DNA from: Chitinophaga pinensis | Lineage (GTDB): Bacteria > Bacteroidota > Bacteroidia > Chitinophagales > Chitinophagaceae | Assembly (NCBI GenBank): GCA_945862385.1 | Contig: CAMAXV010000006.1 | Span: 1 to 64,000 of the forward strand | Length of the DNA stretch: 64,000 bases | Direction of reading: 5' to 3' | In this document: piece by piece, positions 1-64,000 of the stretch | How the letters are laid out: every line of letters begins with the position of its first letter | Numbering within the stretch: position 1 is the first letter of the stretch | Notes under the pieces: generated by a model | The model's input: the letters and a program-made list of their open reading frames with translations, nothing else | Databases searched by the model: none | What the model was told of the DNA's origin: nothing | Position numbers and translations under genes: made by a program

Positions 1-1382
1 ATTGCAACCTGCTTCTCCACTGATGCCGGCTGGTACTGTCCCTGCTTCAGGATTTCCACGTTACGGGCTCCCTTGTCAATTACAGACTTGGTAGCAGCAT
101 CGAGGTCACCACCAAACTTGGAGAATGCTTCCAGCTCACGGTACAAAGCCTGATCCAGCTTAAGGGTTCCGGAAACTTTTTTCATTGACTTGATTTGCGC
201 ATTACCACCAACGCGGCTTACTGAGATACCTACGTTGATTGCTGGACGGATACCAGCATTAAACAGGTTCGACTCTAGGAATATCTGTCCGTCTGTAATA
301 GAAATCACATTTGTAGGAATATACGCTGATACGTCACCTGCCTGTGTTTCAATGATTGGCAACGCGGTCAATGAACCTCCACCCTTAGCAAGATGCTTGA
401 TAGAATCAGGTAAGTCATTCATCTTGGCAGCAACTTCGTCTTTAGCAATTACTTTTGCTGCACGCTCAAGTAAACGGCTATGCAGATAGAAAACGTCACC
501 AGGATAAGCTTCACGTCCAGGAGGGCGACGCAACAACAAAGACACTTCACGGTAAGCAACTGCCTGCTTGGAAAGGTCATCATAGATGATCAGTGCAGCA
601 TTGCCAGTATCACGTAAGAATTCACCAATTGCAGCTCCTGCAAATGGGGCGTAGAACTGAAGAGGTGCCGGATCAGCTGCAGGGGCTGCCACAATGATGG
701 TGTAATCCATCGCACCATTGTCTTCCAGCGTTTTCATCACACCTGCGATGGTTGAAGCTTTTTGTCCAATTGCTACGTAAATACAATATACTGGCTTACC
801 AGCTTTGTAGAATTCTTTTTGGTTGATGATGGTATCGATAGCAATTGCCGTCTTACCAGTTTGGCGGTCGCCAATGATCAACTCACGCTGACCTCTTCCG
901 ATAGGAATCATCGCATCGATAGCTTTGAGTCCGGTTTGAAGTGGTTCCTTAACCGGCTCGCGGAAGATAACGCCCGGGGCTTTACGCTCCAATGGCATTT
1001 CATAAAGATCACCTGTAATAGGACCCTTACCATCAATGGCTTCGCCCAGGGTGTTGATAACACGACCAACCAGACCCATGCCTGCTTTGATAGATGCAAT
1101 CATACCGGTGCGTTTTACCTTTGAACCTTCTTTGATACCTGCACCTTCACCCATCAATACCACACCTACATTATCCTCTTCAAGATTGAGTGCAATGGCT
1201 TTTACACCATTCTCAAATTCTACCAGTTCACCAGATTTAACGTTATTCAATCCGTATATACGGGCAATGCCATCACCCACCTGGAGTACTGAGCCCACTT
1301 CCTCAAGTTCAGCAGAAGTGTTGAAATTGCTAAGCTGCTGACGGAGTATCGCTGAGATCTCATCGGGCTTAATGTCTATCAT
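1..1382 (-). CDS. atpA: ATP synthase F1 subunit alpha (partial, C-terminus off the window)
   Basis: The minus strand from an ATG at 1382 translates as F1-ATPase alpha, the non-catalytic nucleotide-binding subunit of the alpha3-beta3 head on the cytoplasmic face. The N-terminus [16 protein letters not shown] and the P-loop GDRQTGKT near residue 170 are typical. About 460 residues of the usual 520-odd are present; the stop lies beyond base 1. It is the last visible gene of the atpB-E-F-H-A series and follows atpH by 31 bp, so it is co-transcribed with the rest. The gamma-subunit gene would be expected just outside the window. Confidence 0.97.
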
Positions 1383-1413
1383 AATTGCTTATTTTATGCG
1401 TGAACGTATTATT

Positions 1414-1974
1414 TTAAATTTCGCTTACGTACATATTCTTAATGAACTGACGTTTGATGAATTGCAAATCATGCTTTATGCTGGCATCAAAAAGCTGATC
1501 ATCCACCTGCACAACCAGTCCACCCAGAATTGCCGGATCCACTTTTTCCTGCAATTCAATGGTTTTATCCTGCATCATCTTGTTTTTAGACAGGAGTGAG
1601 GTTATTTCTGACTTAATTTCCGCAGAAACCGGCACAGCTGTAGTCAGCTCCACCACTTTAATACCTTTATGTTCCCTGTACAGTGATGCATATGATTCGA
1701 TCATCTCGGCAATAGCCACAGACCTGCCTTTGGAAAAGATCAACCTGAAGAAAGCTGAAGTAACTGACTGAACACTACCCGCAAAAACTGCCTCAAAAAT
1801 GGCAATTTTTTTGTCGCTGCGTATGATGGGGGAAGTCAGTATTACCTTGAGCTCAGGATGGTCAACCCCGGATATCAATGCCAGATCATTCCGCACTTCT
1901 TCCAGTTTTCCTGTTTCCAGAGCCAGGTCAAAAAGCGCCTTCGCGTATCTGGATGCAACTTTTGTTTGACGCAT
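1414..1974 (-). CDS. atpH: ATP synthase F1 subunit delta
   Basis: This 186-residue protein is the delta (OSCP-type) subunit, which ties the top of the F1 head to the peripheral b stalk. The N-terminus MRQTKVASRYAKALFDLA is the family signature, and the C-terminal part (VDPAILGGLVVQVDDQLFDAS) matches the conserved delta C-terminal motif. The length is normal. It sits five bases after atpF and 31 bp before atpA in the usual gene order, and has no promoter of its own that I can see. Confidence 0.96.
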   Translation of the reverse strand: MRQTKVASRYAKALFDLALETGKLEEVRNDLALISGVDHPELKVILTSPIIRSDKKIAIFEAVFAGSVQSVTSAFFRLIFSKGRSVAIAEMIESYASLYREHKGIKVVELTTAVPVSAEIKSEITSLLSKNKMMQDKTIELQEKVDPAILGGLVVQVDDQLFDASIKHDLQFIKRQFIKNMYVSEI

Positions 1975-1979
1975 GTTTT

Positions 1980-2480
1980 TTAGTTTCCGAACTGATTTAA
2001 TTCACCAGCCATTTGCTGAATATATTTTTCCTGCTCTGCTTTGTTATCAAGCTGCTTTCTGATAACTTTTTCAGCTACTTCAATGACCATGCTACCAATT
2101 TGGTTTTTCACATCTGTAAGTGCTGCCATTTTTTGTGTCTGGATGGCTGCTTGCGCATCAGCAATTATTTTAGCTGCTTCAGCCTTAGCCTGGTCTTTCG
2201 CTTCGCTTATCAACTTATCTTTTGTCTCTTTGGCTTCTTTCAGCATTTGTGCGCGTTCTTCACGTGCCTGCGCCATGAGGGATTCATTCTCGTTTTTAAG
2301 TTGTGCCATTTCAGCCTTAACCTGTTGCGCAGATGCAAGTGCATCATTGATGCCTTTTTCCCTCTCCGTTAATGAGGAAATGATGATTCCCCATGCGAAT
2401 TTTTTAAGTATGAAAAAAACAATCAGAAAAGCCAGGAGGGTCCACGCCAACAGTCCAATACCCGGTAATAAGAGATCCAT
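1980..2480 (-). CDS. atpF: ATP synthase F0 subunit b
   Basis: This 166-residue protein forms the peripheral stalk. One membrane helix lies at about residues 5-27 (LLPGIGLLAWTLLAFLIVFF), followed by a long charged Ala/Lys/Glu-rich coiled coil, which is the b-subunit plan. I place the start at the ATG at 2480 (MDLLLPGIG...). An in-frame start nine codons upstream would put hydrophilic residues before the membrane anchor and lies close to the hairpin at 2510-2544. It is separated from atpE by 86 bp that hold that hairpin, and from atpH by 5 bp. Confidence 0.95.
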   Translation of the reverse strand: MDLLLPGIGLLAWTLLAFLIVFFILKKFAWGIIISSLTEREKGINDALASAQQVKAEMAQLKNENESLMAQAREERAQMLKEAKETKDKLISEAKDQAKAEAAKIIADAQAAIQTQKMAALTDVKNQIGSMVIEVAEKVIRKQLDNKAEQEKYIQQMAGELNQFGN

Positions 2481-2509
2481 GTTATATATTTTAAATCCAG
2501 TTTTCAAGT

Positions 2510-2544
2510 TACTGCATCCTCCGCCCTGTGCTTTGGATGCAGTA
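2510..2544 (-). promoter_or_regulatory. Intercistronic hairpin between atpE and atpF
   Basis: A perfect 10-bp inverted repeat (TACTGCATCC / GGATGCAGTA) with a 15-base loop lies in the 86-bp gap after atpE. On the minus-strand mRNA no T-tract follows it, so it is not an ordinary terminator. Its place directly 3' of the gene for the most abundant subunit suggests a processing or mRNA-stabilising element; that role is inference. Confidence 0.6.
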
Positions 2545-2566
2545 TGATTTTGTGCGCTGTTATTGA

Positions 2567-3906
<1,340 letters not shown>

Positions 3907-3926
3907 AACAGTCTCGAAATTTTGCG

Positions 3927-3934
3927 CAAAGATA
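3927..3934 (-). promoter_or_regulatory. Promoter -7 box for the ATP synthase operon
   Basis: Read on the minus strand this is TATCTTTG, a perfect match to the Bacteroidota -7 consensus TAnnTTTG, 20 bases upstream of the atpB start. I see no convincing -33 TTTG at the expected spacing, so the call rests on the -7 box and its position. Confidence 0.55.
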
Positions 3935-3983
3935 GTACCGAACGGAGTAATAACCTTGAACTGTGCAAAAAAATAAGCCTTTC

Positions 3984-5774
3984 TTACCCCAGTTGCAGCT
4001 CCTTTAATCTGGCATAATACCCTCCGGTTTGCATAAGCTGGCTATGGGTTCCTTCTTCCACCACCCTTCCCTTCTCCAATACAAGGATTCGGGTAGCCAT
4101 TTGTACAGTTGAAAGCCTGTGTGCAATCACGATGGAGGTCCTCCCCCTGGTAAGCACACTAATGGCATGTTGAATAAGTTGCTCGGTATGGGTATCTACG
4201 GATGATGTGGCTTCATCCAGAATTAAAATAGCAGGTTTGAACAGCATGGCTCTGATAAAAGATAGTAACTGTCTTTGACCAAGCGAAAGTGTCGTCCCCC
4301 TTTCCATCACCTGATAATCGTAATCACCCGGCAGCTGCATGATAAAGTCATGGATTCCAATCATTTTGGCAGTATTTTCCACTTCAGCCCTACTGATTGC
4401 AGGATTTCTGAGTGTTATATTGTCAAGGATAGATCCTGAAAAAAGAAAAACATCCTGCAAAACTACTGCAATTCCTTTCCTCAGGCTGGCGAGGGTAAAT
4501 GCTTCAACAGGTCTGTCATCTACTAAAATGCAGCCCGACTGATGCTGGTAAAGCCTGTTGATCAGGCTGATTATCGTTGACTTACCACTTCCTGTACTTC
4601 CTACAATTGCCAGGGTTTCTCCAGGATTTACTTCAAAACTGATATCATGCAGTACCTGACTATCGTTATTATAGCTAAAATTAACCTGTTGAAAGCTGAT
4701 TTTACCCTGCACTGGCATATCTATGGCCTCAGGTGAATCTATTACCATGTCAGTGTTGTCAATAACCTTCAGCACCCTTTCACCGGCAACCATACCCATC
4801 TGGAGTACATTAAATTTATCGGCAATGACCCTTAATGGCCTGAATAACAAATTCAGCAGCAGCATAAATGAGACAATATGTCCGGCTACATAAATTGCGC
4901 TATCCGCATTTAGGCTGGAAGCATTACGGGACGCATACCACACCAGAATCCCCATGGCAAATGCCAGAACAACTTCAACAACGGGGAAAAAAATGGAATA
5001 GGCAAAAATTGCACGGATATTGGCATCCCTGTGCTTTCGATTGATGGTTTCAAAACGTTGCTTTTCGCGGGATTCTGCCGTAAATGCCTGAATAATTTGC
5101 ATGCCGGAAATATGTTCCTGAACAAATGCATTCAGTGATGCAACTGCATTTCTAACCTGTGTGAAAGACTTGTTTACACTCTCCTTAAAAAAATAGGTGG
5201 CAATAATCATGAGTGGAAAGGGAATCAGACAAACCAGTGTTAGCTGCCAGTCGGTGTAAAACATGGCACCCAGAATAGCTACTATAGAGAGAAAGTCTGC
5301 TAGAATAGGCACCAGTCCTTCTGCAAATATGTCGTTTATAGACTCAATATCATTGATTGTTCTGGTTGTTAGTGTGCCAATTGGCGTCTGATCAAATTGA
5401 CGCAGGTTTAAATTCAATATTTTCTGGTATACGGCCACCCGCATATCCTTCACTACACTGTGTCCCATCCAGGAAGTAAGGTAAGAGAAGTAAAAACGAA
5501 GAACTGCTTCAACTACAAGAATAATGAGCTGAAAGATGGTTACCAAGATCAGGAAGTCAAGAACAGTCTGATAATCAGACTGACCGGCATCATTTACCCT
5601 GGCAAGTGTTTTATTGATAATGAGGGGGCGAAGAGGTGTAAGTATCGCAAGTGTCAGGGTAAGGACTACAGAGATCCTAAACTTTCCTGCATAAGGTTTT
5701 GCGTAGGAAAATATGCGCAGCAGTAAGCTGAAATCAAATATTTTTTTTTCTTTCTTTCCGATATGTCCACTCAT
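3984..5774 (-). CDS. ABC exporter, fused membrane and ATPase domains (MsbA/MdlB type)
   Basis: This 596-residue half-transporter has an N-terminal six-helix exporter domain (about residues 20-330) and a C-terminal ATPase. Walker A is GSTGSGKST at 392-400 and Walker B is ILILDE at 516-521, followed by the D-loop SSVD. The signature motif reads LSLGQ (496-500) instead of the usual LSGGQ. Such proteins work as dimers and export lipids, peptides or drugs; the substrate cannot be told from sequence. I chose the ATG at 5774 because it forms a 4-bp ATGA overlap with the stop of the upstream gene, which implies translational coupling. An in-frame start ten codons earlier is possible. Confidence 0.9.
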   Translation of the reverse strand: MSGHIGKKEKKIFDFSLLLRIFSYAKPYAGKFRISVVLTLTLAILTPLRPLIINKTLARVNDAGQSDYQTVLDFLILVTIFQLIILVVEAVLRFYFSYLTSWMGHSVVKDMRVAVYQKILNLNLRQFDQTPIGTLTTRTINDIESINDIFAEGLVPILADFLSIVAILGAMFYTDWQLTLVCLIPFPLMIIATYFFKESVNKSFTQVRNAVASLNAFVQEHISGMQIIQAFTAESREKQRFETINRKHRDANIRAIFAYSIFFPVVEVVLAFAMGILVWYASRNASSLNADSAIYVAGHIVSFMLLLNLLFRPLRVIADKFNVLQMGMVAGERVLKVIDNTDMVIDSPEAIDMPVQGKISFQQVNFSYNNDSQVLHDISFEVNPGETLAIVGSTGSGKSTIISLINRLYQHQSGCILVDDRPVEAFTLASLRKGIAVVLQDVFLFSGSILDNITLRNPAISRAEVENTAKMIGIHDFIMQLPGDYDYQVMERGTTLSLGQRQLLSFIRAMLFKPAILILDEATSSVDTHTEQLIQHAISVLTRGRTSIVIAHRLSTVQMATRILVLEKGRVVEEGTHSQLMQTGGYYARLKELQLG

Positions 5775-7978
5775 AATTCCATACTGCTTTGCTGTTTTTC
5801 CCAATTGCGGAAGGCTTTTATAAATAATGCGCCAAGATTCTGATGCGGTGGGATATAATTATCCAGCCTTTCCCGGGCATAACCGTCGCGCAACTGGGAT
5901 GAAAGTTGTTTCCATACCCTTACCCAATTCACGCCATTGCCTGTTCTCAGCGACTCATTGATTATCCGCAAAACAGGTTCATTAACCAATCTGGTTCCAA
6001 CTTCTTTGGAAGAAACAATATGTGCATCCGGACAAACAGCCAGTACAGCATCGAGATTTTGGTAACTACCACACGAACCCAGAATAACAACCTTGGATGA
6101 TTCAGGCAACTGCTCAAGGGTATATTTCAGGTGATAGCTGTGACCCCGGTGAACAACAATGGAAGGATGCAGATTACTGTCTGCCAGATTTTGCGACAAC
6201 CTCAATTGGGCCCTGGCATCCAAATCATCACCACCGGAATTATCATGTGGTATGTTGGCATAGATCCTTACCGCTTTTCCTGTTCTGGCAATAATTTCCA
6301 CCCAATCCTCCCGCTGGATCAGCTGCCATTCTTTTCTCCCGCGGAACAAACTCAGGAAATTATGAAAAGATTCTATCCCGTCTTTGTCACCGTAAAAAAA
6401 AAGTTGCTCCACAACCATCCCAGCAGAATCAGCCAATTGGGCATTTGTAAGTCCGTATACCGGAGGAATCTTATATTTCAACATCAGTGATTTGGCACTG
6501 TCTGCAGTTGACCGGAATATGGTTTGTAAAATATCGTAAATGGCCATCCCCCGGTAATTGTTTTTTCGCGTTTGCAGTTCAAGTTGCAGGGAGATTTCCT
6601 GACTTATCCGCTTGGTTACTTCACTGTTTTCAATACTCGCATAGGAATCCGCTACATCCACTGCATTTTCAAGACTCAGACCCTTTTCCAGGCCCTGTAC
6701 AAAAGACCTCATGAGCAAATTGGCATTCATATCAGGCATTGACGCAAGAAAATGATCGAGCTTGTTATAACCTGCAGCCATGCGGATAAACTTTCGGAAA
6801 CGGTCATATTGAACACTTTGCAGCAGGCTGTCTCCTGAAGCATTTCCCAACAGTGACATCAATTTAAGGTAAACACCGCTATAACTTGATGTGTAGAGTA
6901 TGTCTTCTCCATTGACAATTATATAATATAACGCTGCTATTGATAACGGCTCAAGAACCTTGAATCTTGCTGCAGCAGGCTCATCATGAAGTGCGTTGAT
7001 TTCATTGATATAAAATTCATCTGCTTTTTTCTTGATAAGCACATTAATCTCCCTGAGCGACATGTCACTTACACCTGAACCCCTTTGAAGATACTGTTGC
7101 AGCGTGGATACCAGCAGTGCAAAATACCTGTTATCATCCTGCAATTCATGCTTGATGCTATCGATAGTTAATTCACCAAGCAGGATGGAAGGCAAGAATG
7201 GATAAATCAACCGGGCTTTGGGCTCTATCGCAATACGGGCAACAGTACTCACAAGCGGATGGGTGACCTGCTGAATTCTTCTGCCTACATCAGTGCCGGT
7301 AGCGGAGGCATAATTATAAAAATCAGCTGGAAATTCAACTGCAGCCCGGATAAGCAAAGAATCGGCAAAAGGCTGATTCAGGTAGGGCTGAATAGTAGAC
7401 AAAATCTTGTTTGGATTGAGTTCAATAAACTGTCTGTATATCAAAACCCTTATCTGCTCCAACTCTTTGTTATCAAAGAAAACAGTCTGGCTGTTGAAAA
7501 TGAAATCATTTACCCTATAGGAAAAACTAGACAAAGGTGCTATCAATGACTCTCCCGCAAAGTCGAGATTCATATAGACGATAAAAGCCGACAGTGATTC
7601 CGCCATCGACTGAAATGTAATTTGCCCATTTTGCAGGGCCTCAGGCAATTGCCACAAAAGCTTATTTAGCCCTGTCAAATACTTCACCTTAATCCTGTGG
7701 TCAAAACCGGCATGCTGTTCAATGGCTGACTGCAAACTGTCTGACCTTCTGAGGAACGAGTCTATTATGGTTATTTGATTTGCGGGTTCAGTATTCCCAT
7801 TAGGCTGATGAACTAGTTTGAGGGTAACCGTTTCAAGTTTAACTTGGATGGCATCGATATCCTCGTGAAGCTTGACACGCCTTATGTCAATTAAATGCTC
7901 CATTCCAGCAGTATTTGTCTGGGCATGGCTACAGTACGAAACCAAAACAAGCAAACCTGACATGAGGCTTCTGAACAT
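5771..7978 (-). CDS. Secreted protein with a caspase-like (clan CD) C-terminal region
   Basis: This 735-residue protein begins with a signal peptide (residues 1-19, ending CSHA before QTNT). Residues 30-580 are helical with no repeats or family I recognise. The C-terminal 150 residues carry a His/Cys pattern typical of clan CD peptidases such as CHAT, caspase and separase: SIVVHRGHSYH with His610 and His613, then a hydrophobic strand ending GSCGSY with Cys636. Just before it, residues 576-587 hold IPHDNSGGDDLD. The predicted location is the periplasm or outer surface. It is coupled by ATGA overlap to the ABC exporter. Activity is not proven; the fold could be a degenerate or non-proteolytic relative. 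Confidence 0.7.
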   Translation of the reverse strand: MFRSLMSGLLVLVSYCSHAQTNTAGMEHLIDIRRVKLHEDIDAIQVKLETVTLKLVHQPNGNTEPANQITIIDSFLRRSDSLQSAIEQHAGFDHRIKVKYLTGLNKLLWQLPEALQNGQITFQSMAESLSAFIVYMNLDFAGESLIAPLSSFSYRVNDFIFNSQTVFFDNKELEQIRVLIYRQFIELNPNKILSTIQPYLNQPFADSLLIRAAVEFPADFYNYASATGTDVGRRIQQVTHPLVSTVARIAIEPKARLIYPFLPSILLGELTIDSIKHELQDDNRYFALLVSTLQQYLQRGSGVSDMSLREINVLIKKKADEFYINEINALHDEPAAARFKVLEPLSIAALYYIIVNGEDILYTSSYSGVYLKLMSLLGNASGDSLLQSVQYDRFRKFIRMAAGYNKLDHFLASMPDMNANLLMRSFVQGLEKGLSLENAVDVADSYASIENSEVTKRISQEISLQLELQTRKNNYRGMAIYDILQTIFRSTADSAKSLMLKYKIPPVYGLTNAQLADSAGMVVEQLFFYGDKDGIESFHNFLSLFRGRKEWQLIQREDWVEIIARTGKAVRIYANIPHDNSGGDDLDARAQLRLSQNLADSNLHPSIVVHRGHSYHLKYTLEQLPESSKVVILGSCGSYQNLDAVLAVCPDAHIVSSKEVGTRLVNEPVLRIINESLRTGNGVNWVRVWKQLSSQLRDGYARERLDNYIPPHQNLGALFIKAFRNWEKQQSSMEL

Positions 7979-7982
7979 ATAA

Positions 7983-7990
7983 CAAAATTA
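7983..7990 (-). promoter_or_regulatory. Promoter -7 box, four bases before the start codon
   Basis: The minus strand reads TAATTTTG, a perfect TAnnTTTG box. Only four bases separate it from the ATG at 7978 of the caspase-like gene, so transcription would begin at or next to the start codon and the mRNA would be leaderless. Confidence 0.55.
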
Positions 7991-8043
7991 ACGCTTAACA
8001 ATTTAATAATCCACCCTGACAGACATTAAGAAATTAATAAGAG

Positions 8044-8051
8044 TAATTTTG
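8044..8051 (+). promoter_or_regulatory. Promoter -7 box for the two-component operon
   Basis: TAATTTTG matches TAnnTTTG exactly and lies 16 bases before the response regulator ATG at 8068. It faces away from the box at 7983-7990, so the 89-bp gap holds two divergent promoters. Confidence 0.5.
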
Positions 8052-8067
8052 CAGAAAGCCAGTTTCC

Positions 8068-8748
8068 ATGTCAATACCGGCCAAAAAAATCCTGATAGCA
8101 GACGACGAACCAGATATTCTGGAGATTGTCAGTTACAACCTCATGATGCACGGATACGAGGTAGAAACGGCCAAAGATGGTGACCAGGCAATACAAAAAG
8201 CCCGTCAGTTTAATCCAGATCTCATTATCCTGGACATTATGATGCCAAAGAAAAATGGCATTGAAGTCTGCAAGATTCTCCGATCTATGCCTGAATTTCA
8301 GCAGACGCTGATAGTTTTCCTCACTGCACTGAATGATGAACTTTCCCATGTTAAAGGTCTTGAATATGGTGCCGATGACTTCATCAGCAAACCCATATCT
8401 CCTAAAATCATGGTTTCAAAAGTCAATGCGTTCTTCCGCCGTCTAAGCAAACCTGACGAGGTCAAAAGTATGGAGATTGGGGATTTGAGGATAGAACCTG
8501 AAGAATACATGGTTTACCTCAAAAATGAACCTATCAGCCTGGCTAAAAAAGAATTCGAATTACTACAATATCTGGCGTCAAGGCCTGGTAGAGTTTTTCT
8601 GAGAGGAGAAATACTCAACCAAATCTGGGGCAGTGACGTTATAGTTGGAGACAGAACAATTGATGTCCACATCAGGAAAATACGCCAAAAACTCGGACTA
8701 GACTGCATAACAACAGTTAAAGGGGTTGGATATAAGTTCGAGATATAA
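8068..8748 (+). CDS. Response regulator, OmpR/PhoB family
   Basis: This 226-residue DNA-binding response regulator has a receiver domain (residues 6-122) with the acidic pair ADDE at 11-14 and the phospho-acceptor Asp56 in LIILDIMMP. A C-terminal OmpR-type winged helix (about 130-226) ends with RTIDVHIRKIRQKLG. The length is standard. It is followed 32 bp later by a sensor kinase and is its obvious partner. The pair resembles PhoB/PhoR, which answers phosphate shortage, and the polyphosphate genes nearby make that attractive, but no pho-specific residue can be pointed to. Confidence 0.92.
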   Translation: MSIPAKKILIADDEPDILEIVSYNLMMHGYEVETAKDGDQAIQKARQFNPDLIILDIMMPKKNGIEVCKILRSMPEFQQTLIVFLTALNDELSHVKGLEYGADDFISKPISPKIMVSKVNAFFRRLSKPDEVKSMEIGDLRIEPEEYMVYLKNEPISLAKKEFELLQYLASRPGRVFLRGEILNQIWGSDVIVGDRTIDVHIRKIRQKLGLDCITTVKGVGYKFEI

Positions 8749-8780
8749 CTTTCAAGAAAAGGATTCATTAATTTGCAAAT

Positions 8781-9827
8781 ATGTTTGAATCCGGTCATAC
8801 ATCCCCGCTTTCCATTGCAACTATTACTTCACTAATATCAGGTGTTTTCTTTTCATTATTCAGCCTTGCAATGGGGCTTTCATGGGAACTGACACTCATA
8901 GGGGGAAGCATCCTGCTGCTGCTTATTTTTTTTCTGGTAAAATATTTAGTTGAAAAATTCATCCACAGTAAAATCAAACTGATTTATAAATTTATCCACC
9001 AGACAAAGGTTTCAAAACGAGAAGAATTTTTTTTGAAAAATGTATTACCACAGCAAAGTATAGCAGAAGTTGGCGAGGAAGTTTTGCAGTGGGCAGATCA
9101 GCGTAAAACAGAAATGGAGGTACTCGAAAGAAATGAAGCTTTCAGAAAAGAATTTCTGCAAAACCTTTCACATGAATTCAAAACTCCTGCCTTTGCCATT
9201 CAGGGATATCTTGAAACGTTGATTGCAGGGGCATCTGAACGACCTGAAATAAGAACAAGGTTTCTTGAAAATGCTTTTAAAAATACCGAGCGACTGATTA
9301 ACCTAATATCAGACCTAGATGAAATAACCAAACTAGAAAGTGGAAAACTTGCATTGCATTACCAGAACTTCATTATTCATGATCTGATTTTTGATGTATT
9401 TGAAGCGCTGCAGCTAAAAATTGAAAGCAAACATATCAGATGTAACATTAAAAAAGGCTGTGAACAACCTATTTCAGTGTATGCGGATAAAGAAAAGATA
9501 AGACAGGTCCTGATTAACCTTGTTGAAAATGCAATCAAATACGGCAATCAGGAAGGCAAAATAGAAGCCGGCATTTACAGAACAGATGGTAATGTGCTTA
9601 TTGAAATTACTGACGATGGAATTGGTATTGCAGAAGAACATCTTCCGCGAATTTTTGAAAGATTTTTCCGGACAGACTATGGTCGAAGCAGGAATATTGG
9701 TGGTTCCGGATTGGGCTTGGCTATTTGTAAACATATTGTTGAAGCACATGGGCAATTCATACAAGTAAGGAGCAAACCCGGAGTAGGTACCACATTTGGA
9801 TTTACACTCAATAAAAACAAGGAATAA
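8781..9827 (+). CDS. Membrane sensor histidine kinase, PhoR-like
   Basis: This 348-residue kinase has two membrane helices (about 10-30 and 37-56) with almost no loop between them, so it has no periplasmic sensing domain. A short linker leads to the dimerisation/phospho-acceptor helix with His131 in NLSHEFKTP, then the ATPase domain with N-box NLVENAIKYG and glycine boxes DDGIGI and GGSGLGLA. This is the compact PhoR layout of Bacteroidota. It follows the response regulator in the same operon and would phosphorylate it. The signal must come from within the membrane or through a partner protein. Confidence 0.9.
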   Translation: MFESGHTSPLSIATITSLISGVFFSLFSLAMGLSWELTLIGGSILLLLIFFLVKYLVEKFIHSKIKLIYKFIHQTKVSKREEFFLKNVLPQQSIAEVGEEVLQWADQRKTEMEVLERNEAFRKEFLQNLSHEFKTPAFAIQGYLETLIAGASERPEIRTRFLENAFKNTERLINLISDLDEITKLESGKLALHYQNFIIHDLIFDVFEALQLKIESKHIRCNIKKGCEQPISVYADKEKIRQVLINLVENAIKYGNQEGKIEAGIYRTDGNVLIEITDDGIGIAEEHLPRIFERFFRTDYGRSRNIGGSGLGLAICKHIVEAHGQFIQVRSKPGVGTTFGFTLNKNKE

Positions 9828-9941
9828 ATAAACCTTTATTTAAAATTCAAAATAGGTTTCAAAAGCAATATTTAAAGTTTCCTTAATAATTCCTTTATAG
9901 ATAATTGACGTTGATATTGTTGCTTTACACAAATATATCCC

Positions 9942-10808
9942 ATGCTTAAAAGAGAGCTTGATGTTGTAATCATAAGTGACATACATCTTGGAACTTATGG
10001 ATGTCATGCTACAGAACTGGTCAGTTACCTTCGCAGCATTGAGCCCAAATTACTGATTCTTAATGGGGATATCGTAGATATCTGGCAATTTAGAAAGAGA
10101 TATTTCCCGGCATCACATATGCAGGTAATCAAAGAAATATTCAGCATGATGTCTAAGGGAACTAAAACCGTGTACATAACTGGAAACCATGATGAAACAC
10201 TCAGAAGGTACAGCGGGCTGGAAATGGGAAATTTACAACTGGTAGATAAACTCGTGATAGATATCAATGGCGAAAAGACTTGGATATTTCACGGAGATGT
10301 ATTTGACTCAACTACTAAAGGTTCAGCCAAACTTATTGCCAAGCTTGGAGGTCATGGATATGATATACTCATATTGGTGAATAGGGCTATTAACTGGCTA
10401 CTCAAGCTATTAGGAAAAGAGAAAATGAGTTTAAGTAAAAAAGTAAAAAACAGTGTTAAAAAAGCAGTAAGCTGGATTTCAGATTTCGAGCAGACTGCAG
10501 CTGAACTTGCTATTGAAAATAATTATAAAAATGTGATATGCGGACATATCCATCAACCACAAATCAAAGAGGTTGTTACAGATAAAGGATCCGTAACATA
10601 CATGAATAGTGGAGATTGGATTGAGAATCTGACTTCGTTAGAGTATGATAATAACAGTTGGAAAATTCACCACTGGAATGATGTTGAAATAACTGCTCAT
10701 GAAGTGAATCGCATTAAAATAGAAAATAAAATCCCAATGCTCAATGTGATAACAGATGAAGTCCTTCTCAACTTTAATGCTTTATTAACTGCAGCTACTT
10801 CAAGATGA
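9942..10808 (+). CDS. Metallophosphoesterase, LpxH-like
   Basis: This 288-residue calcineurin-type phosphoesterase has the full metal-binding set: SDIHLG (Asp13, His15), NGDIVD (Asp43), GNHDE (82-85) and GHIHQPQ near residue 205. It resembles UDP-2,3-diacylglucosamine pyrophosphatases, but the window has a second, more canonical LpxH at 59105-59869. This copy may therefore act on another nucleotide-sugar or lipid pyrophosphate. It lacks a signal peptide and is cytoplasmic or membrane-peripheral. Its stop overlaps the start of the glycosyltransferase by ATGA at 10805-10808, so the two products are probably made in step and work together. Confidence 0.85.
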   Translation: MLKRELDVVIISDIHLGTYGCHATELVSYLRSIEPKLLILNGDIVDIWQFRKRYFPASHMQVIKEIFSMMSKGTKTVYITGNHDETLRRYSGLEMGNLQLVDKLVIDINGEKTWIFHGDVFDSTTKGSAKLIAKLGGHGYDILILVNRAINWLLKLLGKEKMSLSKKVKNSVKKAVSWISDFEQTAAELAIENNYKNVICGHIHQPQIKEVVTDKGSVTYMNSGDWIENLTSLEYDNNSWKIHHWNDVEITAHEVNRIKIENKIPMLNVITDEVLLNFNALLTAATSR

Positions 10809-11932
10809 AAATATTTTATGCAGTTCAGGCTACTGGAAATGGCCATATAAGTCGTGCAAAGGAAATATTTCCAATCCTAAGTCAGTATGGTGAAGTGGAT
10901 ATATTTTTAAGCGGAAATAATTACAGCCTTAAAACAGATCTTCCTATCGCATACAGGAGCAAAGGGATGAGCCTTCATTACAATAAGAATAATGGAAGTG
11001 TTGATTTAATGAAGACTATTTTTGCTGTTAACCTGAAAAAAATCTGGCAAGAGGCTGTTCAGTTGCCTGTTGAAAAATATGATCTTATCATCAACGATTT
11101 TGAATGTATCACTTCCCTCTCATGTAAATTAAAACACATACCCTCTATACATTTCGGCCACCAGGCTAGTTTCATAAGCAGAAATGTTCCCAGGCCTGAA
11201 AAGAAAAACATAGTTGGAGAATATGTTCTGAAAAACTACGCTCAAGGAACTAGGCAACTTGGATTACACTTCGAGGAATACGATACCAATATCCTGAATC
11301 CAATCATAAAGAATGAAATACTTCAGGCTGAACCGGCAGACAAAGGACATATAACAGTTTATCTCGGACATGTCAATGATGAAACAATTGAAAGGCAGCT
11401 TTCAAAAGTAAGGGATTTCAGATTTGAAGTGTTTTCCGGGAAAGTAACCCAACCTTTATCCCGGGGTAACATACAATTCTTCCCAACAAATCCAGCACTA
11501 TTTAATATGAGTATGTTAAATTGTAGCGGCATCATCACCGGAAGTGGTTTTGAAACACCGGCTGAAGCTTTATATCTCGGCAAAAGACTTATGGTCAATC
11601 CTATGAAAGGACAATATGAACAATTATGCAATGCTGAAGCACTTAAAAAATTCAATGTACAAATTTTGAATGATTGGGATAATACTTTTCTTAACTCATT
11701 CAATGAGTGGATGAATAACAACAATCAGTCATTACTTAAGATAAAACATTCAACAGAAGACATTATTGAAAACCTGATGAAGATGCACCTAGATTTAAAA
11801 TTTAAACGGCCGAAAGTTCTGAATAGAGATGTTGTATCAAACCATCAACAATTCCAACTTTTGGAACAAACATCTCATCAATCAACGCCCACTTCATCAC
11901 CTGTGTATAAATCAGCAAAGCAGGCACAATAA
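10805..11932 (+). CDS. Glycosyltransferase, GT-B fold (MurG/GT28-like)
   Basis: This 375-residue protein starts MKIFYAVQATGNGHISRA, a nucleotide-sugar transferase N-terminus with the glycine/histidine motif GNGH. The C-terminal donor-binding region reads TGSGFETPAEALYLGKRLMV followed by PMKGQYEQ, typical of GT-B enzymes. The acceptor is unknown. It is coupled to the LpxH-like gene by ATGA. The last 43 codons (11802-11932) run antisense to the 3' end of ppx. That tail (rich in Gln, Ser, Thr, Pro) looks unconserved and is probably read-through into the neighbour after loss of an older stop. Confidence 0.82.
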   Translation: MKIFYAVQATGNGHISRAKEIFPILSQYGEVDIFLSGNNYSLKTDLPIAYRSKGMSLHYNKNNGSVDLMKTIFAVNLKKIWQEAVQLPVEKYDLIINDFECITSLSCKLKHIPSIHFGHQASFISRNVPRPEKKNIVGEYVLKNYAQGTRQLGLHFEEYDTNILNPIIKNEILQAEPADKGHITVYLGHVNDETIERQLSKVRDFRFEVFSGKVTQPLSRGNIQFFPTNPALFNMSMLNCSGIITGSGFETPAEALYLGKRLMVNPMKGQYEQLCNAEALKKFNVQILNDWDNTFLNSFNEWMNNNNQSLLKIKHSTEDIIENLMKMHLDLKFKRPKVLNRDVVSNHQQFQLLEQTSHQSTPTSSPVYKSAKQAQ

Positions 11933-12686
11933 CATCAGCTCTGTCTTCACGTAAATTGAAATACTGCATACGGTCCTGAATGGAGAGTAGAGACAACTCC
12001 CTATGATACTCTTTGAGTAATTCAAGCTGGATTGGTTTCCCATCTTTCTTTTTACTCAAAGAAAATATCTTATTGATGTTACCCCCAGTTCCAATAGCTA
12101 TGCAGCTTTTCATTCCGCGCACCTCCTCACGAATGACCTCCTTCAACTCATGCCAATCATTTTCACTTACCTGACCCTTAAGCAACCTAATAGTGCCAAT
12201 GTTGAATGACCGTTTGAACATCAACTGTCCGTTCATAAACAAAGTGAGCTCTGTACTTCCCCCGCCTACGTCAATGTACAAATAATTATTTTTGTCATCA
12301 AGACTTTCAGCAATATGGGATTCGTAAATCAGAGCTGCTTCAAAATCTCCTGTTATAATTTGAATTTGAATCCCCGTTTCCTTGTCAATCCTTTGCACTA
12401 TTTTATCCGAATTGCTGGCGTCTCTCATAGCACTGGTTGCTACTGCAATATGCTTATCCACCCGATAGGCTTTCATCAGGCTGGAATAAGCCTGCATGGC
12501 ATGCAGCATCATGGATACCTTTGAATCAGGTATAAACCCTGTTTCAAATACATCGAAGCCTAGTCTAATTGGAACCCTTACAAGATTTAACTTGTTGAAT
12601 CGGGGTTTCTCTACCGGATTAAAAACAACTTCAGTAATCAGTAACCTGCAGGCATTAGAGCCAATATCAATCGCGGCTAATCTCAA
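11802..12686 (-). CDS. ppx: Exopolyphosphatase / pppGpp phosphatase, Ppx/GppA family
   Basis: This 294-residue member of the actin-like (ASKHA) superfamily has phosphate-loop AIDIGSNACRLLI near the N-terminus, VATSAMRDASNSD, DVGGGSTEL and GTGGNINKI. It is the short form without the C-terminal HD-type domain of E. coli Ppx. It would release phosphate from polyphosphate or hydrolyse pppGpp. The start is a TTG at 12686 that overlaps the ppk1 stop as TTGA, so its translation depends on ppk1. Its 3' end overlaps the convergent glycosyltransferase gene by 131 bp; here the ppx frame is the conserved one (PKVGIVDGLIQHLY). Confidence 0.9.
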   Translation of the reverse strand: MRLAAIDIGSNACRLLITEVVFNPVEKPRFNKLNLVRVPIRLGFDVFETGFIPDSKVSMMLHAMQAYSSLMKAYRVDKHIAVATSAMRDASNSDKIVQRIDKETGIQIQIITGDFEAALIYESHIAESLDDKNNYLYIDVGGGSTELTLFMNGQLMFKRSFNIGTIRLLKGQVSENDWHELKEVIREEVRGMKSCIAIGTGGNINKIFSLSKKKDGKPIQLELLKEYHRELSLLSIQDRMQYFNLREDRADVIVPALLIYTQVMKWALIDEMFVPKVGIVDGLIQHLYSELSAV

Positions 12687-14761
12687 TTTATTTTATTGGC
12701 TTTTTTTAAAAGATAATGATAAATATCCTGCTGTGCTCTGACTTTTTCGAGACTATGCGAATTTACATAGTTGTTCTCAAAATCCTCATCTAAAATTCTC
12801 GCTTTAACATTATCGGAGAGTTGTATATCTAAAATGTCTTGCAACTCCCTTTTCAACTCAGGATCATTAATTGGACATGCCGCCTCAATCCGGTGATCTA
12901 AGTTGCGCACCATCCAATCTGCGCTGGAAATAAACACACGCTCATTTCCGGCATTGTAGAAAATCAATACCCTCGCGTGTTCAAGAAATTCATCTACAAT
13001 ACTTACTGCATGAATACCTGTCTTCTTCTTTTTCTGACCTAACTTGGCAGAATATATCCCGCGTATTATCAAATTCACTTTAACGCCGCTTTGAGCTGCC
13101 TGATTGAGTTTTTCAACAAGAGAAATATCACTCAGGGAATTCAACTTCAATGTTATTCCGGATGGACGACCTTTTTTGGCCTCCCGTATCTCAAAATCTA
13201 TAAGCTGAATAAGCGATAAACGCATACCAACCGGACTTACCATCAGTGTCTTGCATTCAACAAGACTTGCTGCATGAGCTAATGGGTTCTCCAGATAATG
13301 GAAAATACGGTTCATGTCTGCCATAATTCCTCTGTTAGATGTAAGCAGACAATGATCCCCATAAAAATTAGATGTCTTCTCATTCAGGTTACCCGTACTC
13401 ACAAAGCCATACTGTATCGTTTTATTGCCTCTTCTCTTTTTGATGATGCAGACCTTAGCATGAACTTTCATGTTTGGAATACCAATGATCACTTTAACAC
13501 CTTCATCTTCCAACACATTTTTCCACTCGAGATTTGCCTCTTCGTCAAACCTTGCCTTCAGCTCCAGCATAACTTCCACCTGTTTGCCATTTCTCGCAGC
13601 ATTTATAAGCGCATTCACTACTTTTGAATCAGATGCAAGCCTGTAGGCCGTGATTTTTATAGAACGCACATCGGGATCTATTGCTGCTTCACGCAACAAA
13701 TCAATTATAGCCGTAAAGGAGTGGTATGGAAAATGCAAGAGAATATCTTGCTTATCAATCACGTCAGTAACCCTGATGGCCTTTTGCAAAGCAGGATGAG
13801 GTATTGGTTGCATCTTCCTGGATGCATCCGTAAATACATCTGGAAAATCCATAAAATGTTTGAAATTATGAATTCTACCGCCCGGTATGATACTTGACTT
13901 TCTGTCTAATTTGAGCTTTTTGATCAGGTAATTCAGCAAACCACTGTTCATGGCTTTATCATAGACAAACCTGACAGGCTTTCCTTTTCGTCTGTTTTTT
14001 AAGCCCTTTTGCATTTTTTCAACCAAAGAAGTACTCACATCAGCGTCAAGGTCTATTTCAGCATCTTTTGTTACCTTGAAAATATGTGCATCAAAATGAT
14101 CAAAGCCAAAATAAGAAAAAATAAACGGTAGATTGACCCTGATAATATCTTCAAGCAGAATTATATGGGTTTCCTTTTTTGATGTTGGCAATTGGAGAAA
14201 TCTACCAAGCGCTTTTGATGGTATCTCAATCAAGGCATACTGCTGCTTGTACGCAGAATCATGTTTTTGCATGACTACGCCAAGATATATACTTTTATCT
14301 CTCAAATAAGGCAATTCCGGTAAACTCTCAATCATGAGAGGAATGATGTTGGCCCTAACGTTTCTTTCAAAATAATCTATAACAAAAGCTTTTTGGTCAG
14401 CAGTAAGCTCATTGTCGGTTTTTAGATGAATATGATGCTTTTTTAACTGCAACTGAATATCTTCCCAAATTCTGTCAAACTCATTCTGTTGTTTTAATAC
14501 TACATGCTGAATCTCATTCAAAACCAGACTTGGAGTTTCCTCCATGTGCATCTGTAAACGTTTTTTTCCAGTATCATACTCTTCCATTCTCTTGAGTGTT
14601 GCCACACGTACCCTAAAAAACTCATCCATATTATTCGAGAAAATACCTAAAAACTTAATCCTCTCTTTTAATGGTACAGTAGTGTCATTTGCCTCCTGCA
14701 AAACCCTGGCATTGAAAGCCAGCCAGCTGATATCCCTTTGTACAAAATTTGGTTTGGACAT
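12683..14761 (-). CDS. ppk1: Polyphosphate kinase 1
   Basis: PPK1 makes polyphosphate from ATP reversibly. The 692-residue length is standard, with the four PPK domains in order. The N-terminus has QRDISWLAFNARVLQEA, the phospho-acceptor His434 lies in MKVHAKVCII, and the second catalytic histidine is His595 in FLEHARV. Conserved TGNLNEKTSNFYGD and SSADWMVRNLDHRIE are present. It is the first gene of a ppk1-ppx operon, and the TTGA overlap with ppx ties synthesis and breakdown together. The start is the ATG at 14761; an imperfect TAGCTTTA box lies about 10 bp upstream. Confidence 0.97.
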   Translation of the reverse strand: MSKPNFVQRDISWLAFNARVLQEANDTTVPLKERIKFLGIFSNNMDEFFRVRVATLKRMEEYDTGKKRLQMHMEETPSLVLNEIQHVVLKQQNEFDRIWEDIQLQLKKHHIHLKTDNELTADQKAFVIDYFERNVRANIIPLMIESLPELPYLRDKSIYLGVVMQKHDSAYKQQYALIEIPSKALGRFLQLPTSKKETHIILLEDIIRVNLPFIFSYFGFDHFDAHIFKVTKDAEIDLDADVSTSLVEKMQKGLKNRRKGKPVRFVYDKAMNSGLLNYLIKKLKLDRKSSIIPGGRIHNFKHFMDFPDVFTDASRKMQPIPHPALQKAIRVTDVIDKQDILLHFPYHSFTAIIDLLREAAIDPDVRSIKITAYRLASDSKVVNALINAARNGKQVEVMLELKARFDEEANLEWKNVLEDEGVKVIIGIPNMKVHAKVCIIKKRRGNKTIQYGFVSTGNLNEKTSNFYGDHCLLTSNRGIMADMNRIFHYLENPLAHAASLVECKTLMVSPVGMRLSLIQLIDFEIREAKKGRPSGITLKLNSLSDISLVEKLNQAAQSGVKVNLIIRGIYSAKLGQKKKKTGIHAVSIVDEFLEHARVLIFYNAGNERVFISSADWMVRNLDHRIEAACPINDPELKRELQDILDIQLSDNVKARILDEDFENNYVNSHSLEKVRAQQDIYHYLLKKANKIN

Positions 14762-15269
14762 TCCACTAAACTAAAGCTAATGTTACAATGAAAACACAGA
14801 AAATCAGGATTTTACAAAAAAATAATACATATGAAAGCACATTTGTCAGAAAAAGCACGGACGGAAAATGCAATTAAAACTTAATCTAGAATTATTTTAT
14901 TATTAATTTTTGGTAGTATTAAGTTAAAACATGAATAATCCAAAGACCGAATTCGCACTTATTTTATTAGAAACATCTGAAGTAGCAAAAGCTATGGGGG
15001 TTTGCAGTCTACTATTCCACCGAAAAACTAATGTGTATTATCACTACCTAATGAAACCTACAAATTTTCGATAAGAGTACCTGAACCAACACCACTAAAC
15101 GTCAACACCAAATCTTAGGACCTGACTCAGTAGCTATTCCAGTAAAATCTTTTAACCGAATGTTACCTCAATGCTAGCTACTTGTGCCCTTCCTGATACG
15201 CCAATGTTAAGCACTGAATTGGTTATGGATAAATAAAAAAACACCATCTTTGTACCCAATACTAATCGC
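14762..15269. other. Gene-poor 508-bp gap between ppk1 and rfbA
   Basis: This divergent intergenic region holds the upstream regions of ppk1 (leftward) and rfbA (rightward). It is A+T-rich on the left. I see an 8-bp inverted repeat (AACTTAAT at 14878-14885 and ATTAAGTT at 14918-14925), one short open frame at 14931-15074, and a CATCTTTG box at about 15246 that misses the promoter consensus by one base before rfbA. From 15075 to 15240 all frames are broken by stops and I recognise nothing; it may be a decayed gene. Confidence 0.5.
14931..15074 (+). CDS. Short open frame of unknown status (47 codons)
   Basis: An ATG at 14931 opens a 47-residue frame beginning MNNPKTEFALILLETSEVAK and ending in TAA. 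It has no recognisable domain, no signal peptide and no convincing ribosome-binding site. It is preceded by an A+T-rich stretch with the inverted repeat described for this gap. It may be a small gene, the start of a decayed gene, or chance. I list it because it is the only sizeable frame in the gap. Confidence 0.2.
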   Translation: MNNPKTEFALILLETSEVAKAMGVCSLLFHRKTNVYYHYLMKPTNFR

Positions 15270-16130
15270 ATGAAAGGCATCATTTTAGCCGGAGGTTCAG
15301 GAACCAGGCTGTATCCCATAACTTACGCCATCAGCAAACAAATCATGCCGGTTTACGACAAACCAATGATTTACTATCCGCTTTCCACCTTAATGCTATC
15401 CGGCATCAGAGATATCCTGATAATCTCTACGCCACAGGATCTACCACATTTTCAGAAACTCTTTGGCACCGGAAGCCACCTGGGTGTTAATTTTACTTAC
15501 GCCGAACAGGTTGTTCCAAATGGTCTTGCCCAAGCGTTTGTCATTGGTGAATCTTTTATTGGCAATGATTCCTGTGCATTGGTTTTGGGGGATAACATTT
15601 TTTATGGGATGGGGCTTGGCAAAACACTTGAAAAGAATACCAATCCGGATGGAGGTATTGTTTACGCCTATCAGGTTAGTGACCCCGAAAGATATGGTGT
15701 TGTTGAGTTTGACGCAGAAATGAGAGCCATTTCAATTGAAGAAAAACCTGTTGCACCCAAAAGCAGATTTGCTGTACCCGGACTTTATTTCTACGACAAT
15801 GAGGTAGTTGATATTGCCAAAAACATAAAACCTTCCCCCAGAGGTGAATATGAAATTACGGATATTAATCTTGAATACCTGCGAAGGGGTAAGCTTAATG
15901 TTTCCGTGCTTGACAGGGGAACTGCCTGGCTTGATACTGGCACCTTTGACTCACTGATGCAGGCCTCACAATTCATTCAGGTAATTGAACAAAGGCAGGG
16001 CATAAAAGTTGCTTGTATTGAAGAAATTGCCTGGCGAAAAGGTTTTATCAACACAGAACAATTACTCAAGCTGGCAGAGCCACTCCTTAAAAGTGGTTAT
16101 GGAAAGTACCTAACTGATCTTGTTAAATAA
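15270..16130 (+). CDS. rfbA: Glucose-1-phosphate thymidylyltransferase
   Basis: RmlA/RfbA joins dTTP and glucose-1-phosphate to dTDP-glucose, the first step to dTDP-rhamnose and other deoxysugars. The nucleotide-binding signature [13 protein letters not shown] is at residues 6-18, followed by [17 protein letters not shown]; further on are [12 protein letters not shown] and the late [11 protein letters not shown]. The 286-residue length is standard. It heads a sugar-nucleotide pair with galE, four bases downstream. The usual partners rmlB, rmlC and rmlD are not in the window. Confidence 0.96.
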
Positions 16131-16134
16131 TGAT

Positions 16135-17196
16135 ATGAAAGGAAAAATTCTGGTTACCGGTGGCACCGGTTACATTGGCTCTCATACAATCGTTGATTTA
16201 CTACAGCATGGATTTGAAGTTGTTTCTGCAGACAATCAATCCCGCTCTAATGCCGGCATGTTGGATGGCATTGAAAAAATTACCGGCACACGCATTAAAA
16301 ACTACAAAGTTGATTTATGCAATTTTGATGAAACCAGAGCGATTTTTGAAGACAATAACAACATCACGGGAGTAATTCATTTTGCCGCCTATAAAGCAGT
16401 TGGAGAATCAGTTGAAAACCCACTTCTTTACTTCCACAACAACCTGGGATCATTGATCAATGTGCTGAAATGCATGGAAGAATTTGACATCCCACATTTT
16501 GTTTTTTCCTCCTCCTGTACGGTTTATGGCAATCCGGATCACATTCCCGTAGTTGAAGAAACTCCCCGCAAACAAGCTGAATCCCCATATGGACTAACAA
16601 AACAAATGGGAGAACAAATGATTGAGGCTTTTGCGGCTACCAACAGCAGATGTAAATCTGTTTTACTACGTTATTTCAACCCTGCAGGTGCCCATCCCAG
16701 TGCCCTGTTGGGAGAGTTGCCAGTAGATAAACCGCAGAATCTGACGCCAGTCATTACCCAAACTGCTGCAGGTAAAATAGCTCAATTAACCGTTTTTGGC
16801 ACGGATTACCCCACTAGAGACGGCTCTTGCATACGTGATTTCATTCATGTTTGCGACCTGGCCCATGCACATACCCTCGCCATTAAATTCCTGATTGAAA
16901 ATGCTGATGCTTCAAAATGTGAAGTTTTTAATATCGGCTCAGGTGATGGCATTTCTGTGCTGGAATCCATCAGGGCTTTTGAAGAAAGTACAGGAATCAA
17001 ACTTAATTACAAACTTGGAGAAAGAAGACCTGGTGATGTGATTGCCATATTCGCTAATAATGATAAAGCCAGGAAATTACTCGGCTGGATTCCTCAGTAC
17101 AGTTTAAACGATATCATGTCCAGTGCCTGGAAATGGGAACAATACATGCAAACTCAACCTCTTCACCTGGATCTCAGAACATACAGGCTGAATTAG
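16135..17196 (+). CDS. galE: UDP-glucose 4-epimerase
   Basis: GalE interconverts UDP-glucose and UDP-galactose with bound NAD. This 353-residue short-chain dehydrogenase has the NAD-binding TGGTGYIGSH near the N-terminus, the catalytic Ser/Tyr/Lys set (SSSCTVYG, then SPYGLTKQ), and the GalE-type RYFNPAGAHPS and RDFIHVCDLA. I place the start at the ATG at 16135, four bases after the rfbA stop; an in-frame TTG at 16120 would overlap rfbA and add five unconserved residues. Together the two genes supply activated sugars for polysaccharide or glycan synthesis. Confidence 0.94.
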   Translation: MKGKILVTGGTGYIGSHTIVDLLQHGFEVVSADNQSRSNAGMLDGIEKITGTRIKNYKVDLCNFDETRAIFEDNNNITGVIHFAAYKAVGESVENPLLYFHNNLGSLINVLKCMEEFDIPHFVFSSSCTVYGNPDHIPVVEETPRKQAESPYGLTKQMGEQMIEAFAATNSRCKSVLLRYFNPAGAHPSALLGELPVDKPQNLTPVITQTAAGKIAQLTVFGTDYPTRDGSCIRDFIHVCDLAHAHTLAIKFLIENADASKCEVFNIGSGDGISVLESIRAFEESTGIKLNYKLGERRPGDVIAIFANNDKARKLLGWIPQYSLNDIMSSAWKWEQYMQTQPLHLDLRTYRLN

Positions 17197-17267
17197 GGAA
17201 AAAATTAACGAGCTAATGCTTTCATTGCATTGCTTTTAGCATTACTTTGCGGCAAACTTTGACGATT

Positions 17268-18230
17268 ATGTTGGATTCGATACAGGTAACCGGACAGAAA
17301 GATACAAGAAGTGGTTTTGGTGACGGAATTTTTGAATTGGGACAAAAAAAACCCAATGTTGTTGCCCTTACAGCAGACCTCGCTGGATCACTGAAACTGG
17401 GTCCGTTTATCAAGTCTTTTCCAGACAGATTCATCCAATGTGGCATCGCTGAAGCCAATATGATTGGAATAGCTGCTGGCCTTACTGTTGGCGGTAAGAT
17501 TCCCTTCACCACAACTTTTGCCAATTTTTCTACCGGAAGGGTATACGACCAAATCAGACAGTCTGTTGCCTATTCAGGTAAAAATGTAAAAATATGTGCA
17601 TCCCATGCTGGACTGACACTTGGAGAAGATGGTGCAACCCATCAGATTCTCGAAGATATCGGACTCATGAAAATGCTACCCGGGATGACTGTAATCGTTC
17701 CTTGTGATTATAATCAAACCAAGGCTGCAACCATAGCTATTGCAGACTATGAAGGCCCGGTTTACCTGCGCTTTGGAAGACCGGTATGGCCAATTTTCAC
17801 CAACCCCGAAGAACCGTTTATTATCGGCAAGGCCCAGCAATTGGCAGAAGGATCTGATGTAAGCATATTTGCATGCGGACACCTCGTATGGAAAGCAATA
17901 GAGGCTGCCAGAATACTCAGAGAAAAAGGCATTCTTGCTGATGTCATTAATATTCACACCATAAAGCCGCTTGATAAAGAAGCAGTTATCCAGTCTATTA
18001 AGAAAACAGGATGTGCCGTTACGGCGGAGGAGCATAATGTATTGGGCGGACTGGGTGATTCAATTGCGCAGGTTTCTACAGCAACACATCCGATTCCGAT
18101 TGAAATGATTGGCACCCAGGATACATTTGGAGAAAGTGGCAAACCAACAGAGCTTCTCAAAAAGTATGGGCTTGATACGGAGTTTATTGTTGCTGCAGCT
18201 GAAAAAGTAATGGCAAGGAAAAATGCCTGA
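17268..18230 (+). CDS. Transketolase, C-terminal half (pyrimidine and C-terminal domains)
   Basis: This 320-residue protein is the second half of a split transketolase: a pyrimidine-binding domain (about residues 10-170) with the thiamine-activating Glu62 in CGIAEANMIG, then the C-terminal domain (about 190-310). A functional enzyme needs the thiamine-pyrophosphate-binding N-terminal half. In relatives with split genes that half usually lies directly upstream, but here galE does. The start is the ATG at 17268, preferred over an in-frame TTG at 17247. The stop overlaps the sigma-factor start by 8 bp. It acts in the pentose phosphate pathway if the partner exists elsewhere. Confidence 0.88.
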   Translation: MLDSIQVTGQKDTRSGFGDGIFELGQKKPNVVALTADLAGSLKLGPFIKSFPDRFIQCGIAEANMIGIAAGLTVGGKIPFTTTFANFSTGRVYDQIRQSVAYSGKNVKICASHAGLTLGEDGATHQILEDIGLMKMLPGMTVIVPCDYNQTKAATIAIADYEGPVYLRFGRPVWPIFTNPEEPFIIGKAQQLAEGSDVSIFACGHLVWKAIEAARILREKGILADVINIHTIKPLDKEAVIQSIKKTGCAVTAEEHNVLGGLGDSIAQVSTATHPIPIEMIGTQDTFGESGKPTELLKKYGLDTEFIVAAAEKVMARKNA

Positions 18231-18780
18231 GGGGCACCCAAATGATGATATTGAACTGGTATCCCTGTTTAAGTCGAATCAGGACAGGGAAAAAGTATTT
18301 ACGCTAATAGTCAAGAAATACCAGGAAAAACTTTACTGGCAAATCAGAAGAATCGTTATCACACATGAAGATGCCGATGATGTTCTTCAAAATGTATTTA
18401 TCAAGGCATGGAACGCCCTTCAAAATTTCAGGGAAGATGCCAGACTGTATACCTGGTTATATAGAATTGCGGTAAATGAATCATTGTCTCACCTTGAACA
18501 GCAAAAACGCAAATCCAGTATTTCCTTTGACCTGGTCAGCGAATCCATGGAAAATAAATTAATAGCTGAAAAAGGCTTCGACGAACAGAAAGCCATGTGG
18601 AAACTGCAACTGGCAATCCAGCAACTACCTGAAAAACAACGCATTGTATTCAATCTTCGTTATTTTGAAGCAATGACTTATGAAGACATGAGTCAGGTAC
18701 TGGAAACATCAGTTGGAGCCCTTAAAGCCAGTTATCACCATGCAGTAAAAAAGATTGAAGAATTTATAATTAACCGTTAA
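18223..18780 (+). CDS. ECF-type RNA polymerase sigma factor
   Basis: This 185-residue sigma-70 family protein has region 2 (about 25-95, with DADDVLQNVFIKAWNAL and FREDARLYTWLYRIA) and region 4 (about 125-182, LPEKQRIVFNLRYFEAMTYEDMSQVL then a recognition helix). It lacks regions 1 and 3, as ECF factors do. The start overlaps the transketolase stop (ATGCCTGA). It is followed by a one-helix membrane protein and a secreted Spy-like protein, a three-gene arrangement that recurs in Bacteroidota and points to an envelope-stress regulon. Confidence 0.92.
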   Translation: MPEGHPNDDIELVSLFKSNQDREKVFTLIVKKYQEKLYWQIRRIVITHEDADDVLQNVFIKAWNALQNFREDARLYTWLYRIAVNESLSHLEQQKRKSSISFDLVSESMENKLIAEKGFDEQKAMWKLQLAIQQLPEKQRIVFNLRYFEAMTYEDMSQVLETSVGALKASYHHAVKKIEEFIINR

Positions 18781-18811
18781 ACCAATCCAATCCTGATTAG
18801 TCAATATACAG

Positions 18812-19432
18812 ATGCCAAAAAGCAAATACATACAAGACGAGCTTCTTGATATCAGCCAGACCGTTGCGGAATTGACTGACGAAACACCTTTCAATACACC
18901 CCAGCCAAACTATTTTGAGCATTTTCCCAAACGTATTTTGGAAAGAATACAGGACATTGAAGAAGACCCCTCACTGGATTTTCTAGGAAATCTAGATAAA
19001 GAGATGCCATTTAAAGTTCCCACAGGATATTTCAATCAGTTCAAACCTGTGATTCCTAATGAAAATATAAAATCAGGAAAAGTTATCCCATTCAGAAGAG
19101 TTTTACGTTATGCAATAGCTGCAAGTTTAGTTGGTGCATTAACTGTTTGGGGATTTATGTCTGATAACAAAAATACTACTGATAGTTATTCGCTCGTAAA
19201 CATGGAAGCTGGTATCGAAAGTATCTCTTTGGATGCATATGACAGCTACCTGAATGAAGACGCCGTTTCAGGAATTCCTGATCTGCCGAGTGAAGAATCA
19301 GATATGCAATCAACATTACTTGTGGAAATAAACAAGGATGTTATTAAAGAAATATTGCAGGAAATTCCGGAAAATGACATCTCATCATATCTGAATCAGG
19401 ACGGATCTGATGATATAGAAATAATGGATTAA
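18812..19432 (+). CDS. Single-pass membrane protein, putative anti-sigma factor
   Basis: This 206-residue protein has a hydrophilic cytoplasmic N-terminal half, one membrane helix at about 97-116 (LRYAIAASLVGALTVWGF) and an acidic outer half. Two copies of a short motif precede the helix: PFNTPQPNYF at residues 26-35 and PFKVPTGYF at 66-74. That topology and the position directly after the ECF sigma gene fit an anti-sigma factor that holds the sigma factor at the membrane. No zinc-binding ZAS motif is visible, so the assignment is by context. Confidence 0.6.
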   Translation: MPKSKYIQDELLDISQTVAELTDETPFNTPQPNYFEHFPKRILERIQDIEEDPSLDFLGNLDKEMPFKVPTGYFNQFKPVIPNENIKSGKVIPFRRVLRYAIAASLVGALTVWGFMSDNKNTTDSYSLVNMEAGIESISLDAYDSYLNEDAVSGIPDLPSEESDMQSTLLVEINKDVIKEILQEIPENDISSYLNQDGSDDIEIMD

Positions 19433-19452
19433 ACAAATATGATTCAATTGTT

Positions 19453-19884
19453 ATGAAAAAAAGTATCCTCATCCCTATTCTCTCTTTTATTGTACTTTTT
19501 GCAAATAGTCAGGATCAGCGCATGCAGCGTGAAAACAGACTTGCAGAAATAAAAAAAATTCAGGCCATGGAAATGGCATTCATAACCAAGGAGTTGAACC
19601 TTTCACCAAATGAAGCTCAGAAATTTTGGCCCGTATTTAACCAATATAGAAATGAATTAAGATCTGCAGCCAGTGAAAAAAGGATGGGTGATCACCTTGA
19701 AAAACAGCAGAAAACATTGGATATCAGGAAGAAATATAGAGAGGATTTTTCTAAAGTGATGAGTCAGGAGAGAGCAAACAAGGTTTTTGGAGCTGAAGAA
19801 GAGTTCAAATCCCTTGTCAGAAGGGAGTTTCAAAAAAGACAGTCAGAAAAAAAACAAATGGAACCCAGAAAAAAAGGGTTTTGA
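19453..19884 (+). CDS. Secreted Spy/CpxP-like protein
   Basis: This 143-residue protein has a signal peptide (MKKSILIPILSFIVLFANSQ) and a highly charged helical body. The segment ITKELNLSPNEAQKFWPVF resembles the LTxxQ repeat region of Spy, CpxP and related periplasmic stress chaperones or metal sensors. It ends very basic (QMEPRKKGF). It closes the ECF sigma operon and is followed by a terminator at 19938. A role in sensing or buffering envelope stress is inferred from family and position. Confidence 0.65.
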   Translation: MKKSILIPILSFIVLFANSQDQRMQRENRLAEIKKIQAMEMAFITKELNLSPNEAQKFWPVFNQYRNELRSAASEKRMGDHLEKQQKTLDIRKKYREDFSKVMSQERANKVFGAEEEFKSLVRREFQKRQSEKKQMEPRKKGF

Positions 19885-19937
19885 TTATAAATTTTTATCA
19901 TGTAACTTTAACTCGGTGTTTTTCATAGGTTAGCAAC

Positions 19938-19968
19938 GGCTGGCTCTCTCTAGGGCTGGCCTCTTTTT
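19938..19968 (+). terminator. Intrinsic terminator after the ECF sigma operon
   Basis: GGCTGGC (19938-19944) pairs with GCTGGCC (19955-19961) through five Watson-Crick and two G-U pairs around a 10-base loop, then CTC and a run of seven T. The pairing works only on the plus-strand RNA, which fits its place 53 bp after the Spy-like gene. Confidence 0.65.
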
Positions 19969-20022
19969 TTATAAAACCTACACCTATTCTACTTAAACTA
20001 CTTCAATAAGTAAGTGCAATAA

Positions 20023-20766
20023 TCAACGAAAAGAAAATGTAGGGGTGCTAATATCGTGGTAAAATGCAAATGTCCAACCTTCTTTTTGACCCTGTTCCCA
20101 CCATTCCTGACGCAAGGCCATTGCTTTTTTCCCATCCTGATCATACTTAGCAACAAATCTCGTTTTCATCTGCTGTAATTGCGGTGCTTCATCGCCTGCG
20201 AATAACAAAGTATCGCCATCTTCCCTTATAAAAAATACCTGATGAAAAAGCGAGTGGCCTGAAGACAATTGATGGGTAATGTACCCATCGATTACCCCAA
20301 AATCGTCAAGAAGCACGACCTTATCATGTTTCTCCAGCAAGTAAAGACCCGTAGCATCATAAGAAGGGTTTCCCCCATAAAGTGCGAAATGCAACTCTTG
20401 CTTGTGTATGTAATGAACAGCATTGGGAAAGGAAAGATGATATGCGTCAGTGTAAACATCCTTGAATGATAACCCTCCTGCATGATCACGATGCAGGTGA
20501 CTCATAAGCACCTTGGTTATGTCTGAAGCTGCATATCCCAGAGAATCAATCCGGTCAAACAATTGCAAAACACCATGCTGACTGAAACCAAGTCCCGCAT
20601 CGAGCAAAATAAGATCCCTTGAAGTCTCCACCAGAAAGGGCTGGATTTCAACTAAGAGACTTCCTTTTGAGCGCTGCTGCATGTTATCAGTAACAGGATC
20701 AAAGGGAATGAATACTTTAGAATGATCAATGGTAAAACTACCCTCAGACAGTGGCATTATTTTCAT
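20023..20766 (-). CDS. Metallo-beta-lactamase-fold hydrolase
   Basis: This 247-residue enzyme has the zinc-binding motif SHLHRDHAGG (His90, His92, Asp94, His95) and a later FAGDEAPQ in place of the usual distal acid/His site. It has no signal peptide. The family covers glyoxalases, lactonases, RNases and many unknown esterases; the substrate is not evident. It is the last gene of the minus-strand cell-shape operon, 9 bp after rodA, but nothing in its sequence links it to wall synthesis. Confidence 0.85.
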   Translation of the reverse strand: MKIMPLSEGSFTIDHSKVFIPFDPVTDNMQQRSKGSLLVEIQPFLVETSRDLILLDAGLGFSQHGVLQLFDRIDSLGYAASDITKVLMSHLHRDHAGGLSFKDVYTDAYHLSFPNAVHYIHKQELHFALYGGNPSYDATGLYLLEKHDKVVLLDDFGVIDGYITHQLSSGHSLFHQVFFIREDGDTLLFAGDEAPQLQQMKTRFVAKYDQDGKKAMALRQEWWEQGQKEGWTFAFYHDISTPTFSFR

Positions 20767-20775
20767 AGAAACGTT

Positions 20776-22113
20776 TTAACGCAAAATCATTTGACGGTCG
20801 GCATCAAGGCGCAGGAGAATGAATAACATAATAGTATAGGTAATAAGTGCCGTACCGCCAAAGCTCATGAAGGGCAATGGAATTCCAATCACAGGAACAA
20901 TTCCAATAGTCATACCGATATTGACAAAGACATGAAAAAAGAAAACAGAGGCAACACCATAAGCATAGGCTCTGCTAAATGTACTGCGTTGTCGTTCTGC
21001 AATATTGATTATCCTGAATAATAAAAACAGATATAATCCAAGTAAAACAATACTTCCCAAAAAACCATAACTCTCGCCTATAGTGCAAAATATAAAGTCT
21101 GTCCGTTGCTCGGGAACAAAATCATACCGTGTCTGTGTGCCCTGCATGAGACCCTTTCCAAATAATCCACCAGAACCTATTGCAATTTTACTTTGCTTGA
21201 CATTATAGTTACCTGCTTTTCTCTTATCATTCATTTTCCTGATTTCAACCTCCTTCATCAATTCAGGATCAACTTCAAAGTCCTTCCCTACGGTAGCATA
21301 AATCCGTTGAACCTGGTAAGGTTTAAGGACCTTTTCAAAAAAGTAAGGTATCGCAAACCGTTGTATGCCAACAAAAATAGCCCAGACGCCAATGATAAAA
21401 AACAAAAGCGACCTGTTTCGGCGAAACTGGCGTCTCAGTATAAAAATAAGGATACCTGCCATTGCAGTAAGCATTATGGCCAGCAGGTCAGGATCTAAAA
21501 GCAAAGTAAGTATAACCAGAAATGCGAGGGAGAATCCAATCCATAAAACCGTAGAAGACATTCCCTCCCTGTACATTACAAGGAAAAATGAAAGATACAC
21601 CAGTGCCAATCCTGTTTCACTCTGCAAAACAGCCAATACTGCCGGTCCAAGTATAAACAGGGAAGCCAATACCTGAGAGCGGAGTTTTTTGAAATCCATA
21701 TCAAGTGAAGAAAGGTATTTGGCTAGGGCAAGGTTGACAAATAACTTACACAGTTCGGCCGGTTGAAACTGAAAACCAGGTAGTCTGATTATTGACTTGG
21801 TTCCCTTAATATCGGTATGAAAAGGGAAAACCAGCAACATCAAAATGATACCGATAATATAAAATATGTTGGCAGTTGCCGTAAAAAATTTACTGTCTGT
21901 AAGGAGGATAAAAACGGCAAGAATTATGCAGATAAAGAAATAAAGTAACTGCCTGCTGTAATCTGTATTAAAAGATAAAAAACCCTTTAAAAGATCTTCA
22001 TTTCTGTAAGTTGTTGCAAAAATGCTTGCAATACCCGTAATAACAAGAATAGTGTAAACAATTACAACGCCCCAATCAACACCCATAGAAATATTAAATG
22101 AACTGTTCCTCAT
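20776..22113 (-). CDS. rodA: Peptidoglycan glycosyltransferase RodA (SEDS family)
   Basis: RodA polymerises glycan strands during cell elongation with PBP2. This 445-residue protein is almost entirely membrane helices (about ten), with the SEDS features GFQFQPAELCKL, a soluble loop near the middle, GSGGLFGKGLMQGTQ, DFIFCTIGE and the late IPLPFMSFGGTALI. I chose the ATG at 22113, which overlaps the mrdA stop by 20 bp and gives a ten-residue lead before GVDW as in relatives. A longer in-frame start at 22200 lies deep inside mrdA. Confidence 0.94.
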   Translation of the reverse strand: MRNSSFNISMGVDWGVVIVYTILVITGIASIFATTYRNEDLLKGFLSFNTDYSRQLLYFFICIILAVFILLTDSKFFTATANIFYIIGIILMLLVFPFHTDIKGTKSIIRLPGFQFQPAELCKLFVNLALAKYLSSLDMDFKKLRSQVLASLFILGPAVLAVLQSETGLALVYLSFFLVMYREGMSSTVLWIGFSLAFLVILTLLLDPDLLAIMLTAMAGILIFILRRQFRRNRSLLFFIIGVWAIFVGIQRFAIPYFFEKVLKPYQVQRIYATVGKDFEVDPELMKEVEIRKMNDKRKAGNYNVKQSKIAIGSGGLFGKGLMQGTQTRYDFVPEQRTDFIFCTIGESYGFLGSIVLLGLYLFLLFRIINIAERQRSTFSRAYAYGVASVFFFHVFVNIGMTIGIVPVIGIPLPFMSFGGTALITYTIMLFILLRLDADRQMILR

Positions 22114-24136
22114 ACTCGGATTTAATGGCAACAAGATGATTAAATGATATTTTCCCCTGTTGCTCGCGGTCTTTACTATTACCAGATATGGCAGTTGCAC
22201 GCATGATTACTCTCTTCATTCTTTCCCTCCGCAATGAATCGAGTCTGTTTCTTTTTTGCTTTACAACCGGTATGATAATCTCCTCCTGCTCAATGCGCTC
22301 CACTTCTTTCAGACGGGTAACAGATAGCGAGTCTTTGAGGTATTGTTCCATAATCAATCCAGCCATCGGACCAGCCCAGGTTGCACCAAAACCGCCATTT
22401 TCAACAATGACAGCAACTGCTATTTTGGGATTTTCAACAGGTGCAAAACAAACAAACCAGGAGTGATCATCCAGCTTTTGGCGCCTGCCATATATGATGC
22501 CATAGTTTTCGGCGGTTCCTGTTTTACCAGCAACAGATACACCATTTATCCTGGCAATACGCCCAGTTCCAGTTTCAATTACATCCTGCATGCCCAATTG
22601 CACTATACGATAAATTGTGTCAGGGATACTGGTAACCTGATGCCGCTTTTTATACGGATTCAACAAGGTGTCGGCAGTGGTTGCCCCATCGATGTCTTTG
22701 ACAAAATGAGGTGTATAATAATACCCTTTGTTAGCTATAATACACATCAGATTAGCCATTTGCAGAGGTGTGGCAGTCATTTCACCCTGACCAATTCCAA
22801 GAAAAACGTTGGTACAGGAACTCCAGTTATTATTATAAAGACGATTATAAAACCCAGTATCGGCAATCATCCCTTTATCCTCACTTGGTAAATCCACCCC
22901 AAGCTTCACGCCCATTCCAAAAGAATTCATATATTCCTTCCACCGAACATAACCCTTGTCGGCACCACCTGGAATGCGGGGATTATCAATAGCCAGGCGA
23001 TAAATATGAGAGAAATAGCTGTTGCATGAATTGGCCAGGGCAACCCTTAAATTACCAGCATGGCCTGCATAGCTATGTGTACATTTTATGGGACGCCTGC
23101 AGCCGTAATAAGCGCCATTGCAGCTAATACCAAAATCTGGAGTTATGACTTTTTCATCAAGGGCTATCAAAGCTCCCATGGGCTTTATGGTAGATCCAGG
23201 TGGATATTGTCCTTTTATTGCTCTGTTAAAAAGTGGCCTTGCAGTATCCCTCAACATCCACGAAAAATTATTTTTTCGGAGGCTACCGGTAAGCAGATTA
23301 GGATCGTAGGTTGGACCGCTTGCCATTGCTATGATTCCACCTGTCTGTGGATCTATTGCCACAATTGCGCCTAATTTGTTCTTTAATAGACGTTCCGCAA
23401 GCACCTGAACATCGATGTCTATGTGTGTACGCAGGTTTCTGCCGGCCTTGGCGAGGGAGTCAAATTTTCCCTCCTCATAACGCCCGACTATCCTGTTCTT
23501 ATTATCCTTAACCTGAAACCTCACGCCACGCTTCCCCATCAAAATGGGCTCATAAAAACGTTCCAAACCGCTCAATCCCATATAATCACCCATTTGATAG
23601 AAATAATTCGTCCTTCTCAGGATGTTTGAATCTACCTCGCCCACATACCCCAAGATATGAGCAGCAGCCTTAAAAGGATACGATCTTATTGGACGCTCTT
23701 GCAGAAAAAACCCAGGTTCAAAACGGAAGATATTCTCTTGCAGTTTAACAAATGTTTCCGTATTCAGTGATTGTTCAAAAACTGTTGGCCTGTATCTTCC
23801 ATTCCTGATAATGGCAGCAATGACGCGCTCGTGAAATGCCTGTTTATTGATACCAAGAATCTGACAGATACCTGCAGTATCAAGCCCACGGAGAAGATTA
23901 GGCTGTACCATCAGGTCATAGGTTTTGGTATTTTCCAGGATAGACTTCCCATTCCTGTCAAAAATTATTCCACGCTCTGGATAAATGATGCTTTTACTTA
24001 CTGCATTATCCATCGCAAGCAAGTCATACCTTGAAGATCCAAGCTGAAGAAATATAAGTCTTACAGCCAAAATCAAAAAAGAAGTCGCAATAATAATTCG
24101 GATTACATTTTGTCTTGACTGATAAATTGCAGGCAT
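22094..24136 (-). CDS. mrdA: Penicillin-binding protein 2 (elongation transpeptidase)
   Basis: This 680-residue class B PBP crosslinks peptidoglycan in the elongasome. It has one N-terminal membrane helix (about 10-30), a dimerisation/pedestal region, and a transpeptidase domain. Its active site comprises Ser315-x-x-Lys318 in PPGSTIKP, Ser370-Cys-Asn372, and Lys538-Thr-Gly in AGKTGTAENYG. The C-terminus carries about 80 extra charged residues after the catalytic fold (KQKRNRLDSLRRERMKR and onward). It lies between mreD and rodA, the classic order, and its end overlaps rodA. Confidence 0.96.
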   Translation of the reverse strand: MPAIYQSRQNVIRIIIATSFLILAVRLIFLQLGSSRYDLLAMDNAVSKSIIYPERGIIFDRNGKSILENTKTYDLMVQPNLLRGLDTAGICQILGINKQAFHERVIAAIIRNGRYRPTVFEQSLNTETFVKLQENIFRFEPGFFLQERPIRSYPFKAAAHILGYVGEVDSNILRRTNYFYQMGDYMGLSGLERFYEPILMGKRGVRFQVKDNKNRIVGRYEEGKFDSLAKAGRNLRTHIDIDVQVLAERLLKNKLGAIVAIDPQTGGIIAMASGPTYDPNLLTGSLRKNNFSWMLRDTARPLFNRAIKGQYPPGSTIKPMGALIALDEKVITPDFGISCNGAYYGCRRPIKCTHSYAGHAGNLRVALANSCNSYFSHIYRLAIDNPRIPGGADKGYVRWKEYMNSFGMGVKLGVDLPSEDKGMIADTGFYNRLYNNNWSSCTNVFLGIGQGEMTATPLQMANLMCIIANKGYYYTPHFVKDIDGATTADTLLNPYKKRHQVTSIPDTIYRIVQLGMQDVIETGTGRIARINGVSVAGKTGTAENYGIIYGRRQKLDDHSWFVCFAPVENPKIAVAVIVENGGFGATWAGPMAGLIMEQYLKDSLSVTRLKEVERIEQEEIIIPVVKQKRNRLDSLRRERMKRVIMRATAISGNSKDREQQGKISFNHLVAIKSEYEEQFI

Positions 24137-24176
24137 AAATGCGTGGGATTACCTGCAAATTTACTGATTTGAATGG

Positions 24177-24698
24177 TTACCGGTTTCTTGAATTTCTATT
24201 TATAAACAAATCAATAATAATAATGAGGAAAATGCTGACAACTGATGTGGCAGAAAGCTTTCCAATGAAATAAAAAAAATCACCAAACTGCATCCACTCC
24301 AGGAGAATAAGATAAAAATGATGAACAAATGTCATCGCAAAAAGGTAAATACCGTAGGTAAACAAACCCATGGTTTTACGATCAGGCTCCTCTGAACCCC
24401 ATTCAGTCTGCTCCTTTGGCAACAACAGGTTTATCAGGAATGGTCTCAGAAATCCTATCAATACACATGATGCAGCATGTAAACCCGGTGTAATAAAGAA
24501 AAAGTCTGCCAACATTCCAGTTGCAAAAGAAATCAACAACAAGGGTGCTCTGCTGAACCGGAATGGCAACCAAAGTATAAATACAAAATAAATATAGGGA
24601 ACAATAAACTGATGTAATGGCGGTATTCTGTTCAAAAACAACACCTGAAAGGCAAGTAAAAGAATAAAACGGACAATATGTTTAATCCCCAATGTCAT
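24177..24698 (-). CDS. mreD: Rod-shape protein MreD
   Basis: This 173-residue protein is very hydrophobic, with about five membrane helices and short loops, as expected for MreD, the membrane partner of MreC. Sequence signatures in this family are weak, so the call relies on size, topology and its position between mreC and mrdA. It starts inside the mreC stop (ATGA at 24695-24698), which shows tight translational coupling. It would help assemble the elongation complex. Confidence 0.88.
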   Translation of the reverse strand: MTLGIKHIVRFILLLAFQVLFLNRIPPLHQFIVPYIYFVFILWLPFRFSRAPLLLISFATGMLADFFFITPGLHAASCVLIGFLRPFLINLLLPKEQTEWGSEEPDRKTMGLFTYGIYLFAMTFVHHFYLILLEWMQFGDFFYFIGKLSATSVVSIFLIIIIDLFINRNSRNR

Positions 24699-25543
24699 TC
24701 CCTGATGATGGTTTTATTTATCTGGTCAATCTCTTCTTGCAGCCTGTTTTTCACAACAAAAGCGTGCTGAACGGTATTAAAATCGACTGAAGACCTTACC
24801 CACAACAGATATGTATTGGTCTCCTGGTCTTTCTCTACCCTTTCTACAATACCAATTGTGTATCCAGGGGGGAACTTATCTGAATAAGGACTCGTTACTA
24901 CAGAATCGCCTTTATTGACTTCAACGGTGGTAGGAATTTTTCTAAGGTTAAGCAATCCGGGATCCTTACCATCCCAGGATATCTCCCCCAAACCGCTTCC
25001 CTTTTTTAATACGGCAATGACTTTGGATTGACGGTGCAATAAGCTCATTACGGTAGACATGTTTGCACCGGCACTAACTACTGTTCCGATAATTCCATCA
25101 GGAGCAACAACCGCCAGGTTAGGCTCAATACCCTGCTCCCTCCCACGGTGAATGATCATATAATTTTGCTGAAGAAAAACAGAATTTGAAATAATCCTTG
25201 CCGGCAAATAATTAAACTGCCCAGCCACTGAAGTACTGTCTATCCGGATTGTTTTTGAAACAATTGTTACGCCCGTATCAGGTAAAATATTTCCGGAAGG
25301 CATTAGGGATAATAACCGTGCATTTTGCTCCCGTAAACTGTTATTTTCAGACTGTAGTGATAAATATGATTCTACTTTGTCCGTATTCCTGTATACAGCA
25401 CCTGCAATTTCGCTTGCAACCATATTTAGCGCCGCTTCATGAAATCTGTTAAAATTGAACAAAGAATACAGCGAAACAAACTGTAAAATCAGAAACAGAA
25501 TCAATACTGAGTTTCTAAGCAGAAAAAGGTAAATATTGCGCAT
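24695..25543 (-). CDS. mreC: Rod-shape protein MreC
   Basis: MreC is a periplasmic scaffold of the elongasome. This 282-residue protein has one N-terminal membrane helix (about 10-28), a coiled coil (about 55-78) and the beta-barrel MreC core, with ARIISNSVFLQQNYMIIHRG, GIIGTVVS and LLHRQSKVIAVL. Length and layout are normal. It follows mreB by 32 bp and overlaps mreD by four bases. Confidence 0.94.
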   Translation of the reverse strand: MRNIYLFLLRNSVLILFLILQFVSLYSLFNFNRFHEAALNMVASEIAGAVYRNTDKVESYLSLQSENNSLREQNARLLSLMPSGNILPDTGVTIVSKTIRIDSTSVAGQFNYLPARIISNSVFLQQNYMIIHRGREQGIEPNLAVVAPDGIIGTVVSAGANMSTVMSLLHRQSKVIAVLKKGSGLGEISWDGKDPGLLNLRKIPTTVEVNKGDSVVTSPYSDKFPPGYTIGIVERVEKDQETNTYLLWVRSSVDFNTVQHAFVVKNRLQEEIDQINKTIIRE

Positions 25544-25575
25544 GGAGTCACATCCTCCTGTTTAAACTATTCCAA

Positions 25576-26601
25576 TCATCTCATGATGAATGGGAAATGC
25601 TGATAATTTTTGAGTGCCAATCCTGTTCCCCTTACAACACTCTTCAATGGATCTTCTGCAATATGAACCGGTAACTTAATTTTTTGAGAAAGTCGTTTGT
25701 CCAATCCCCTAAGCAGGGCTCCACCACCAGTAAGGTATAAACCTCGGCGGTAAATATCCGCAGCCAATTCAGGTGGTGTGGTTTCCAGTGCTTTCAGGAT
25801 AGCCTCCTCAATTTTAAAAATTGATTTGTCCAATGCCTCAGCAATTTCCTGGTAACTCACCATGATTTGTTTCGGAATACCCGTTACAAGGTCTCTTCCA
25901 TTTACCGGCATATCATCAGGTGGATTATCCAAATCCTTCATGGCTGCACCAATGGTAATTTTAATCTGCTCTGCTGTTCTCTCACCAATCAGTAGACTGT
26001 GATATCTCCTCAATGCTTCCATGATATCTGCAGTGAATTCATCTCCTGCAATACGAATGGATTGATCACAAACGATACCGGCCAGGGCAATTACGGTAAT
26101 ACCGGTTGTTCCACCCCCGATATCAATAATCATATTTCCAATTGGTTCAGCTACATCAATACCAATTCCCAAAGCAGCAGCCATAGGTTCATGGATCAGG
26201 TAAACTTCCTTGGCTCCAGCTTGCTCAGCACTATCCCTAACAGCTCTTTTCTCAACTTCAGTAATACTTGATGGGATACAAATCATCATCCTCCAGCTTG
26301 GCGGAAACAAAGGCTTTTTGGGATAGATCAATTTAATCATTTCCCTTATCATCAGTTCTGCAGCGTTGAAATCTGCAATTACACCATCTTTTAAAGGCCT
26401 TACGGTGCGGATACTTTCATGTGTTTTTTCATGCATCAACAAAGCCTTCTTACCCACAGCGAGCAAATGCTTTGGATTATTCCGGTCAAGCGCCACGATG
26501 GAAGGCTCATTCACCACAATTTCTTCATCATGTATAATCAGTGTATTGGCTGTTCCAAGGTCAATTGCAATATCCTGGGTAAACCAAGTAAATAGTCCCA
26601 T
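25576..26601 (-). CDS. mreB: Rod-shape actin homologue MreB
   Basis: MreB is the actin-like cytoskeletal protein that guides lateral wall synthesis. The 341-residue sequence has the ATP-binding IAIDLGTANTLI, DIGGGTTGITVIA, and LTGGGALLRGLD near the C-terminus. It is the first gene of the mreB-C-D-mrdA-rodA series, 72 bp downstream of purD's region on the other side. Upstream, the minus strand has an imperfect promoter box, CAACTTTG. The presence of the whole set implies rod or filament morphology. Confidence 0.97.
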   Translation of the reverse strand: MGLFTWFTQDIAIDLGTANTLIIHDEEIVVNEPSIVALDRNNPKHLLAVGKKALLMHEKTHESIRTVRPLKDGVIADFNAAELMIREMIKLIYPKKPLFPPSWRMMICIPSSITEVEKRAVRDSAEQAGAKEVYLIHEPMAAALGIGIDVAEPIGNMIIDIGGGTTGITVIALAGIVCDQSIRIAGDEFTADIMEALRRYHSLLIGERTAEQIKITIGAAMKDLDNPPDDMPVNGRDLVTGIPKQIMVSYQEIAEALDKSIFKIEEAILKALETTPPELAADIYRRGLYLTGGGALLRGLDKRLSQKIKLPVHIAEDPLKSVVRGTGLALKNYQHFPFIMR

Positions 26602-26672
26602 CCTTTCTTAAATTTACTATCCTGCAAAGTTGACATAAATAACCCAATAAACAATCATGAATTTTACAATGG

Positions 26673-27956
26673 TCAATTCATGAATTCATAGCCAATATCT
26701 TTTCTGAAATTCATCCCCTCAAAAGAAATAGAATCAATGCTCTTCAAAGCCCCTGCAACAGCATCCTGAACAGAATCTCCCATGGATGTAACTGCAGCTA
26801 CCCTTCCTCCATTTGTAACCAACTGCCCATTTGCTTCTTTAATCCCTGCTTGAAAAACCATCAGATCGGTGTCGGACAAATTTGCCATACCACTAATTGT
26901 TTTCCCCCGTTCAAAATCACCGGGATAACCTCCGCTGACTAATACAACCGTTGTCGCAGTTCGCTCATCCATCAAAACAGGTGTTTGTCCAAGCTCCCCG
27001 GCAGACATATCCAAAAACAGCTGAACCAGGTCTGACTGTAGCCTTGGCATGACTACTTCAGTTTCAGGATCACCCATCCGGCAATTATATTCTATCACAT
27101 AGGGTTCTCCTGCAACATTGATCAGTCCGAAAAAAACAAACCCGTTGTAAACGATTTTTTCAGCAGACAGGCCTTCTATAGTGGGTTTCACAACTTTATC
27201 AATAACCTTTTGCCTGAAATCTCCGTTATAAAACGGAACAGGACTGATTGCTCCCATACCACCGGTATTCGGACCCGTATCACCCTCTCCGATTCTTTTG
27301 TAATCCTTGGCTTCCGGTAGCATAACATAAGAGCTGCCATCCGTAAGCGCAAACGCACTCATTTCAATGCCATCCAGAAACTCCTCAACAACCACTTTTT
27401 CACTGGCTGAACCGAATTTCGACTGCTGAATCATCTCTTCAAATGTGACCAGGGCCTCTTCGTGTGTTTGTGCAATAACGACACCCTTACCCGCAGCAAG
27501 TCCGTCTGCCTTCAAAACAACCGGCAGTTTATGCTGCTGCAGGTATTGTACGCCCTCATTATAATTGCTACGATTAAACTCCCTGTAAGATGCTGTTGGA
27601 ATGCCATGACGCGCCATAAACGCCTTGGCAAAAGCTTTGCTGCCTTCAAGTTGTGCTCCGGCTGCAGACGGACCAACAACAATCAGTCCAGGTAATTCGG
27701 CATCCTGTTTAAGAAAATCATAAATACCATTAACCAGTGGATCTTCCGGCCCCACCACAACCATATCAACCTTTTTTTCCCTGCAGAAAGTTGCCACCGC
27801 CTGGAAATCTCCGGTGTTCAAAGCGATATTTTGTCCTACTGCACCAGTACCCGGATTGCCAGGGGCAATAAAAAGTTCTGAACACAAAGCACTTTGAGCC
27901 ATTTTCCAGGCCAGCGCATGTTCCCTGCCACCTGAACCCAGGAGAAGTATAATCAT
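26673..27956 (-). CDS. purD: Phosphoribosylamine-glycine ligase
   Basis: PurD (GAR synthetase) makes glycinamide ribonucleotide in purine synthesis, using ATP. The 427-residue ATP-grasp protein begins with LLLGSGGREHALAWK and has LFIAPGNPGT, LKADGLAAGKGV, and the metal-binding YNCRMGDPETEVVMPRL. Length is typical. It is transcribed alone from a promoter box at 27991-27998. An 8-bp inverted repeat (CATGAATT/AATTCATG, 26656-26682) spans its stop codon, without a T-tract. Confidence 0.97.
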   Translation of the reverse strand: MIILLLGSGGREHALAWKMAQSALCSELFIAPGNPGTGAVGQNIALNTGDFQAVATFCREKKVDMVVVGPEDPLVNGIYDFLKQDAELPGLIVVGPSAAGAQLEGSKAFAKAFMARHGIPTASYREFNRSNYNEGVQYLQQHKLPVVLKADGLAAGKGVVIAQTHEEALVTFEEMIQQSKFGSASEKVVVEEFLDGIEMSAFALTDGSSYVMLPEAKDYKRIGEGDTGPNTGGMGAISPVPFYNGDFRQKVIDKVVKPTIEGLSAEKIVYNGFVFFGLINVAGEPYVIEYNCRMGDPETEVVMPRLQSDLVQLFLDMSAGELGQTPVLMDERTATTVVLVSGGYPGDFERGKTISGMANLSDTDLMVFQAGIKEANGQLVTNGGRVAAVTSMGDSVQDAVAGALKSIDSISFEGMNFRKDIGYEFMN

Positions 27957-27990
27957 GGATTAAAAGTATTGTATGATGAAAAAAGCACGG

Positions 27991-27998
27991 CAAAGATA
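27991..27998 (-). promoter_or_regulatory. Promoter -7 box for purD
   Basis: The minus strand reads TATCTTTG, an exact TAnnTTTG box, 34 bases before the purD ATG. A TTTG lies farther upstream but at wider than the usual 19-21 base spacing. Confidence 0.5.
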
Positions 27999-28037
27999 CA
28001 AATTGCTTATTTTAGGTAAATCAACAAATCTAATTGC

Positions 28038-29594
28038 ATGTCTTCAAACCAAAACAAACATCCGAAAGGGCTGTATGTGCTCTTCGCTACTGAAATGTGG
28101 GAACGTTTTAATTACTATGGCATGAGAGCCATTTTGGTGCTGTTCATGACAAAAGCACTGCTTTTTTCCAAGGATTTCTCTTCTCAACTCTATGGAGGAT
28201 ATACCAGTCTTGTTTACCTCACACCGCTAATCGGGGGTTATTTTGCAGACCGCTTCTGGGGCAATAGGCGTTCAATTATCATAGGCGGACTTGTAATGGC
28301 TGTGGGTGAGTTCATCCTTTTCTTTTGCGGTAGCCTTTACAGCTCCAATCCTGAATTATCAACCCTACTTTTCTTTACGGGGCTAGGCTTCATGATATCA
28401 GGCAATGGATTTTTCAAACCAAACATTTCGGCGCTCGTCGGACAACTCTATCCCAAAGGAGACCGCAGAATTGATGCTGCCTATACCATATTTTACATGG
28501 GTATCAACGTGGGTGGTGCTTTAGGTCCGTTTATATGCGGACTGGTGGGCGATACCGGCAATCCAGCTGATTTTAAATGGGCTTTTATGGCAGGAGGTAT
28601 TGGTATGTTACTGAGTGTATTGATTCAGGTAATTTACCATAAAAAATATGTAACAGGGCCAGATCAGCAGACACTGGGATTGGTTCCGGAGAACGCACCT
28701 GCTTACAGTAAAAATCCTTTGTTCGGACTGATTGTGTTTCTACTGCTTATTGGCGTTTCAACAACCCTTTTATACGTAGATTCCGGACTTGCTCAAATCA
28801 AACATTGGGGCTTTAATATCGGCAGTTTTAATATTTCAACTGCCTTGTTTACAAACCTGGTCTTTTTGCTGGTAGCCTGTATCCTCGTCATTGCACTGAT
28901 TATTTTTACGGATAAAACACTTACTAAACTGGAAAAAAGCAAGGTTGCAGTTATATTCACCGTATCCTTTTTTGTAGTCTTCTTCTGGAGCGCATATGAA
29001 CAGGCAGGTGCATCACTCACGTTTTTTGCAGACGAACAAACCAACCGCGACCTCGGATTTTTCGTTGTTCCAGCCAGTTTTTTTGCTTCTCTCAATTCCA
29101 TATTTGTGGTCAGTTTTGCACCCATTTTTGCATGGCTTTGGGTGAAACTTGGCAAGATGGATCCTTCCTCTCCAACCAAAATGGCCTGGGGACTCCTTTT
29201 ACTTGCATTAGGATACCTGTGGATAGCATTTGGAGTCAAGGATGTTCAGCCAGGTATTAAAGTAAGTATGATCTGGCTGGTTGGTATGTATGCGTTGCAT
29301 ACGGCAGGAGAATTGTGCCTTTCTCCAATCGGACTATCCCTTGTAAATAAACTGGCCCCTGCAAAATTTGCATCCATGCTGATGGCAGTATGGTTTACAG
29401 CTAATGCCTTTGCCAATTATCTTGCCGGCGCATTGAGTAAACTCTATCCGGAAGAAGGAAAAACCAAATTTATCCTGGGATTGCCCATAGAAAATAACTT
29501 CAATTTCTTCATGGTATTTGTTGTGATGTCTGGTGTGGCAGCTTTTATTCTTTTCTTCCTTTCCAGCAAACTCCAGAAGTTGATGAAAGACTAA
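28038..29594 (+). CDS. Proton-dependent di/tripeptide transporter, POT/PTR family
   Basis: This 518-residue inner-membrane protein has about 14 helices and the POT signature ExxERxxYYG at residues 19-28 (EMWERFNYYG), which couples peptide uptake to protons. The conserved region FYMGINVGGALGPFICG in the middle also fits. It is divergent from purD and 20 bp upstream of an OPT-family transporter, so the two probably form one transcript dedicated to peptide uptake. Confidence 0.93.
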   Translation: MSSNQNKHPKGLYVLFATEMWERFNYYGMRAILVLFMTKALLFSKDFSSQLYGGYTSLVYLTPLIGGYFADRFWGNRRSIIIGGLVMAVGEFILFFCGSLYSSNPELSTLLFFTGLGFMISGNGFFKPNISALVGQLYPKGDRRIDAAYTIFYMGINVGGALGPFICGLVGDTGNPADFKWAFMAGGIGMLLSVLIQVIYHKKYVTGPDQQTLGLVPENAPAYSKNPLFGLIVFLLLIGVSTTLLYVDSGLAQIKHWGFNIGSFNISTALFTNLVFLLVACILVIALIIFTDKTLTKLEKSKVAVIFTVSFFVVFFWSAYEQAGASLTFFADEQTNRDLGFFVVPASFFASLNSIFVVSFAPIFAWLWVKLGKMDPSSPTKMAWGLLLLALGYLWIAFGVKDVQPGIKVSMIWLVGMYALHTAGELCLSPIGLSLVNKLAPAKFASMLMAVWFTANAFANYLAGALSKLYPEEGKTKFILGLPIENNFNFFMVFVVMSGVAAFILFFLSSKLQKLMKD

Positions 29595-29614
29595 TTCAAT
29601 TAAAAAGTTAGCAT

Positions 29615-31675
29615 ATGTCTGATAAAAAATTTGTCCCTTTTATAGCCCCTGAAACAGCTATGAAAGAGTTTACACTCAAAGCTGTGGTTACAGGCGCCTG
29701 TTTCGGAATAATCTTTGGAGCAGCTACAGTTTATCTGGCGCTGAAAGCTGGACTAACTGTTTCAGCATCCATTCCTATTGCAGTAATGTCCATTGCGCTG
29801 AGTAAGCTTTTTCTGAAGACAACTATACTTGAAAACAACATCATTCAAACTACAGGTTCAGCAGGTGAAAGCATTGCAGCTGGAGTTGTATTTACCCTAC
29901 CGGGATTTCTTTTCCTGTCTGAGACAAACAGCGCTGATTATTTCAATTACATTACCATTTTGGTGCTGGCCATCTTTGGCGGCATGCTGGGAACACTGAT
30001 GATGATTCCCCTGCGGAGTGCACTGATTGTTAAAGAGCATGAAACGCTTCCGTATCCTGAGGGCACCGCCTGTGCATCAGTTTTGAAAGCGGGTGAAAGA
30101 GGCGGGAATTTTGCAAAGACAGCATTTGCCGGACTTGGCATTGCAACCGCGTATGCATTTCTACAGAAAATATTTCATGTTATTGCCGAAACGCCATCTT
30201 TCATGACCGCTCAGGCCAATAAATACCTTCCTTCGGCAAAAGTGAGTGGTGAAATAACCCCTGAATACCTGGGTGTTGGATACATTATTGGTCCGAAAAT
30301 AGCCGGTATCCTTGTGGCTGGCAGTGTTTTGACCTGGTTTGTATTTAATCCGTTGCTAGCTACTATTGTGCCCGGTGATGTCATCGCACTTCAGCTGGTA
30401 AAATTAGGCTACCTGAAAGATATAACCACAGCTGGCGGTCCGGGTGGCTGGGATCCTTCCACACACCAGTTCAGTGATTTTTCCGTGGCCATTTACCGTG
30501 CATTTGTGAGGCAAATCGGAGCAGGAGCAGTTGCTGCAGGTGGATTCATCACACTCATCAAGACGATTCCAACCATTATTTCTTCCTTTAAAGGAAGCTT
30601 GGGAAGTTTACAATCCGGCAATGGAGAGCAGACTTCCATCAAAAGAACAGAAAAAGACCTGTCTGTTAAAATTGTTCTCTGGGGCAGTGTCGCCCTCATT
30701 TTATTGATGACAATTATGCCGCAAATACCCGGAGAAGGGCTGGCGAGCAAACTCCTTATTGGCATACTTGTTGTTTTATTTGGGGCTTTTTTTGTAACTG
30801 TTTCATCCAGGATTGTAGGACTGATAGGCTCATCCAATAATCCAATTTCCGGCATGACCATTGCAACCATTATGGGTACTTGTCTGGTTTTTATTGCAGT
30901 GGGCTGGACGGGCAAGGTATTTGAACCCATGGCGCTTTTAGTGGGCGGAATGATATGCATTGCAGCAGCCAATGCAGGTGCCACATCGCAGGACCTCAAA
31001 ACCGGATACATCCTTGGAGCAACACCCAGAGCGCAACAGATTGCCTTATTCATTGGGGCCATCGTCTCTTCCATTGCAATTGGATTTACCATTAAAATTC
31101 TGGATACACCCACACAGGAAATGATGGCCGCAGGCATCAATCATGCCATTGGCACAGATTTGTATGCAGCCCCACAGGCTACCTTGATGGCAACATTGAT
31201 TAAAGGCATTTTGTCTTTCAATCTCGACTGGCAATTTGTTCTTGTTGGTGTAGCCATTGCCGTTGTAATGGAACTTTGTGGCATCAAAGCACTCAGTTTT
31301 GCCATTGGCATTTACCTGCCACTCTCAACAACACTGCCCATTTTCATTGGCGGTGCTATCAGGGGAATTGTGGATGGAAAAAAGAAAAAACAAGAGGCCG
31401 CAGATAACGGGGAAGAGGAAGATTTACGCAAAGGAAATCTTTTTGCTACCGGACTCGTTGCAGGAGGTGCCATTGCAGGGGTTATTGTTGCCTTCCTATC
31501 AGCCAATGAAAATATTGCCAGGATGCTGAAAAAAATTAACCTGGAAGAACCACTTACCCACCAGTTAGGAGAACAGGGTTATTTTGTTCTGGGGAGCATT
31601 CTCTTTTTCGTCCTGGCCTTTATACTTTACAGGGTAGCATTGAGCAAGGAAGTAATTAACAATGAAAATAAATGA
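29615..31675 (+). CDS. Oligopeptide transporter, OPT family
   Basis: This 686-residue membrane protein belongs to the OPT family (YSL-like bacterial branch). Near the N-terminus it has KAVVTGACFGIIFGAATVYLALK followed by YPEGTACASVLKAG, and later TSQDLKTGYILGATPRAQQ, both family hallmarks. About 16 helices are predicted by eye. A cytoplasmic Lys/Glu-rich loop (KKKKQEAADNGEEEDL) splits the last part. It imports peptides or metal-peptide complexes. Its end overlaps the next gene by 14 bp. Confidence 0.92.
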   Translation: MSDKKFVPFIAPETAMKEFTLKAVVTGACFGIIFGAATVYLALKAGLTVSASIPIAVMSIALSKLFLKTTILENNIIQTTGSAGESIAAGVVFTLPGFLFLSETNSADYFNYITILVLAIFGGMLGTLMMIPLRSALIVKEHETLPYPEGTACASVLKAGERGGNFAKTAFAGLGIATAYAFLQKIFHVIAETPSFMTAQANKYLPSAKVSGEITPEYLGVGYIIGPKIAGILVAGSVLTWFVFNPLLATIVPGDVIALQLVKLGYLKDITTAGGPGGWDPSTHQFSDFSVAIYRAFVRQIGAGAVAAGGFITLIKTIPTIISSFKGSLGSLQSGNGEQTSIKRTEKDLSVKIVLWGSVALILLMTIMPQIPGEGLASKLLIGILVVLFGAFFVTVSSRIVGLIGSSNNPISGMTIATIMGTCLVFIAVGWTGKVFEPMALLVGGMICIAAANAGATSQDLKTGYILGATPRAQQIALFIGAIVSSIAIGFTIKILDTPTQEMMAAGINHAIGTDLYAAPQATLMATLIKGILSFNLDWQFVLVGVAIAVVMELCGIKALSFAIGIYLPLSTTLPIFIGGAIRGIVDGKKKKQEAADNGEEEDLRKGNLFATGLVAGGAIAGVIVAFLSANENIARMLKKINLEEPLTHQLGEQGYFVLGSILFFVLAFILYRVALSKEVINNENK

Positions 31676-32747
31676 TATGCCAGTCAGATCATTGAAATTC
31701 GCACTGCCCCTAAGCCTGTTTGTGATGGCATTTATCGCTTTCACAGGGAAAGGTATTGTAACATTTATTCCGGTATTTTATGTCTTCTTTTTAATACCGC
31801 TAGCCGAACTACTCATTCCTGCAAATCCGGAAAACATGAATGCTGCAGAAGAGCAGCTTGCCCGGGAAGACAGAACATATGACATCTGGGTTTATATAAC
31901 CCTTCCCCTGCAATATGCCTTCCTGTTGTTGTTCTTATTTGCTGCAGGAGATCAGGGCTTGACAAATATGGAACTTGCAGGAAGGGTTATCAGCATGGGA
32001 TTGCTATGCGGTGCTTTTGGGATAAATGCCGCACATGAACTGGGTCACCGCACCAAACCCTTTGAAAGGAATATGTCTAAGGCCTTACTGCTTACTTCCC
32101 TTTATATGCATTTTTACATTGAACACAATAAAGGTCACCATAAAAATGTTTCAACACCGGAAGACCCAAGCAGTGCACGGAAATGGGAGCCTGTCTATTT
32201 GTTTTATTTCAGGACAATTGTGAATGGCTACATCTCAGCATGGCAAATTGCTGCTGATGAACAAAGGAAAAAATCACGACCGGTTCTGCATTTCACAAAT
32301 CCCATGATCCGTTATCAACTCCTGCAACTCATCCTATTGTTTACGATTTATATGGTTTTCGGAATCAATGTTACACTTTGTTTTATAGCAGCAGCCTGTA
32401 TTGGATTTTTATTACTGGAAACAGTTAATTACATAGAACATTATGGGCTCCAGCGCAAAAAAACTGAAAATGGCTACGAGCGTGCCATGCCTGAACACAG
32501 CTGGAACAGCAGCCATATCCTTGGAAGACTGATGCTGTTTGAGCTATCAAGACACAGTGACCATCATTACCTGGCGAGCAGAAAATATCAAATCCTAAGG
32601 CATCATGAAGAGGCCCCACAAATGCCAACCGGTTATCCAGGTATGATGTTACTGTCTTTTATTCCCCCGCTCTGGTTTACCATTATGCATAAAAGAATTG
32701 ATGATTTCAGGAATAGAAATCAACTGATCTTATCTGATCCAAAATAA
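31662..32747 (+). CDS. AlkB-type membrane di-iron monooxygenase
   Basis: This 361-residue membrane hydroxylase resembles alkane 1-monooxygenase. It has the full set of histidine boxes: HELGH (125-129), HNKGHH (155-160) followed by TPEDPSSAR, NYIEHYGL, and a late HSDHHYL. About six helices surround them. Such enzymes hydroxylate alkanes, fatty acids or related chains and need rubredoxin or ferredoxin, neither of which is nearby. The ATG at 31662 overlaps the OPT gene; an ATG at 31677 is also possible. The 3' end overlaps serS by 28 bp tail to tail. Confidence 0.85.
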   Translation: MKINDMPVRSLKFALPLSLFVMAFIAFTGKGIVTFIPVFYVFFLIPLAELLIPANPENMNAAEEQLAREDRTYDIWVYITLPLQYAFLLLFLFAAGDQGLTNMELAGRVISMGLLCGAFGINAAHELGHRTKPFERNMSKALLLTSLYMHFYIEHNKGHHKNVSTPEDPSSARKWEPVYLFYFRTIVNGYISAWQIAADEQRKKSRPVLHFTNPMIRYQLLQLILLFTIYMVFGINVTLCFIAAACIGFLLLETVNYIEHYGLQRKKTENGYERAMPEHSWNSSHILGRLMLFELSRHSDHHYLASRKYQILRHHEEAPQMPTGYPGMMLLSFIPPLWFTIMHKRIDDFRNRNQLILSDPK

Positions 32748-33991
32748 GGTCTGAGTACCTCAGGGATGAGAATACCATCAGGTGTTTGGTAGTTTTCAAG
32801 CAGACTGGCCATAATACGCGGTAAAGCCAGTGAACTGCCATTGAGTGTATGCACCAATTGCGTTTTGCCATTCTCGTCTCGGGTGCGGATCTTCATCCGG
32901 TTCGACTGAAATGTCTCAAAATTGGATACGGAACTCACTTCCAGCCACCTCTCCTGCGCAGCACTGTATACTTCAAAATCATAGGTCATTGCTGAAGCAA
33001 ATCCCATATCACCTCCGCACAACCTGAGGATTCTGTAAGGCAATCCGAGCGACTGGATAAGCTTTTCAACATGTACTACCATTTCTTCCAGTACCTCGTA
33101 GCTTTTATCAGCTGTGGTCATGTAGACAATTTCAACCTTATCAAACTGATGCACCCTGTTCAGTCCACGCACATCTTTTCCAAAACTGCCGGCTTCTCTC
33201 CTGAAACAAGGTGTATAAGCCGTCATTTTCACTGGTAATTCAGCAGGAGCAATGATCTCGTCTCTGTAAATATTCGTCACCGGAACTTCAGCAGTTGGAA
33301 TCAGGTATAGCTCATCTGCTGTAACATGGTACATCTGCCCTTCTTTGTCTGGCAGCTGACCGGTACCATAAGCTGAAGCAGCGTTAACCACAAAGGGAGG
33401 GATATATTCAGTATAACCAGCATTGATATTATGATCCAGAAAATATTGTATCAGCGCGCGTTGGAGCTTAGCTCCTTTGCCTTTGTAAAGTGCAAAACCA
33501 CTACCCGTGATTTTAACGCCCGTCTGGAAATCAACCAGTCCGTATTTTGTAATCAGATCCCAATGAGGTACGGCACCTGCATGCAGCTTAGGAATCTCAC
33601 CATTTTGCCTTACAACTTCATTGTCTTCCGCTGACTTTCCTGCAGGCACCTGGGAATGCGGCAGATTCGGCAACCTGACCAGCATACCGTCTAATTTGGC
33701 TTCAACAGCAGTTAGTTCCTGGGCAAGCTGATCAATCGATTCTTTCATGGATGATACAGCTGATTTAAGCGCTTCCGCCTCCTCTCGCTTACCCTGCCCC
33801 ATAAGTGCCCCAATCTCCTTGGATGAAGCATTTCTTTTGGCCAGCAGCTCGTCAGACTGAAACTGCAGTTGCTTCCGCTGGTCATCAGCAGCAATTATCT
33901 TTTCAACCAAGTCGGTATCCTGAAAGTTTTTTTTCTGCAGGCTGGCAACAACAAGTTCGCGGTTGTTACGAATAAACGATAACTGGAGCAT
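32720..33991 (-). CDS. serS: Seryl-tRNA synthetase
   Basis: This class II synthetase charges tRNA-Ser. The 423-residue protein has the N-terminal coiled-coil arm (about 30-105) that grips the long variable arm of tRNA-Ser. Its catalytic core has motif 2 (CFRREAGSFGKDVRGLNRVHQF) and motif 3 near the end (NGSSLALPRIMASLLENYQ). I placed the start at 33991 (MLQLSFIRNN), the usual N-terminus; an in-frame ATG six codons earlier would add unconserved residues. It is transcribed alone from a box at 34007. Confidence 0.97.
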   Translation of the reverse strand: MLQLSFIRNNRELVVASLQKKNFQDTDLVEKIIAADDQRKQLQFQSDELLAKRNASSKEIGALMGQGKREEAEALKSAVSSMKESIDQLAQELTAVEAKLDGMLVRLPNLPHSQVPAGKSAEDNEVVRQNGEIPKLHAGAVPHWDLITKYGLVDFQTGVKITGSGFALYKGKGAKLQRALIQYFLDHNINAGYTEYIPPFVVNAASAYGTGQLPDKEGQMYHVTADELYLIPTAEVPVTNIYRDEIIAPAELPVKMTAYTPCFRREAGSFGKDVRGLNRVHQFDKVEIVYMTTADKSYEVLEEMVVHVEKLIQSLGLPYRILRLCGGDMGFASAMTYDFEVYSAAQERWLEVSSVSNFETFQSNRMKIRTRDENGKTQLVHTLNGSSLALPRIMASLLENYQTPDGILIPEVLRPYFGSDKIS

Positions 33992-34006
33992 CCCTAAAAA
34001 TTTATG

Positions 34007-34014
34007 CAAAGATA
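34007..34014 (-). promoter_or_regulatory. Promoter -7 box for serS
   Basis: The minus strand reads TATCTTTG, an exact TAnnTTTG, 15 bases before the chosen serS ATG at 33991. It overlaps the extended alternative start, which supports the downstream one. Confidence 0.5.
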
Positions 34015-34034
34015 AGCAATCGGTACAGATGCTT

Positions 34035-34042
34035 TAAATTTG
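34035..34042 (+). promoter_or_regulatory. Promoter -7 box, four bases before the start codon
   Basis: TAAATTTG is an exact TAnnTTTG box, followed by four bases and the ATG at 34047. The predicted transcript starts at or next to the start codon. Confidence 0.5.
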
Positions 34043-34046
34043 CAGC

Positions 34047-34391
34047 ATGATGATAGCAGATGACCTACAAGCACGCTGGTGGAAGCTGGAAGAAAAAATG
34101 ATTAACCGATTCGGGAAAAAGCCTGATTTGGAATCAATCCTGTTTCTGATAGGGATTCAGGAAGTAAGGGGAGCCGGACACCAGTTTACAAAAGAACAAA
34201 AACAGGACCTTATGCACGTGGCGGTATGCACAGTTCTGACTCCAAGCGGATATTATGAGCATGCAGGTTGGGATGAAGATGGGTGGCCACACTTCAACCA
34301 GAAAAAAGAATTATCCCCCATGAGTCTGATTGAACAGGAAAACTTCATGAAAGACCATGTACTGTTTTACTTTGATCAAAATGAATTCTGA
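34047..34391 (+). CDS. Small conserved protein of unknown function
   Basis: This 114-residue protein is soluble and acidic to neutral, with tryptophan pairs (RWWKLEEKM) and a central LIGIQEVRGAGHQFTKEQKQDLMHVAVC. It has no signal peptide and no domain I can name, but it has the balanced composition of a real protein. Its stop shares bases with the start of the cyclophilin gene (TGATG), so the two are co-translated. A -7 promoter box lies four bases before the start codon. Function unknown. Confidence 0.75.
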   Translation: MMIADDLQARWWKLEEKMINRFGKKPDLESILFLIGIQEVRGAGHQFTKEQKQDLMHVAVCTVLTPSGYYEHAGWDEDGWPHFNQKKELSPMSLIEQENFMKDHVLFYFDQNEF

Positions 34392-35098
34392 TGAAAAGGA
34401 AACTCCTTATAACAGCCATTTTATGTTATTTGATAACACTGTTTTCAGCAGTTCAGGCACAACCTGCTACCAAACTCAGGAAAAAAGATTTCCGCGGTGA
34501 TATCCGCATGGTAACTGATTCAGGCATACTGGTGCTAAGACTGAATGACTCCACGCCAACTCACCGGAACAATTTTCTCAGGCTGGTCAAAGACCACTAT
34601 TACGATGGCATCAGTTTTCACCGCATCATCAGCGGCTTCATGATTCAGGCAGGCGATGAAAAAACAAAAAAAGACGCAGACAGTACAAAATTCCTGGCAG
34701 GTTATACCCTTCCCGCCGAAATCAGACCAGACCTGTTTCACAGAAAAGGGGTGCTTGCTGCAGCCAGATTGGGAGACAACGTAAATCCAACCAAAGCCAG
34801 CAGCGGAGTTCAGTTCTACATTGTGCAGGGAAAAATATTCAATGACAAAGCCCTCGATTCTGTTGAAACTTACCGGTTGAATGGCAGAAAAATCCCGGTT
34901 GAACAACGAAACATATATAAAACCATTGGAGGATCACCACACTTGGATCAGCAATACACCATCTTTGGAGAACTGATCAGCGGTTTCGATGTTTTAGACA
35001 AAATAGCCGGAGTAAAAACAACTGGCAGGCAGGGTGGAGATAAACCCATTCAGGATATCAGGATAAAGAAAGTGCGCCTCACCCGCAGGATAACCTGA
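34391..35098 (+). CDS. Secreted cyclophilin-type peptidyl-prolyl isomerase
   Basis: This 235-residue protein has a signal peptide (residues 1-24, ending AVQAQ) and a cyclophilin domain with the catalytic segment ISFHRIISGFMIQAGD and the later GVQFYIVQG. An insertion of about 35 residues (RLNGRKIPVEQRNIYKTIGG) sits between two core strands, as in some Bacteroidota forms. It would speed proline isomerisation in proteins folding in the periplasm. Its start overlaps the stop of the preceding small gene (TGATG). Confidence 0.92.
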   Translation: MKRKLLITAILCYLITLFSAVQAQPATKLRKKDFRGDIRMVTDSGILVLRLNDSTPTHRNNFLRLVKDHYYDGISFHRIISGFMIQAGDEKTKKDADSTKFLAGYTLPAEIRPDLFHRKGVLAAARLGDNVNPTKASSGVQFYIVQGKIFNDKALDSVETYRLNGRKIPVEQRNIYKTIGGSPHLDQQYTIFGELISGFDVLDKIAGVKTTGRQGGDKPIQDIRIKKVRLTRRIT

Positions 35099-35186
35099 TA
35101 AATATGAACCAATCATGTAACCGGACAAGAAAAATTATTCAACATAATGAGAAATTAAGCGTTAAAATTGCAAAAAATATATTCCC

Positions 35187-35567
35187 ATGAATTTTCCAGA
35201 TAACCTCAGGTATACCAAAGAACACGAATGGATTGCTATTGATGGAAATACCGCTACAATTGGTATTACTGAGTTTGCACAAGGTGAACTCGGAGACATC
35301 ATCTACATTGATGTGGAAACCATTGGCAAAACACTTGACGCAGATACTGTTTTTGGAACAGTTGAGGCTGTTAAAACGGTCAGTGATCTTTTTCTGCCCG
35401 TTTCCGGAACCCTCACAGAAAAAAATACCCTCCTGGAAAGCCAGCCTGAGCTTGTAAACACTGACCCTTATGGTGATGGCTGGATGGTTAAGATGACAGT
35501 GAATGACCTGACACAGGTTGAAAATCTGATGGATGCAGCGTCTTACAAGGCATTGATAGGCGCATAA
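35187..35567 (+). CDS. gcvH: Glycine cleavage system H protein
   Basis: The H protein carries a lipoyl arm between the P, T and L proteins of glycine cleavage. The 126-residue sequence has YTKEHEWIAIDG at the start and the lipoylated Lys63 in GTVEAVKTVSDLF. Length is standard. The partner genes gcvP and gcvT are not in the window, which is common in Bacteroidota. An imperfect box TAAAATTG lies 18 bases upstream. The VanZ-like gene follows three bases later. Confidence 0.97.
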   Translation: MNFPDNLRYTKEHEWIAIDGNTATIGITEFAQGELGDIIYIDVETIGKTLDADTVFGTVEAVKTVSDLFLPVSGTLTEKNTLLESQPELVNTDPYGDGWMVKMTVNDLTQVENLMDAASYKALIGA

Positions 35568-35570
35568 TCA

Positions 35571-35963
35571 ATGTATAAATTACTGACAAATAAATGGACG
35601 GCAGTCACCTGGACTGTCGTCATTTTTTTATTACTGGGATTGAACAACGAACATGTACCGGAAGTTGGCATGTTTAATTTCAAATTCCGGGATAAGATAT
35701 ATCACTGCATCGTTTTTGCAGCATATGCCTTCCTGTGGTTCGGAGTTGGGTACATAAACACGATGATAAGTCTGAAAAAACTTTTCCTGACAGTTTTTAT
35801 CACCGGATTGATTTTTGGAATTGGCATGGAGTTTTTTCAGGAAGCATTTACAAACAGGCAGTTTTCCTGGTGGGATGGCTTTGCAGATATGATTGGTATT
35901 TTACTGGGTTTAGGGATAGCAAAAAAAAGCCCCTATGGAAATAGGGGCCGTAACCAAAACTAA
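35571..35963 (+). CDS. VanZ-like membrane protein
   Basis: This 130-residue protein has about four membrane helices and the VanZ-like pattern FRDKIYHCIVFAAYAFLW, then GMEFFQE and WWDGFADMIGILLG. The family is named after a teicoplanin-resistance protein but its biochemical role is unknown. It begins three bases after gcvH, so it shares its transcript. The last dozen codons (KKSPYGNRGRNQN) are made by a hairpin with an A-tract that works as a terminator for the opposite strand, so the C-terminal residues are shaped by that element. Confidence 0.82.
   Translation: MYKLLTNKWTAVTWTVVIFLLLGLNNEHVPEVGMFNFKFRDKIYHCIVFAAYAFLWFGVGYINTMISLKKLFLTVFITGLIFGIGMEFFQEAFTNRQFSWWDGFADMIGILLGLGIAKKSPYGNRGRNQN
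35921..35948 (-). terminator. Intrinsic terminator for prfA, inside the vanZ-like coding end
   Basis: A perfect 8-bp stem (GCCCCTAT / ATAGGGGC) with a four-base loop lies at 35929-35948. On the minus strand it is followed by eight T (the A-tract at 35921-35928). It is the first terminator downstream of prfA, 227 bp after its stop. On the plus strand there is no T-tract. Confidence 0.75.
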
Positions 35964-36174
35964 CTGCTTATGAGAAAAAAATTGTTTCTGAAGATTAGAT
36001 GCAGGTTGATCTAGTTTTCCATTACCATTTCTGTTAATTATTTGCAAATGGCTCAACGTAATCACTGTTTCAAATCCTTACACAATATATAGACGAAAAA
36101 AGTACCCTGAAAATTGTTAAAGGCCCTATAAATCAATAAACTATTTTTTTACAGCATTATGGGCATGCTAAGAA

Positions 36175-37233
36175 CTACTGGGTAAGCTTACTGGCATTTT
36201 CTGCAAATTGAAGTGCATCAATCAACTCACTGATACCACCGTTAAGCACTTCCTGCAGATTGTATAACGTCATCCCGATGCGATGATCTGTAACACGTCC
36301 CTGCGGAAAATTATAGGTCCTTATTTTGGCAGACCTGTCGCCTGTTGAAACAAGGCTCTTCCTGTGCCTCGAAATTTCATCTTCCTGCTTTCTCACCTGT
36401 TCCTCATACAATCGGGTACGTAACATCTGCATGGCTTTTTCCCTGTTGCCAAGCTGAGTCCTTTCTGTCTGACAGATTACAACGGTTCCTGTTGGCAGAT
36501 GGGTAAGCATGACCTTTGTTTCAACCTTGTTTACATTCTGACCTCCTGCACCACCGCTTCGGGATGTTTCCATTTTTACATCACTTTCCCGGATTTCCAC
36601 GTCAACTTCTTCAGCCTCAGGCATAACCGCAACAGTAGCAGCACTTGTATGCACCCTGCCACTGGCTTCTGTTTCAGGCACACGCTGAACCCTGTGAACA
36701 CCACTCTCAAACTTCATTGTACCATACACCTCATCACCACTTACCTCAAGCTGCACTTCCTTATATCCGCCCATCGTACCTTCGTTTTCAGACAGGAGGG
36801 CTGTTTTCCAACCTTTGGTTTCACAATACCTGATGTACATACGCAACAGGTCGCCTGCAAACAGGGAAGCCTCATCTCCACCTGTACCCGCCCGAATTTC
36901 CAGGATGGCGTTTTTATCATCCTGCGGATCTTTGGGTATCAGCATATTCCTGATTTGCTTTTCAAGAACAACTTGCTGCTCTTCCAGACCTTCTGCTTCA
37001 GCCTTTGCCAGTTCCCGCAATTCGTCATCATCACCCATCAAAGCCTCACGGTTGAACTCTATGTCAGACAACAGGGTTTTATAGGACTGGTAAACATTTA
37101 CAATTTTTTCAAGACTTCTATACTCCTTGGAAAGCTGACTGAATCTTTTATTGTCACCAACTACCTCAGGATTGGTTAACGCAACACCGATATCATCGAA
37201 TTTTGCCTTGATGGCTTCCAGTTTATCAAGCAT
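36175..37233 (-). CDS. prfA: Peptide chain release factor 1
   Basis: RF1 ends translation at UAA and UAG. The 352-residue protein has the tripeptide recognition site Pro186-Glu-Thr188 in [10 protein letters not shown], followed by [12 protein letters not shown], and the catalytic GGQ at 230-232 in [11 protein letters not shown]. It is transcribed alone, from a box at 37280-37287, and ends at a terminator lying in the neighbouring gene. No prmC methylase gene is adjacent. Confidence 0.97.
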
Positions 37234-37279
37234 ATTATAATCCCGGCATTGATCCGGCCTTTTTTGTTAATTTAGTGTG

Positions 37280-37287
37280 CAAAGTTA
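37280..37287 (-). promoter_or_regulatory. Promoter -7 box for prfA
   Basis: The minus strand reads TAACTTTG, an exact TAnnTTTG box, 46 bases before the prfA ATG. The start of the divergent amidohydrolase gene is only 15 bp away on the other side. Confidence 0.5.
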
Positions 37288-37301
37288 CTTTATTTTAGAG
37301 C

Positions 37302-38480
37302 ATGAATTACCGCAAATTAAAGGCAGACAGGATCTTCGACGGGTATAACCTCTTCGACGCACACCATACCCTAATCCTGGACGAATCAGGAAAAGTTGTG
37401 GACCTCACAATGGATGCCGATGCAGACAGTGATGCAGAAACTTACAAGGGGTTACTTTGTCCGGGCTTTATCAATGCCCATTGTCACCTGGAGTTAAGCC
37501 ACCTCAAAGATGTGATTCCCGTGCATACCGGACTCATCCCTTTTCTGATGCAAGTTGTTGGCAAAAGGAACTTTCCGATGGAGTTCATTCTTGAACGAAT
37601 AGCCGAGGCAGAACAGGAAATGTATGCCGGAGGGATAGTTGCAGTTGGAGATATCGGCAACACCGATAACACCCTGGCTACTAAAAAAAAGAGCAGCATT
37701 CGCTGGAATAATTTTGTTGAAATTCTGGGTATTGATGATTTGAAATCAGGCGAGTACCTGGAGCAATATGGAAAGGTTTTACAGGCTTTCGATTCAGCTG
37801 CCCCTGAATTGAGTCCCGGGCATTTTAAATCAGCCCTGGTGCCTCATGCCCCATATACAATAAGCCCTGATACCTTCCGAAAAATTAACGATGCCACTGC
37901 AGGCAGGGTGATTTCAGTCCATAACCAGGAAACCCCTGCTGAAGATGAATTGTACAGAACAGGGTCGGGAGATTTTCTGCAATTTATCAGGTTGTTTGGA
38001 TTTGAGTCTTCCCCTTTGCCGGTAACAGGACGCTCTGCATTGCGCTCCTGGCTTCCGTTCTTCAACCTGCAACAACGGTTACTCCTGGTTCACAATACAT
38101 TCATTCCGGAGGAAGACATACATTTTGCCATAGATTATGCCAGACAAAATCTAAGTGGATTGCATTTCTGTCTCTGTGTCAATGCCAATTTATACATAGA
38201 AAACAGCCTGCCCCCTGTAAAAAAACTCATGGATGCAGGTGCCCATATTGTTTTGGGAACCGACAGCTACAGCAGTAATCACCAGCTCAGCATTGCTGCA
38301 GAAATCAAATCAATACGTCAGCATTTTCCAACGGTCCCACTCGAAACCATACTGCAATGGGCCACCCTGAATGGTGCATCAGCACTGGGCAGGAGTGACG
38401 AACTGGGAAGTTTTGAAAAAGGAAAAGTCCCGGGCGTCGTATTACTCGATGAGGAGCTTGAACCAAGGCGGATTTTATGA
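37302..38480 (+). CDS. Amidohydrolase, aminohydrolase/deaminase branch
   Basis: This 392-residue metal-dependent hydrolase has the HxH motif in FINAHCHLE (His60, His62), a third histidine in VPHAPYTIS, a fourth in VHNQE and the catalytic acid in LGTDSYSSN. These place it with cytosine/adenosine-type deaminases, where the ring amino group is hydrolysed. Some Bacteroidota proteins of this type are aminodeoxyfutalosine deaminases of menaquinone synthesis; that is a guess, as no futalosine-pathway gene is nearby. It has no signal peptide. Its stop abuts the recO stop on the other strand with no base between. Confidence 0.85.
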
Positions 38481-39221
38481 TCAATCGGCCCAAAGTGTTC
38501 TCAGCACCGGCAATGATTTCAAGCTACCAAATGGCTGCACATGTAACGCATAAAAATCTGAAAGCCTGTCGATGAGTTCATTGCGTATTTGTCTGTTCAG
38601 GTGAAACTGCTCAAGTTCCGCAATCTGCATCACCCTGAGCATTCCAGCTACCAGCTTACTGCCTGGTTTTTCAAGATACAAATTGTGAATAGGTACATTG
38701 TCAACAAACTGACCTTCATGCAAATCAAGTAAAGCGCTTGTGTTATTGAAATTATCCATCAACCTGAATCCGAAAAAATGGGAAAGGTGAAGCATAAAAA
38801 ACAAAGGGATATTGGCCGTTTGTATGGGTGTTGCATCATTTAATCCGGCCATGACATCTTCAAGGAAATAAAAAAGTTCAGGATGAGGGTCCGGTTGTTT
38901 CAAACACTTCTGCAGCAATTCAACGATGAAAAGCAACACGGCATTACGCGACATATTTTCATCCAGATTAAGTCCGTGGAATACAAGTCTGCAATCTTTA
39001 ATCCGTTGCAACGTTGCTCTTTCGTGGTGATAAACCACCATGTCCAACAGGTTACCCGGCTGAAGATGGCCTATGGTTATTGACGCAGATTTTTTCACAG
39101 ACCTGACGCCGTTTACCATGTAAGACTGGACGCCGAATAACTCTGTAAAAACGGTGGCAATCAATGAAGTTTCACCATACTTTACAGTGCGCATTACGAG
39201 CCCTTTCGTTTGATGTAACAA
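38481..39221 (-). CDS. recO: DNA repair protein RecO
   Basis: RecO helps load RecA at gaps in the RecFOR pathway. This 246-residue protein has the N-terminal OB-fold (HQTKGLVMRTVKYGETS, then ELFGVQSYMVNGVRS) and a helical rest. The zinc-binding cysteines of some RecO proteins are absent. I chose a TTG start at 39221 because it restores the conserved first strand; an ATG at 39194 would remove it. It lies 11 bp after the PorZ-like gene, so both are likely on one message. Confidence 0.9.
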   Translation of the reverse strand: MLHQTKGLVMRTVKYGETSLIATVFTELFGVQSYMVNGVRSVKKSASITIGHLQPGNLLDMVVYHHERATLQRIKDCRLVFHGLNLDENMSRNAVLLFIVELLQKCLKQPDPHPELFYFLEDVMAGLNDATPIQTANIPLFFMLHLSHFFGFRLMDNFNNTSALLDLHEGQFVDNVPIHNLYLEKPGSKLVAGMLRVMQIAELEQFHLNRQIRNELIDRLSDFYALHVQPFGSLKSLPVLRTLWAD

Positions 39222-39232
39222 CGGTTTTGATT

Positions 39233-41515
39233 TTATTTGATGAAGACAATTTTACCGGCAAGTTGCATTTGATTGAGTTCATCCGCTACATATACCAGAT
39301 ATACCCCGCTGTTTACCCTTTGCCCCTGTAGGTTCTTTCCATTCCATACTGCCTGTCCGCCCAGCGAACGTGTTTCATGAACAAGTTTGCCATTCAGTTC
39401 TGTAATTTTTACCCAGGCCCTGTCTGGCAGATCCCTGAATGCTATTGTTCCTGTATATCCGGGTACCACAGGATTGGGAAAAATGAAGGGTTTTCTTTTT
39501 TCTAAAGCCGGAGCAGTTGCGGTACTTCGAAATGAAGAGATCCCACTTCGGGTCAGAAAGAATACTTCGCCTGTCTGATCATGAATGGCAATCGAAAAAA
39601 CTTCGTTATCCAGCAATTTACTGTTAGAGCTGGTAAACCGATGTATTGTTTTTTGTCCGTCTGCACTCAAAAGCCATACCCCGTTTTTAGTGGCTATCCA
39701 TTTCCTGTCTGCCTGATCTACCTGAATATCACTTACGTATTCTTCTGCCAGCAATAAGCCTGCGAAATTATCCTGTTTTACGATTGGCAAGGTGGCTTCA
39801 CATAAACCAGTACTAAAAATATCCTCCCCGCATTGGATGATAGCCACTCCCCTGTCTGTACCAACCCAGATGAATCCGTTTTTATCTGCTGCCACGGAAA
39901 GTACACTTGAAGAAGGCAGGTTGCCGTTACCCCTTCCCTGTCTGAAAAGCCTCCACCGGTCATCAGCCGACTGGTCAGGCGTTCCTCCATCATCAAAGCA
40001 GATCAGTCCGCCACCGCCCTGTACAACAATCCACTTTCTGTTATCTATATCAATCGTTATTGCGCCTGGATCAGGTCTTTGAGCGAGTGGGATACTGAAC
40101 TTCTTCCAGCTTCCATCCTGTTTCCGCAGCAACAAAGGTTGGGAAGTACCCGGATTGGAAACCCAGAGCTGGTTATCCAGGTCAAATGCCAAACCTGCTA
40201 CCCTGAATTCAGCAGGACTATTCAGTGAAGGCTCAATCGGAGAACCATACTTGAGTAAGGCAATTTTACCATCAGCTGAAATCTGCGCCAGCCCTCCACC
40301 ATAAGAACCAGCTAAAATATTACTGTTTACCTTATCTGAGATGACATGCATGATATCTGGTAAGCTATCCATTCCCCGGATGGTCTTGCTGTTCAGGTTC
40401 TTCCAGGAATCATTTTCAAAAACATCAATACCCGAATAATTTTTTTCAGGCACACCCGCTGCAGATACAAAACCTGAGGGGGCGATTATTTTACCTGCAC
40501 TGAAAGATACCATACCCCTTGGAATACCTGCCGGGGCATCAGGAATAATCTGCTGACCAACACTACCGGTAACCTGAATGAGGCCATTGCTGCTGTCTCC
40601 AACCCAGTATACATTACCAGATACTGCGCATGCTGTAGGAAATACAAATAAATCAGATTCGATTTTTTTAGGCGGTAGCTGCAGCGCAGAAAAATGAAGG
40701 AGGCTGCCCCTGTTAAGCTGTGAGGTACCTACAAACAAATCCTTCCCCGAAGCCTGGATGAACGTAACAGGCTTGGCGGGAATATAGACCAATGACCAGC
40801 TGTCATTTTTCATGGCAAACAGACTATCCCCGCGCAACGCCATCAAATTTTTATCCCAGCTCACAACAGCATGGGGAGGATGAACTGCCCCCATGATGGT
40901 CACAGGCACCCAATTCCGAAAATCAGCCATCTGATTATCATTCAGCGGGCATTTTACCAATCCCTGTGACGTGGCAGCATACATTTCATTTTCATATATG
41001 GCAACCTGATAAACCTGTACGTCCCTGCCATCAGCCGAAGGCCTGTATGTTGCTTTAATCAGCCGCTTTTCTGTATCCAGTACCACAATACCCAGGTCAG
41101 CAGAGAGGTATGCTGTCTTCCCATCCCAAAGCACATGATTGATACCTTTTGGAGCACTGGTTCTGCTAATCAGTATATCCGGGATATTGACTATCTGGTC
41201 ACCATCAACCAGATCGATGTTACTGTTTTCGTACACCACCAGTTGCTGGTTACTAAGCGGAGAGCCTGACATTGTTCTGATTTTCACTTCAGCAAGTCCG
41301 CTACTCTTAGACATGCGGGAAAATTCCCTGGTTGCAGGATCATAGCCAAATAATCCGAATGCCGTTCCCACATCCACCCTTCCGCCGTTGTTAACAACAG
41401 CCAAAACCTTTCGGAGCGGCAGGTGATCCCGCCAGTTTCCAAGAGCTGGTAATCCCTGCCCCGACAGGAAAATGAAAGATAACAGGAAGAATCCCAAACC
41501 CAAGCAATGCTTCAT
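39233..41515 (-). CDS. porZ: PorZ-like beta-propeller protein with type IX sorting-type C-terminus
   Basis: This 760-residue protein has a signal peptide (about 1-24), two seven-bladed-type propeller regions made of repeats such as DKNGFIWVGTDRGVAII and DQADRKWIATKNGVWLL, and an Ig-like C-terminal domain (about 675-760, PNPVVPGYTG through NSGVYLVYV to KIVFIK). That layout is typical of PorZ, part of the surface attachment complex that processes type IX cargo. A plain two-component-propeller cargo protein is the alternative. It precedes recO by 11 bp. Confidence 0.78.
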   Translation of the reverse strand: MKHCLGLGFFLLSFIFLSGQGLPALGNWRDHLPLRKVLAVVNNGGRVDVGTAFGLFGYDPATREFSRMSKSSGLAEVKIRTMSGSPLSNQQLVVYENSNIDLVDGDQIVNIPDILISRTSAPKGINHVLWDGKTAYLSADLGIVVLDTEKRLIKATYRPSADGRDVQVYQVAIYENEMYAATSQGLVKCPLNDNQMADFRNWVPVTIMGAVHPPHAVVSWDKNLMALRGDSLFAMKNDSWSLVYIPAKPVTFIQASGKDLFVGTSQLNRGSLLHFSALQLPPKKIESDLFVFPTACAVSGNVYWVGDSSNGLIQVTGSVGQQIIPDAPAGIPRGMVSFSAGKIIAPSGFVSAAGVPEKNYSGIDVFENDSWKNLNSKTIRGMDSLPDIMHVISDKVNSNILAGSYGGGLAQISADGKIALLKYGSPIEPSLNSPAEFRVAGLAFDLDNQLWVSNPGTSQPLLLRKQDGSWKKFSIPLAQRPDPGAITIDIDNRKWIVVQGGGGLICFDDGGTPDQSADDRWRLFRQGRGNGNLPSSSVLSVAADKNGFIWVGTDRGVAIIQCGEDIFSTGLCEATLPIVKQDNFAGLLLAEEYVSDIQVDQADRKWIATKNGVWLLSADGQKTIHRFTSSNSKLLDNEVFSIAIHDQTGEVFFLTRSGISSFRSTATAPALEKRKPFIFPNPVVPGYTGTIAFRDLPDRAWVKITELNGKLVHETRSLGGQAVWNGKNLQGQRVNSGVYLVYVADELNQMQLAGKIVFIK

Positions 41516-41608
41516 GGGATAAAATTAGCACATTCAAAGCTCACTATATATCTGAAAAAGATACGCTTGGGCAACTTAAAATCCTTTCCTTTGTAAAAAA
41601 AAGTAATT

Positions 41609-43936
41609 ATGTGGCAGGCACTCGGTAAAGCCGTCTTGAAATACCGCAAAGTATTTATAACCATTATGGTGCTGCTGACAGCATTCCTGGGCTATCATGC
41701 CAGCAAAGTACAGATGAGTTATGACTTTTCCAGAGCCATTCCAACAGACCACCCCAAATACCTGGCATACCTGGATTTCAAGAAAACTTTTGGCGAGGAT
41801 GGGAACCTCCTGACAATAGGATTTACAACAGATTCTTTTTTTACCACAGAAAAGTTTTCAAAGCTACAGGCATTCCAAAAACAACTCAAGGAAATCAATG
41901 GCGTAGAGGATATTCTGAGTATTCCAGGAGCTGTAACCCTTAAAAAAAATGACAGCAGCGGCAAGCTGGATGCTGTCAAAATATTTGATGAGCATAGCGC
42001 CAACCAGGCAATCCTCGACAGCCAGAGAAATATTTTCCTTTCTCTACCCTTTTACCGTGGCTTATTGTATAACAAAGAAACCAATGCTTTCCTTATTGGA
42101 GTAAGAATCAACAGTACCATTCTTGGAACAAAAGCCAGGGAAAAAACCATTGGAGCCATAGAAGAAGCCTCCGAGGCATTCAGGGCTTCTACTGGCTATG
42201 ACATTCACCTGAGTGGATTACCTTTAATCAGAACAAATGTAGCAGTTCGCATTGCAAAAGAAATGCAGTTCTTCCTGCTCGGATCAATATTGCTCTCTGC
42301 ACTTATTCTCTATATTTTCTTCCGGTCATTCAGCAATACACTGCTATCTCTTACTGTTGTAATTATTGGCGTTGTCTACAGTCTTGCTACCATACAGATG
42401 TTGGGATACAAAATCACTTTGTTAACAGCACTCATACCACCACTCATTGTAGTCATTGGCATTCCCAACTGCATTTATTTTTTGAATAAATACCACACTT
42501 CATTCCTGAAACTGGGTGATAAAAAGCAGGCAATAGTTGAGATGACAGGCAAAATGGGCATTGTCACTTTATTCTGCAATATCAGCGCAGCATTGGGTTT
42601 TGCAGTTTTCGCCCTAACAAAAAGTATTATCCTGAAGGAGTTTGGCATTGTGGCCGGTATCAATATCATGGCATTGTTTTTTGTTTCATTTATCCTGATT
42701 CCCATAGCCTTGTACTATATGGCAGCTCCGAGGGAAAAACACACCAGATACCTCGAAAATAAATGGCTAATCGGACTTCTGACACGCATCGAAGGCTGGG
42801 TCTTTGCACATAAACGGCTTGTTTACCTGTGCACTGCAGTTGCACTGGGCATTAGCATGATAGGCATATTGAAGTTGAAAACACAGGCCTTTATTGTGGA
42901 TGATTTACCCAAAGGAGACAAAATATTTGCTGACCTCAAATATTTTGAAGCCAACTTCAAAGGGGTGCTGCCCCTTGAGATTCTTGTGGATACCCGCAAA
43001 AAAAATGGAATTGCAGGCTCCCGTGCACTACCTGTTTATGAAAAAATAGCAGCATTCGGAGAACAGGTTGCACTTCATCCGGAGTTGACCAGACCATTAT
43101 CCCTGGCAGAGGGGTTAAAGTTTGCGAGACAGGGGTTTTATGACGGTGATAGCAACAATTACGCGGTGCCCAATGCATTTGATGGTGCTTTTATTGCAGA
43201 TTACCTCAAACCATCAAAAGCAAAACAAACAGACCAGGGCTCACTCCAGAAACTGATGTCTTCTTTTATTGACAGCAGCCGCCAGGTAACCAGGATCAGC
43301 CTAAGTATGGCAGACATAGGCAGTTTACGTATGCCCGGTTTGCTTGATACCCTCGAATCAGAAGCAGCCAGCTATTTTGATACAAGCCGGTATACTGTTA
43401 CGATGACCGGATCAAGCATAACCTTTCTGGAAGGCAGCAGATTCATCATCAAAGGGTTGAAAGAAAGTATCCTCTGGGCATTTCTGTTCATTTCCCTTTG
43501 TATGCTTTACCTCTTCAGCTCCTTCAGGATCCTGATTTGCTCGCTGATACCAAACCTTATTCCCCTGGTAATGACAGCAGGACTGATGGGATGGATGGGT
43601 ATTGCCATCAAACCCTCGACTGTACTGGTTTTCAGTGTAGCACTGGGGATAGCCATTGACATCACTATCAGGTTTCTGGTCAACTACAAACAGGAATTAC
43701 CCCATCAGGAAGGAAGGATTCACGATACTGTAGTACAGACTATCCGTGATACCGGAATCAGCATCATCTACACCTCACTTGTACTTATCGCAGGCTTCGT
43801 CATATTTGTATTCAGTGGTTTTGGCAGCACTCAGGCCCTCGGCTGGTTAACTTCCTTTACTTTGCTCGTAGCCACCCTGACTAACCTGATTTTGCTACCC
43901 GTATTGCTTTTGTGGATGGGGAAAAAGAAAATATAA
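41609..43936 (+). CDS. RND/MMPL-family membrane permease
   Basis: This 775-residue protein has the RND plan: a helix at about 15-30, a large periplasmic loop, a six-helix bundle (about 215-385), a second loop and a final bundle (about 620-770). It lacks the size of AcrB-type pumps and fits the MMPL/SSD subfamily, which moves lipids or hydrophobic compounds across the envelope. HPKYLAYLDFKKTFGEDGN near the start is typical. It stands alone, 93 bp from porZ, with no adaptor or outer-membrane channel nearby. Substrate unknown. Confidence 0.87.
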   Translation: MWQALGKAVLKYRKVFITIMVLLTAFLGYHASKVQMSYDFSRAIPTDHPKYLAYLDFKKTFGEDGNLLTIGFTTDSFFTTEKFSKLQAFQKQLKEINGVEDILSIPGAVTLKKNDSSGKLDAVKIFDEHSANQAILDSQRNIFLSLPFYRGLLYNKETNAFLIGVRINSTILGTKAREKTIGAIEEASEAFRASTGYDIHLSGLPLIRTNVAVRIAKEMQFFLLGSILLSALILYIFFRSFSNTLLSLTVVIIGVVYSLATIQMLGYKITLLTALIPPLIVVIGIPNCIYFLNKYHTSFLKLGDKKQAIVEMTGKMGIVTLFCNISAALGFAVFALTKSIILKEFGIVAGINIMALFFVSFILIPIALYYMAAPREKHTRYLENKWLIGLLTRIEGWVFAHKRLVYLCTAVALGISMIGILKLKTQAFIVDDLPKGDKIFADLKYFEANFKGVLPLEILVDTRKKNGIAGSRALPVYEKIAAFGEQVALHPELTRPLSLAEGLKFARQGFYDGDSNNYAVPNAFDGAFIADYLKPSKAKQTDQGSLQKLMSSFIDSSRQVTRISLSMADIGSLRMPGLLDTLESEAASYFDTSRYTVTMTGSSITFLEGSRFIIKGLKESILWAFLFISLCMLYLFSSFRILICSLIPNLIPLVMTAGLMGWMGIAIKPSTVLVFSVALGIAIDITIRFLVNYKQELPHQEGRIHDTVVQTIRDTGISIIYTSLVLIAGFVIFVFSGFGSTQALGWLTSFTLLVATLTNLILLPVLLLWMGKKKI

Positions 43937-43983
43937 AAAAAATGTGTTCAGGCATTTTAGTACATTATAAATAATATAAATAA

Positions 43984-44006
43984 TTTATTTGATTTTATCA
44001 AATAAA
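43984..44006. promoter_or_regulatory. A+T-rich 9-bp inverted repeat upstream of susC
   Basis: TTTATTTGA (43984-43992) and TCAAATAAA (43998-44006) form a perfect inverted repeat around TTTTA. There is no G+C-rich stem or T-tract, so it is a poor terminator. It could be an operator for the SusCD operon or a weak 3' end for the RND gene. An imperfect promoter box TACATTCG follows at 44120-44127. Confidence 0.35.
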
Positions 44007-44164
44007 TCTATCTCCCTATTGAATAGAGGACTACTTTTTCACGTTTTATCAAAATAAATTGCTAAAAGCCGATATTTTTAAGCTTTTTCAACAAAAACCT
44101 TGTTTTGGTTGTCATGTTTTACATTCGCATAATGTTAACAAAATCTTAAACCAAACAAAAAGAC

Positions 44165-47100
44165 ATGAGAAAGATCTTGCTTTTGTTGTGCGGCATGCTG
44201 TTCATGGCTGGACAGCTGACTGCACAGACCCGGACTGTTTCCGGAAAGGTCTCTGATGCCACTGGAACACCGGTAGCCAATGCTTCCGTGATTGTCAAGG
44301 GCACACGAACCGGAACTACTACCAATGCCAATGGAAATTTCAGCTTCACAATTCCTTCGGGAGCTAAATCACTGGTAATTTCCGCTATCGGATTGGCACC
44401 ATTGGAAATCAGTATTCCGTCTTCAGGCACCATTAATGCTACCCTCCAACAGGACGACAGAAAGATGGACGAGGTAATTATCACCGGTTACCAGACCCGT
44501 AGAAAGAAAGATGAAGCTGGTGCAATTTCTACTGTAAGAGGTAAAGAAATTGAAAACCTGCCCAACCCCTCACTTGATAAAGCCTTGCAGGGCCGTGCTG
44601 CCGGTGTATTGGTGCAATCCAACAGTGGTATCCCTGGTGGTGGAATCAACGTACGAATCAGGGGAACGGGTTCATTCCTTACCGGTACTCAACCCCTTTA
44701 TGTAATTGATGGCGTTCAGTTAAATACCAGGAGTGATGCCAATTATACAGAGTCAAACCCACTCGCTTTCTTGAATCCCAATGATATTGAATCCATTGAT
44801 ATCTTAAAAGATGCAGCCTCAGCAGCAATCTATGGTGCGCAGGCATCAAATGGTGTGGTGATTGTGACGACGAAAAAAGGTCGTGCCGGAAAAACCAAAT
44901 TCCAGTTCAATAGTTACGTTGGTCAGGCTACAGCCCTTAACAAGCTTAATGTACTGAATTCTCAACAGCTCTTTCAGCTTCGGGCAGAAGCAATTGGGAA
45001 TACTAACAATCTTGCAGCAAATGACTTGCTCATTAAAAGAACTGTTTTAAATGAATACCGCATTCCCATAACAAATATCACTACTGATAAAGCAGCTGAT
45101 GATGCCATTGCTGCATTGCCTACCTATGACTGGCAGGATGCTGCCTTCCGATCAGGAGCTATTCAGAATTACGAATTCAGTGCAGCAGGAGGAAACGATA
45201 AAACTACCTTCAGGATTTCATCTTCGTATAACTTGCAGGAAGCAATTGTTACAGCTGCAAATTTTGAGAGGGGAACAATCAAGCTTGACCTCTCCAATAA
45301 AGCCACAGACAAACTGACTATAAATACCTCAATTAATGCAAGTACGTTCAATCAGAATGTACCATTTGCCACAAGTGGCAGCTTCCTTGGCAGCCCCGCA
45401 TTCGCTTCAGCTACAATCTTTCCCTTTAATCCCATTTACAATCCAGATGGCACCTACTTCGGTGTGCCACCTCAGAACATTGCAGGTATTCTGAATCAGA
45501 ATGTCATTGCAGTAAATGAGTTCAACAAAGGCTTCAACAGAACCAACCAACTTGTTGGAAATATCAGCGCAGATTACAAAATTAATCCCTGGCTGACTTA
45601 CCGTCCGTTTTTTGGTGTCGATTACCGCCTTGTACAAGGTAAACGTTTTACTGACCCAAGGACACCCGATGGATTTAACAGAAAAGGATTTGGACAGGTT
45701 GAAAGTGAGTGGAACACCAATATCATTTCAACACAAACCCTCAATTTCAATTTCAATATTGCAGAAAAACATAAAATTGATGGTTTAGTAGGCTATGAGT
45801 ATAGAAGAGAAAATCAGGAGGGCATCGGAGCCACTGCTGAAGGTTTCCCAACTTACCAGTTTACTACGCTCAATACCGCTGCAACCCCTCTTTCCACTAC
45901 TGAATTTTTCACTGGATATAGAAGGCAATCTGTTTTTACTAACCTTAACTATAACTTCAACGGAAAGTACATCCTGAGTGGCATTATGCGTTACGATGGT
46001 TCTTCCCGCTTTGGAGAGAATTACAGGTATGGTTTATTCCCGTCAATAAGAGCAGCATGGAATATCGATGAGGAAAACTTCCTGCAGAATGCAGACTGGA
46101 TTTCTTCACTCAGATTCAGGGCATCTTATGGAATTACTGGTAATGATCAGATTGGAAACTTTGATGGATTGGGTTTGTATGGCGCAGCCTCCCCTTACAA
46201 TGGGTCTCCTGGTATTACATTCAGTCAGCTTGCAAACCCGGAATTGCGCTGGGAAAAAAACAAGACTGCTAACTTAGGCCTCGACTTTTCTTTTTTGAGT
46301 AACAAGATTTTTGGATCAATAGAGGCATATGACAGGTTAACAACAGATCTGCTGCTTTCTCAGCCTGTTCAGTTTACCTCAGGTTTCGGAAGTATCACCA
46401 GAAATGTAGGCTCTATCTCCAACAGAGGTATTGAACTCACGCTGGGCATTCAACCTGTAAGGTCTGCAAGACAGGGTGGATTCAATTGGACATCGACATT
46501 CGTATTCACCTACAACAAAAACAAGGTTGCGAAATTATACGACAACCTGCAGGAACTACCAGGTGATCCGGGAACACGAGTAGGTAGAGAGCTTGGATCA
46601 GTATTTACACAACAATATGCTGGTGTCAATGCTGCAACAGGAAGACCAATGTGGTATGATTCACTCAAAAACATCACCTACCAGCCTCAAAACAAAGACC
46701 GTGTGTACATCGGTGATGTTCAACCTAATTTTTGGGGTGGTTGGACAAACAACTTTACTTACAAAGGATTTACATTGGATGTTTTCTTTCAATATGAGTA
46801 TGGAAGAATGGCCAATGATGGACAAGTAAACTTCATGCTTGAGAATATCGCTCGCCTAAACAGTTTTGTTGATGTGTATGATAACAGATGGACTACTCCA
46901 GGACAGATTACATGGTACCCACGTATGCGTTCGGCCGGGGCTGAGCCCAAAGGATCAGCAGCACAATCAGGAAGTAGGATGTGGTTCAAATCAGACTATA
47001 TCCGTTTGAAAAACGTAACCCTATCATACGACCTGGAAGGAGACGTAATCAGAAGACTTAAGCTGAGCAATGCACGGTTTTACTTGCAGGGTACTAACTT

Positions 47101-47209
47101 GTGGACTTCATCTGACTGGTTCAGCTATGACATTGAATTTGTTGGCACCGCAACCGGTATCGTACCTCAAAGCAGGAACATAACCGCAGGTATTCAGCTT
47201 GGATTCTAA
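44165..47209 (+). CDS. SusC/RagA-family TonB-dependent outer-membrane receptor
   Basis: This 1014-residue protein takes up a large nutrient across the outer membrane, driven by TonB, with a SusD lid. It has a signal peptide (1-21), a carboxypeptidase-like beta-sandwich (about 23-98, TVSGKVSDATGTPVANASVIV), the SusC linker DEVIITGYQTRRKKD, a plug domain (about 115-235, IRGTGSFLTGTQPLYVIDGV, then ILKDAASAAIYGAQASNGVV) and a 22-strand-type barrel ending in GIQLGF. The substrate is not predictable; no glycoside hydrolase, sulfatase or peptidase gene lies beside it. susD follows 15 bp later. Confidence 0.96.
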   Translation: MRKILLLLCGMLFMAGQLTAQTRTVSGKVSDATGTPVANASVIVKGTRTGTTTNANGNFSFTIPSGAKSLVISAIGLAPLEISIPSSGTINATLQQDDRKMDEVIITGYQTRRKKDEAGAISTVRGKEIENLPNPSLDKALQGRAAGVLVQSNSGIPGGGINVRIRGTGSFLTGTQPLYVIDGVQLNTRSDANYTESNPLAFLNPNDIESIDILKDAASAAIYGAQASNGVVIVTTKKGRAGKTKFQFNSYVGQATALNKLNVLNSQQLFQLRAEAIGNTNNLAANDLLIKRTVLNEYRIPITNITTDKAADDAIAALPTYDWQDAAFRSGAIQNYEFSAAGGNDKTTFRISSSYNLQEAIVTAANFERGTIKLDLSNKATDKLTINTSINASTFNQNVPFATSGSFLGSPAFASATIFPFNPIYNPDGTYFGVPPQNIAGILNQNVIAVNEFNKGFNRTNQLVGNISADYKINPWLTYRPFFGVDYRLVQGKRFTDPRTPDGFNRKGFGQVESEWNTNIISTQTLNFNFNIAEKHKIDGLVGYEYRRENQEGIGATAEGFPTYQFTTLNTAATPLSTTEFFTGYRRQSVFTNLNYNFNGKYILSGIMRYDGSSRFGENYRYGLFPSIRAAWNIDEENFLQNADWISSLRFRASYGITGNDQIGNFDGLGLYGAASPYNGSPGITFSQLANPELRWEKNKTANLGLDFSFLSNKIFGSIEAYDRLTTDLLLSQPVQFTSGFGSITRNVGSISNRGIELTLGIQPVRSARQGGFNWTSTFVFTYNKNKVAKLYDNLQELPGDPGTRVGRELGSVFTQQYAGVNAATGRPMWYDSLKNITYQPQNKDRVYIGDVQPNFWGGWTNNFTYKGFTLDVFFQYEYGRMANDGQVNFMLENIARLNSFVDVYDNRWTTPGQITWYPRMRSAGAEPKGSAAQSGSRMWFKSDYIRLKNVTLSYDLEGDVIRRLKLSNARFYLQGTNLWTSSDWFSYDIEFVGTATGIVPQSRNITAGIQLGF

Positions 47210-47224
47210 ACCTAAAAATCTACG

Positions 47225-48745
47225 ATGATGAAAAATATAATATTAAGATTTAGTTTATTGACTCTGGTTGCTACCAGCTTTAGCGCCTGTCGCGATGCGC
47301 TGGTTATTGAGCCCAGGCAGTCAATAGACGCTGTTACTGCCCTTACCAGCAAAGATGGTATCAGTGCGGCAGTAGTTTCTGTTTACTCTCGTTTCAAAAG
47401 CGTAAGGCTCTATGGCAGAGACCTTATTGCACTTCCGGAGGCATTAGCAGATAATGGGTTTGCAACAAACAAATCAGGTAGGTTGTTACCTGAAGCCAAC
47501 AATGTTTACAGGGCTCATTTTGGTGACGCATTATGGTCTGCCAGCTTTAATGGTATCAATCAGGCTAACCTGATTATCGAAACTGTACCGGGTGTGAATG
47601 CTCCAGGTATTACGGCAGCTGACAAAACATCCTGGCTGGCCCAGATGTACTTTTTGCGCGCTTTGTACATGTTTAATATGGTGAAAGTCTATGCTTATAT
47701 GCCCGGTGCAGTTGTTGCAGCTCAGGATAAAGGTGGAATACCAATCATCACTAAGGGAATTAATACATCTGAAGGCGCCCTTGCATTGAAACCGACCAGA
47801 GCAAGTATAGATGATGTCTACAAGCAAATTATTGCAGATTTACTGGCTGCCGAAAGTACATTAACCACTGCTGGTCCTACTTTCGCCAACAAAGCTGCAG
47901 CCCAGGGCTTACTTTCCAGGGTATACCTGTACATGAAAGACTATGCCAATGCAAAAAAATGGGCTGATGCATGTATAGCAGCAGCTGGATCAAAGCTTTC
48001 AAACTCATCAACATATGTAGCACAATGGAGAGGAGCAACCCACAATGAAACACTTTTCCAGTTTACGCTCGCTACCAATGCAGAAAATAATGGTGTGAAT
48101 GAATCTCTTCAAACTTCATTTTCCACACTTACTGCTCCAGGCAATACAGTAGTTACAGGTGGATTCGGAGACTTGGTTCCTTCCATCTCTCTGTTGAACG
48201 AATTGGGTATCTCATTGACAGGGGGAAACACAACTGCAAACTTTACCACCGTCAATGCAACAGTTGCATCACGTACAAGTGATGTTAGAAACCAACTCTA
48301 TGAGCCCGGAACAACTGGACGTGGTAAGGCTTATGTTGAGTGTACCAAATACTTAGGTAAAAATGGCTTCATCAACCTGGATAACCTTCCTGTGATCCGC
48401 ATAGCTGAGGTCTACCTCAACAGGGCTGAGGCAATGTCTACTGAAGGTTCTCCTGTGTTCAATGAAACGGCAGCCCTGGCTGACCTTAACACACTTGCTA
48501 CAAATCGTGGTCTTTCTGCTTTTATATTAACAGGTTCGTCTCTTTATGAAGAAGTGCTAAAGCAAAGAAGACTTGAGCTTGCATTTGAAGGACACCGCTT
48601 CTTTGATCTCAAGCGTCTTGGCAGGGATATCGTTAAGGCACCTCATTACAATCCTGTAGCTTTTACTGATGTCAGAATCCTGGCTCCCATACCTACCAGA
48701 GAGGTAGATGGTAATAAGAACCTTTTACAAAATTCAGGATACTAA
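47225..48745 (+). CDS. SusD/RagB-family surface lipoprotein
   Basis: This 506-residue lipoprotein has a type II signal peptide ending SFSAC (Cys22) and the SusD fold: helical TPR-like repeats with FLRALYMFNMVKVY, RIAEVYLNRAEAM and RRLELAFEGHRFFDLKRLG near the C-terminus. It binds substrate and closes over the SusC barrel. Either of the first two methionines may be the start. It is the middle gene of a three-gene operon. Confidence 0.96.
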   Translation: MMKNIILRFSLLTLVATSFSACRDALVIEPRQSIDAVTALTSKDGISAAVVSVYSRFKSVRLYGRDLIALPEALADNGFATNKSGRLLPEANNVYRAHFGDALWSASFNGINQANLIIETVPGVNAPGITAADKTSWLAQMYFLRALYMFNMVKVYAYMPGAVVAAQDKGGIPIITKGINTSEGALALKPTRASIDDVYKQIIADLLAAESTLTTAGPTFANKAAAQGLLSRVYLYMKDYANAKKWADACIAAAGSKLSNSSTYVAQWRGATHNETLFQFTLATNAENNGVNESLQTSFSTLTAPGNTVVTGGFGDLVPSISLLNELGISLTGGNTTANFTTVNATVASRTSDVRNQLYEPGTTGRGKAYVECTKYLGKNGFINLDNLPVIRIAEVYLNRAEAMSTEGSPVFNETAALADLNTLATNRGLSAFILTGSSLYEEVLKQRRLELAFEGHRFFDLKRLGRDIVKAPHYNPVAFTDVRILAPIPTREVDGNKNLLQNSGY

Positions 48746-48757
48746 AATCAACGAAAC

Positions 48758-49276
48758 ATGAAAAGAATATATTCAATCATTTTAGGCTTATTGACCATTG
48801 CATTATTAGATGGTTGCGTAAAAAATGAGCTGCCGGTATTCACTGATGCTGTAGTTGAATTTGATGCTGCTGCATGGAACGCAAATGGTGCAGGCCTCAC
48901 CTATCCCATACTTACAAGGGTTGCCGGGTATGGCAGAACAGCTAATACCTCAGACCCAATCCTCAGCAGAATAAATACAGGTGTAAAAAAATTCAGAATA
49001 AATCTGGTAGGTCAACAGCTTTCCACCGATACAGATGTTTTTGTTATCCTGGGAACTGGAACAACAGCCCAGGCTGAAAAACACTTTAGGGTAAAAACAT
49101 CCCCTGTTAAAATTCCGGCCAAATCCAGCTTTGGTGAAATCGAGATTGAAATCCTCAATCCTGGTACTGCTTCATCAACACCTGTTGATTTGAACCTTAC
49201 CATCAGTGGAGGAACAAATAACATCAAGGTCAGTGAAAACTACAAAACAATTGGTCTGAGAATTTCTCAACTTTAA
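48758..49276 (+). CDS. Small lipoprotein of a SusCD locus (DUF4843-like)
   Basis: This 172-residue protein has a lipoprotein signal (LLDGC, Cys20) and a beta-rich body with no cysteine. Segments such as KKFRINLVGQQ and VFVILGTGTTAQAEKHFRV look like a beta-sandwich and resemble the DUF4843 type of SusCD-associated lipoproteins; I am not certain of the family. It begins 12 bp after susD and ends just before a strong terminator, so it belongs to the operon. It may bind substrate at the cell surface. Confidence 0.7.
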   Translation: MKRIYSIILGLLTIALLDGCVKNELPVFTDAVVEFDAAAWNANGAGLTYPILTRVAGYGRTANTSDPILSRINTGVKKFRINLVGQQLSTDTDVFVILGTGTTAQAEKHFRVKTSPVKIPAKSSFGEIEIEILNPGTASSTPVDLNLTISGGTNNIKVSENYKTIGLRISQL

Positions 49277-49296
49277 TTGCAGTTTATACAAATGAT

Positions 49297-49333
49297 AAGG
49301 GCCGGATCTGCTGATCCGGCCCTTCCTTTTTTT
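49297..49333 (+). terminator. Strong intrinsic terminator after the SusCD operon
   Basis: A perfect 12-bp stem (AAGGGCCGGATC / GATCCGGCCCTT) with a TGCT loop is followed by CC and seven T. It ends the plus-strand susC-susD-lipoprotein message 20 bp after the last stop. The minus strand lacks a T-tract at the matching side, but the hairpin could also slow transcription from the convergent gene. Confidence 0.92.
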
Positions 49334-49346
49334 AAATAGTCTGTAG

Positions 49347-50471
49347 TTATTTCAAAACTTCATTGAGCTTGGCATGAAGTTCAGATCCCCTAAGATCTTT
49401 GGCAATAACTTTTCCTTCGGGGTCAAGTAACACGTTAAAAGGAATCCCTTCAATACCATAAAGAGGAACCACTTTACTGTCCCAGAATTTCAAGTCACTT
49501 ACATGGCTCCAGGTAAGCTGATCATCTGCGATTGCTTTTACCCAGCCTTCCTTTTCCTTATCCAATGACACACCCAAAATCGTGAAATTTTTGTCTTTAA
49601 ACTGCTGATATGCACTGACTACATTAGGATTCTCATTTCTGCAGGGCTTACACCAACTTGCCCAGAAATCAACCAGTACAAACTTGCCTCTTAATGACTT
49701 AAGAGACATCATCTTCCCATTTACATCAGGCAGTTCAAAATCAGGAGCTTCCTTTCCCACCATATCACCCTGACTGGGACGGGTAAGTGCTACATTAAAG
49801 TCTGTTGCCAGTTTAGTAATGCGCGGGTACTTTTCAAATCTTTTAGCCAATCCTTCCATCACAGGTTTTACCTGTTCTGGAGAAACCAGATTTTGTGACA
49901 TGCCCAGCGCATACATCGCAACAGCAGGAGATGCTGTTGAATCGGCATAAGCAAGCAAAAAAGATCCTGCTGCCGTTGCATATTCCCTGAACTGATTTTC
50001 CATTGAAACCCTTGCACTATCCATCACTTCACCTTTCGCGATAATCAGGTTCTTGAGGGAATCAATTCCTTCCAGGCGAGCGTTAAATCCTGCAAGCAGG
50101 TTTTTAAAAGAAATACTTCCAGCTGAATTGGTGGAATACTGGTCTGCTTTGGTCCAGTCAACATCCATTTCTATCTTTTGCCTGTCGGGAATAACCAGGA
50201 AATACATCTCATCTTTTTCAAAGCGAATCCTGTATAGTGATTCAGCATCCTGTGCTCCACCATTCAGCTCAAGACTCACATCACCCTGTGCAGCAGTTAC
50301 CGTATCAAGGGTCAATGGTTTTGCCTCGAGATCTATCACATCAAGGTAAACAGCCTGTGCCTTTGGCAGATTTTTGATATTAAGCTTTATACTGACATTC
50401 TTTTGTTTATCAGAGCATGATAACAAGGCCACAAGCAATAAAACAAGTGAGACCAGCGGGATTTTCTTCAT
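49347..50471 (-). CDS. TlpA-like thioredoxin-fold lipoprotein
   Basis: This 374-residue protein has a lipoprotein signal (LLSCS, Cys19), a DUF4369-type N-terminal beta region (about 25-130), a helical linker and a C-terminal thioredoxin domain (about 238-374) with redox pair Cys274-x-x-Cys277 in WASWCKPC, and cis-Pro region IPFNVLLDPEG. Proteins of this type reduce or isomerise disulfides in the periplasm. The ATG lies one base after the gatB stop, so translation is probably linked to gatB. Confidence 0.92.
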   Translation of the reverse strand: MKKIPLVSLVLLLVALLSCSDKQKNVSIKLNIKNLPKAQAVYLDVIDLEAKPLTLDTVTAAQGDVSLELNGGAQDAESLYRIRFEKDEMYFLVIPDRQKIEMDVDWTKADQYSTNSAGSISFKNLLAGFNARLEGIDSLKNLIIAKGEVMDSARVSMENQFREYATAAGSFLLAYADSTASPAVAMYALGMSQNLVSPEQVKPVMEGLAKRFEKYPRITKLATDFNVALTRPSQGDMVGKEAPDFELPDVNGKMMSLKSLRGKFVLVDFWASWCKPCRNENPNVVSAYQQFKDKNFTILGVSLDKEKEGWVKAIADDQLTWSHVSDLKFWDSKVVPLYGIEGIPFNVLLDPEGKVIAKDLRGSELHAKLNEVLK

Positions 50472-50472
50472 A

Positions 50473-51933
50473 TTATTGTTTTTCGTTTAATACTTTGTTG
50501 AGCAGTTCTGTACTGCGTTTGGGATCGGCCTTGCCTTTGGAAATCCTTTTCACTTCTCCTACAAATAATCCGATAAGTCCTTTCTTCCCCTTCCTGTATG
50601 CTTCAACCTTATCTGGCATAGCCATGATAACTTCGTTCACCCATTGTTCAATTTCGGTTTCACCTGCATCCTGAAGTAAATTCAATGATGTTGCCAGTTG
50701 AACAGGATCAATCTCTGTATTGCTGAGTAATTCCGGTAATAATTTTTGTGCTGCAACCGAAAATGATATTTGTCCACCGGCAACCAAATCCAGCAAACCA
50801 TACCATTGAGATTTACTGATTTTTAATGAAGACCATGGCTTGTTCTGGCTATTCAGATAGGAGCGAATTGGACCAATTAAAAAGTTAACAAGTGATTTCC
50901 GGTGTGCTGTTCCGGCAGCTAATCCCTCAAAAAGTTCATTTAACTCATAATCTTCTGTGAGCTGGATGGCATCATATTCACTGAGGCTATATGCCTCTGT
51001 ATACCTGGACTGCTTTGCATCAGGCAGTTCCGGCAGTTGGTTCTTAATTTGCTGAATAAATTCCTCCGAAAATTGAAAAGGTGCCAAATCTGGTTCAGGA
51101 AAATAACGGTAATCTTCGGCGTCTTCTTTGGTTCTGATTGAAAATGTCACTTCTCTTTCAGCATCATAACTTCTTGTCTCCTGAACGATGCGCTCTCCCT
51201 TGTCTGAAAGCGCTGAAAGTCTGGCAATCTCGAGTTCTACTGCATGGCGGAGATGTTTGATTGAGTTCAGGTTCTTGACCTCCACGCGTGTTCCCAATTT
51301 TTTTTCACCGACTGGTCTTACTGATATGTTGGCATCACACCGCAAACTACCCTCCTCCATATTGCCATCACATATACCAATCCAGCGAACAAGTTGGCGG
51401 ATTTTGGTCAGGTAAGCTGCTGCCTCTTCTGCCGTATGCATATCAGGCTCAGAAACTATTTCAATAAGTGGAACGCCGGCTCTGTTGTAATCCAGGTAAG
51501 TAAGTTCCGGACTCTGATCATGCATGCTCTTGCCTGCATCTTCCTCAAGATGAATCCGGGTAAGTTTTATATCCCGTACACCTGAAGAGGTGGAAATCCT
51601 GACTATCCCGCCTGCACATATGGGTGTAGTATGCTGTGAAATCTGATATCCCTTCGGTAGGTCGGGATAAAAATAATTCTTCCTGGCAAAGTAATTGTAC
51701 CGTGCAATTTCAGACTGACAAACCAGTCCCATTTTGATAGCATGTACGATTGCTTCCTTATTCATCCTGGGCAGGGTTCCGGGGTGCCCCAGCGTAATAG
51801 CACTCACGTGGGTGTTTGGGGCACTTCCAAAAGCAGCAGAATCGCCTGCAAATAATTTAGTAAGGGTATTCAACTGAACATGAACTTCTAAACCAATTAC
51901 CGCCTCGTAATGACCCTCATGCTGATCTGACAT
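50473..51933 (-). CDS. gatB: Asp/Glu-tRNA amidotransferase subunit B
   Basis: GatB is the kinase/tRNA-binding subunit of GatCAB, which turns Glu-tRNA-Gln or Asp-tRNA-Asn into the amidated form. The 486-residue protein begins YEAVIGLEVHVQLNTLTKLF, with LGHPGTLPRMNKEAI, and has the C-terminal YqeY-like tail domain (about 330-486). gatA and gatC are elsewhere, as is usual in Bacteroidota. It starts downstream of the terminator at 51977, with a near-consensus box (TTAATTTG) just upstream. Confidence 0.96.
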   Translation of the reverse strand: MSDQHEGHYEAVIGLEVHVQLNTLTKLFAGDSAAFGSAPNTHVSAITLGHPGTLPRMNKEAIVHAIKMGLVCQSEIARYNYFARKNYFYPDLPKGYQISQHTTPICAGGIVRISTSSGVRDIKLTRIHLEEDAGKSMHDQSPELTYLDYNRAGVPLIEIVSEPDMHTAEEAAAYLTKIRQLVRWIGICDGNMEEGSLRCDANISVRPVGEKKLGTRVEVKNLNSIKHLRHAVELEIARLSALSDKGERIVQETRSYDAEREVTFSIRTKEDAEDYRYFPEPDLAPFQFSEEFIQQIKNQLPELPDAKQSRYTEAYSLSEYDAIQLTEDYELNELFEGLAAGTAHRKSLVNFLIGPIRSYLNSQNKPWSSLKISKSQWYGLLDLVAGGQISFSVAAQKLLPELLSNTEIDPVQLATSLNLLQDAGETEIEQWVNEVIMAMPDKVEAYRKGKKGLIGLFVGEVKRISKGKADPKRSTELLNKVLNEKQ

Positions 51934-51976
51934 GAACTAAAATTTACTGCAAATTAACCATTCTGCAGTTACGGGT

Positions 51977-52005
51977 AAAAAAAGACCGGAACTGTTGTTC
52001 CGGCC
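51977..52005 (-). terminator. Intrinsic terminator after the PDZ pseudogene
   Basis: On the minus strand a 9-bp stem (GGCCGGAAC / GTTCCGGTC, one G-U pair) with an AACA loop is followed by seven T. It separates the alaS/PDZ region from gatB. Confidence 0.8.
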
Positions 52006-52023
52006 GACTGAATTATTGGATTT

Positions 52024-52378
52024 TTAAAACCTCCCTCGGTTAAGCGGCTTTGATATCTTTACAATGATTTCAACTTTCTTGCCCGCTCTTGAAACATCCA
52101 CCCTCAATTCTGATTTATCCCCGGCAAGGGCCTCTCTAACATCGTCAACTGTACTTACTTCCCGATCGCCAATTTTATTAATGATATCATCCTTTATGAG
52201 TCCGGATTTTTCAGCGGGAGAATCAGGATCCACTTCTAAACCTTATGACCATCTTTTCTCCCTTGTCGTTTCCCTTGATGATGATCTCTTTCTTTTCTTT
52301 CCTGGATTGTGCTTCTGCATGCTGTACTTGCAAAAGAATTAAGCATGCTGTGCCAATAATAACAACTTTTTTAAGCAT
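52024..52378 (-). pseudogene. Broken gene for a secreted PDZ-domain protein
   Basis: An ATG at 52378 opens a frame with a signal peptide (MLKKVVIIGTACLILLQVQH then AEAQ) and a charged stretch EIIIKGNDKGEKMVI that stops at 52223. A second frame, open from 52242 to 52024, encodes the main part of a PDZ domain (DPDSPAEKSGLIKDDIINKIG, then VRVDVSRAGKKVEI-like strands). The two frames overlap within 52223-52242. A single-base shift would join them. The carboxylate-binding first strand of the PDZ fold is also missing, so an internal deletion is likely as well. It has its own terminator. Confidence 0.7.
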
Positions 52379-52461
52379 AACTTTTAAATTTTTGACAAGC
52401 GCAAGCTAAAAAAACCACAAAAATTTACAAATGCTAAAATTGTTAAAATGGATGAACGGCA

Positions 52462-55089
52462 TCAGCTTAAAACTGAACGAACAGCCTGAATAGCCGGTTC
52501 TATGCCATTCAGATCCTGACCTCCCGCTGTTGCCAAACCTTTTTGTCCGCCGCCACCTCCCTTGATTAAGGTAGAAACCTTAGTTTTAATCAGGTTAGTT
52601 GCATCAATAGATTTGTCTGCGATAAGTTTATCCGAAACACCAATTGCCATAGCAACCTTCCCGCCAATTTTTGCAGCGAGCACAATTAGTAAATTATCTC
52701 CTGCCGTACGCAGTTCCTGTGCTATTTTTTTCAACATATCTACAGAACCAGTTTCAATAACTGCACCAACAAAAACATTGCCGTCAATCTGCTCAGCCTG
52801 CTTCAGTAAATCCGATTTTACAAAGCCGGAAAGCTGGTTTTCAAGCTGGTCAATTTGTTTTTTTGCAAGAGCAAGTTCCTCAACCTGAGTTGCAACTGCT
52901 TTATTGATATCTCTGGGATTTTTTAGCTGCTCCGCAACCTGTCTGATCAGGATCTGTTCACCCTGATGCTGCAGTTCAGCAGCCATTCCGCAAACAGCTT
53001 CCAGCCTTCTAACACCAGCCGCAACACCAGATTCAGCCGTAATCATGCAAAAACCTAGATCACCTGTTCTGCCAGCATGGGTACCGCCACAAAGTTCGAC
53101 AGAATAGTCTGGATCAATGGTAACGACCCTAACCTGGTCGCCATATTTTTCACCAAACAAAGCTGTAGCTCCGGAGTTTATGGCTGCTTCCTTTTCCATT
53201 ACCCTGATAACTACAGGAATATTCTGTCTGATGCGTGCATTGACTATGGCAGTGACAGCATCCATTTCTTCCACTGTCATCTTAGCAAAATGTGAAAAGT
53301 CAAAACGCATCCCCTGATCTGTTACCTGAGATCCTTTTTGTGCCACGTGAGTCCCCAAGACTTGGCGCAAAGCTGCATGGATTAGGTGCGTAAGTGTGTG
53401 GTGTAAGCTGATTGCTGACCGCCTCTCCTGGTTAACTGAAGCGGTTACTATAGGCTCAACAACAGCAGGCATCTGCGCAATGGTATGTACAATAAGGTCA
53501 TTTTCTTTTTTGGTATTCAAAACTTCCAGGACCTGATCTCCCATCCTGATAACGCCGGTATCTCCAACCTGCCCGCCACTCTCAGCATAAAAAGGTGTGT
53601 TCTCCAAAACTACCTGAAAGCTGGTTCCGTTTTTGGTTGATACACTCCTGTACCGAAGCATACGGGTGTTGGTCTCAAGCGTTTCATAACCCACAAATGA
53701 GGTAGCTACTCCAGCACCCCCTGAAACTTCAACCCAATCTGCCACATCTGATGCAGTTGCAGCTCTGCTGCGATTCTTCTGTTGCTGCATTTCCTCCTCA
53801 AAACCCTGCTCATCAACACTCAGTTTATTCTCCTGTGCAATTAACCGGGTAAGATCTATGGGGAATCCATAGGTATCGTACAGTTCAAATGCTGCTTTGC
53901 CGGGTATAACTCCAGAGGCTTTTGCACCAGCCATCAGGTCATCCATTTTCTTTAACCCCTTACCGAGGGTACGCAGGAAAGTTTCTTCCTCTTCCCTGAC
54001 CACTTTGGCAACAAAAGCTGATTGTGCCTGAAGCTCTGGGAAAACATCACTGAACTGTACCGATAATCCGGGTATAAGCTCATGCAACATGGGCACCTTC
54101 ACATCAAGGTAGGAGTAATAATAGCGCACGGCCCTTCTCAGAATCCTCCTGATAACATACCCCGCACCTGTATTGGAAGGAAGCTGACCATCTGCAATGG
54201 TAAAAGCAATAGCCCTGATATGGTCTGCCAGAACCCTGAAGGCAACATCCTGCCTTGAGTCACCGGCTGTATATTTCTTCCCGGAAATTTCTTCGGCCCT
54301 GCTTATCGACCCAGTAAAAATGTCTGTATCGTAGTTGGATGTCTTTTTCTGGAGCACCCTAACCAGTCGTTCCAATCCCATCCCAGTATCCACATGCGTA
54401 GACTCAAGCGGCTGCAGACTGCCATCCTTCAACCTATTATACTGAATGAATACATTGTTCCAGATTTCAATCACCTGGGGATGATCCTTATTTACTAGAA
54501 GATGGCCTGGAACCAATTTCCGCTCTTCATCAGGTCTACAGTCTACATGGATTTCGCTACAGGGGCCACAGGGACCAGTTTCTCCCATCTCCCAGAAATT
54601 GTCTTTTTTATTACCCATGACGATATGGTCTCCAGGTAATAAATCCTTCCAGATAGAGAGGGCAATGGTTGAGGCCGGTATATTCTCTTTGGGATCCCCC
54701 TCAAAAACCGTAGCATATAACCTGTCTTTATCAATGCCATATACAACAGTCAGCAATTCCCAGCTCCAGGTTATGGCTTCCTTTTTAAAATAATCGCCAA
54801 AACTCCAGTTCCCCAGCATCTCAAACATGGTATGGTGATAGGTATCCACACCTACCTCTTCCAGATCATTGTGTTTGCCACTTACCCGGAGGCATTTCTG
54901 GGTATCAGCTACCCGGTTATTGGGAGCAGGCTTGTTGCCCAAAAAGTAATCTTTGAACTGATTCATACCGGCATTGGTAAAAAGCAGCGTTGGGTCATCC
55001 TTTAACACGATAGGGGCTGAGGGGACAATCCTGTGCCCTTTTTCTTCAAAAAATTTCAAAAATCTGCTACGTATTTCAGCTGATGTCAT
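52462..55089 (-). CDS. alaS: Alanyl-tRNA synthetase
   Basis: AlaRS charges tRNA-Ala and edits Ser- and Gly-tRNA-Ala. The 875-residue protein is full length: catalytic core (1-250, RFLKFFEEKGHRIVPSA and LLFTNAGMNQFKDYFLG), tRNA-binding region, editing domain with HHTLTHLIHAAL and CGGTHAGRTG zinc ligands, and the C-terminal C-Ala domain with a glycine-rich end (KGGGGGQKGLATAGG). It is transcribed from a box at 55156-55163. Confidence 0.98.
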   Translation of the reverse strand: MTSAEIRSRFLKFFEEKGHRIVPSAPIVLKDDPTLLFTNAGMNQFKDYFLGNKPAPNNRVADTQKCLRVSGKHNDLEEVGVDTYHHTMFEMLGNWSFGDYFKKEAITWSWELLTVVYGIDKDRLYATVFEGDPKENIPASTIALSIWKDLLPGDHIVMGNKKDNFWEMGETGPCGPCSEIHVDCRPDEERKLVPGHLLVNKDHPQVIEIWNNVFIQYNRLKDGSLQPLESTHVDTGMGLERLVRVLQKKTSNYDTDIFTGSISRAEEISGKKYTAGDSRQDVAFRVLADHIRAIAFTIADGQLPSNTGAGYVIRRILRRAVRYYYSYLDVKVPMLHELIPGLSVQFSDVFPELQAQSAFVAKVVREEEETFLRTLGKGLKKMDDLMAGAKASGVIPGKAAFELYDTYGFPIDLTRLIAQENKLSVDEQGFEEEMQQQKNRSRAATASDVADWVEVSGGAGVATSFVGYETLETNTRMLRYRSVSTKNGTSFQVVLENTPFYAESGGQVGDTGVIRMGDQVLEVLNTKKENDLIVHTIAQMPAVVEPIVTASVNQERRSAISLHHTLTHLIHAALRQVLGTHVAQKGSQVTDQGMRFDFSHFAKMTVEEMDAVTAIVNARIRQNIPVVIRVMEKEAAINSGATALFGEKYGDQVRVVTIDPDYSVELCGGTHAGRTGDLGFCMITAESGVAAGVRRLEAVCGMAAELQHQGEQILIRQVAEQLKNPRDINKAVATQVEELALAKKQIDQLENQLSGFVKSDLLKQAEQIDGNVFVGAVIETGSVDMLKKIAQELRTAGDNLLIVLAAKIGGKVAMAIGVSDKLIADKSIDATNLIKTKVSTLIKGGGGGQKGLATAGGQDLNGIEPAIQAVRSVLS

Positions 55090-55130
55090 TTTAACCCTTT
55101 TTTAAGTAGTCAAAAAAGACGGCAATAGTA

Positions 55131-55138
55131 TATATTTG
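55131..55138 (+). promoter_or_regulatory. Promoter -7 box for the M23 peptidase gene
   Basis: TATATTTG is an exact TAnnTTTG box, 47 bases before the GTG at 55186. It lies downstream (on the map, left) of the alaS box, so the two transcripts would overlap at their 5' ends. Confidence 0.5.
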
Positions 55139-55155
55139 CCGAACTTTTAGCGTTG

Positions 55156-55163
55156 CAAAAGTA
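55156..55163 (-). promoter_or_regulatory. Promoter -7 box for alaS
   Basis: The minus strand reads TACTTTTG, an exact TAnnTTTG box, 66 bases before the alaS ATG. A second, imperfect box TACTATTG lies closer to the gene, at about 55123-55130. Confidence 0.45.
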
Positions 55164-55185
55164 CATTTTTTAAGGAAGTAAGCAG

Positions 55186-56157
55186 GTGAAGAAAATCAGA
55201 TATTACTATAACATCAATACACTCCGCTACGAAAAACAGGTAGTGCCTCTCCGTGTGACCCTGTTCCGGATACTTACTTTTATTTCAGCTGCGGTGGTAA
55301 CAGGATTGCTTATTGTGACCTTTGCATTTAAATTTCTTGACTCCCCCAAAGAAAAACTTCTGAGGGTTCAAATAGAGAAAGCTGAAGAACTAAACCGAAT
55401 TTACGCTTCCCGTTTTCAGGATATCGATGAGCGGATGAAAGAGCTGGAAAACAGGGACAATGAAATTTACCGGACTGTTTTCGAGGCAACACCTATACCG
55501 GACAGTGCCCGGGCTAAGAATCTGGAGGAGCGGGAGCATTTGGAAAATGTGGCCAGAATGGACAACAACGAAATGGCTGCAGGTATCTTTTCATCTCTCA
55601 ACGCACTCTACAACAGACTGGATATACAGGAAAAGTCATACAAAGAGATTGAGGGAATGATTAAAAACAAAGAGAAACTCCTAGCCAGTACTCCTGCCAT
55701 CCAGCCACTCAGTAACAGAGACCTGAACAGACTATCGTCAGGTTTTGGATATCGTATTGATCCGGTTTATAAAATGGTCAAATTCCATCCTGGACTTGAT
55801 TTTACCGCTCCGCAGGGCACACCGATTTATGCCACAGCCGATGGCACGATTGAAACTGCTGGTAACCTGGGTAACGGATATGGCAATCATGTGGTTGTTA
55901 ACCATGGATATTCGTATAGAACATTATACGGACACATGTCCAGACTAAAAGCCAAAAGAGGACAAAATGTAAAACGTGGAGAGGTCATTGGTTATGTAGG
56001 ATCAACAGGAAAATCAACCGGTCCGCACCTGCATTACGAAGTGTTCAAGGGCAAAAAACGATTGGATCCCATTTATTTCTTTTATAACGACCTTACACCG
56101 GAACAATACCAGCGTATCCTCAAACTCGCTGCATCCAGGAATCAATCGTTTGACTAA
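55186..56157 (+). CDS. M23-family peptidoglycan endopeptidase, membrane-anchored
   Basis: This 323-residue protein has one membrane helix (about 27-47), a coiled-coil region (about 58-170) and a LytM/M23 domain (about 185-300). The zinc ligands appear as HPGLD and the late HLHYE, with GYGNHVVVNHG between them. Such enzymes cut peptide crosslinks in the wall, or activate amidases when catalytically dead; here the ligands are intact. The GTG start at 55186 is supported by AAGGAAG seven bases upstream. It is probably co-regulated with growth. Confidence 0.93.
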   Translation: MKKIRYYYNINTLRYEKQVVPLRVTLFRILTFISAAVVTGLLIVTFAFKFLDSPKEKLLRVQIEKAEELNRIYASRFQDIDERMKELENRDNEIYRTVFEATPIPDSARAKNLEEREHLENVARMDNNEMAAGIFSSLNALYNRLDIQEKSYKEIEGMIKNKEKLLASTPAIQPLSNRDLNRLSSGFGYRIDPVYKMVKFHPGLDFTAPQGTPIYATADGTIETAGNLGNGYGNHVVVNHGYSYRTLYGHMSRLKAKRGQNVKRGEVIGYVGSTGKSTGPHLHYEVFKGKKRLDPIYFFYNDLTPEQYQRILKLAASRNQSFD

Positions 56158-56202
56158 CCCCCAATGTGCATAAAAGTTCTCCTCAACCGTCTTATTTGGC
56201 TG

Positions 56203-56210
56203 TAAATTTG
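56203..56210 (+). promoter_or_regulatory. Promoter -7 box, four bases before the start codon
   Basis: TAAATTTG, an exact TAnnTTTG box, is followed by CCCT and the ATG at 56215. Spacing is identical to the boxes at 7983 and 34035, so a leaderless mRNA is predicted. Confidence 0.5.
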
Positions 56211-56214
56211 CCCT

Positions 56215-56991
56215 ATGTTGCACCAATTGGATCTATTTGGAGGAGAACCTGTTAAACTCGAGGGAAAACCTCAGCCTGCAGCTTCACGGAGTGCAAAAAC
56301 TGCCAAAGAAAAGAAATCTGCAAGTGAAATCCCAGAAACTGCAATTGCATTGGAGGAACCAGCCACTCCTTTTCTTAACCAGCCTGATTTATTCTCTGAA
56401 TTAGATAGTACAGAATCAACAGGCAACATCCCTGAAGTTGAGAAACAATCAACTATTCAACCTGAAACTTCAGCTGTTGCGTCAATTAGCGAACCTGTAA
56501 TTACTGCTCAGGCAAATGATTCTGATCATCCCTTACAAGCTGTATCAGCAATAAGAAACACATTTCCGGTAGAGGCTGAGCGAACTAACCCAAAACCAAA
56601 AAAATCAAAACAAGCGTCAGTCCTGTCTGAACAGATAAAACCGGTAACACCCGAAATCCCGGCTGATGAAACGCTTTTTTCCAAACAATATTACCCGATC
56701 AGTGAAGTGGCTGGTATGTTTGGTGTAAACATTTCACTTTTAAGGTATTGGGAAAAAGAATTTGACATCATCAAACCCAGGAAAAACAGAAAGGGAGACA
56801 GACTATTCAGACCTGCCGATATCAAAAACCTCAAACTAATTCACTTTTTGCTCAAAGAGAAAAAATACACCATCAAAGGAGCAAAAGATTTTCTTAAAAA
56901 AGGCAAATCTGTTACTGAAAAGTTTGAAGCTGTTGCTGTTTTGAAAAATATTCGTACAATGCTCGTAGAGCTAAAATCAGCATTAAGTTAG
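56215..56991 (+). CDS. MerR-family regulator with a long N-terminal tail
   Basis: This 258-residue protein has a MerR-type winged helix at about 165-235 (YYPISEVAGMFGVNISLLRYW, then FDIIKPRKNRKGDRLFRPADI), without an obvious effector domain. The first 160 residues are low-complexity, rich in Pro, Ala, Ser, Glu and Thr, and probably unfolded. The tail holds QLDLF at residues 4-8 and QPDLF at 56-60, which match the bacterial sliding-clamp binding consensus QL(S/D)LF. The DNA target is unknown. It stands alone with its own promoter box. Confidence 0.85.
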   Translation: MLHQLDLFGGEPVKLEGKPQPAASRSAKTAKEKKSASEIPETAIALEEPATPFLNQPDLFSELDSTESTGNIPEVEKQSTIQPETSAVASISEPVITAQANDSDHPLQAVSAIRNTFPVEAERTNPKPKKSKQASVLSEQIKPVTPEIPADETLFSKQYYPISEVAGMFGVNISLLRYWEKEFDIIKPRKNRKGDRLFRPADIKNLKLIHFLLKEKKYTIKGAKDFLKKGKSVTEKFEAVAVLKNIRTMLVELKSALS

Positions 56992-57043
56992 AGATATAAT
57001 TCAGCATTAAAGGGGCTTTCTTACTCAAACAAAAACAATTCAT

Positions 57044-58258
57044 TTACTTATTCTTGCTCAGCACCTCATCAATATAAACGGGATGATGGTGCGTTGTTTT
57101 CATGAATGATTTTTTTGCTTTTCCCAGCTGTAATGAGGCCAACAGCTGTGAAATGAGAAACTGCGGTAATCCCTGTAAGGCATTTTTATACCTCATCTCA
57201 TTGGTTTTTAACCTGACAATCAGCATGAACCCAAAAACAAAGATGAACAGGCAAACAAACCAATATAAAGATAGCCAGGGTCTCCAAAAAATATCCACAA
57301 GCATAAAAAGGATTGCGGCGCCAATGGTCATAAACAGTGGCGGCCTGATATTGGCAAATCCAAAGTATATCCTGTTAATATCAAGCTTAACAAGAGCCCG
57401 CAGAAAAAACTTTAAATTCTGACGCATGTATTTCAACTGCGCACTGATCCATCTGGTTCTCTGACGCTGCAATGCAGCGGCATCAACGATTTTCTCATCG
57501 TACAAAATAGCCTCTCTGGCAAAAGCTATTTTCTCTACAGCAGAAGCCAGGTGAATCTGTAATTTTTTATCAAACCCACCCAGGTTATCGAGATAGGAAA
57601 TCCCATCATAAAGAGCTCTTTCAAATGCTATACCCGCTCCCCAGATAGCTGAAGAAAATCCAAGCTCCATCCGCATTTCACGATCCACAAAAAAATTGTA
57701 CAAATCCCCAACGGCATCCATAAGCGCAATAGGTGTTTCCGTATTTTTTGCTTTGAAATCAGATTGTACAACCTTGAATCCTTTTTGAAAATAATTATTC
57801 ATCACTTCCAGATATGCAGGATGCAGCAGGTTATCCGCATCAAGAATGATGACAACCGAATGTGGATCTTCAATATGCTTCATCGCAAAGGCGATAGAAT
57901 CAATTTTAGAATTGAGTGGTACTGAAGGGTGAAGTGTTTTAACCCGGTCTGCATCAAAACTTACAGAAAGCGGGATTTGATCGGCAACCACAAAAGCTTG
58001 AAAGCCTTTATAGGTCTGCTTCTGAAGTGAATCCAACAATGGATTTATGAATGCAACTTCCTGATGAGCTGTAATAATAATATTGAATTGAAAATCATAT
58101 TCCGTTTTAACCGGCATGCGATGGATTCGTTCTCTTAAACCCAATTTTCTTGAAATCACATAAACACAATAAAAGGCAAATGGTATCAAAAGGTAAGCAG
58201 AAAAAACCAGTTGTAACGCTACAATCAGATTACCGGACAAACCATTTAGATCATGCAT
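57044..58258 (-). CDS. Family 2 glycosyltransferase, membrane-bound
   Basis: This 404-residue enzyme has an N-terminal helix (about 10-32), a GT-A domain with donor-site DADNLLHP near residue 140 and the processive-type QRTRW motif (about residue 265), and two or three C-terminal helices. These features resemble synthases of the cellulose/hyaluronan type. It has no PilZ domain. It follows a secreted protein gene by 11 bp and ends the rsfS-ftsH-LUD-lpxH series. Product glycan unknown. Confidence 0.88.
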   Translation of the reverse strand: MHDLNGLSGNLIVALQLVFSAYLLIPFAFYCVYVISRKLGLRERIHRMPVKTEYDFQFNIIITAHQEVAFINPLLDSLQKQTYKGFQAFVVADQIPLSVSFDADRVKTLHPSVPLNSKIDSIAFAMKHIEDPHSVVIILDADNLLHPAYLEVMNNYFQKGFKVVQSDFKAKNTETPIALMDAVGDLYNFFVDREMRMELGFSSAIWGAGIAFERALYDGISYLDNLGGFDKKLQIHLASAVEKIAFAREAILYDEKIVDAAALQRQRTRWISAQLKYMRQNLKFFLRALVKLDINRIYFGFANIRPPLFMTIGAAILFMLVDIFWRPWLSLYWFVCLFIFVFGFMLIVRLKTNEMRYKNALQGLPQFLISQLLASLQLGKAKKSFMKTTHHHPVYIDEVLSKNK

Positions 58259-58269
58259 TTTATGTTTTT

Positions 58270-59115
58270 TTAATCAGCCAGTTTATTCATTCCCACCGGA
58301 ATGTTATAAATCACAATTCCACTTTGCCCTAGGATATAGAGTCTTTGTCCGCATACAACAACCTGATTGTCTGAACCAATTGTCAGATCATTCAAGTCCA
58401 GTAATTCCATCGTTTTTAGGTTTTTCAAATGATAGCCCATTAGCTTACTCCCCTGAATACCAATCACAATTTCGCCTATTCCGTGCACATTGTTCCACCC
58501 TTTTAAAGGAATGGTATTGCGGTAAGCACCCAACTGATCAAACAGCATGAGTCCGTTTACTTCATCATACATGCACACATACTTATACAGTTCAAAAATA
58601 ACATCTGGATTAGGATTCAACCCCAGTAAAAGGCGAAGGTCAGTGGTTTCAAGTTCAATAACACCCTGATTAGTCAGTTTCTTCAAGCGGGCATCCAGCT
58701 CATCAAATAGCCAGATTTTATTATCATAACTCTGTGCAATCGCATTTACCTGAAAAATATTTGTCCTGCGTAAATCGATTCTATTCACTACCTGCATAAA
58801 ACGATCCAGCATCAGGATGGTTTTGTATGACTTAAAGTAGAGTAAGGTTCGTAAGGGGTTATCTGTTTTAATGCTATGCAACTTACCGAATCGTTTTACT
58901 TCATTGAAAACACCCGTAGAGTCAAAAACTGCATTGTATTTTTTTAGTTGTCCACCCTGAGCAAGGGTAAAAATGTTGCCGAGCAGGTCTGGCTTCATGT
59001 AAATGAATTCACCTTTTATCTCACCTACCTGCTGTGGCGTTGCAACCTGCTGACCCCTAACCTGCCATTGAAGCATACTGATGAAAACTGACAAAATAAA
59101 AAGCCTATGCCTCAC
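58270..59115 (-). CDS. Secreted propeller-like protein of unknown function
   Basis: This 281-residue protein has a signal peptide (about 1-22, ending VRGQ). Its body has beta-rich repeats about 40 residues apart (KPDLLGNIFTLAQGGQLKKY, QSYDNKIWLFDELDARLKKL, GSDNQVVVCGQRLYILGQSG), like a small beta-propeller. I recognise no family. The GTG start at 59115 overlaps the lpxH stop by 11 bp, so translation is coupled to lpxH. It may assist envelope assembly with the neighbouring GT2. Confidence 0.75.
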   Translation of the reverse strand: MRHRLFILSVFISMLQWQVRGQQVATPQQVGEIKGEFIYMKPDLLGNIFTLAQGGQLKKYNAVFDSTGVFNEVKRFGKLHSIKTDNPLRTLLYFKSYKTILMLDRFMQVVNRIDLRRTNIFQVNAIAQSYDNKIWLFDELDARLKKLTNQGVIELETTDLRLLLGLNPNPDVIFELYKYVCMYDEVNGLMLFDQLGAYRNTIPLKGWNNVHGIGEIVIGIQGSKLMGYHLKNLKTMELLDLNDLTIGSDNQVVVCGQRLYILGQSGIVIYNIPVGMNKLAD

Positions 59116-59869
59116 TGGGATAAGTTTTCAGGTTGATGGATGACCCGTGAAACTCTGCGTAGGTAAAATACCTGATCCAGTCTCCCAGATTAATATATGT
59201 TGAATCTTCGCTAAGCTGAAATAAAATAGGAAGATGCCTGTGACCAAAGATGAAGTAATCATACTGTTCACTTTTCAGCTGCTCTTTGCAATAAATGATT
59301 AACCACTCTTTATCTGCTCCAAGAAAAGTAGCATCCGAATCACCTGTAGCAGACCTGCTGCCTTTGCTCATCATACCTGCCAGTCCGATTCCCAAAAATG
59401 GCGGAATCAAACCAAACAGGAATTTACAGACGGGATTTCTGAAAATTTTCTTGAGGAATTTATACCCATAATCACCCGGGCCCAATCCGTCTCCATGACC
59501 AATCAAAAACTTTTTACCATTAAACTCAAAAGTCTTGGGCGCGAAGTACACCGGAATGCCGAGTTCCTGTTCAAAATAACCAGACATCCACATATCATGG
59601 TTGCCAACAAAGAAATGTATCTCAATGCCAGCATCCCTGAGCTCAGCCAGTTTCCCCAAAATACGAACATACCCTTTTGGAACGACTGTCTTGTATTCAA
59701 ACCAGAAATCAAAGAGGTCTCCTACGATAAAAAGAACGGCTGTTTCTTTTCTGATACTTTCCAGAAAGGAAACTATTCTTTTCTCCCTGACTAAACTGGA
59801 CTGGTGATCAGGAACTCCTAGGTGGAAGTCTGACAAAAAATAAACTTTTTTTCCTTCCGGGATGAGCAT
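59105..59869 (-). CDS. lpxH: UDP-2,3-diacylglucosamine hydrolase
   Basis: LpxH removes UMP from UDP-diacylglucosamine in lipid A synthesis at the inner membrane. The 254-residue protein has the metal motifs FLSDFHLG, GDLFDFWFEY, GNHDMW, GHGDGLGPGD and FGHRHLP. I chose the ATG at 59869 over a TTG two codons earlier. It overlaps the following gene by 11 bp. Because this copy has the GHGDGLGPGD insert typical of LpxH, it is the better lipid A candidate of the two phosphoesterases in the window. Confidence 0.9.
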   Translation of the reverse strand: MLIPEGKKVYFLSDFHLGVPDHQSSLVREKRIVSFLESIRKETAVLFIVGDLFDFWFEYKTVVPKGYVRILGKLAELRDAGIEIHFFVGNHDMWMSGYFEQELGIPVYFAPKTFEFNGKKFLIGHGDGLGPGDYGYKFLKKIFRNPVCKFLFGLIPPFLGIGLAGMMSKGSRSATGDSDATFLGADKEWLIIYCKEQLKSEQYDYFIFGHRHLPILFQLSEDSTYINLGDWIRYFTYAEFHGSSINLKTYPSEA

Positions 59870-59907
59870 GCACAAATATAATCAGATAAAAAAACAATGC
59901 ACACAGG

Positions 59908-60543
59908 TCACTTGTCCAGCAAGAAACAATATACCTCTTTAGGACCATGAACGCCAACAACCAGTGTTTTTTCTATATCTGCAGTCCGGCTCGGACCGGT
60001 TGCAAAACTAACCATGGACGGCATTTTATTTCCATATTTCAGTTGCATGGCTGCCAGGGCATCTTTCACATCATAAACAAGCTGGCTAACCCTGGCGATA
60101 CAAATGTGTACAGGAGTATATACGCTTGTGGTTCTGCCTGAAGAAACAGCACTGCTTAAGACCATGCTTCCCGTTCTAGCAACCAGAAATTCACATTGCG
60201 TAACGGCTACATCTGAATCTGCCAGCGGTGCTGATGAAAATGTTGATAGTCCATATGAAGATAAAATGGTCCTGATATTTTCATCCACACAGTATATTTC
60301 TTTCCATCCCTGCTGACTTATCAGATCTTTCAGCTGAGTAGCAAGGTCTTCTTCATCTCCACAAAAAGAAAACTTACCGAGCAGGGATGTGAACTTTTCT
60401 GCAAAAATAACAGCGAGATCACCATCAGGCTGCTCAAAAGCAAACTCAGTTCTGTCAATCTCAGGATAGGGCTGAGGCACTTTCTGTGTCAAAGCCTTGC
60501 GCACATTCTTGAGTATGGTTTCCCTGGCTGCTGATGATTCCAT
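59908..60543 (-). CDS. LUD-domain protein (LutC/YkgG family)
   Basis: This 211-residue protein belongs to the LUD family, which includes LutC, a part of iron-sulfur lactate oxidation. It has EFLVARTGSMVLSS and FATGPSRTADIEKTLVVGVHGP, typical of the family. No lutA or lutB gene is adjacent, so a lactate role is uncertain. It begins three bases after ftsH and is followed by lpxH 38 bp later. Confidence 0.87.
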   Translation of the reverse strand: MESSAARETILKNVRKALTQKVPQPYPEIDRTEFAFEQPDGDLAVIFAEKFTSLLGKFSFCGDEEDLATQLKDLISQQGWKEIYCVDENIRTILSSYGLSTFSSAPLADSDVAVTQCEFLVARTGSMVLSSAVSSGRTTSVYTPVHICIARVSQLVYDVKDALAAMQLKYGNKMPSMVSFATGPSRTADIEKTLVVGVHGPKEVYCFLLDK

Positions 60544-60546
60544 AAC

Positions 60547-62631
60547 TTATTCTGCTGACTTTGTTTCAGTTTGATCAGGAGTAGTTGATTCCGCTTCAGG
60601 TACTTCTGCCTGTTTTTCAGCAGCAGCATCATCAGCAAAAATCTTTTTTTCTTCGTATGGTCTTTTTCCAATCAAATCTTCAACATCCTGCTGATGCAAC
60701 ACTTCACGTTCGAGCAGTGCCAATGCAATTTTTTCAACAGCATCCTTTTTTTCAGTCAGCAATGTTAGTGTTCGCTGATAAGAGTCTGCTACAAGTTTCC
60801 TGACTTCATCATCAATCAGTTTACCCGTTTCCTCACTGTAAGGTTTTGTAAATGAATTGTCTTGTGAAGGATCATAGAAACTCACGTTACCCACCTTTTC
60901 ACTCATTCCATAAACGGTAACCATGGCATAAGACATCTTTGTTACCTGCTGAAGGTCATTTTGAGCTCCTGTAGAAATTTTTCCAAAGAAAATCTCCTCA
61001 CTTGCCCTTCCCCCCAACGTCATACACATCTGGTCACTGAGTTGGTCTGTATTGTACAAATATTGTTCCTTTGGTGTGTATTGTGCATAACCTAAGGCAG
61101 CTACTCCCCTCGGTACGATGGTTACCTTCAACAAAGGATAAGCATGCTCAAGGTACCAGCCGCAAACGGCATGACCGGCTTCGTGATATGCGATAATCTT
61201 CTTTTCCTCGGGAAGGATAATTTTATTCTTTTTCTCAAGACCACCAATCACCCTGTCGATAGCATCCTGAAAATCATCCATATCAACCTGCTCTTTTCCT
61301 TTTCTCGCAGCGATCAAAGCAGCTTCGTTACAAACATTGGCAATATCTGCCCCAGCAAATCCCGGAGTTTGTTCAGCCAGCTTGTGTATATCAAGCTTAT
61401 CAGAACGTTTGATTGGCTTGAGGTGAACCAGAAAGATTGTCTCTCTTCCTTTTACATCGGGCTTATCAATGCTTATTTGCCTGTCGAACCTGCCCGGCCT
61501 CAACAGAGCACTGTCAAGTACATCAGGCCTGTTAGTAGCAGCCAGAATGATGATACCACTGTCTCCACCAAATCCGTCCATCTCAACAAGCAACTGATTG
61601 AGTGTATTTTCACGCTCATCATTGCTCATCATCATATTTTTTCCCCTTGCCCTTCCGATGGCATCAATCTCATCAATGAAAATAATACATGGAGCTTTTT
61701 CCCTTGCCTGCTTAAATAGATCCCTCACCCTGCTGGCACCAACACCCACAAACATCTCCACAAAGTCAGAACCTGACATAGAGAAAAACGGTACCTGAGC
61801 TTCACCCGCCATGGCTTTGGCCAGCAAGGTCTTTCCTGTTCCCGGAGGACCAACCAGCAATGCTCCTTTTGGAATTTTACCACCCAGTGCTGTGTATTTT
61901 TTGGGATTTTTAAGGAAGTCTACGATTTCCATCACTTCCTGTTTGGCTTCATCCAATCCGGCCACGTCAGCAAATGTGATGTTAACCTTTGTTCCCTTAT
62001 CAAACAACTGGGCTTTGGATTTACCGATATTGAAAATACCTCCGCCACCGGAACCGGCTCCGCCACCTCCCATTTTACGCATCATAAGCACAAAAAGCAG
62101 TCCGAACATCAACAACGGGAAAAGAAATTGCAGCAGCGGACCAAAGAACTCAGGGTCACTCACCGGATCAACTGGCACCGGCTCAACCTGTGGATGTTCG
62201 GTAAAATATTTATCCAGATTCTGCTGATAATCGTCAACTTTTGAATAGCTGAACTGAAAATGCGGCCCCTTGGACTGTTTTGCATAAACAAGTTTATCTC
62301 CGAGCAACTTCTGGTATGCGGGTTTGGCAAGGCTGTCTGGCTTGATAAACACCCTGATCACGCCCTTGTTTTTGACAGGCTCCAGTTTGGCTACATCATT
62401 TGCAACAAGCATTTTTTGCTTGAATTCCAACTCGGTGATATTCCTTGCATCCGGGGTTACACCCCGCATGACCTGGTAACCGATGAGCATGACTGCAGCA
62501 ATTATATATATCCAGTAAAAGCTGAATTTGGGACCTTTTGGAGCCGGTCCGTTTCCACCATTTTCCCTGATTCTTTTCAATGATGAAAAGGGATTGGAAC
62601 GCTTTTCACTGCTGTTATCTTCCTGATTCAT
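60547..62631 (-). CDS. ftsH: Membrane AAA+ protease FtsH
   Basis: FtsH degrades membrane and regulatory proteins with ATP. This 694-residue protein has two membrane helices (about 36-53 and 165-185), Walker A GPPGTGKT at 261-268, Walker B IIFIDEID, the second region of homology ([19 protein letters not shown]), and the zinc site HEAGH (His483, Glu484, His487). The segment after the second helix is glycine-rich. The C-terminus is acidic and unusually long. It lies 19 bp after rsfS. Confidence 0.98.
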
Positions 62632-62650
62632 ATGTAGCGCTTTGTTACTT

Positions 62651-63097
62651 TTAATTTTTTGATTTCACGGTTTTACCGGATTTCTTTACCGTATCAATTA
62701 TTTGCTCTTCTTCAGCATCTCCATCACCCCACATTTCCTCAAGTTTGTAAAACTTCTTGGTTTCGCTGAGAAAAACATGTACAACAACATTAACATAGTC
62801 AACCAGAATCCATTGTGCTGCAGAATGCCCCTCGTGTTTGTAGGGAGGCTCACCACATTCTTTCTTAACCTGCACTTCAACCCAGTCTGCAATAGCTTTT
62901 ACCTGTACGGTAGAAGATGCTTCACATACAATGAAGAAATCCGCTACAGCCTCAGGAATTTTCCTCAGGTCGAGTGAAATTACATGTTCTCCTTTCTTGT
63001 CTTGTATAGCGTTGATAATAACCTTAAGTAACTTACTGTTTCTATTCAGCCTGGTTAATTTCGCAGGGGCGGGACTTTCTTCTGATCTTACTGACAA
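62651..63097 (-). CDS. rsfS: Ribosomal silencing factor RsfS
   Basis: RsfS binds ribosomal protein uL14 and blocks subunit joining during starvation. The 148-residue protein has [24 protein letters not shown], then KEHGQ-like and [20 protein letters not shown], which define the family. The basic C-terminal tail ([12 protein letters not shown]) is an extension. The start appears to be a TTG at 63097; no ATG or GTG lies in frame before the conserved part. It leads the rsfS-ftsH-LUD operon and is divergent from birA. Confidence 0.93.
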
Positions 63098-63173
63098 AAG
63101 TTGTTTTTTTTAATTGTTCAATGACTATATTGTCAAAATTAAGGATAATTTTAATGCTTTTGGTACACAATAC

Positions 63174-63908
63174 ATGATCGGCAAGCCCTTTAACATATTA
63201 CCCGTTATAGACAATACCAATAACCATGCCATGCGGCAAATCAGGGAGGGACTTGTAAGTCATGGAGAAGCCTATTTTGCCTTTGAACAAACTGCAGGAA
63301 AAGGACAAACAGGAAGGAGCTGGACGAGTGAAACTGGCCAGAACATCATGATTTCTATAGTTTTATCAAAGAACCTGCCCGAAATAAGCAATCAATTTCG
63401 ACTTTCCACAGCCACTGCACTGGCCTGCCATGATTTATTCAACACTGAAACTGCAGGAGATACAACCATCAAATGGCCTAATGACATTTACTGGTGTGAC
63501 AGAAAGGCAGGAGGGATTCTCATTGAGAATGTCATTTCAGGTAGAGTTATAACCCATTCGGTTCTTGGCATCGGACTAAATATCAATCAGACACAATTTC
63601 CTGATGTCGGAAAAAAAGTTGTTTCCCTTAAGCAGATAACCGGCAAAACATACGACCCGATTGATCTTGCAGGAAAATTATGCAGCTTCCTGACTCAAAG
63701 GCTTGAAAATAGCATTGATAGCAGATTTGCAGCACAACTCGAGGAATTCAATACGCATCTTTTCCGCAGACATGAAAACGTCAGGTTTAGGCGCAACGAG
63801 AAGGATGAAGAAGGTGTTATCAGTCATGTTACTGAAAAGGGGAAACTCTGTATAAGACAAGAGCAATCATTGTATGTAAGCCTGGGAGAAATTACCTGGT
63901 TACTATAA
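63174..63908 (+). CDS. birA: Biotin-protein ligase
   Basis: BirA activates biotin and attaches it to acetyl-CoA carboxylase and related enzymes. The protein is 244 residues from the ATG at 63174 (MIGKPFNILPVIDNTNNHAM), which matches the usual Bacteroidota start; a TTG at 63114 would add 20 unconserved residues. It has the biotin-binding GRSWTSETGQNI, KWPNDIYW, AGGILIE and GIGLNIN. There is no N-terminal DNA-binding domain, so it is not a repressor. Its stop overlaps the end of the convergent peroxiredoxin gene by six bases. Confidence 0.94.
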   Translation: MIGKPFNILPVIDNTNNHAMRQIREGLVSHGEAYFAFEQTAGKGQTGRSWTSETGQNIMISIVLSKNLPEISNQFRLSTATALACHDLFNTETAGDTTIKWPNDIYWCDRKAGGILIENVISGRVITHSVLGIGLNINQTQFPDVGKKVVSLKQITGKTYDPIDLAGKLCSFLTQRLENSIDSRFAAQLEEFNTHLFRRHENVRFRRNEKDEEGVISHVTEKGKLCIRQEQSLYVSLGEITWLL

Positions 63909-64000
63909 TCCAAACCCCGCCGCAATTTCTTCAGCATGAACCTTGACCTTGGGCTTGGCAATAATTTTAACCAGTTTGCCATCCTCTCCGATCAGAAATG
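63903..64000 (-). CDS. bcp: Peroxiredoxin, Bcp/PrxQ type (C-terminus only)
   Basis: The last 98 bases encode on the minus strand a 32-residue C-terminus reading FLIGEDGKLVKIIAKPKVK followed by VHAEEIAAGFGL and TAG. This matches the end of Bcp-type thiol peroxidases, which reduce hydroperoxides. The catalytic cysteines lie outside the window, so the call rests on this tail. Its stop (63903-63905) lies within the birA stop region. Confidence 0.7.
   Translation of the reverse strand, partial: FLIGEDGKLVKIIAKPKVKVHAEEIAAGFGL

Follow-up and report, generated by a model that had tools for sequence, protein, structure and literature searches.

The window analysed here is the whole 64-kb stretch of DNA (G000:C6:1-64000) from a 3.07-Mb draft genome of Chitinophaga pinensis comprising 80 contigs. 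At three gene starts in the window, a box of the form TAnnTTTG is separated from the ATG by exactly four bases, a spacing denoted N4 (Nk stands for k bases between box and start codon). The relevant features, with the basis of each assignment where applicable, are as follows:

34035..34042, forward strand: -7 promoter box TAAATTTG, followed by the spacer CAGC (34043-34046) and the ATG at 34047 (sequence)
34047..34391, forward strand: predicted leaderless gene for a 114-aa protein (ORF); a cyclophilin gene adjoins at 34391
34007..34014, reverse strand: box TATCTTTG, assigned to the divergent gene for seryl-tRNA synthetase, whose ATG at 33991 follows after 15 bases (leadered contrast)
56203..56210, forward strand: -7 promoter box TAAATTTG, followed by the spacer CCCT (56211-56214) and the ATG at 56215 (sequence)
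56215..56991, forward strand: gene for a MerR-type regulator of 258 aa, probably leaderless (ORF and domain match)
7983..7990, reverse strand: -7 promoter box TAATTTTG, followed by the spacer TTAT (7982-7979) and the ATG at 7978 (sequence)
5771..7978, reverse strand: gene for a 735-aa protein, leaderless status uncertain
4451..4465, reverse strand: fourth match to the pattern, inside an ABC-transporter ORF (3984-5804, reverse strand)

The original prediction had located TAnnTTTG-N4-ATG at 7990-7976 on the reverse strand and at 34035-34049 and 56203-56217 on the forward strand. The pattern is present in all three places, and each box also satisfies the stricter form TAHHTTTG. The fourth match (4465-4451), absent from the original prediction, was rejected as a promoter and is regarded as a chance occurrence, given its position in a coding region and its G where promoter boxes avoid this base. 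Four matches in the window are a marginal excess over the 1.24 expected, as four or more were reached in 5 of 100 shuffles; judged by the window alone, the three N4 sites might themselves be chance matches. With so few sites, at a level attainable by chance, the window is too small to judge whether they represent a class.

Across the whole genome, the 15-base N4 pattern occurs 101 times, compared to 36 times for the reversed pattern, 43 for N11, and 61 for N17. Because ATG counts made without gene calls gave an uneven background, which we ascribe to coding frames, gene starts were called first. Coding statistics that made no use of the box yielded 951 genes in 1.26 Mb (41% of the genome, including 1.2 Mb beyond the window). 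The scan against shuffled upstream regions proposed with the original prediction was run on this portion and revealed a clear enrichment: the strict box stands at N4 before 23 of 950 called starts, whereas 200 shuffles of the 40-nt upstream regions gave a mean of 0.79 and a maximum of 3. Such genes amount to 2.4% of those called, and a slightly altered version of the caller placed 22 at N4. Only the 56215 gene of the window is included in the 23, since the caller missed the 34047 gene and moved the 7978 start inward by 75 nt. Chance matching of the three sites is contradicted by these genome-wide counts, as well as by the conservation of the 34047 site described below; we consider it highly improbable, though it may apply to the 7990 site alone.

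The distribution of spacings has two peaks. From N0 to N13, the strict box was counted 0, 1, 0, 4, 23, 3, 3, 3, 4, 1, 3, 0, 0, and 0 times at the 950 starts. The N4 peak is hence one base wide, with counts of 0-4 at each of N0-N3 and N5-N8. A second mode follows at N14-N20 (5, 9, 7, 9, 8, 4, and 4), where the mean excess per position after background subtraction is 5.82, versus 0.05 at N9-N13. The N4 peak is absent at 51,042 non-start ATGs (17 at N4) and is likewise absent for the reversed box at called gene starts. The spacings that share a frame with N4 (N1, N7, N10, N13) hold 1, 3, 3, and 0 boxes, which excludes a reading-frame effect as the source of the peak. In silico, such a narrow peak supports the proposal that this organism has a class of leaderless genes.

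The N4 boxes share features with those of leadered genes. As in leadered boxes, the two free positions hold almost no G, and C is favored after the final G. Boxes with one substitution at a tolerated position also peak at N4 among 897 ATG starts (AAHHTTTG 5, CAHHTTTG 4, TAHHTTAG 4, TAHHTTTA 7), while the remaining substitutions reach at most 3 at this spacing. With respect to the features of Bacteroidota primary-sigma promoters, the sites carry the -7 box TAHHTTTG and lack the -33 element (TTTG/TTG), as no TTG was found 22-24 nt before the box at 7990, 34035, or 56203. In stretches L001-L060 and L179-L238 plus the window, TTG at -33 accompanies 3 of 60 short-leader boxes versus 27 of 154 leadered ones when four genomes are pooled (p=0.016), and 3 of 39 versus 13 of 62 in the source genome alone (p=0.096). 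This scarcity before short leaders hints at a promoter subtype leaning on the -7 box. The -33 element is reported to be much less evident in Flavobacterium johnsoniae (PMC6847099) and, on that account, is not strictly defining for primary-sigma promoters of Bacteroidota. We propose that the N4 promoters work like this promoter type, and claim membership no further.

Alternatively, the box might act as a weak secondary promoter, with the working message coming from another promoter upstream and carrying a leader. Most gene starts have no strict box nearby, hence other promoters exist, and the rarity of the -33 TTG in the short-leader set would also suit this view. However, N4 genes sit in short intergenic gaps, with a median of 66 nt (n=21) compared to 116 nt for leadered genes (n=56); all 21 are clear of their upstream neighbors. 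Conservation at the 34047 gene also bears on this alternative, as detailed below.

To describe the genes involved, 28 N4 sites were listed and three short ORFs (41-52 aa) were set aside, leaving 25 genes. Of these, 21 have no in-frame alternative start upstream. No GTG or TTG start is found at N4, though few are available for comparison given that just 55 of the 951 called starts are non-ATG. Housekeeping genes identified through Pfam/NCBIfam encode GIDA/MnmG, an amino-acid-kinase-family enzyme (which we take to be the UMP kinase PyrH), 3-deoxy-8-phosphooctulonate synthase, a radical-SAM/TRAM protein (presumably MiaB), a DNA polymerase III delta-type subunit, and CtaA. One locus (L019:15810-17843) contains divergent genes for a glycosyltransferase and a Cys/Met PLP enzyme that are both at N4 and 42 bp apart; the glycosyltransferase gene has in-frame alternative starts upstream.

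The promoters could also be real and translation start at a downstream codon, in which case the messages would have ordinary leaders and the ATG at N4 would go unused. This would suit the 7978 gene, whose second in-frame ATG lies at N19 and thus within the leadered mode, and a further ATG follows within 117 nt in 13 of the 25 N4 genes. The other 12 have none, however, and in several N4 genes the Pfam domain opens within the first few residues: at residue 2 for DUF2480, 4 for the Cys/Met PLP enzyme, and 6 for both GIDA and AA_kinase. Use of a downstream codon would also leave unexplained why the peak at the ATG is a single base wide. We regard this explanation as quite unlikely.

The site at the 34047 gene is conserved. 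The 114-aa protein that it encodes has matches in 60 of 60 genomes of the family and in 24 of 24 genomes of the class, its own included. For each protein, family ortholog loci were taken as the best 30 of the 57-60 matched genomes, a choice that favors close relatives; among the best 30 of 60 for this gene, the box is at N4 in 16, N5 in four, N6 in five, N7 in one, and N3 in one. Three loci have no strict box, two of which carry the TTTA form at N4. A larger set of Chitinophagaceae-type named loci, the best 80 of at least 447 confirmed (close relatives again favored), includes 46 at N4, 14 at N5, nine at N6, and two at N7, or 71 of 80 at N4-N7; three of the rest are at N22-N25 and six are without a strict box. 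Among these orthologs, the box is at N4 in Niastella populi and Sediminibacterium salmoneum and at N6 in Segetibacter koreensis. In the 71 short-spaced orthologs, the 30 nt 5' of the box have a mean identity of 27%, which is chance level. What is kept, therefore, is the box and its nearness to the ATG. This argues against the box being a secondary promoter, an explanation that we consider unlikely. By contrast, the seryl-tRNA synthetase gene, which shares the intergenic gap with the 34047 gene, is leadered, with its box at N15.

In distant members of the family, the 34047 ortholog has its box at N4 (L151), at N19 (L152), or not at all (L153). Beyond the family, 19 loci of the class (L154-L172) were compared. 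A strict box close to the start is lacking in 13 of them, which counts against the leaderless reading; the others are at N4 in L165 and L168, N5 in L161, and N13-N19 in three. No strict box was found near the start in any of six loci outside the class. Overall, the sequence evidence strongly supports the prediction that the 34047 gene is leaderless. At default cut-offs, the protein itself matches no family in Pfam or NCBIfam; one Pfam match falls below the threshold (E 0.1). While its predicted model has a mean pLDDT of 91, the model matched no solved fold at E<=0.001, and the best match of its sequence to solved structures was no better than E 0.07.

The other two window genes are less conserved in their spacing. 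For the 56215 gene, no alternative start lies upstream in frame, and the first 117 nt downstream contain no further ATG. Among the best 30 of 57-60 loci for this MerR-type gene (L061-L090), eight have the strict box and 12 a variant in which the final G is replaced by A (TAHHTTTA), with 11 of these 12 at N4-N11. N4 in either the G or A form is found in four of the 30, its own included. The gene is probably leaderless, though not tightly conserved as such. Separately, TAHHTTTA may be a promoter variant specific to this gene.

For the 7978 gene, the leaderless status is uncertain due to both the second ATG at N19 and the poor retention of N4 in orthologs (two of the best 30 of 58 loci, its own included). 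The idea that all three window genes are conserved leaderless genes was hence rejected in the case of 7978. The 735-aa product is matched in 58 of the 60 family genomes and has no Pfam match at E<=10. It carries a C-terminal HRGHSYH...GSCGSY stretch that, in our reading, resembles a His-Cys protease.

We propose a model for the two-peaked distribution in which the box acts as the -7 element recognized by the primary sigma factor of Bacteroidota. In F. johnsoniae, transcription is reported to begin 4 or 5 nt past the box (PMC6847099). If the same distance applies here, a four-base gap would have the message begin with the A of the ATG, which fits the original prediction that a box near -7 would start the message at or within a base of the ATG; an element so placed occurs at 23 of 950 starts, beyond the 0.79 expected by chance. 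The ribosome would then initiate on the 5'-terminal AUG, with the leader absent. Combined with the N9-N13 gap, this distance would imply that leaders are either about 0-4 nt or no less than about 9-10 nt long, with those of about 5-9 nt almost absent. Promoters near genes would therefore have two states, either leaderless or nearly so (0-4 nt) or leadered (about 10 nt or more). We consider it very likely that such a leaderless class exists, arising from the -7 box at N4 and accompanied by two-state leaders.

The share of short-spaced boxes varies between lineages. Of the strict boxes lying no more than 100 nt from a start, about 17% are at N4 (bootstrap 11-25%) and 28% at N3-N8 (19-38%). By the same method, applied to 400 kb of each genome, the N3-N8 share is 21% (9-39%) in a second genome of f1 (the family of the source genome), 15% (6-25%) in a genome of f3, and 2% (-2 to 7%) in one of f5. 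Family f5 appears to be Flavobacteriaceae-like; if it is flavobacterial, its low share is compatible with the 5.5% of leaderless mRNAs reported for Flavobacterium psychrophilum (PMC9723704). The short class is less sharp in f1 and f3 relatives, with counts at N4, N5, and N6 of 5, 1, and 4 in G022 and 4, 3, and 2 in G061. For MnmG, used as a comparison gene, 20 of the best 30 of 57-60 loci have the box at N4-N9, eight at N17 or beyond, and two no strict box. This spread suggests that relatives tolerate very short leaders of 1-5 nt and argues for a less strict view of the gap. Together with the blunter peaks in G022 and G061, it also indicates that the 5' end would not necessarily fall exactly on the A.

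Leaderless genes are widespread in bacteria. They are a known kind of gene, and their occurrence at low frequency in this phylum has already been reported. A survey of 953 bacterial genomes recorded them in one of 37 Bacteroidetes/Chlorobi genomes (2.4%), while warning of underestimation in Bacteroidetes given that it sought only Pribnow-like boxes (PMC3160421). The TA-led genes that it describes in Actinobacteria and Deinococcus-Thermus are alike in having an element about 12 nt before the start and little or no leader, but their box is TANNNT rather than the TAHHTTTG of C. pinensis (PMC3160421). F. psychrophilum and F. johnsoniae have the same -7 box as here (PMC9723704, PMC6847099); in the latter, 87% of leaders are reported to exceed 10 nt, leaving 13% at or below this length (PMC6847099). 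Short-spaced promoters make up a larger share here (28% at N3-N8) than in either species, though percentages are only roughly comparable, being shares of strict boxes here and of mapped mRNAs in transcript maps. Bacteroides thetaiotaomicron has the same promoter type and, by its different measure, a lower short-leader share, with about 3.7% of 5' UTRs reported as under 10 nt (PMC7366714). Leaderless mRNA has also been named as one possible cause of nucleotide bias upstream of Bacteroidetes genes (PMC5397173) and is mentioned for some members of Flavobacteriia (PMC10783764). Translation of leaderless messages is reported to resist kasugamycin (PMC5230787). Our search of the open-access literature found no papers that treat leaderless genes of Chitinophagaceae. 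The sharply bounded class and its strong differences between lineages appear to us to be new; together with the scarcity of leaders of intermediate length in this genome, they are what merits further study.

These lineage differences extend across the taxonomic class. In 119 of its genomes, the source genome included, counts over all ATGs (rather than called starts) total 11,856 at N4, 7,224 at N11, and 8,639 at N17. N4 exceeds N11 in 112 of the 119, significantly so in 42 after correction for 119 tests, and shows no excess in seven. Family f62 (G186, G215, G240) is strongly dominated by N4, with N4/N11/N17 counts of 562/75/65, and family f59 (G183, G213) has 644/228/258, suggesting that both are leaderless-rich lineages. 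In a single genome per family, the listed matches (50 of 223 for f62, 100 of 356 for f59) have many different spacers and lie in scattered places, and thus do not look like one repeat. In a phylum-wide sample, 24 genomes of the class have 2425 matches versus 1579 for the reversed pattern, with the former higher in 21. The 75 genomes outside the class have 2446 versus 2421, higher in 31, with families f20, f22, and f13 in excess.

We lean towards a broader reading. Leaderless transcription from the -7 box of the phylum may be a major mode in the class that varies by lineage, perhaps the main arrangement in f62, with a two-state choice of start and selection against intermediate lengths. It would have been overlooked because the large survey sought Pribnow boxes and the transcript maps come from lineages where the mode is rare. 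Shine-Dalgarno sequences are generally missing from the mRNAs of Bacteroidota. If the reading is correct, start choice without a Shine-Dalgarno sequence would be two-state, with initiation either on an AUG at the 5' end or behind a leader of some 10 nt or more. A sharp leaderless class would provide a second route to start selection with a clear sequence signature, and would allow the promoter to fix start codons. It would also single out the lineages from which most could be learned by 5'-end mapping and translation assays, and the spacing of box and ATG at N4 would be a usable signal for gene finders in the phylum.
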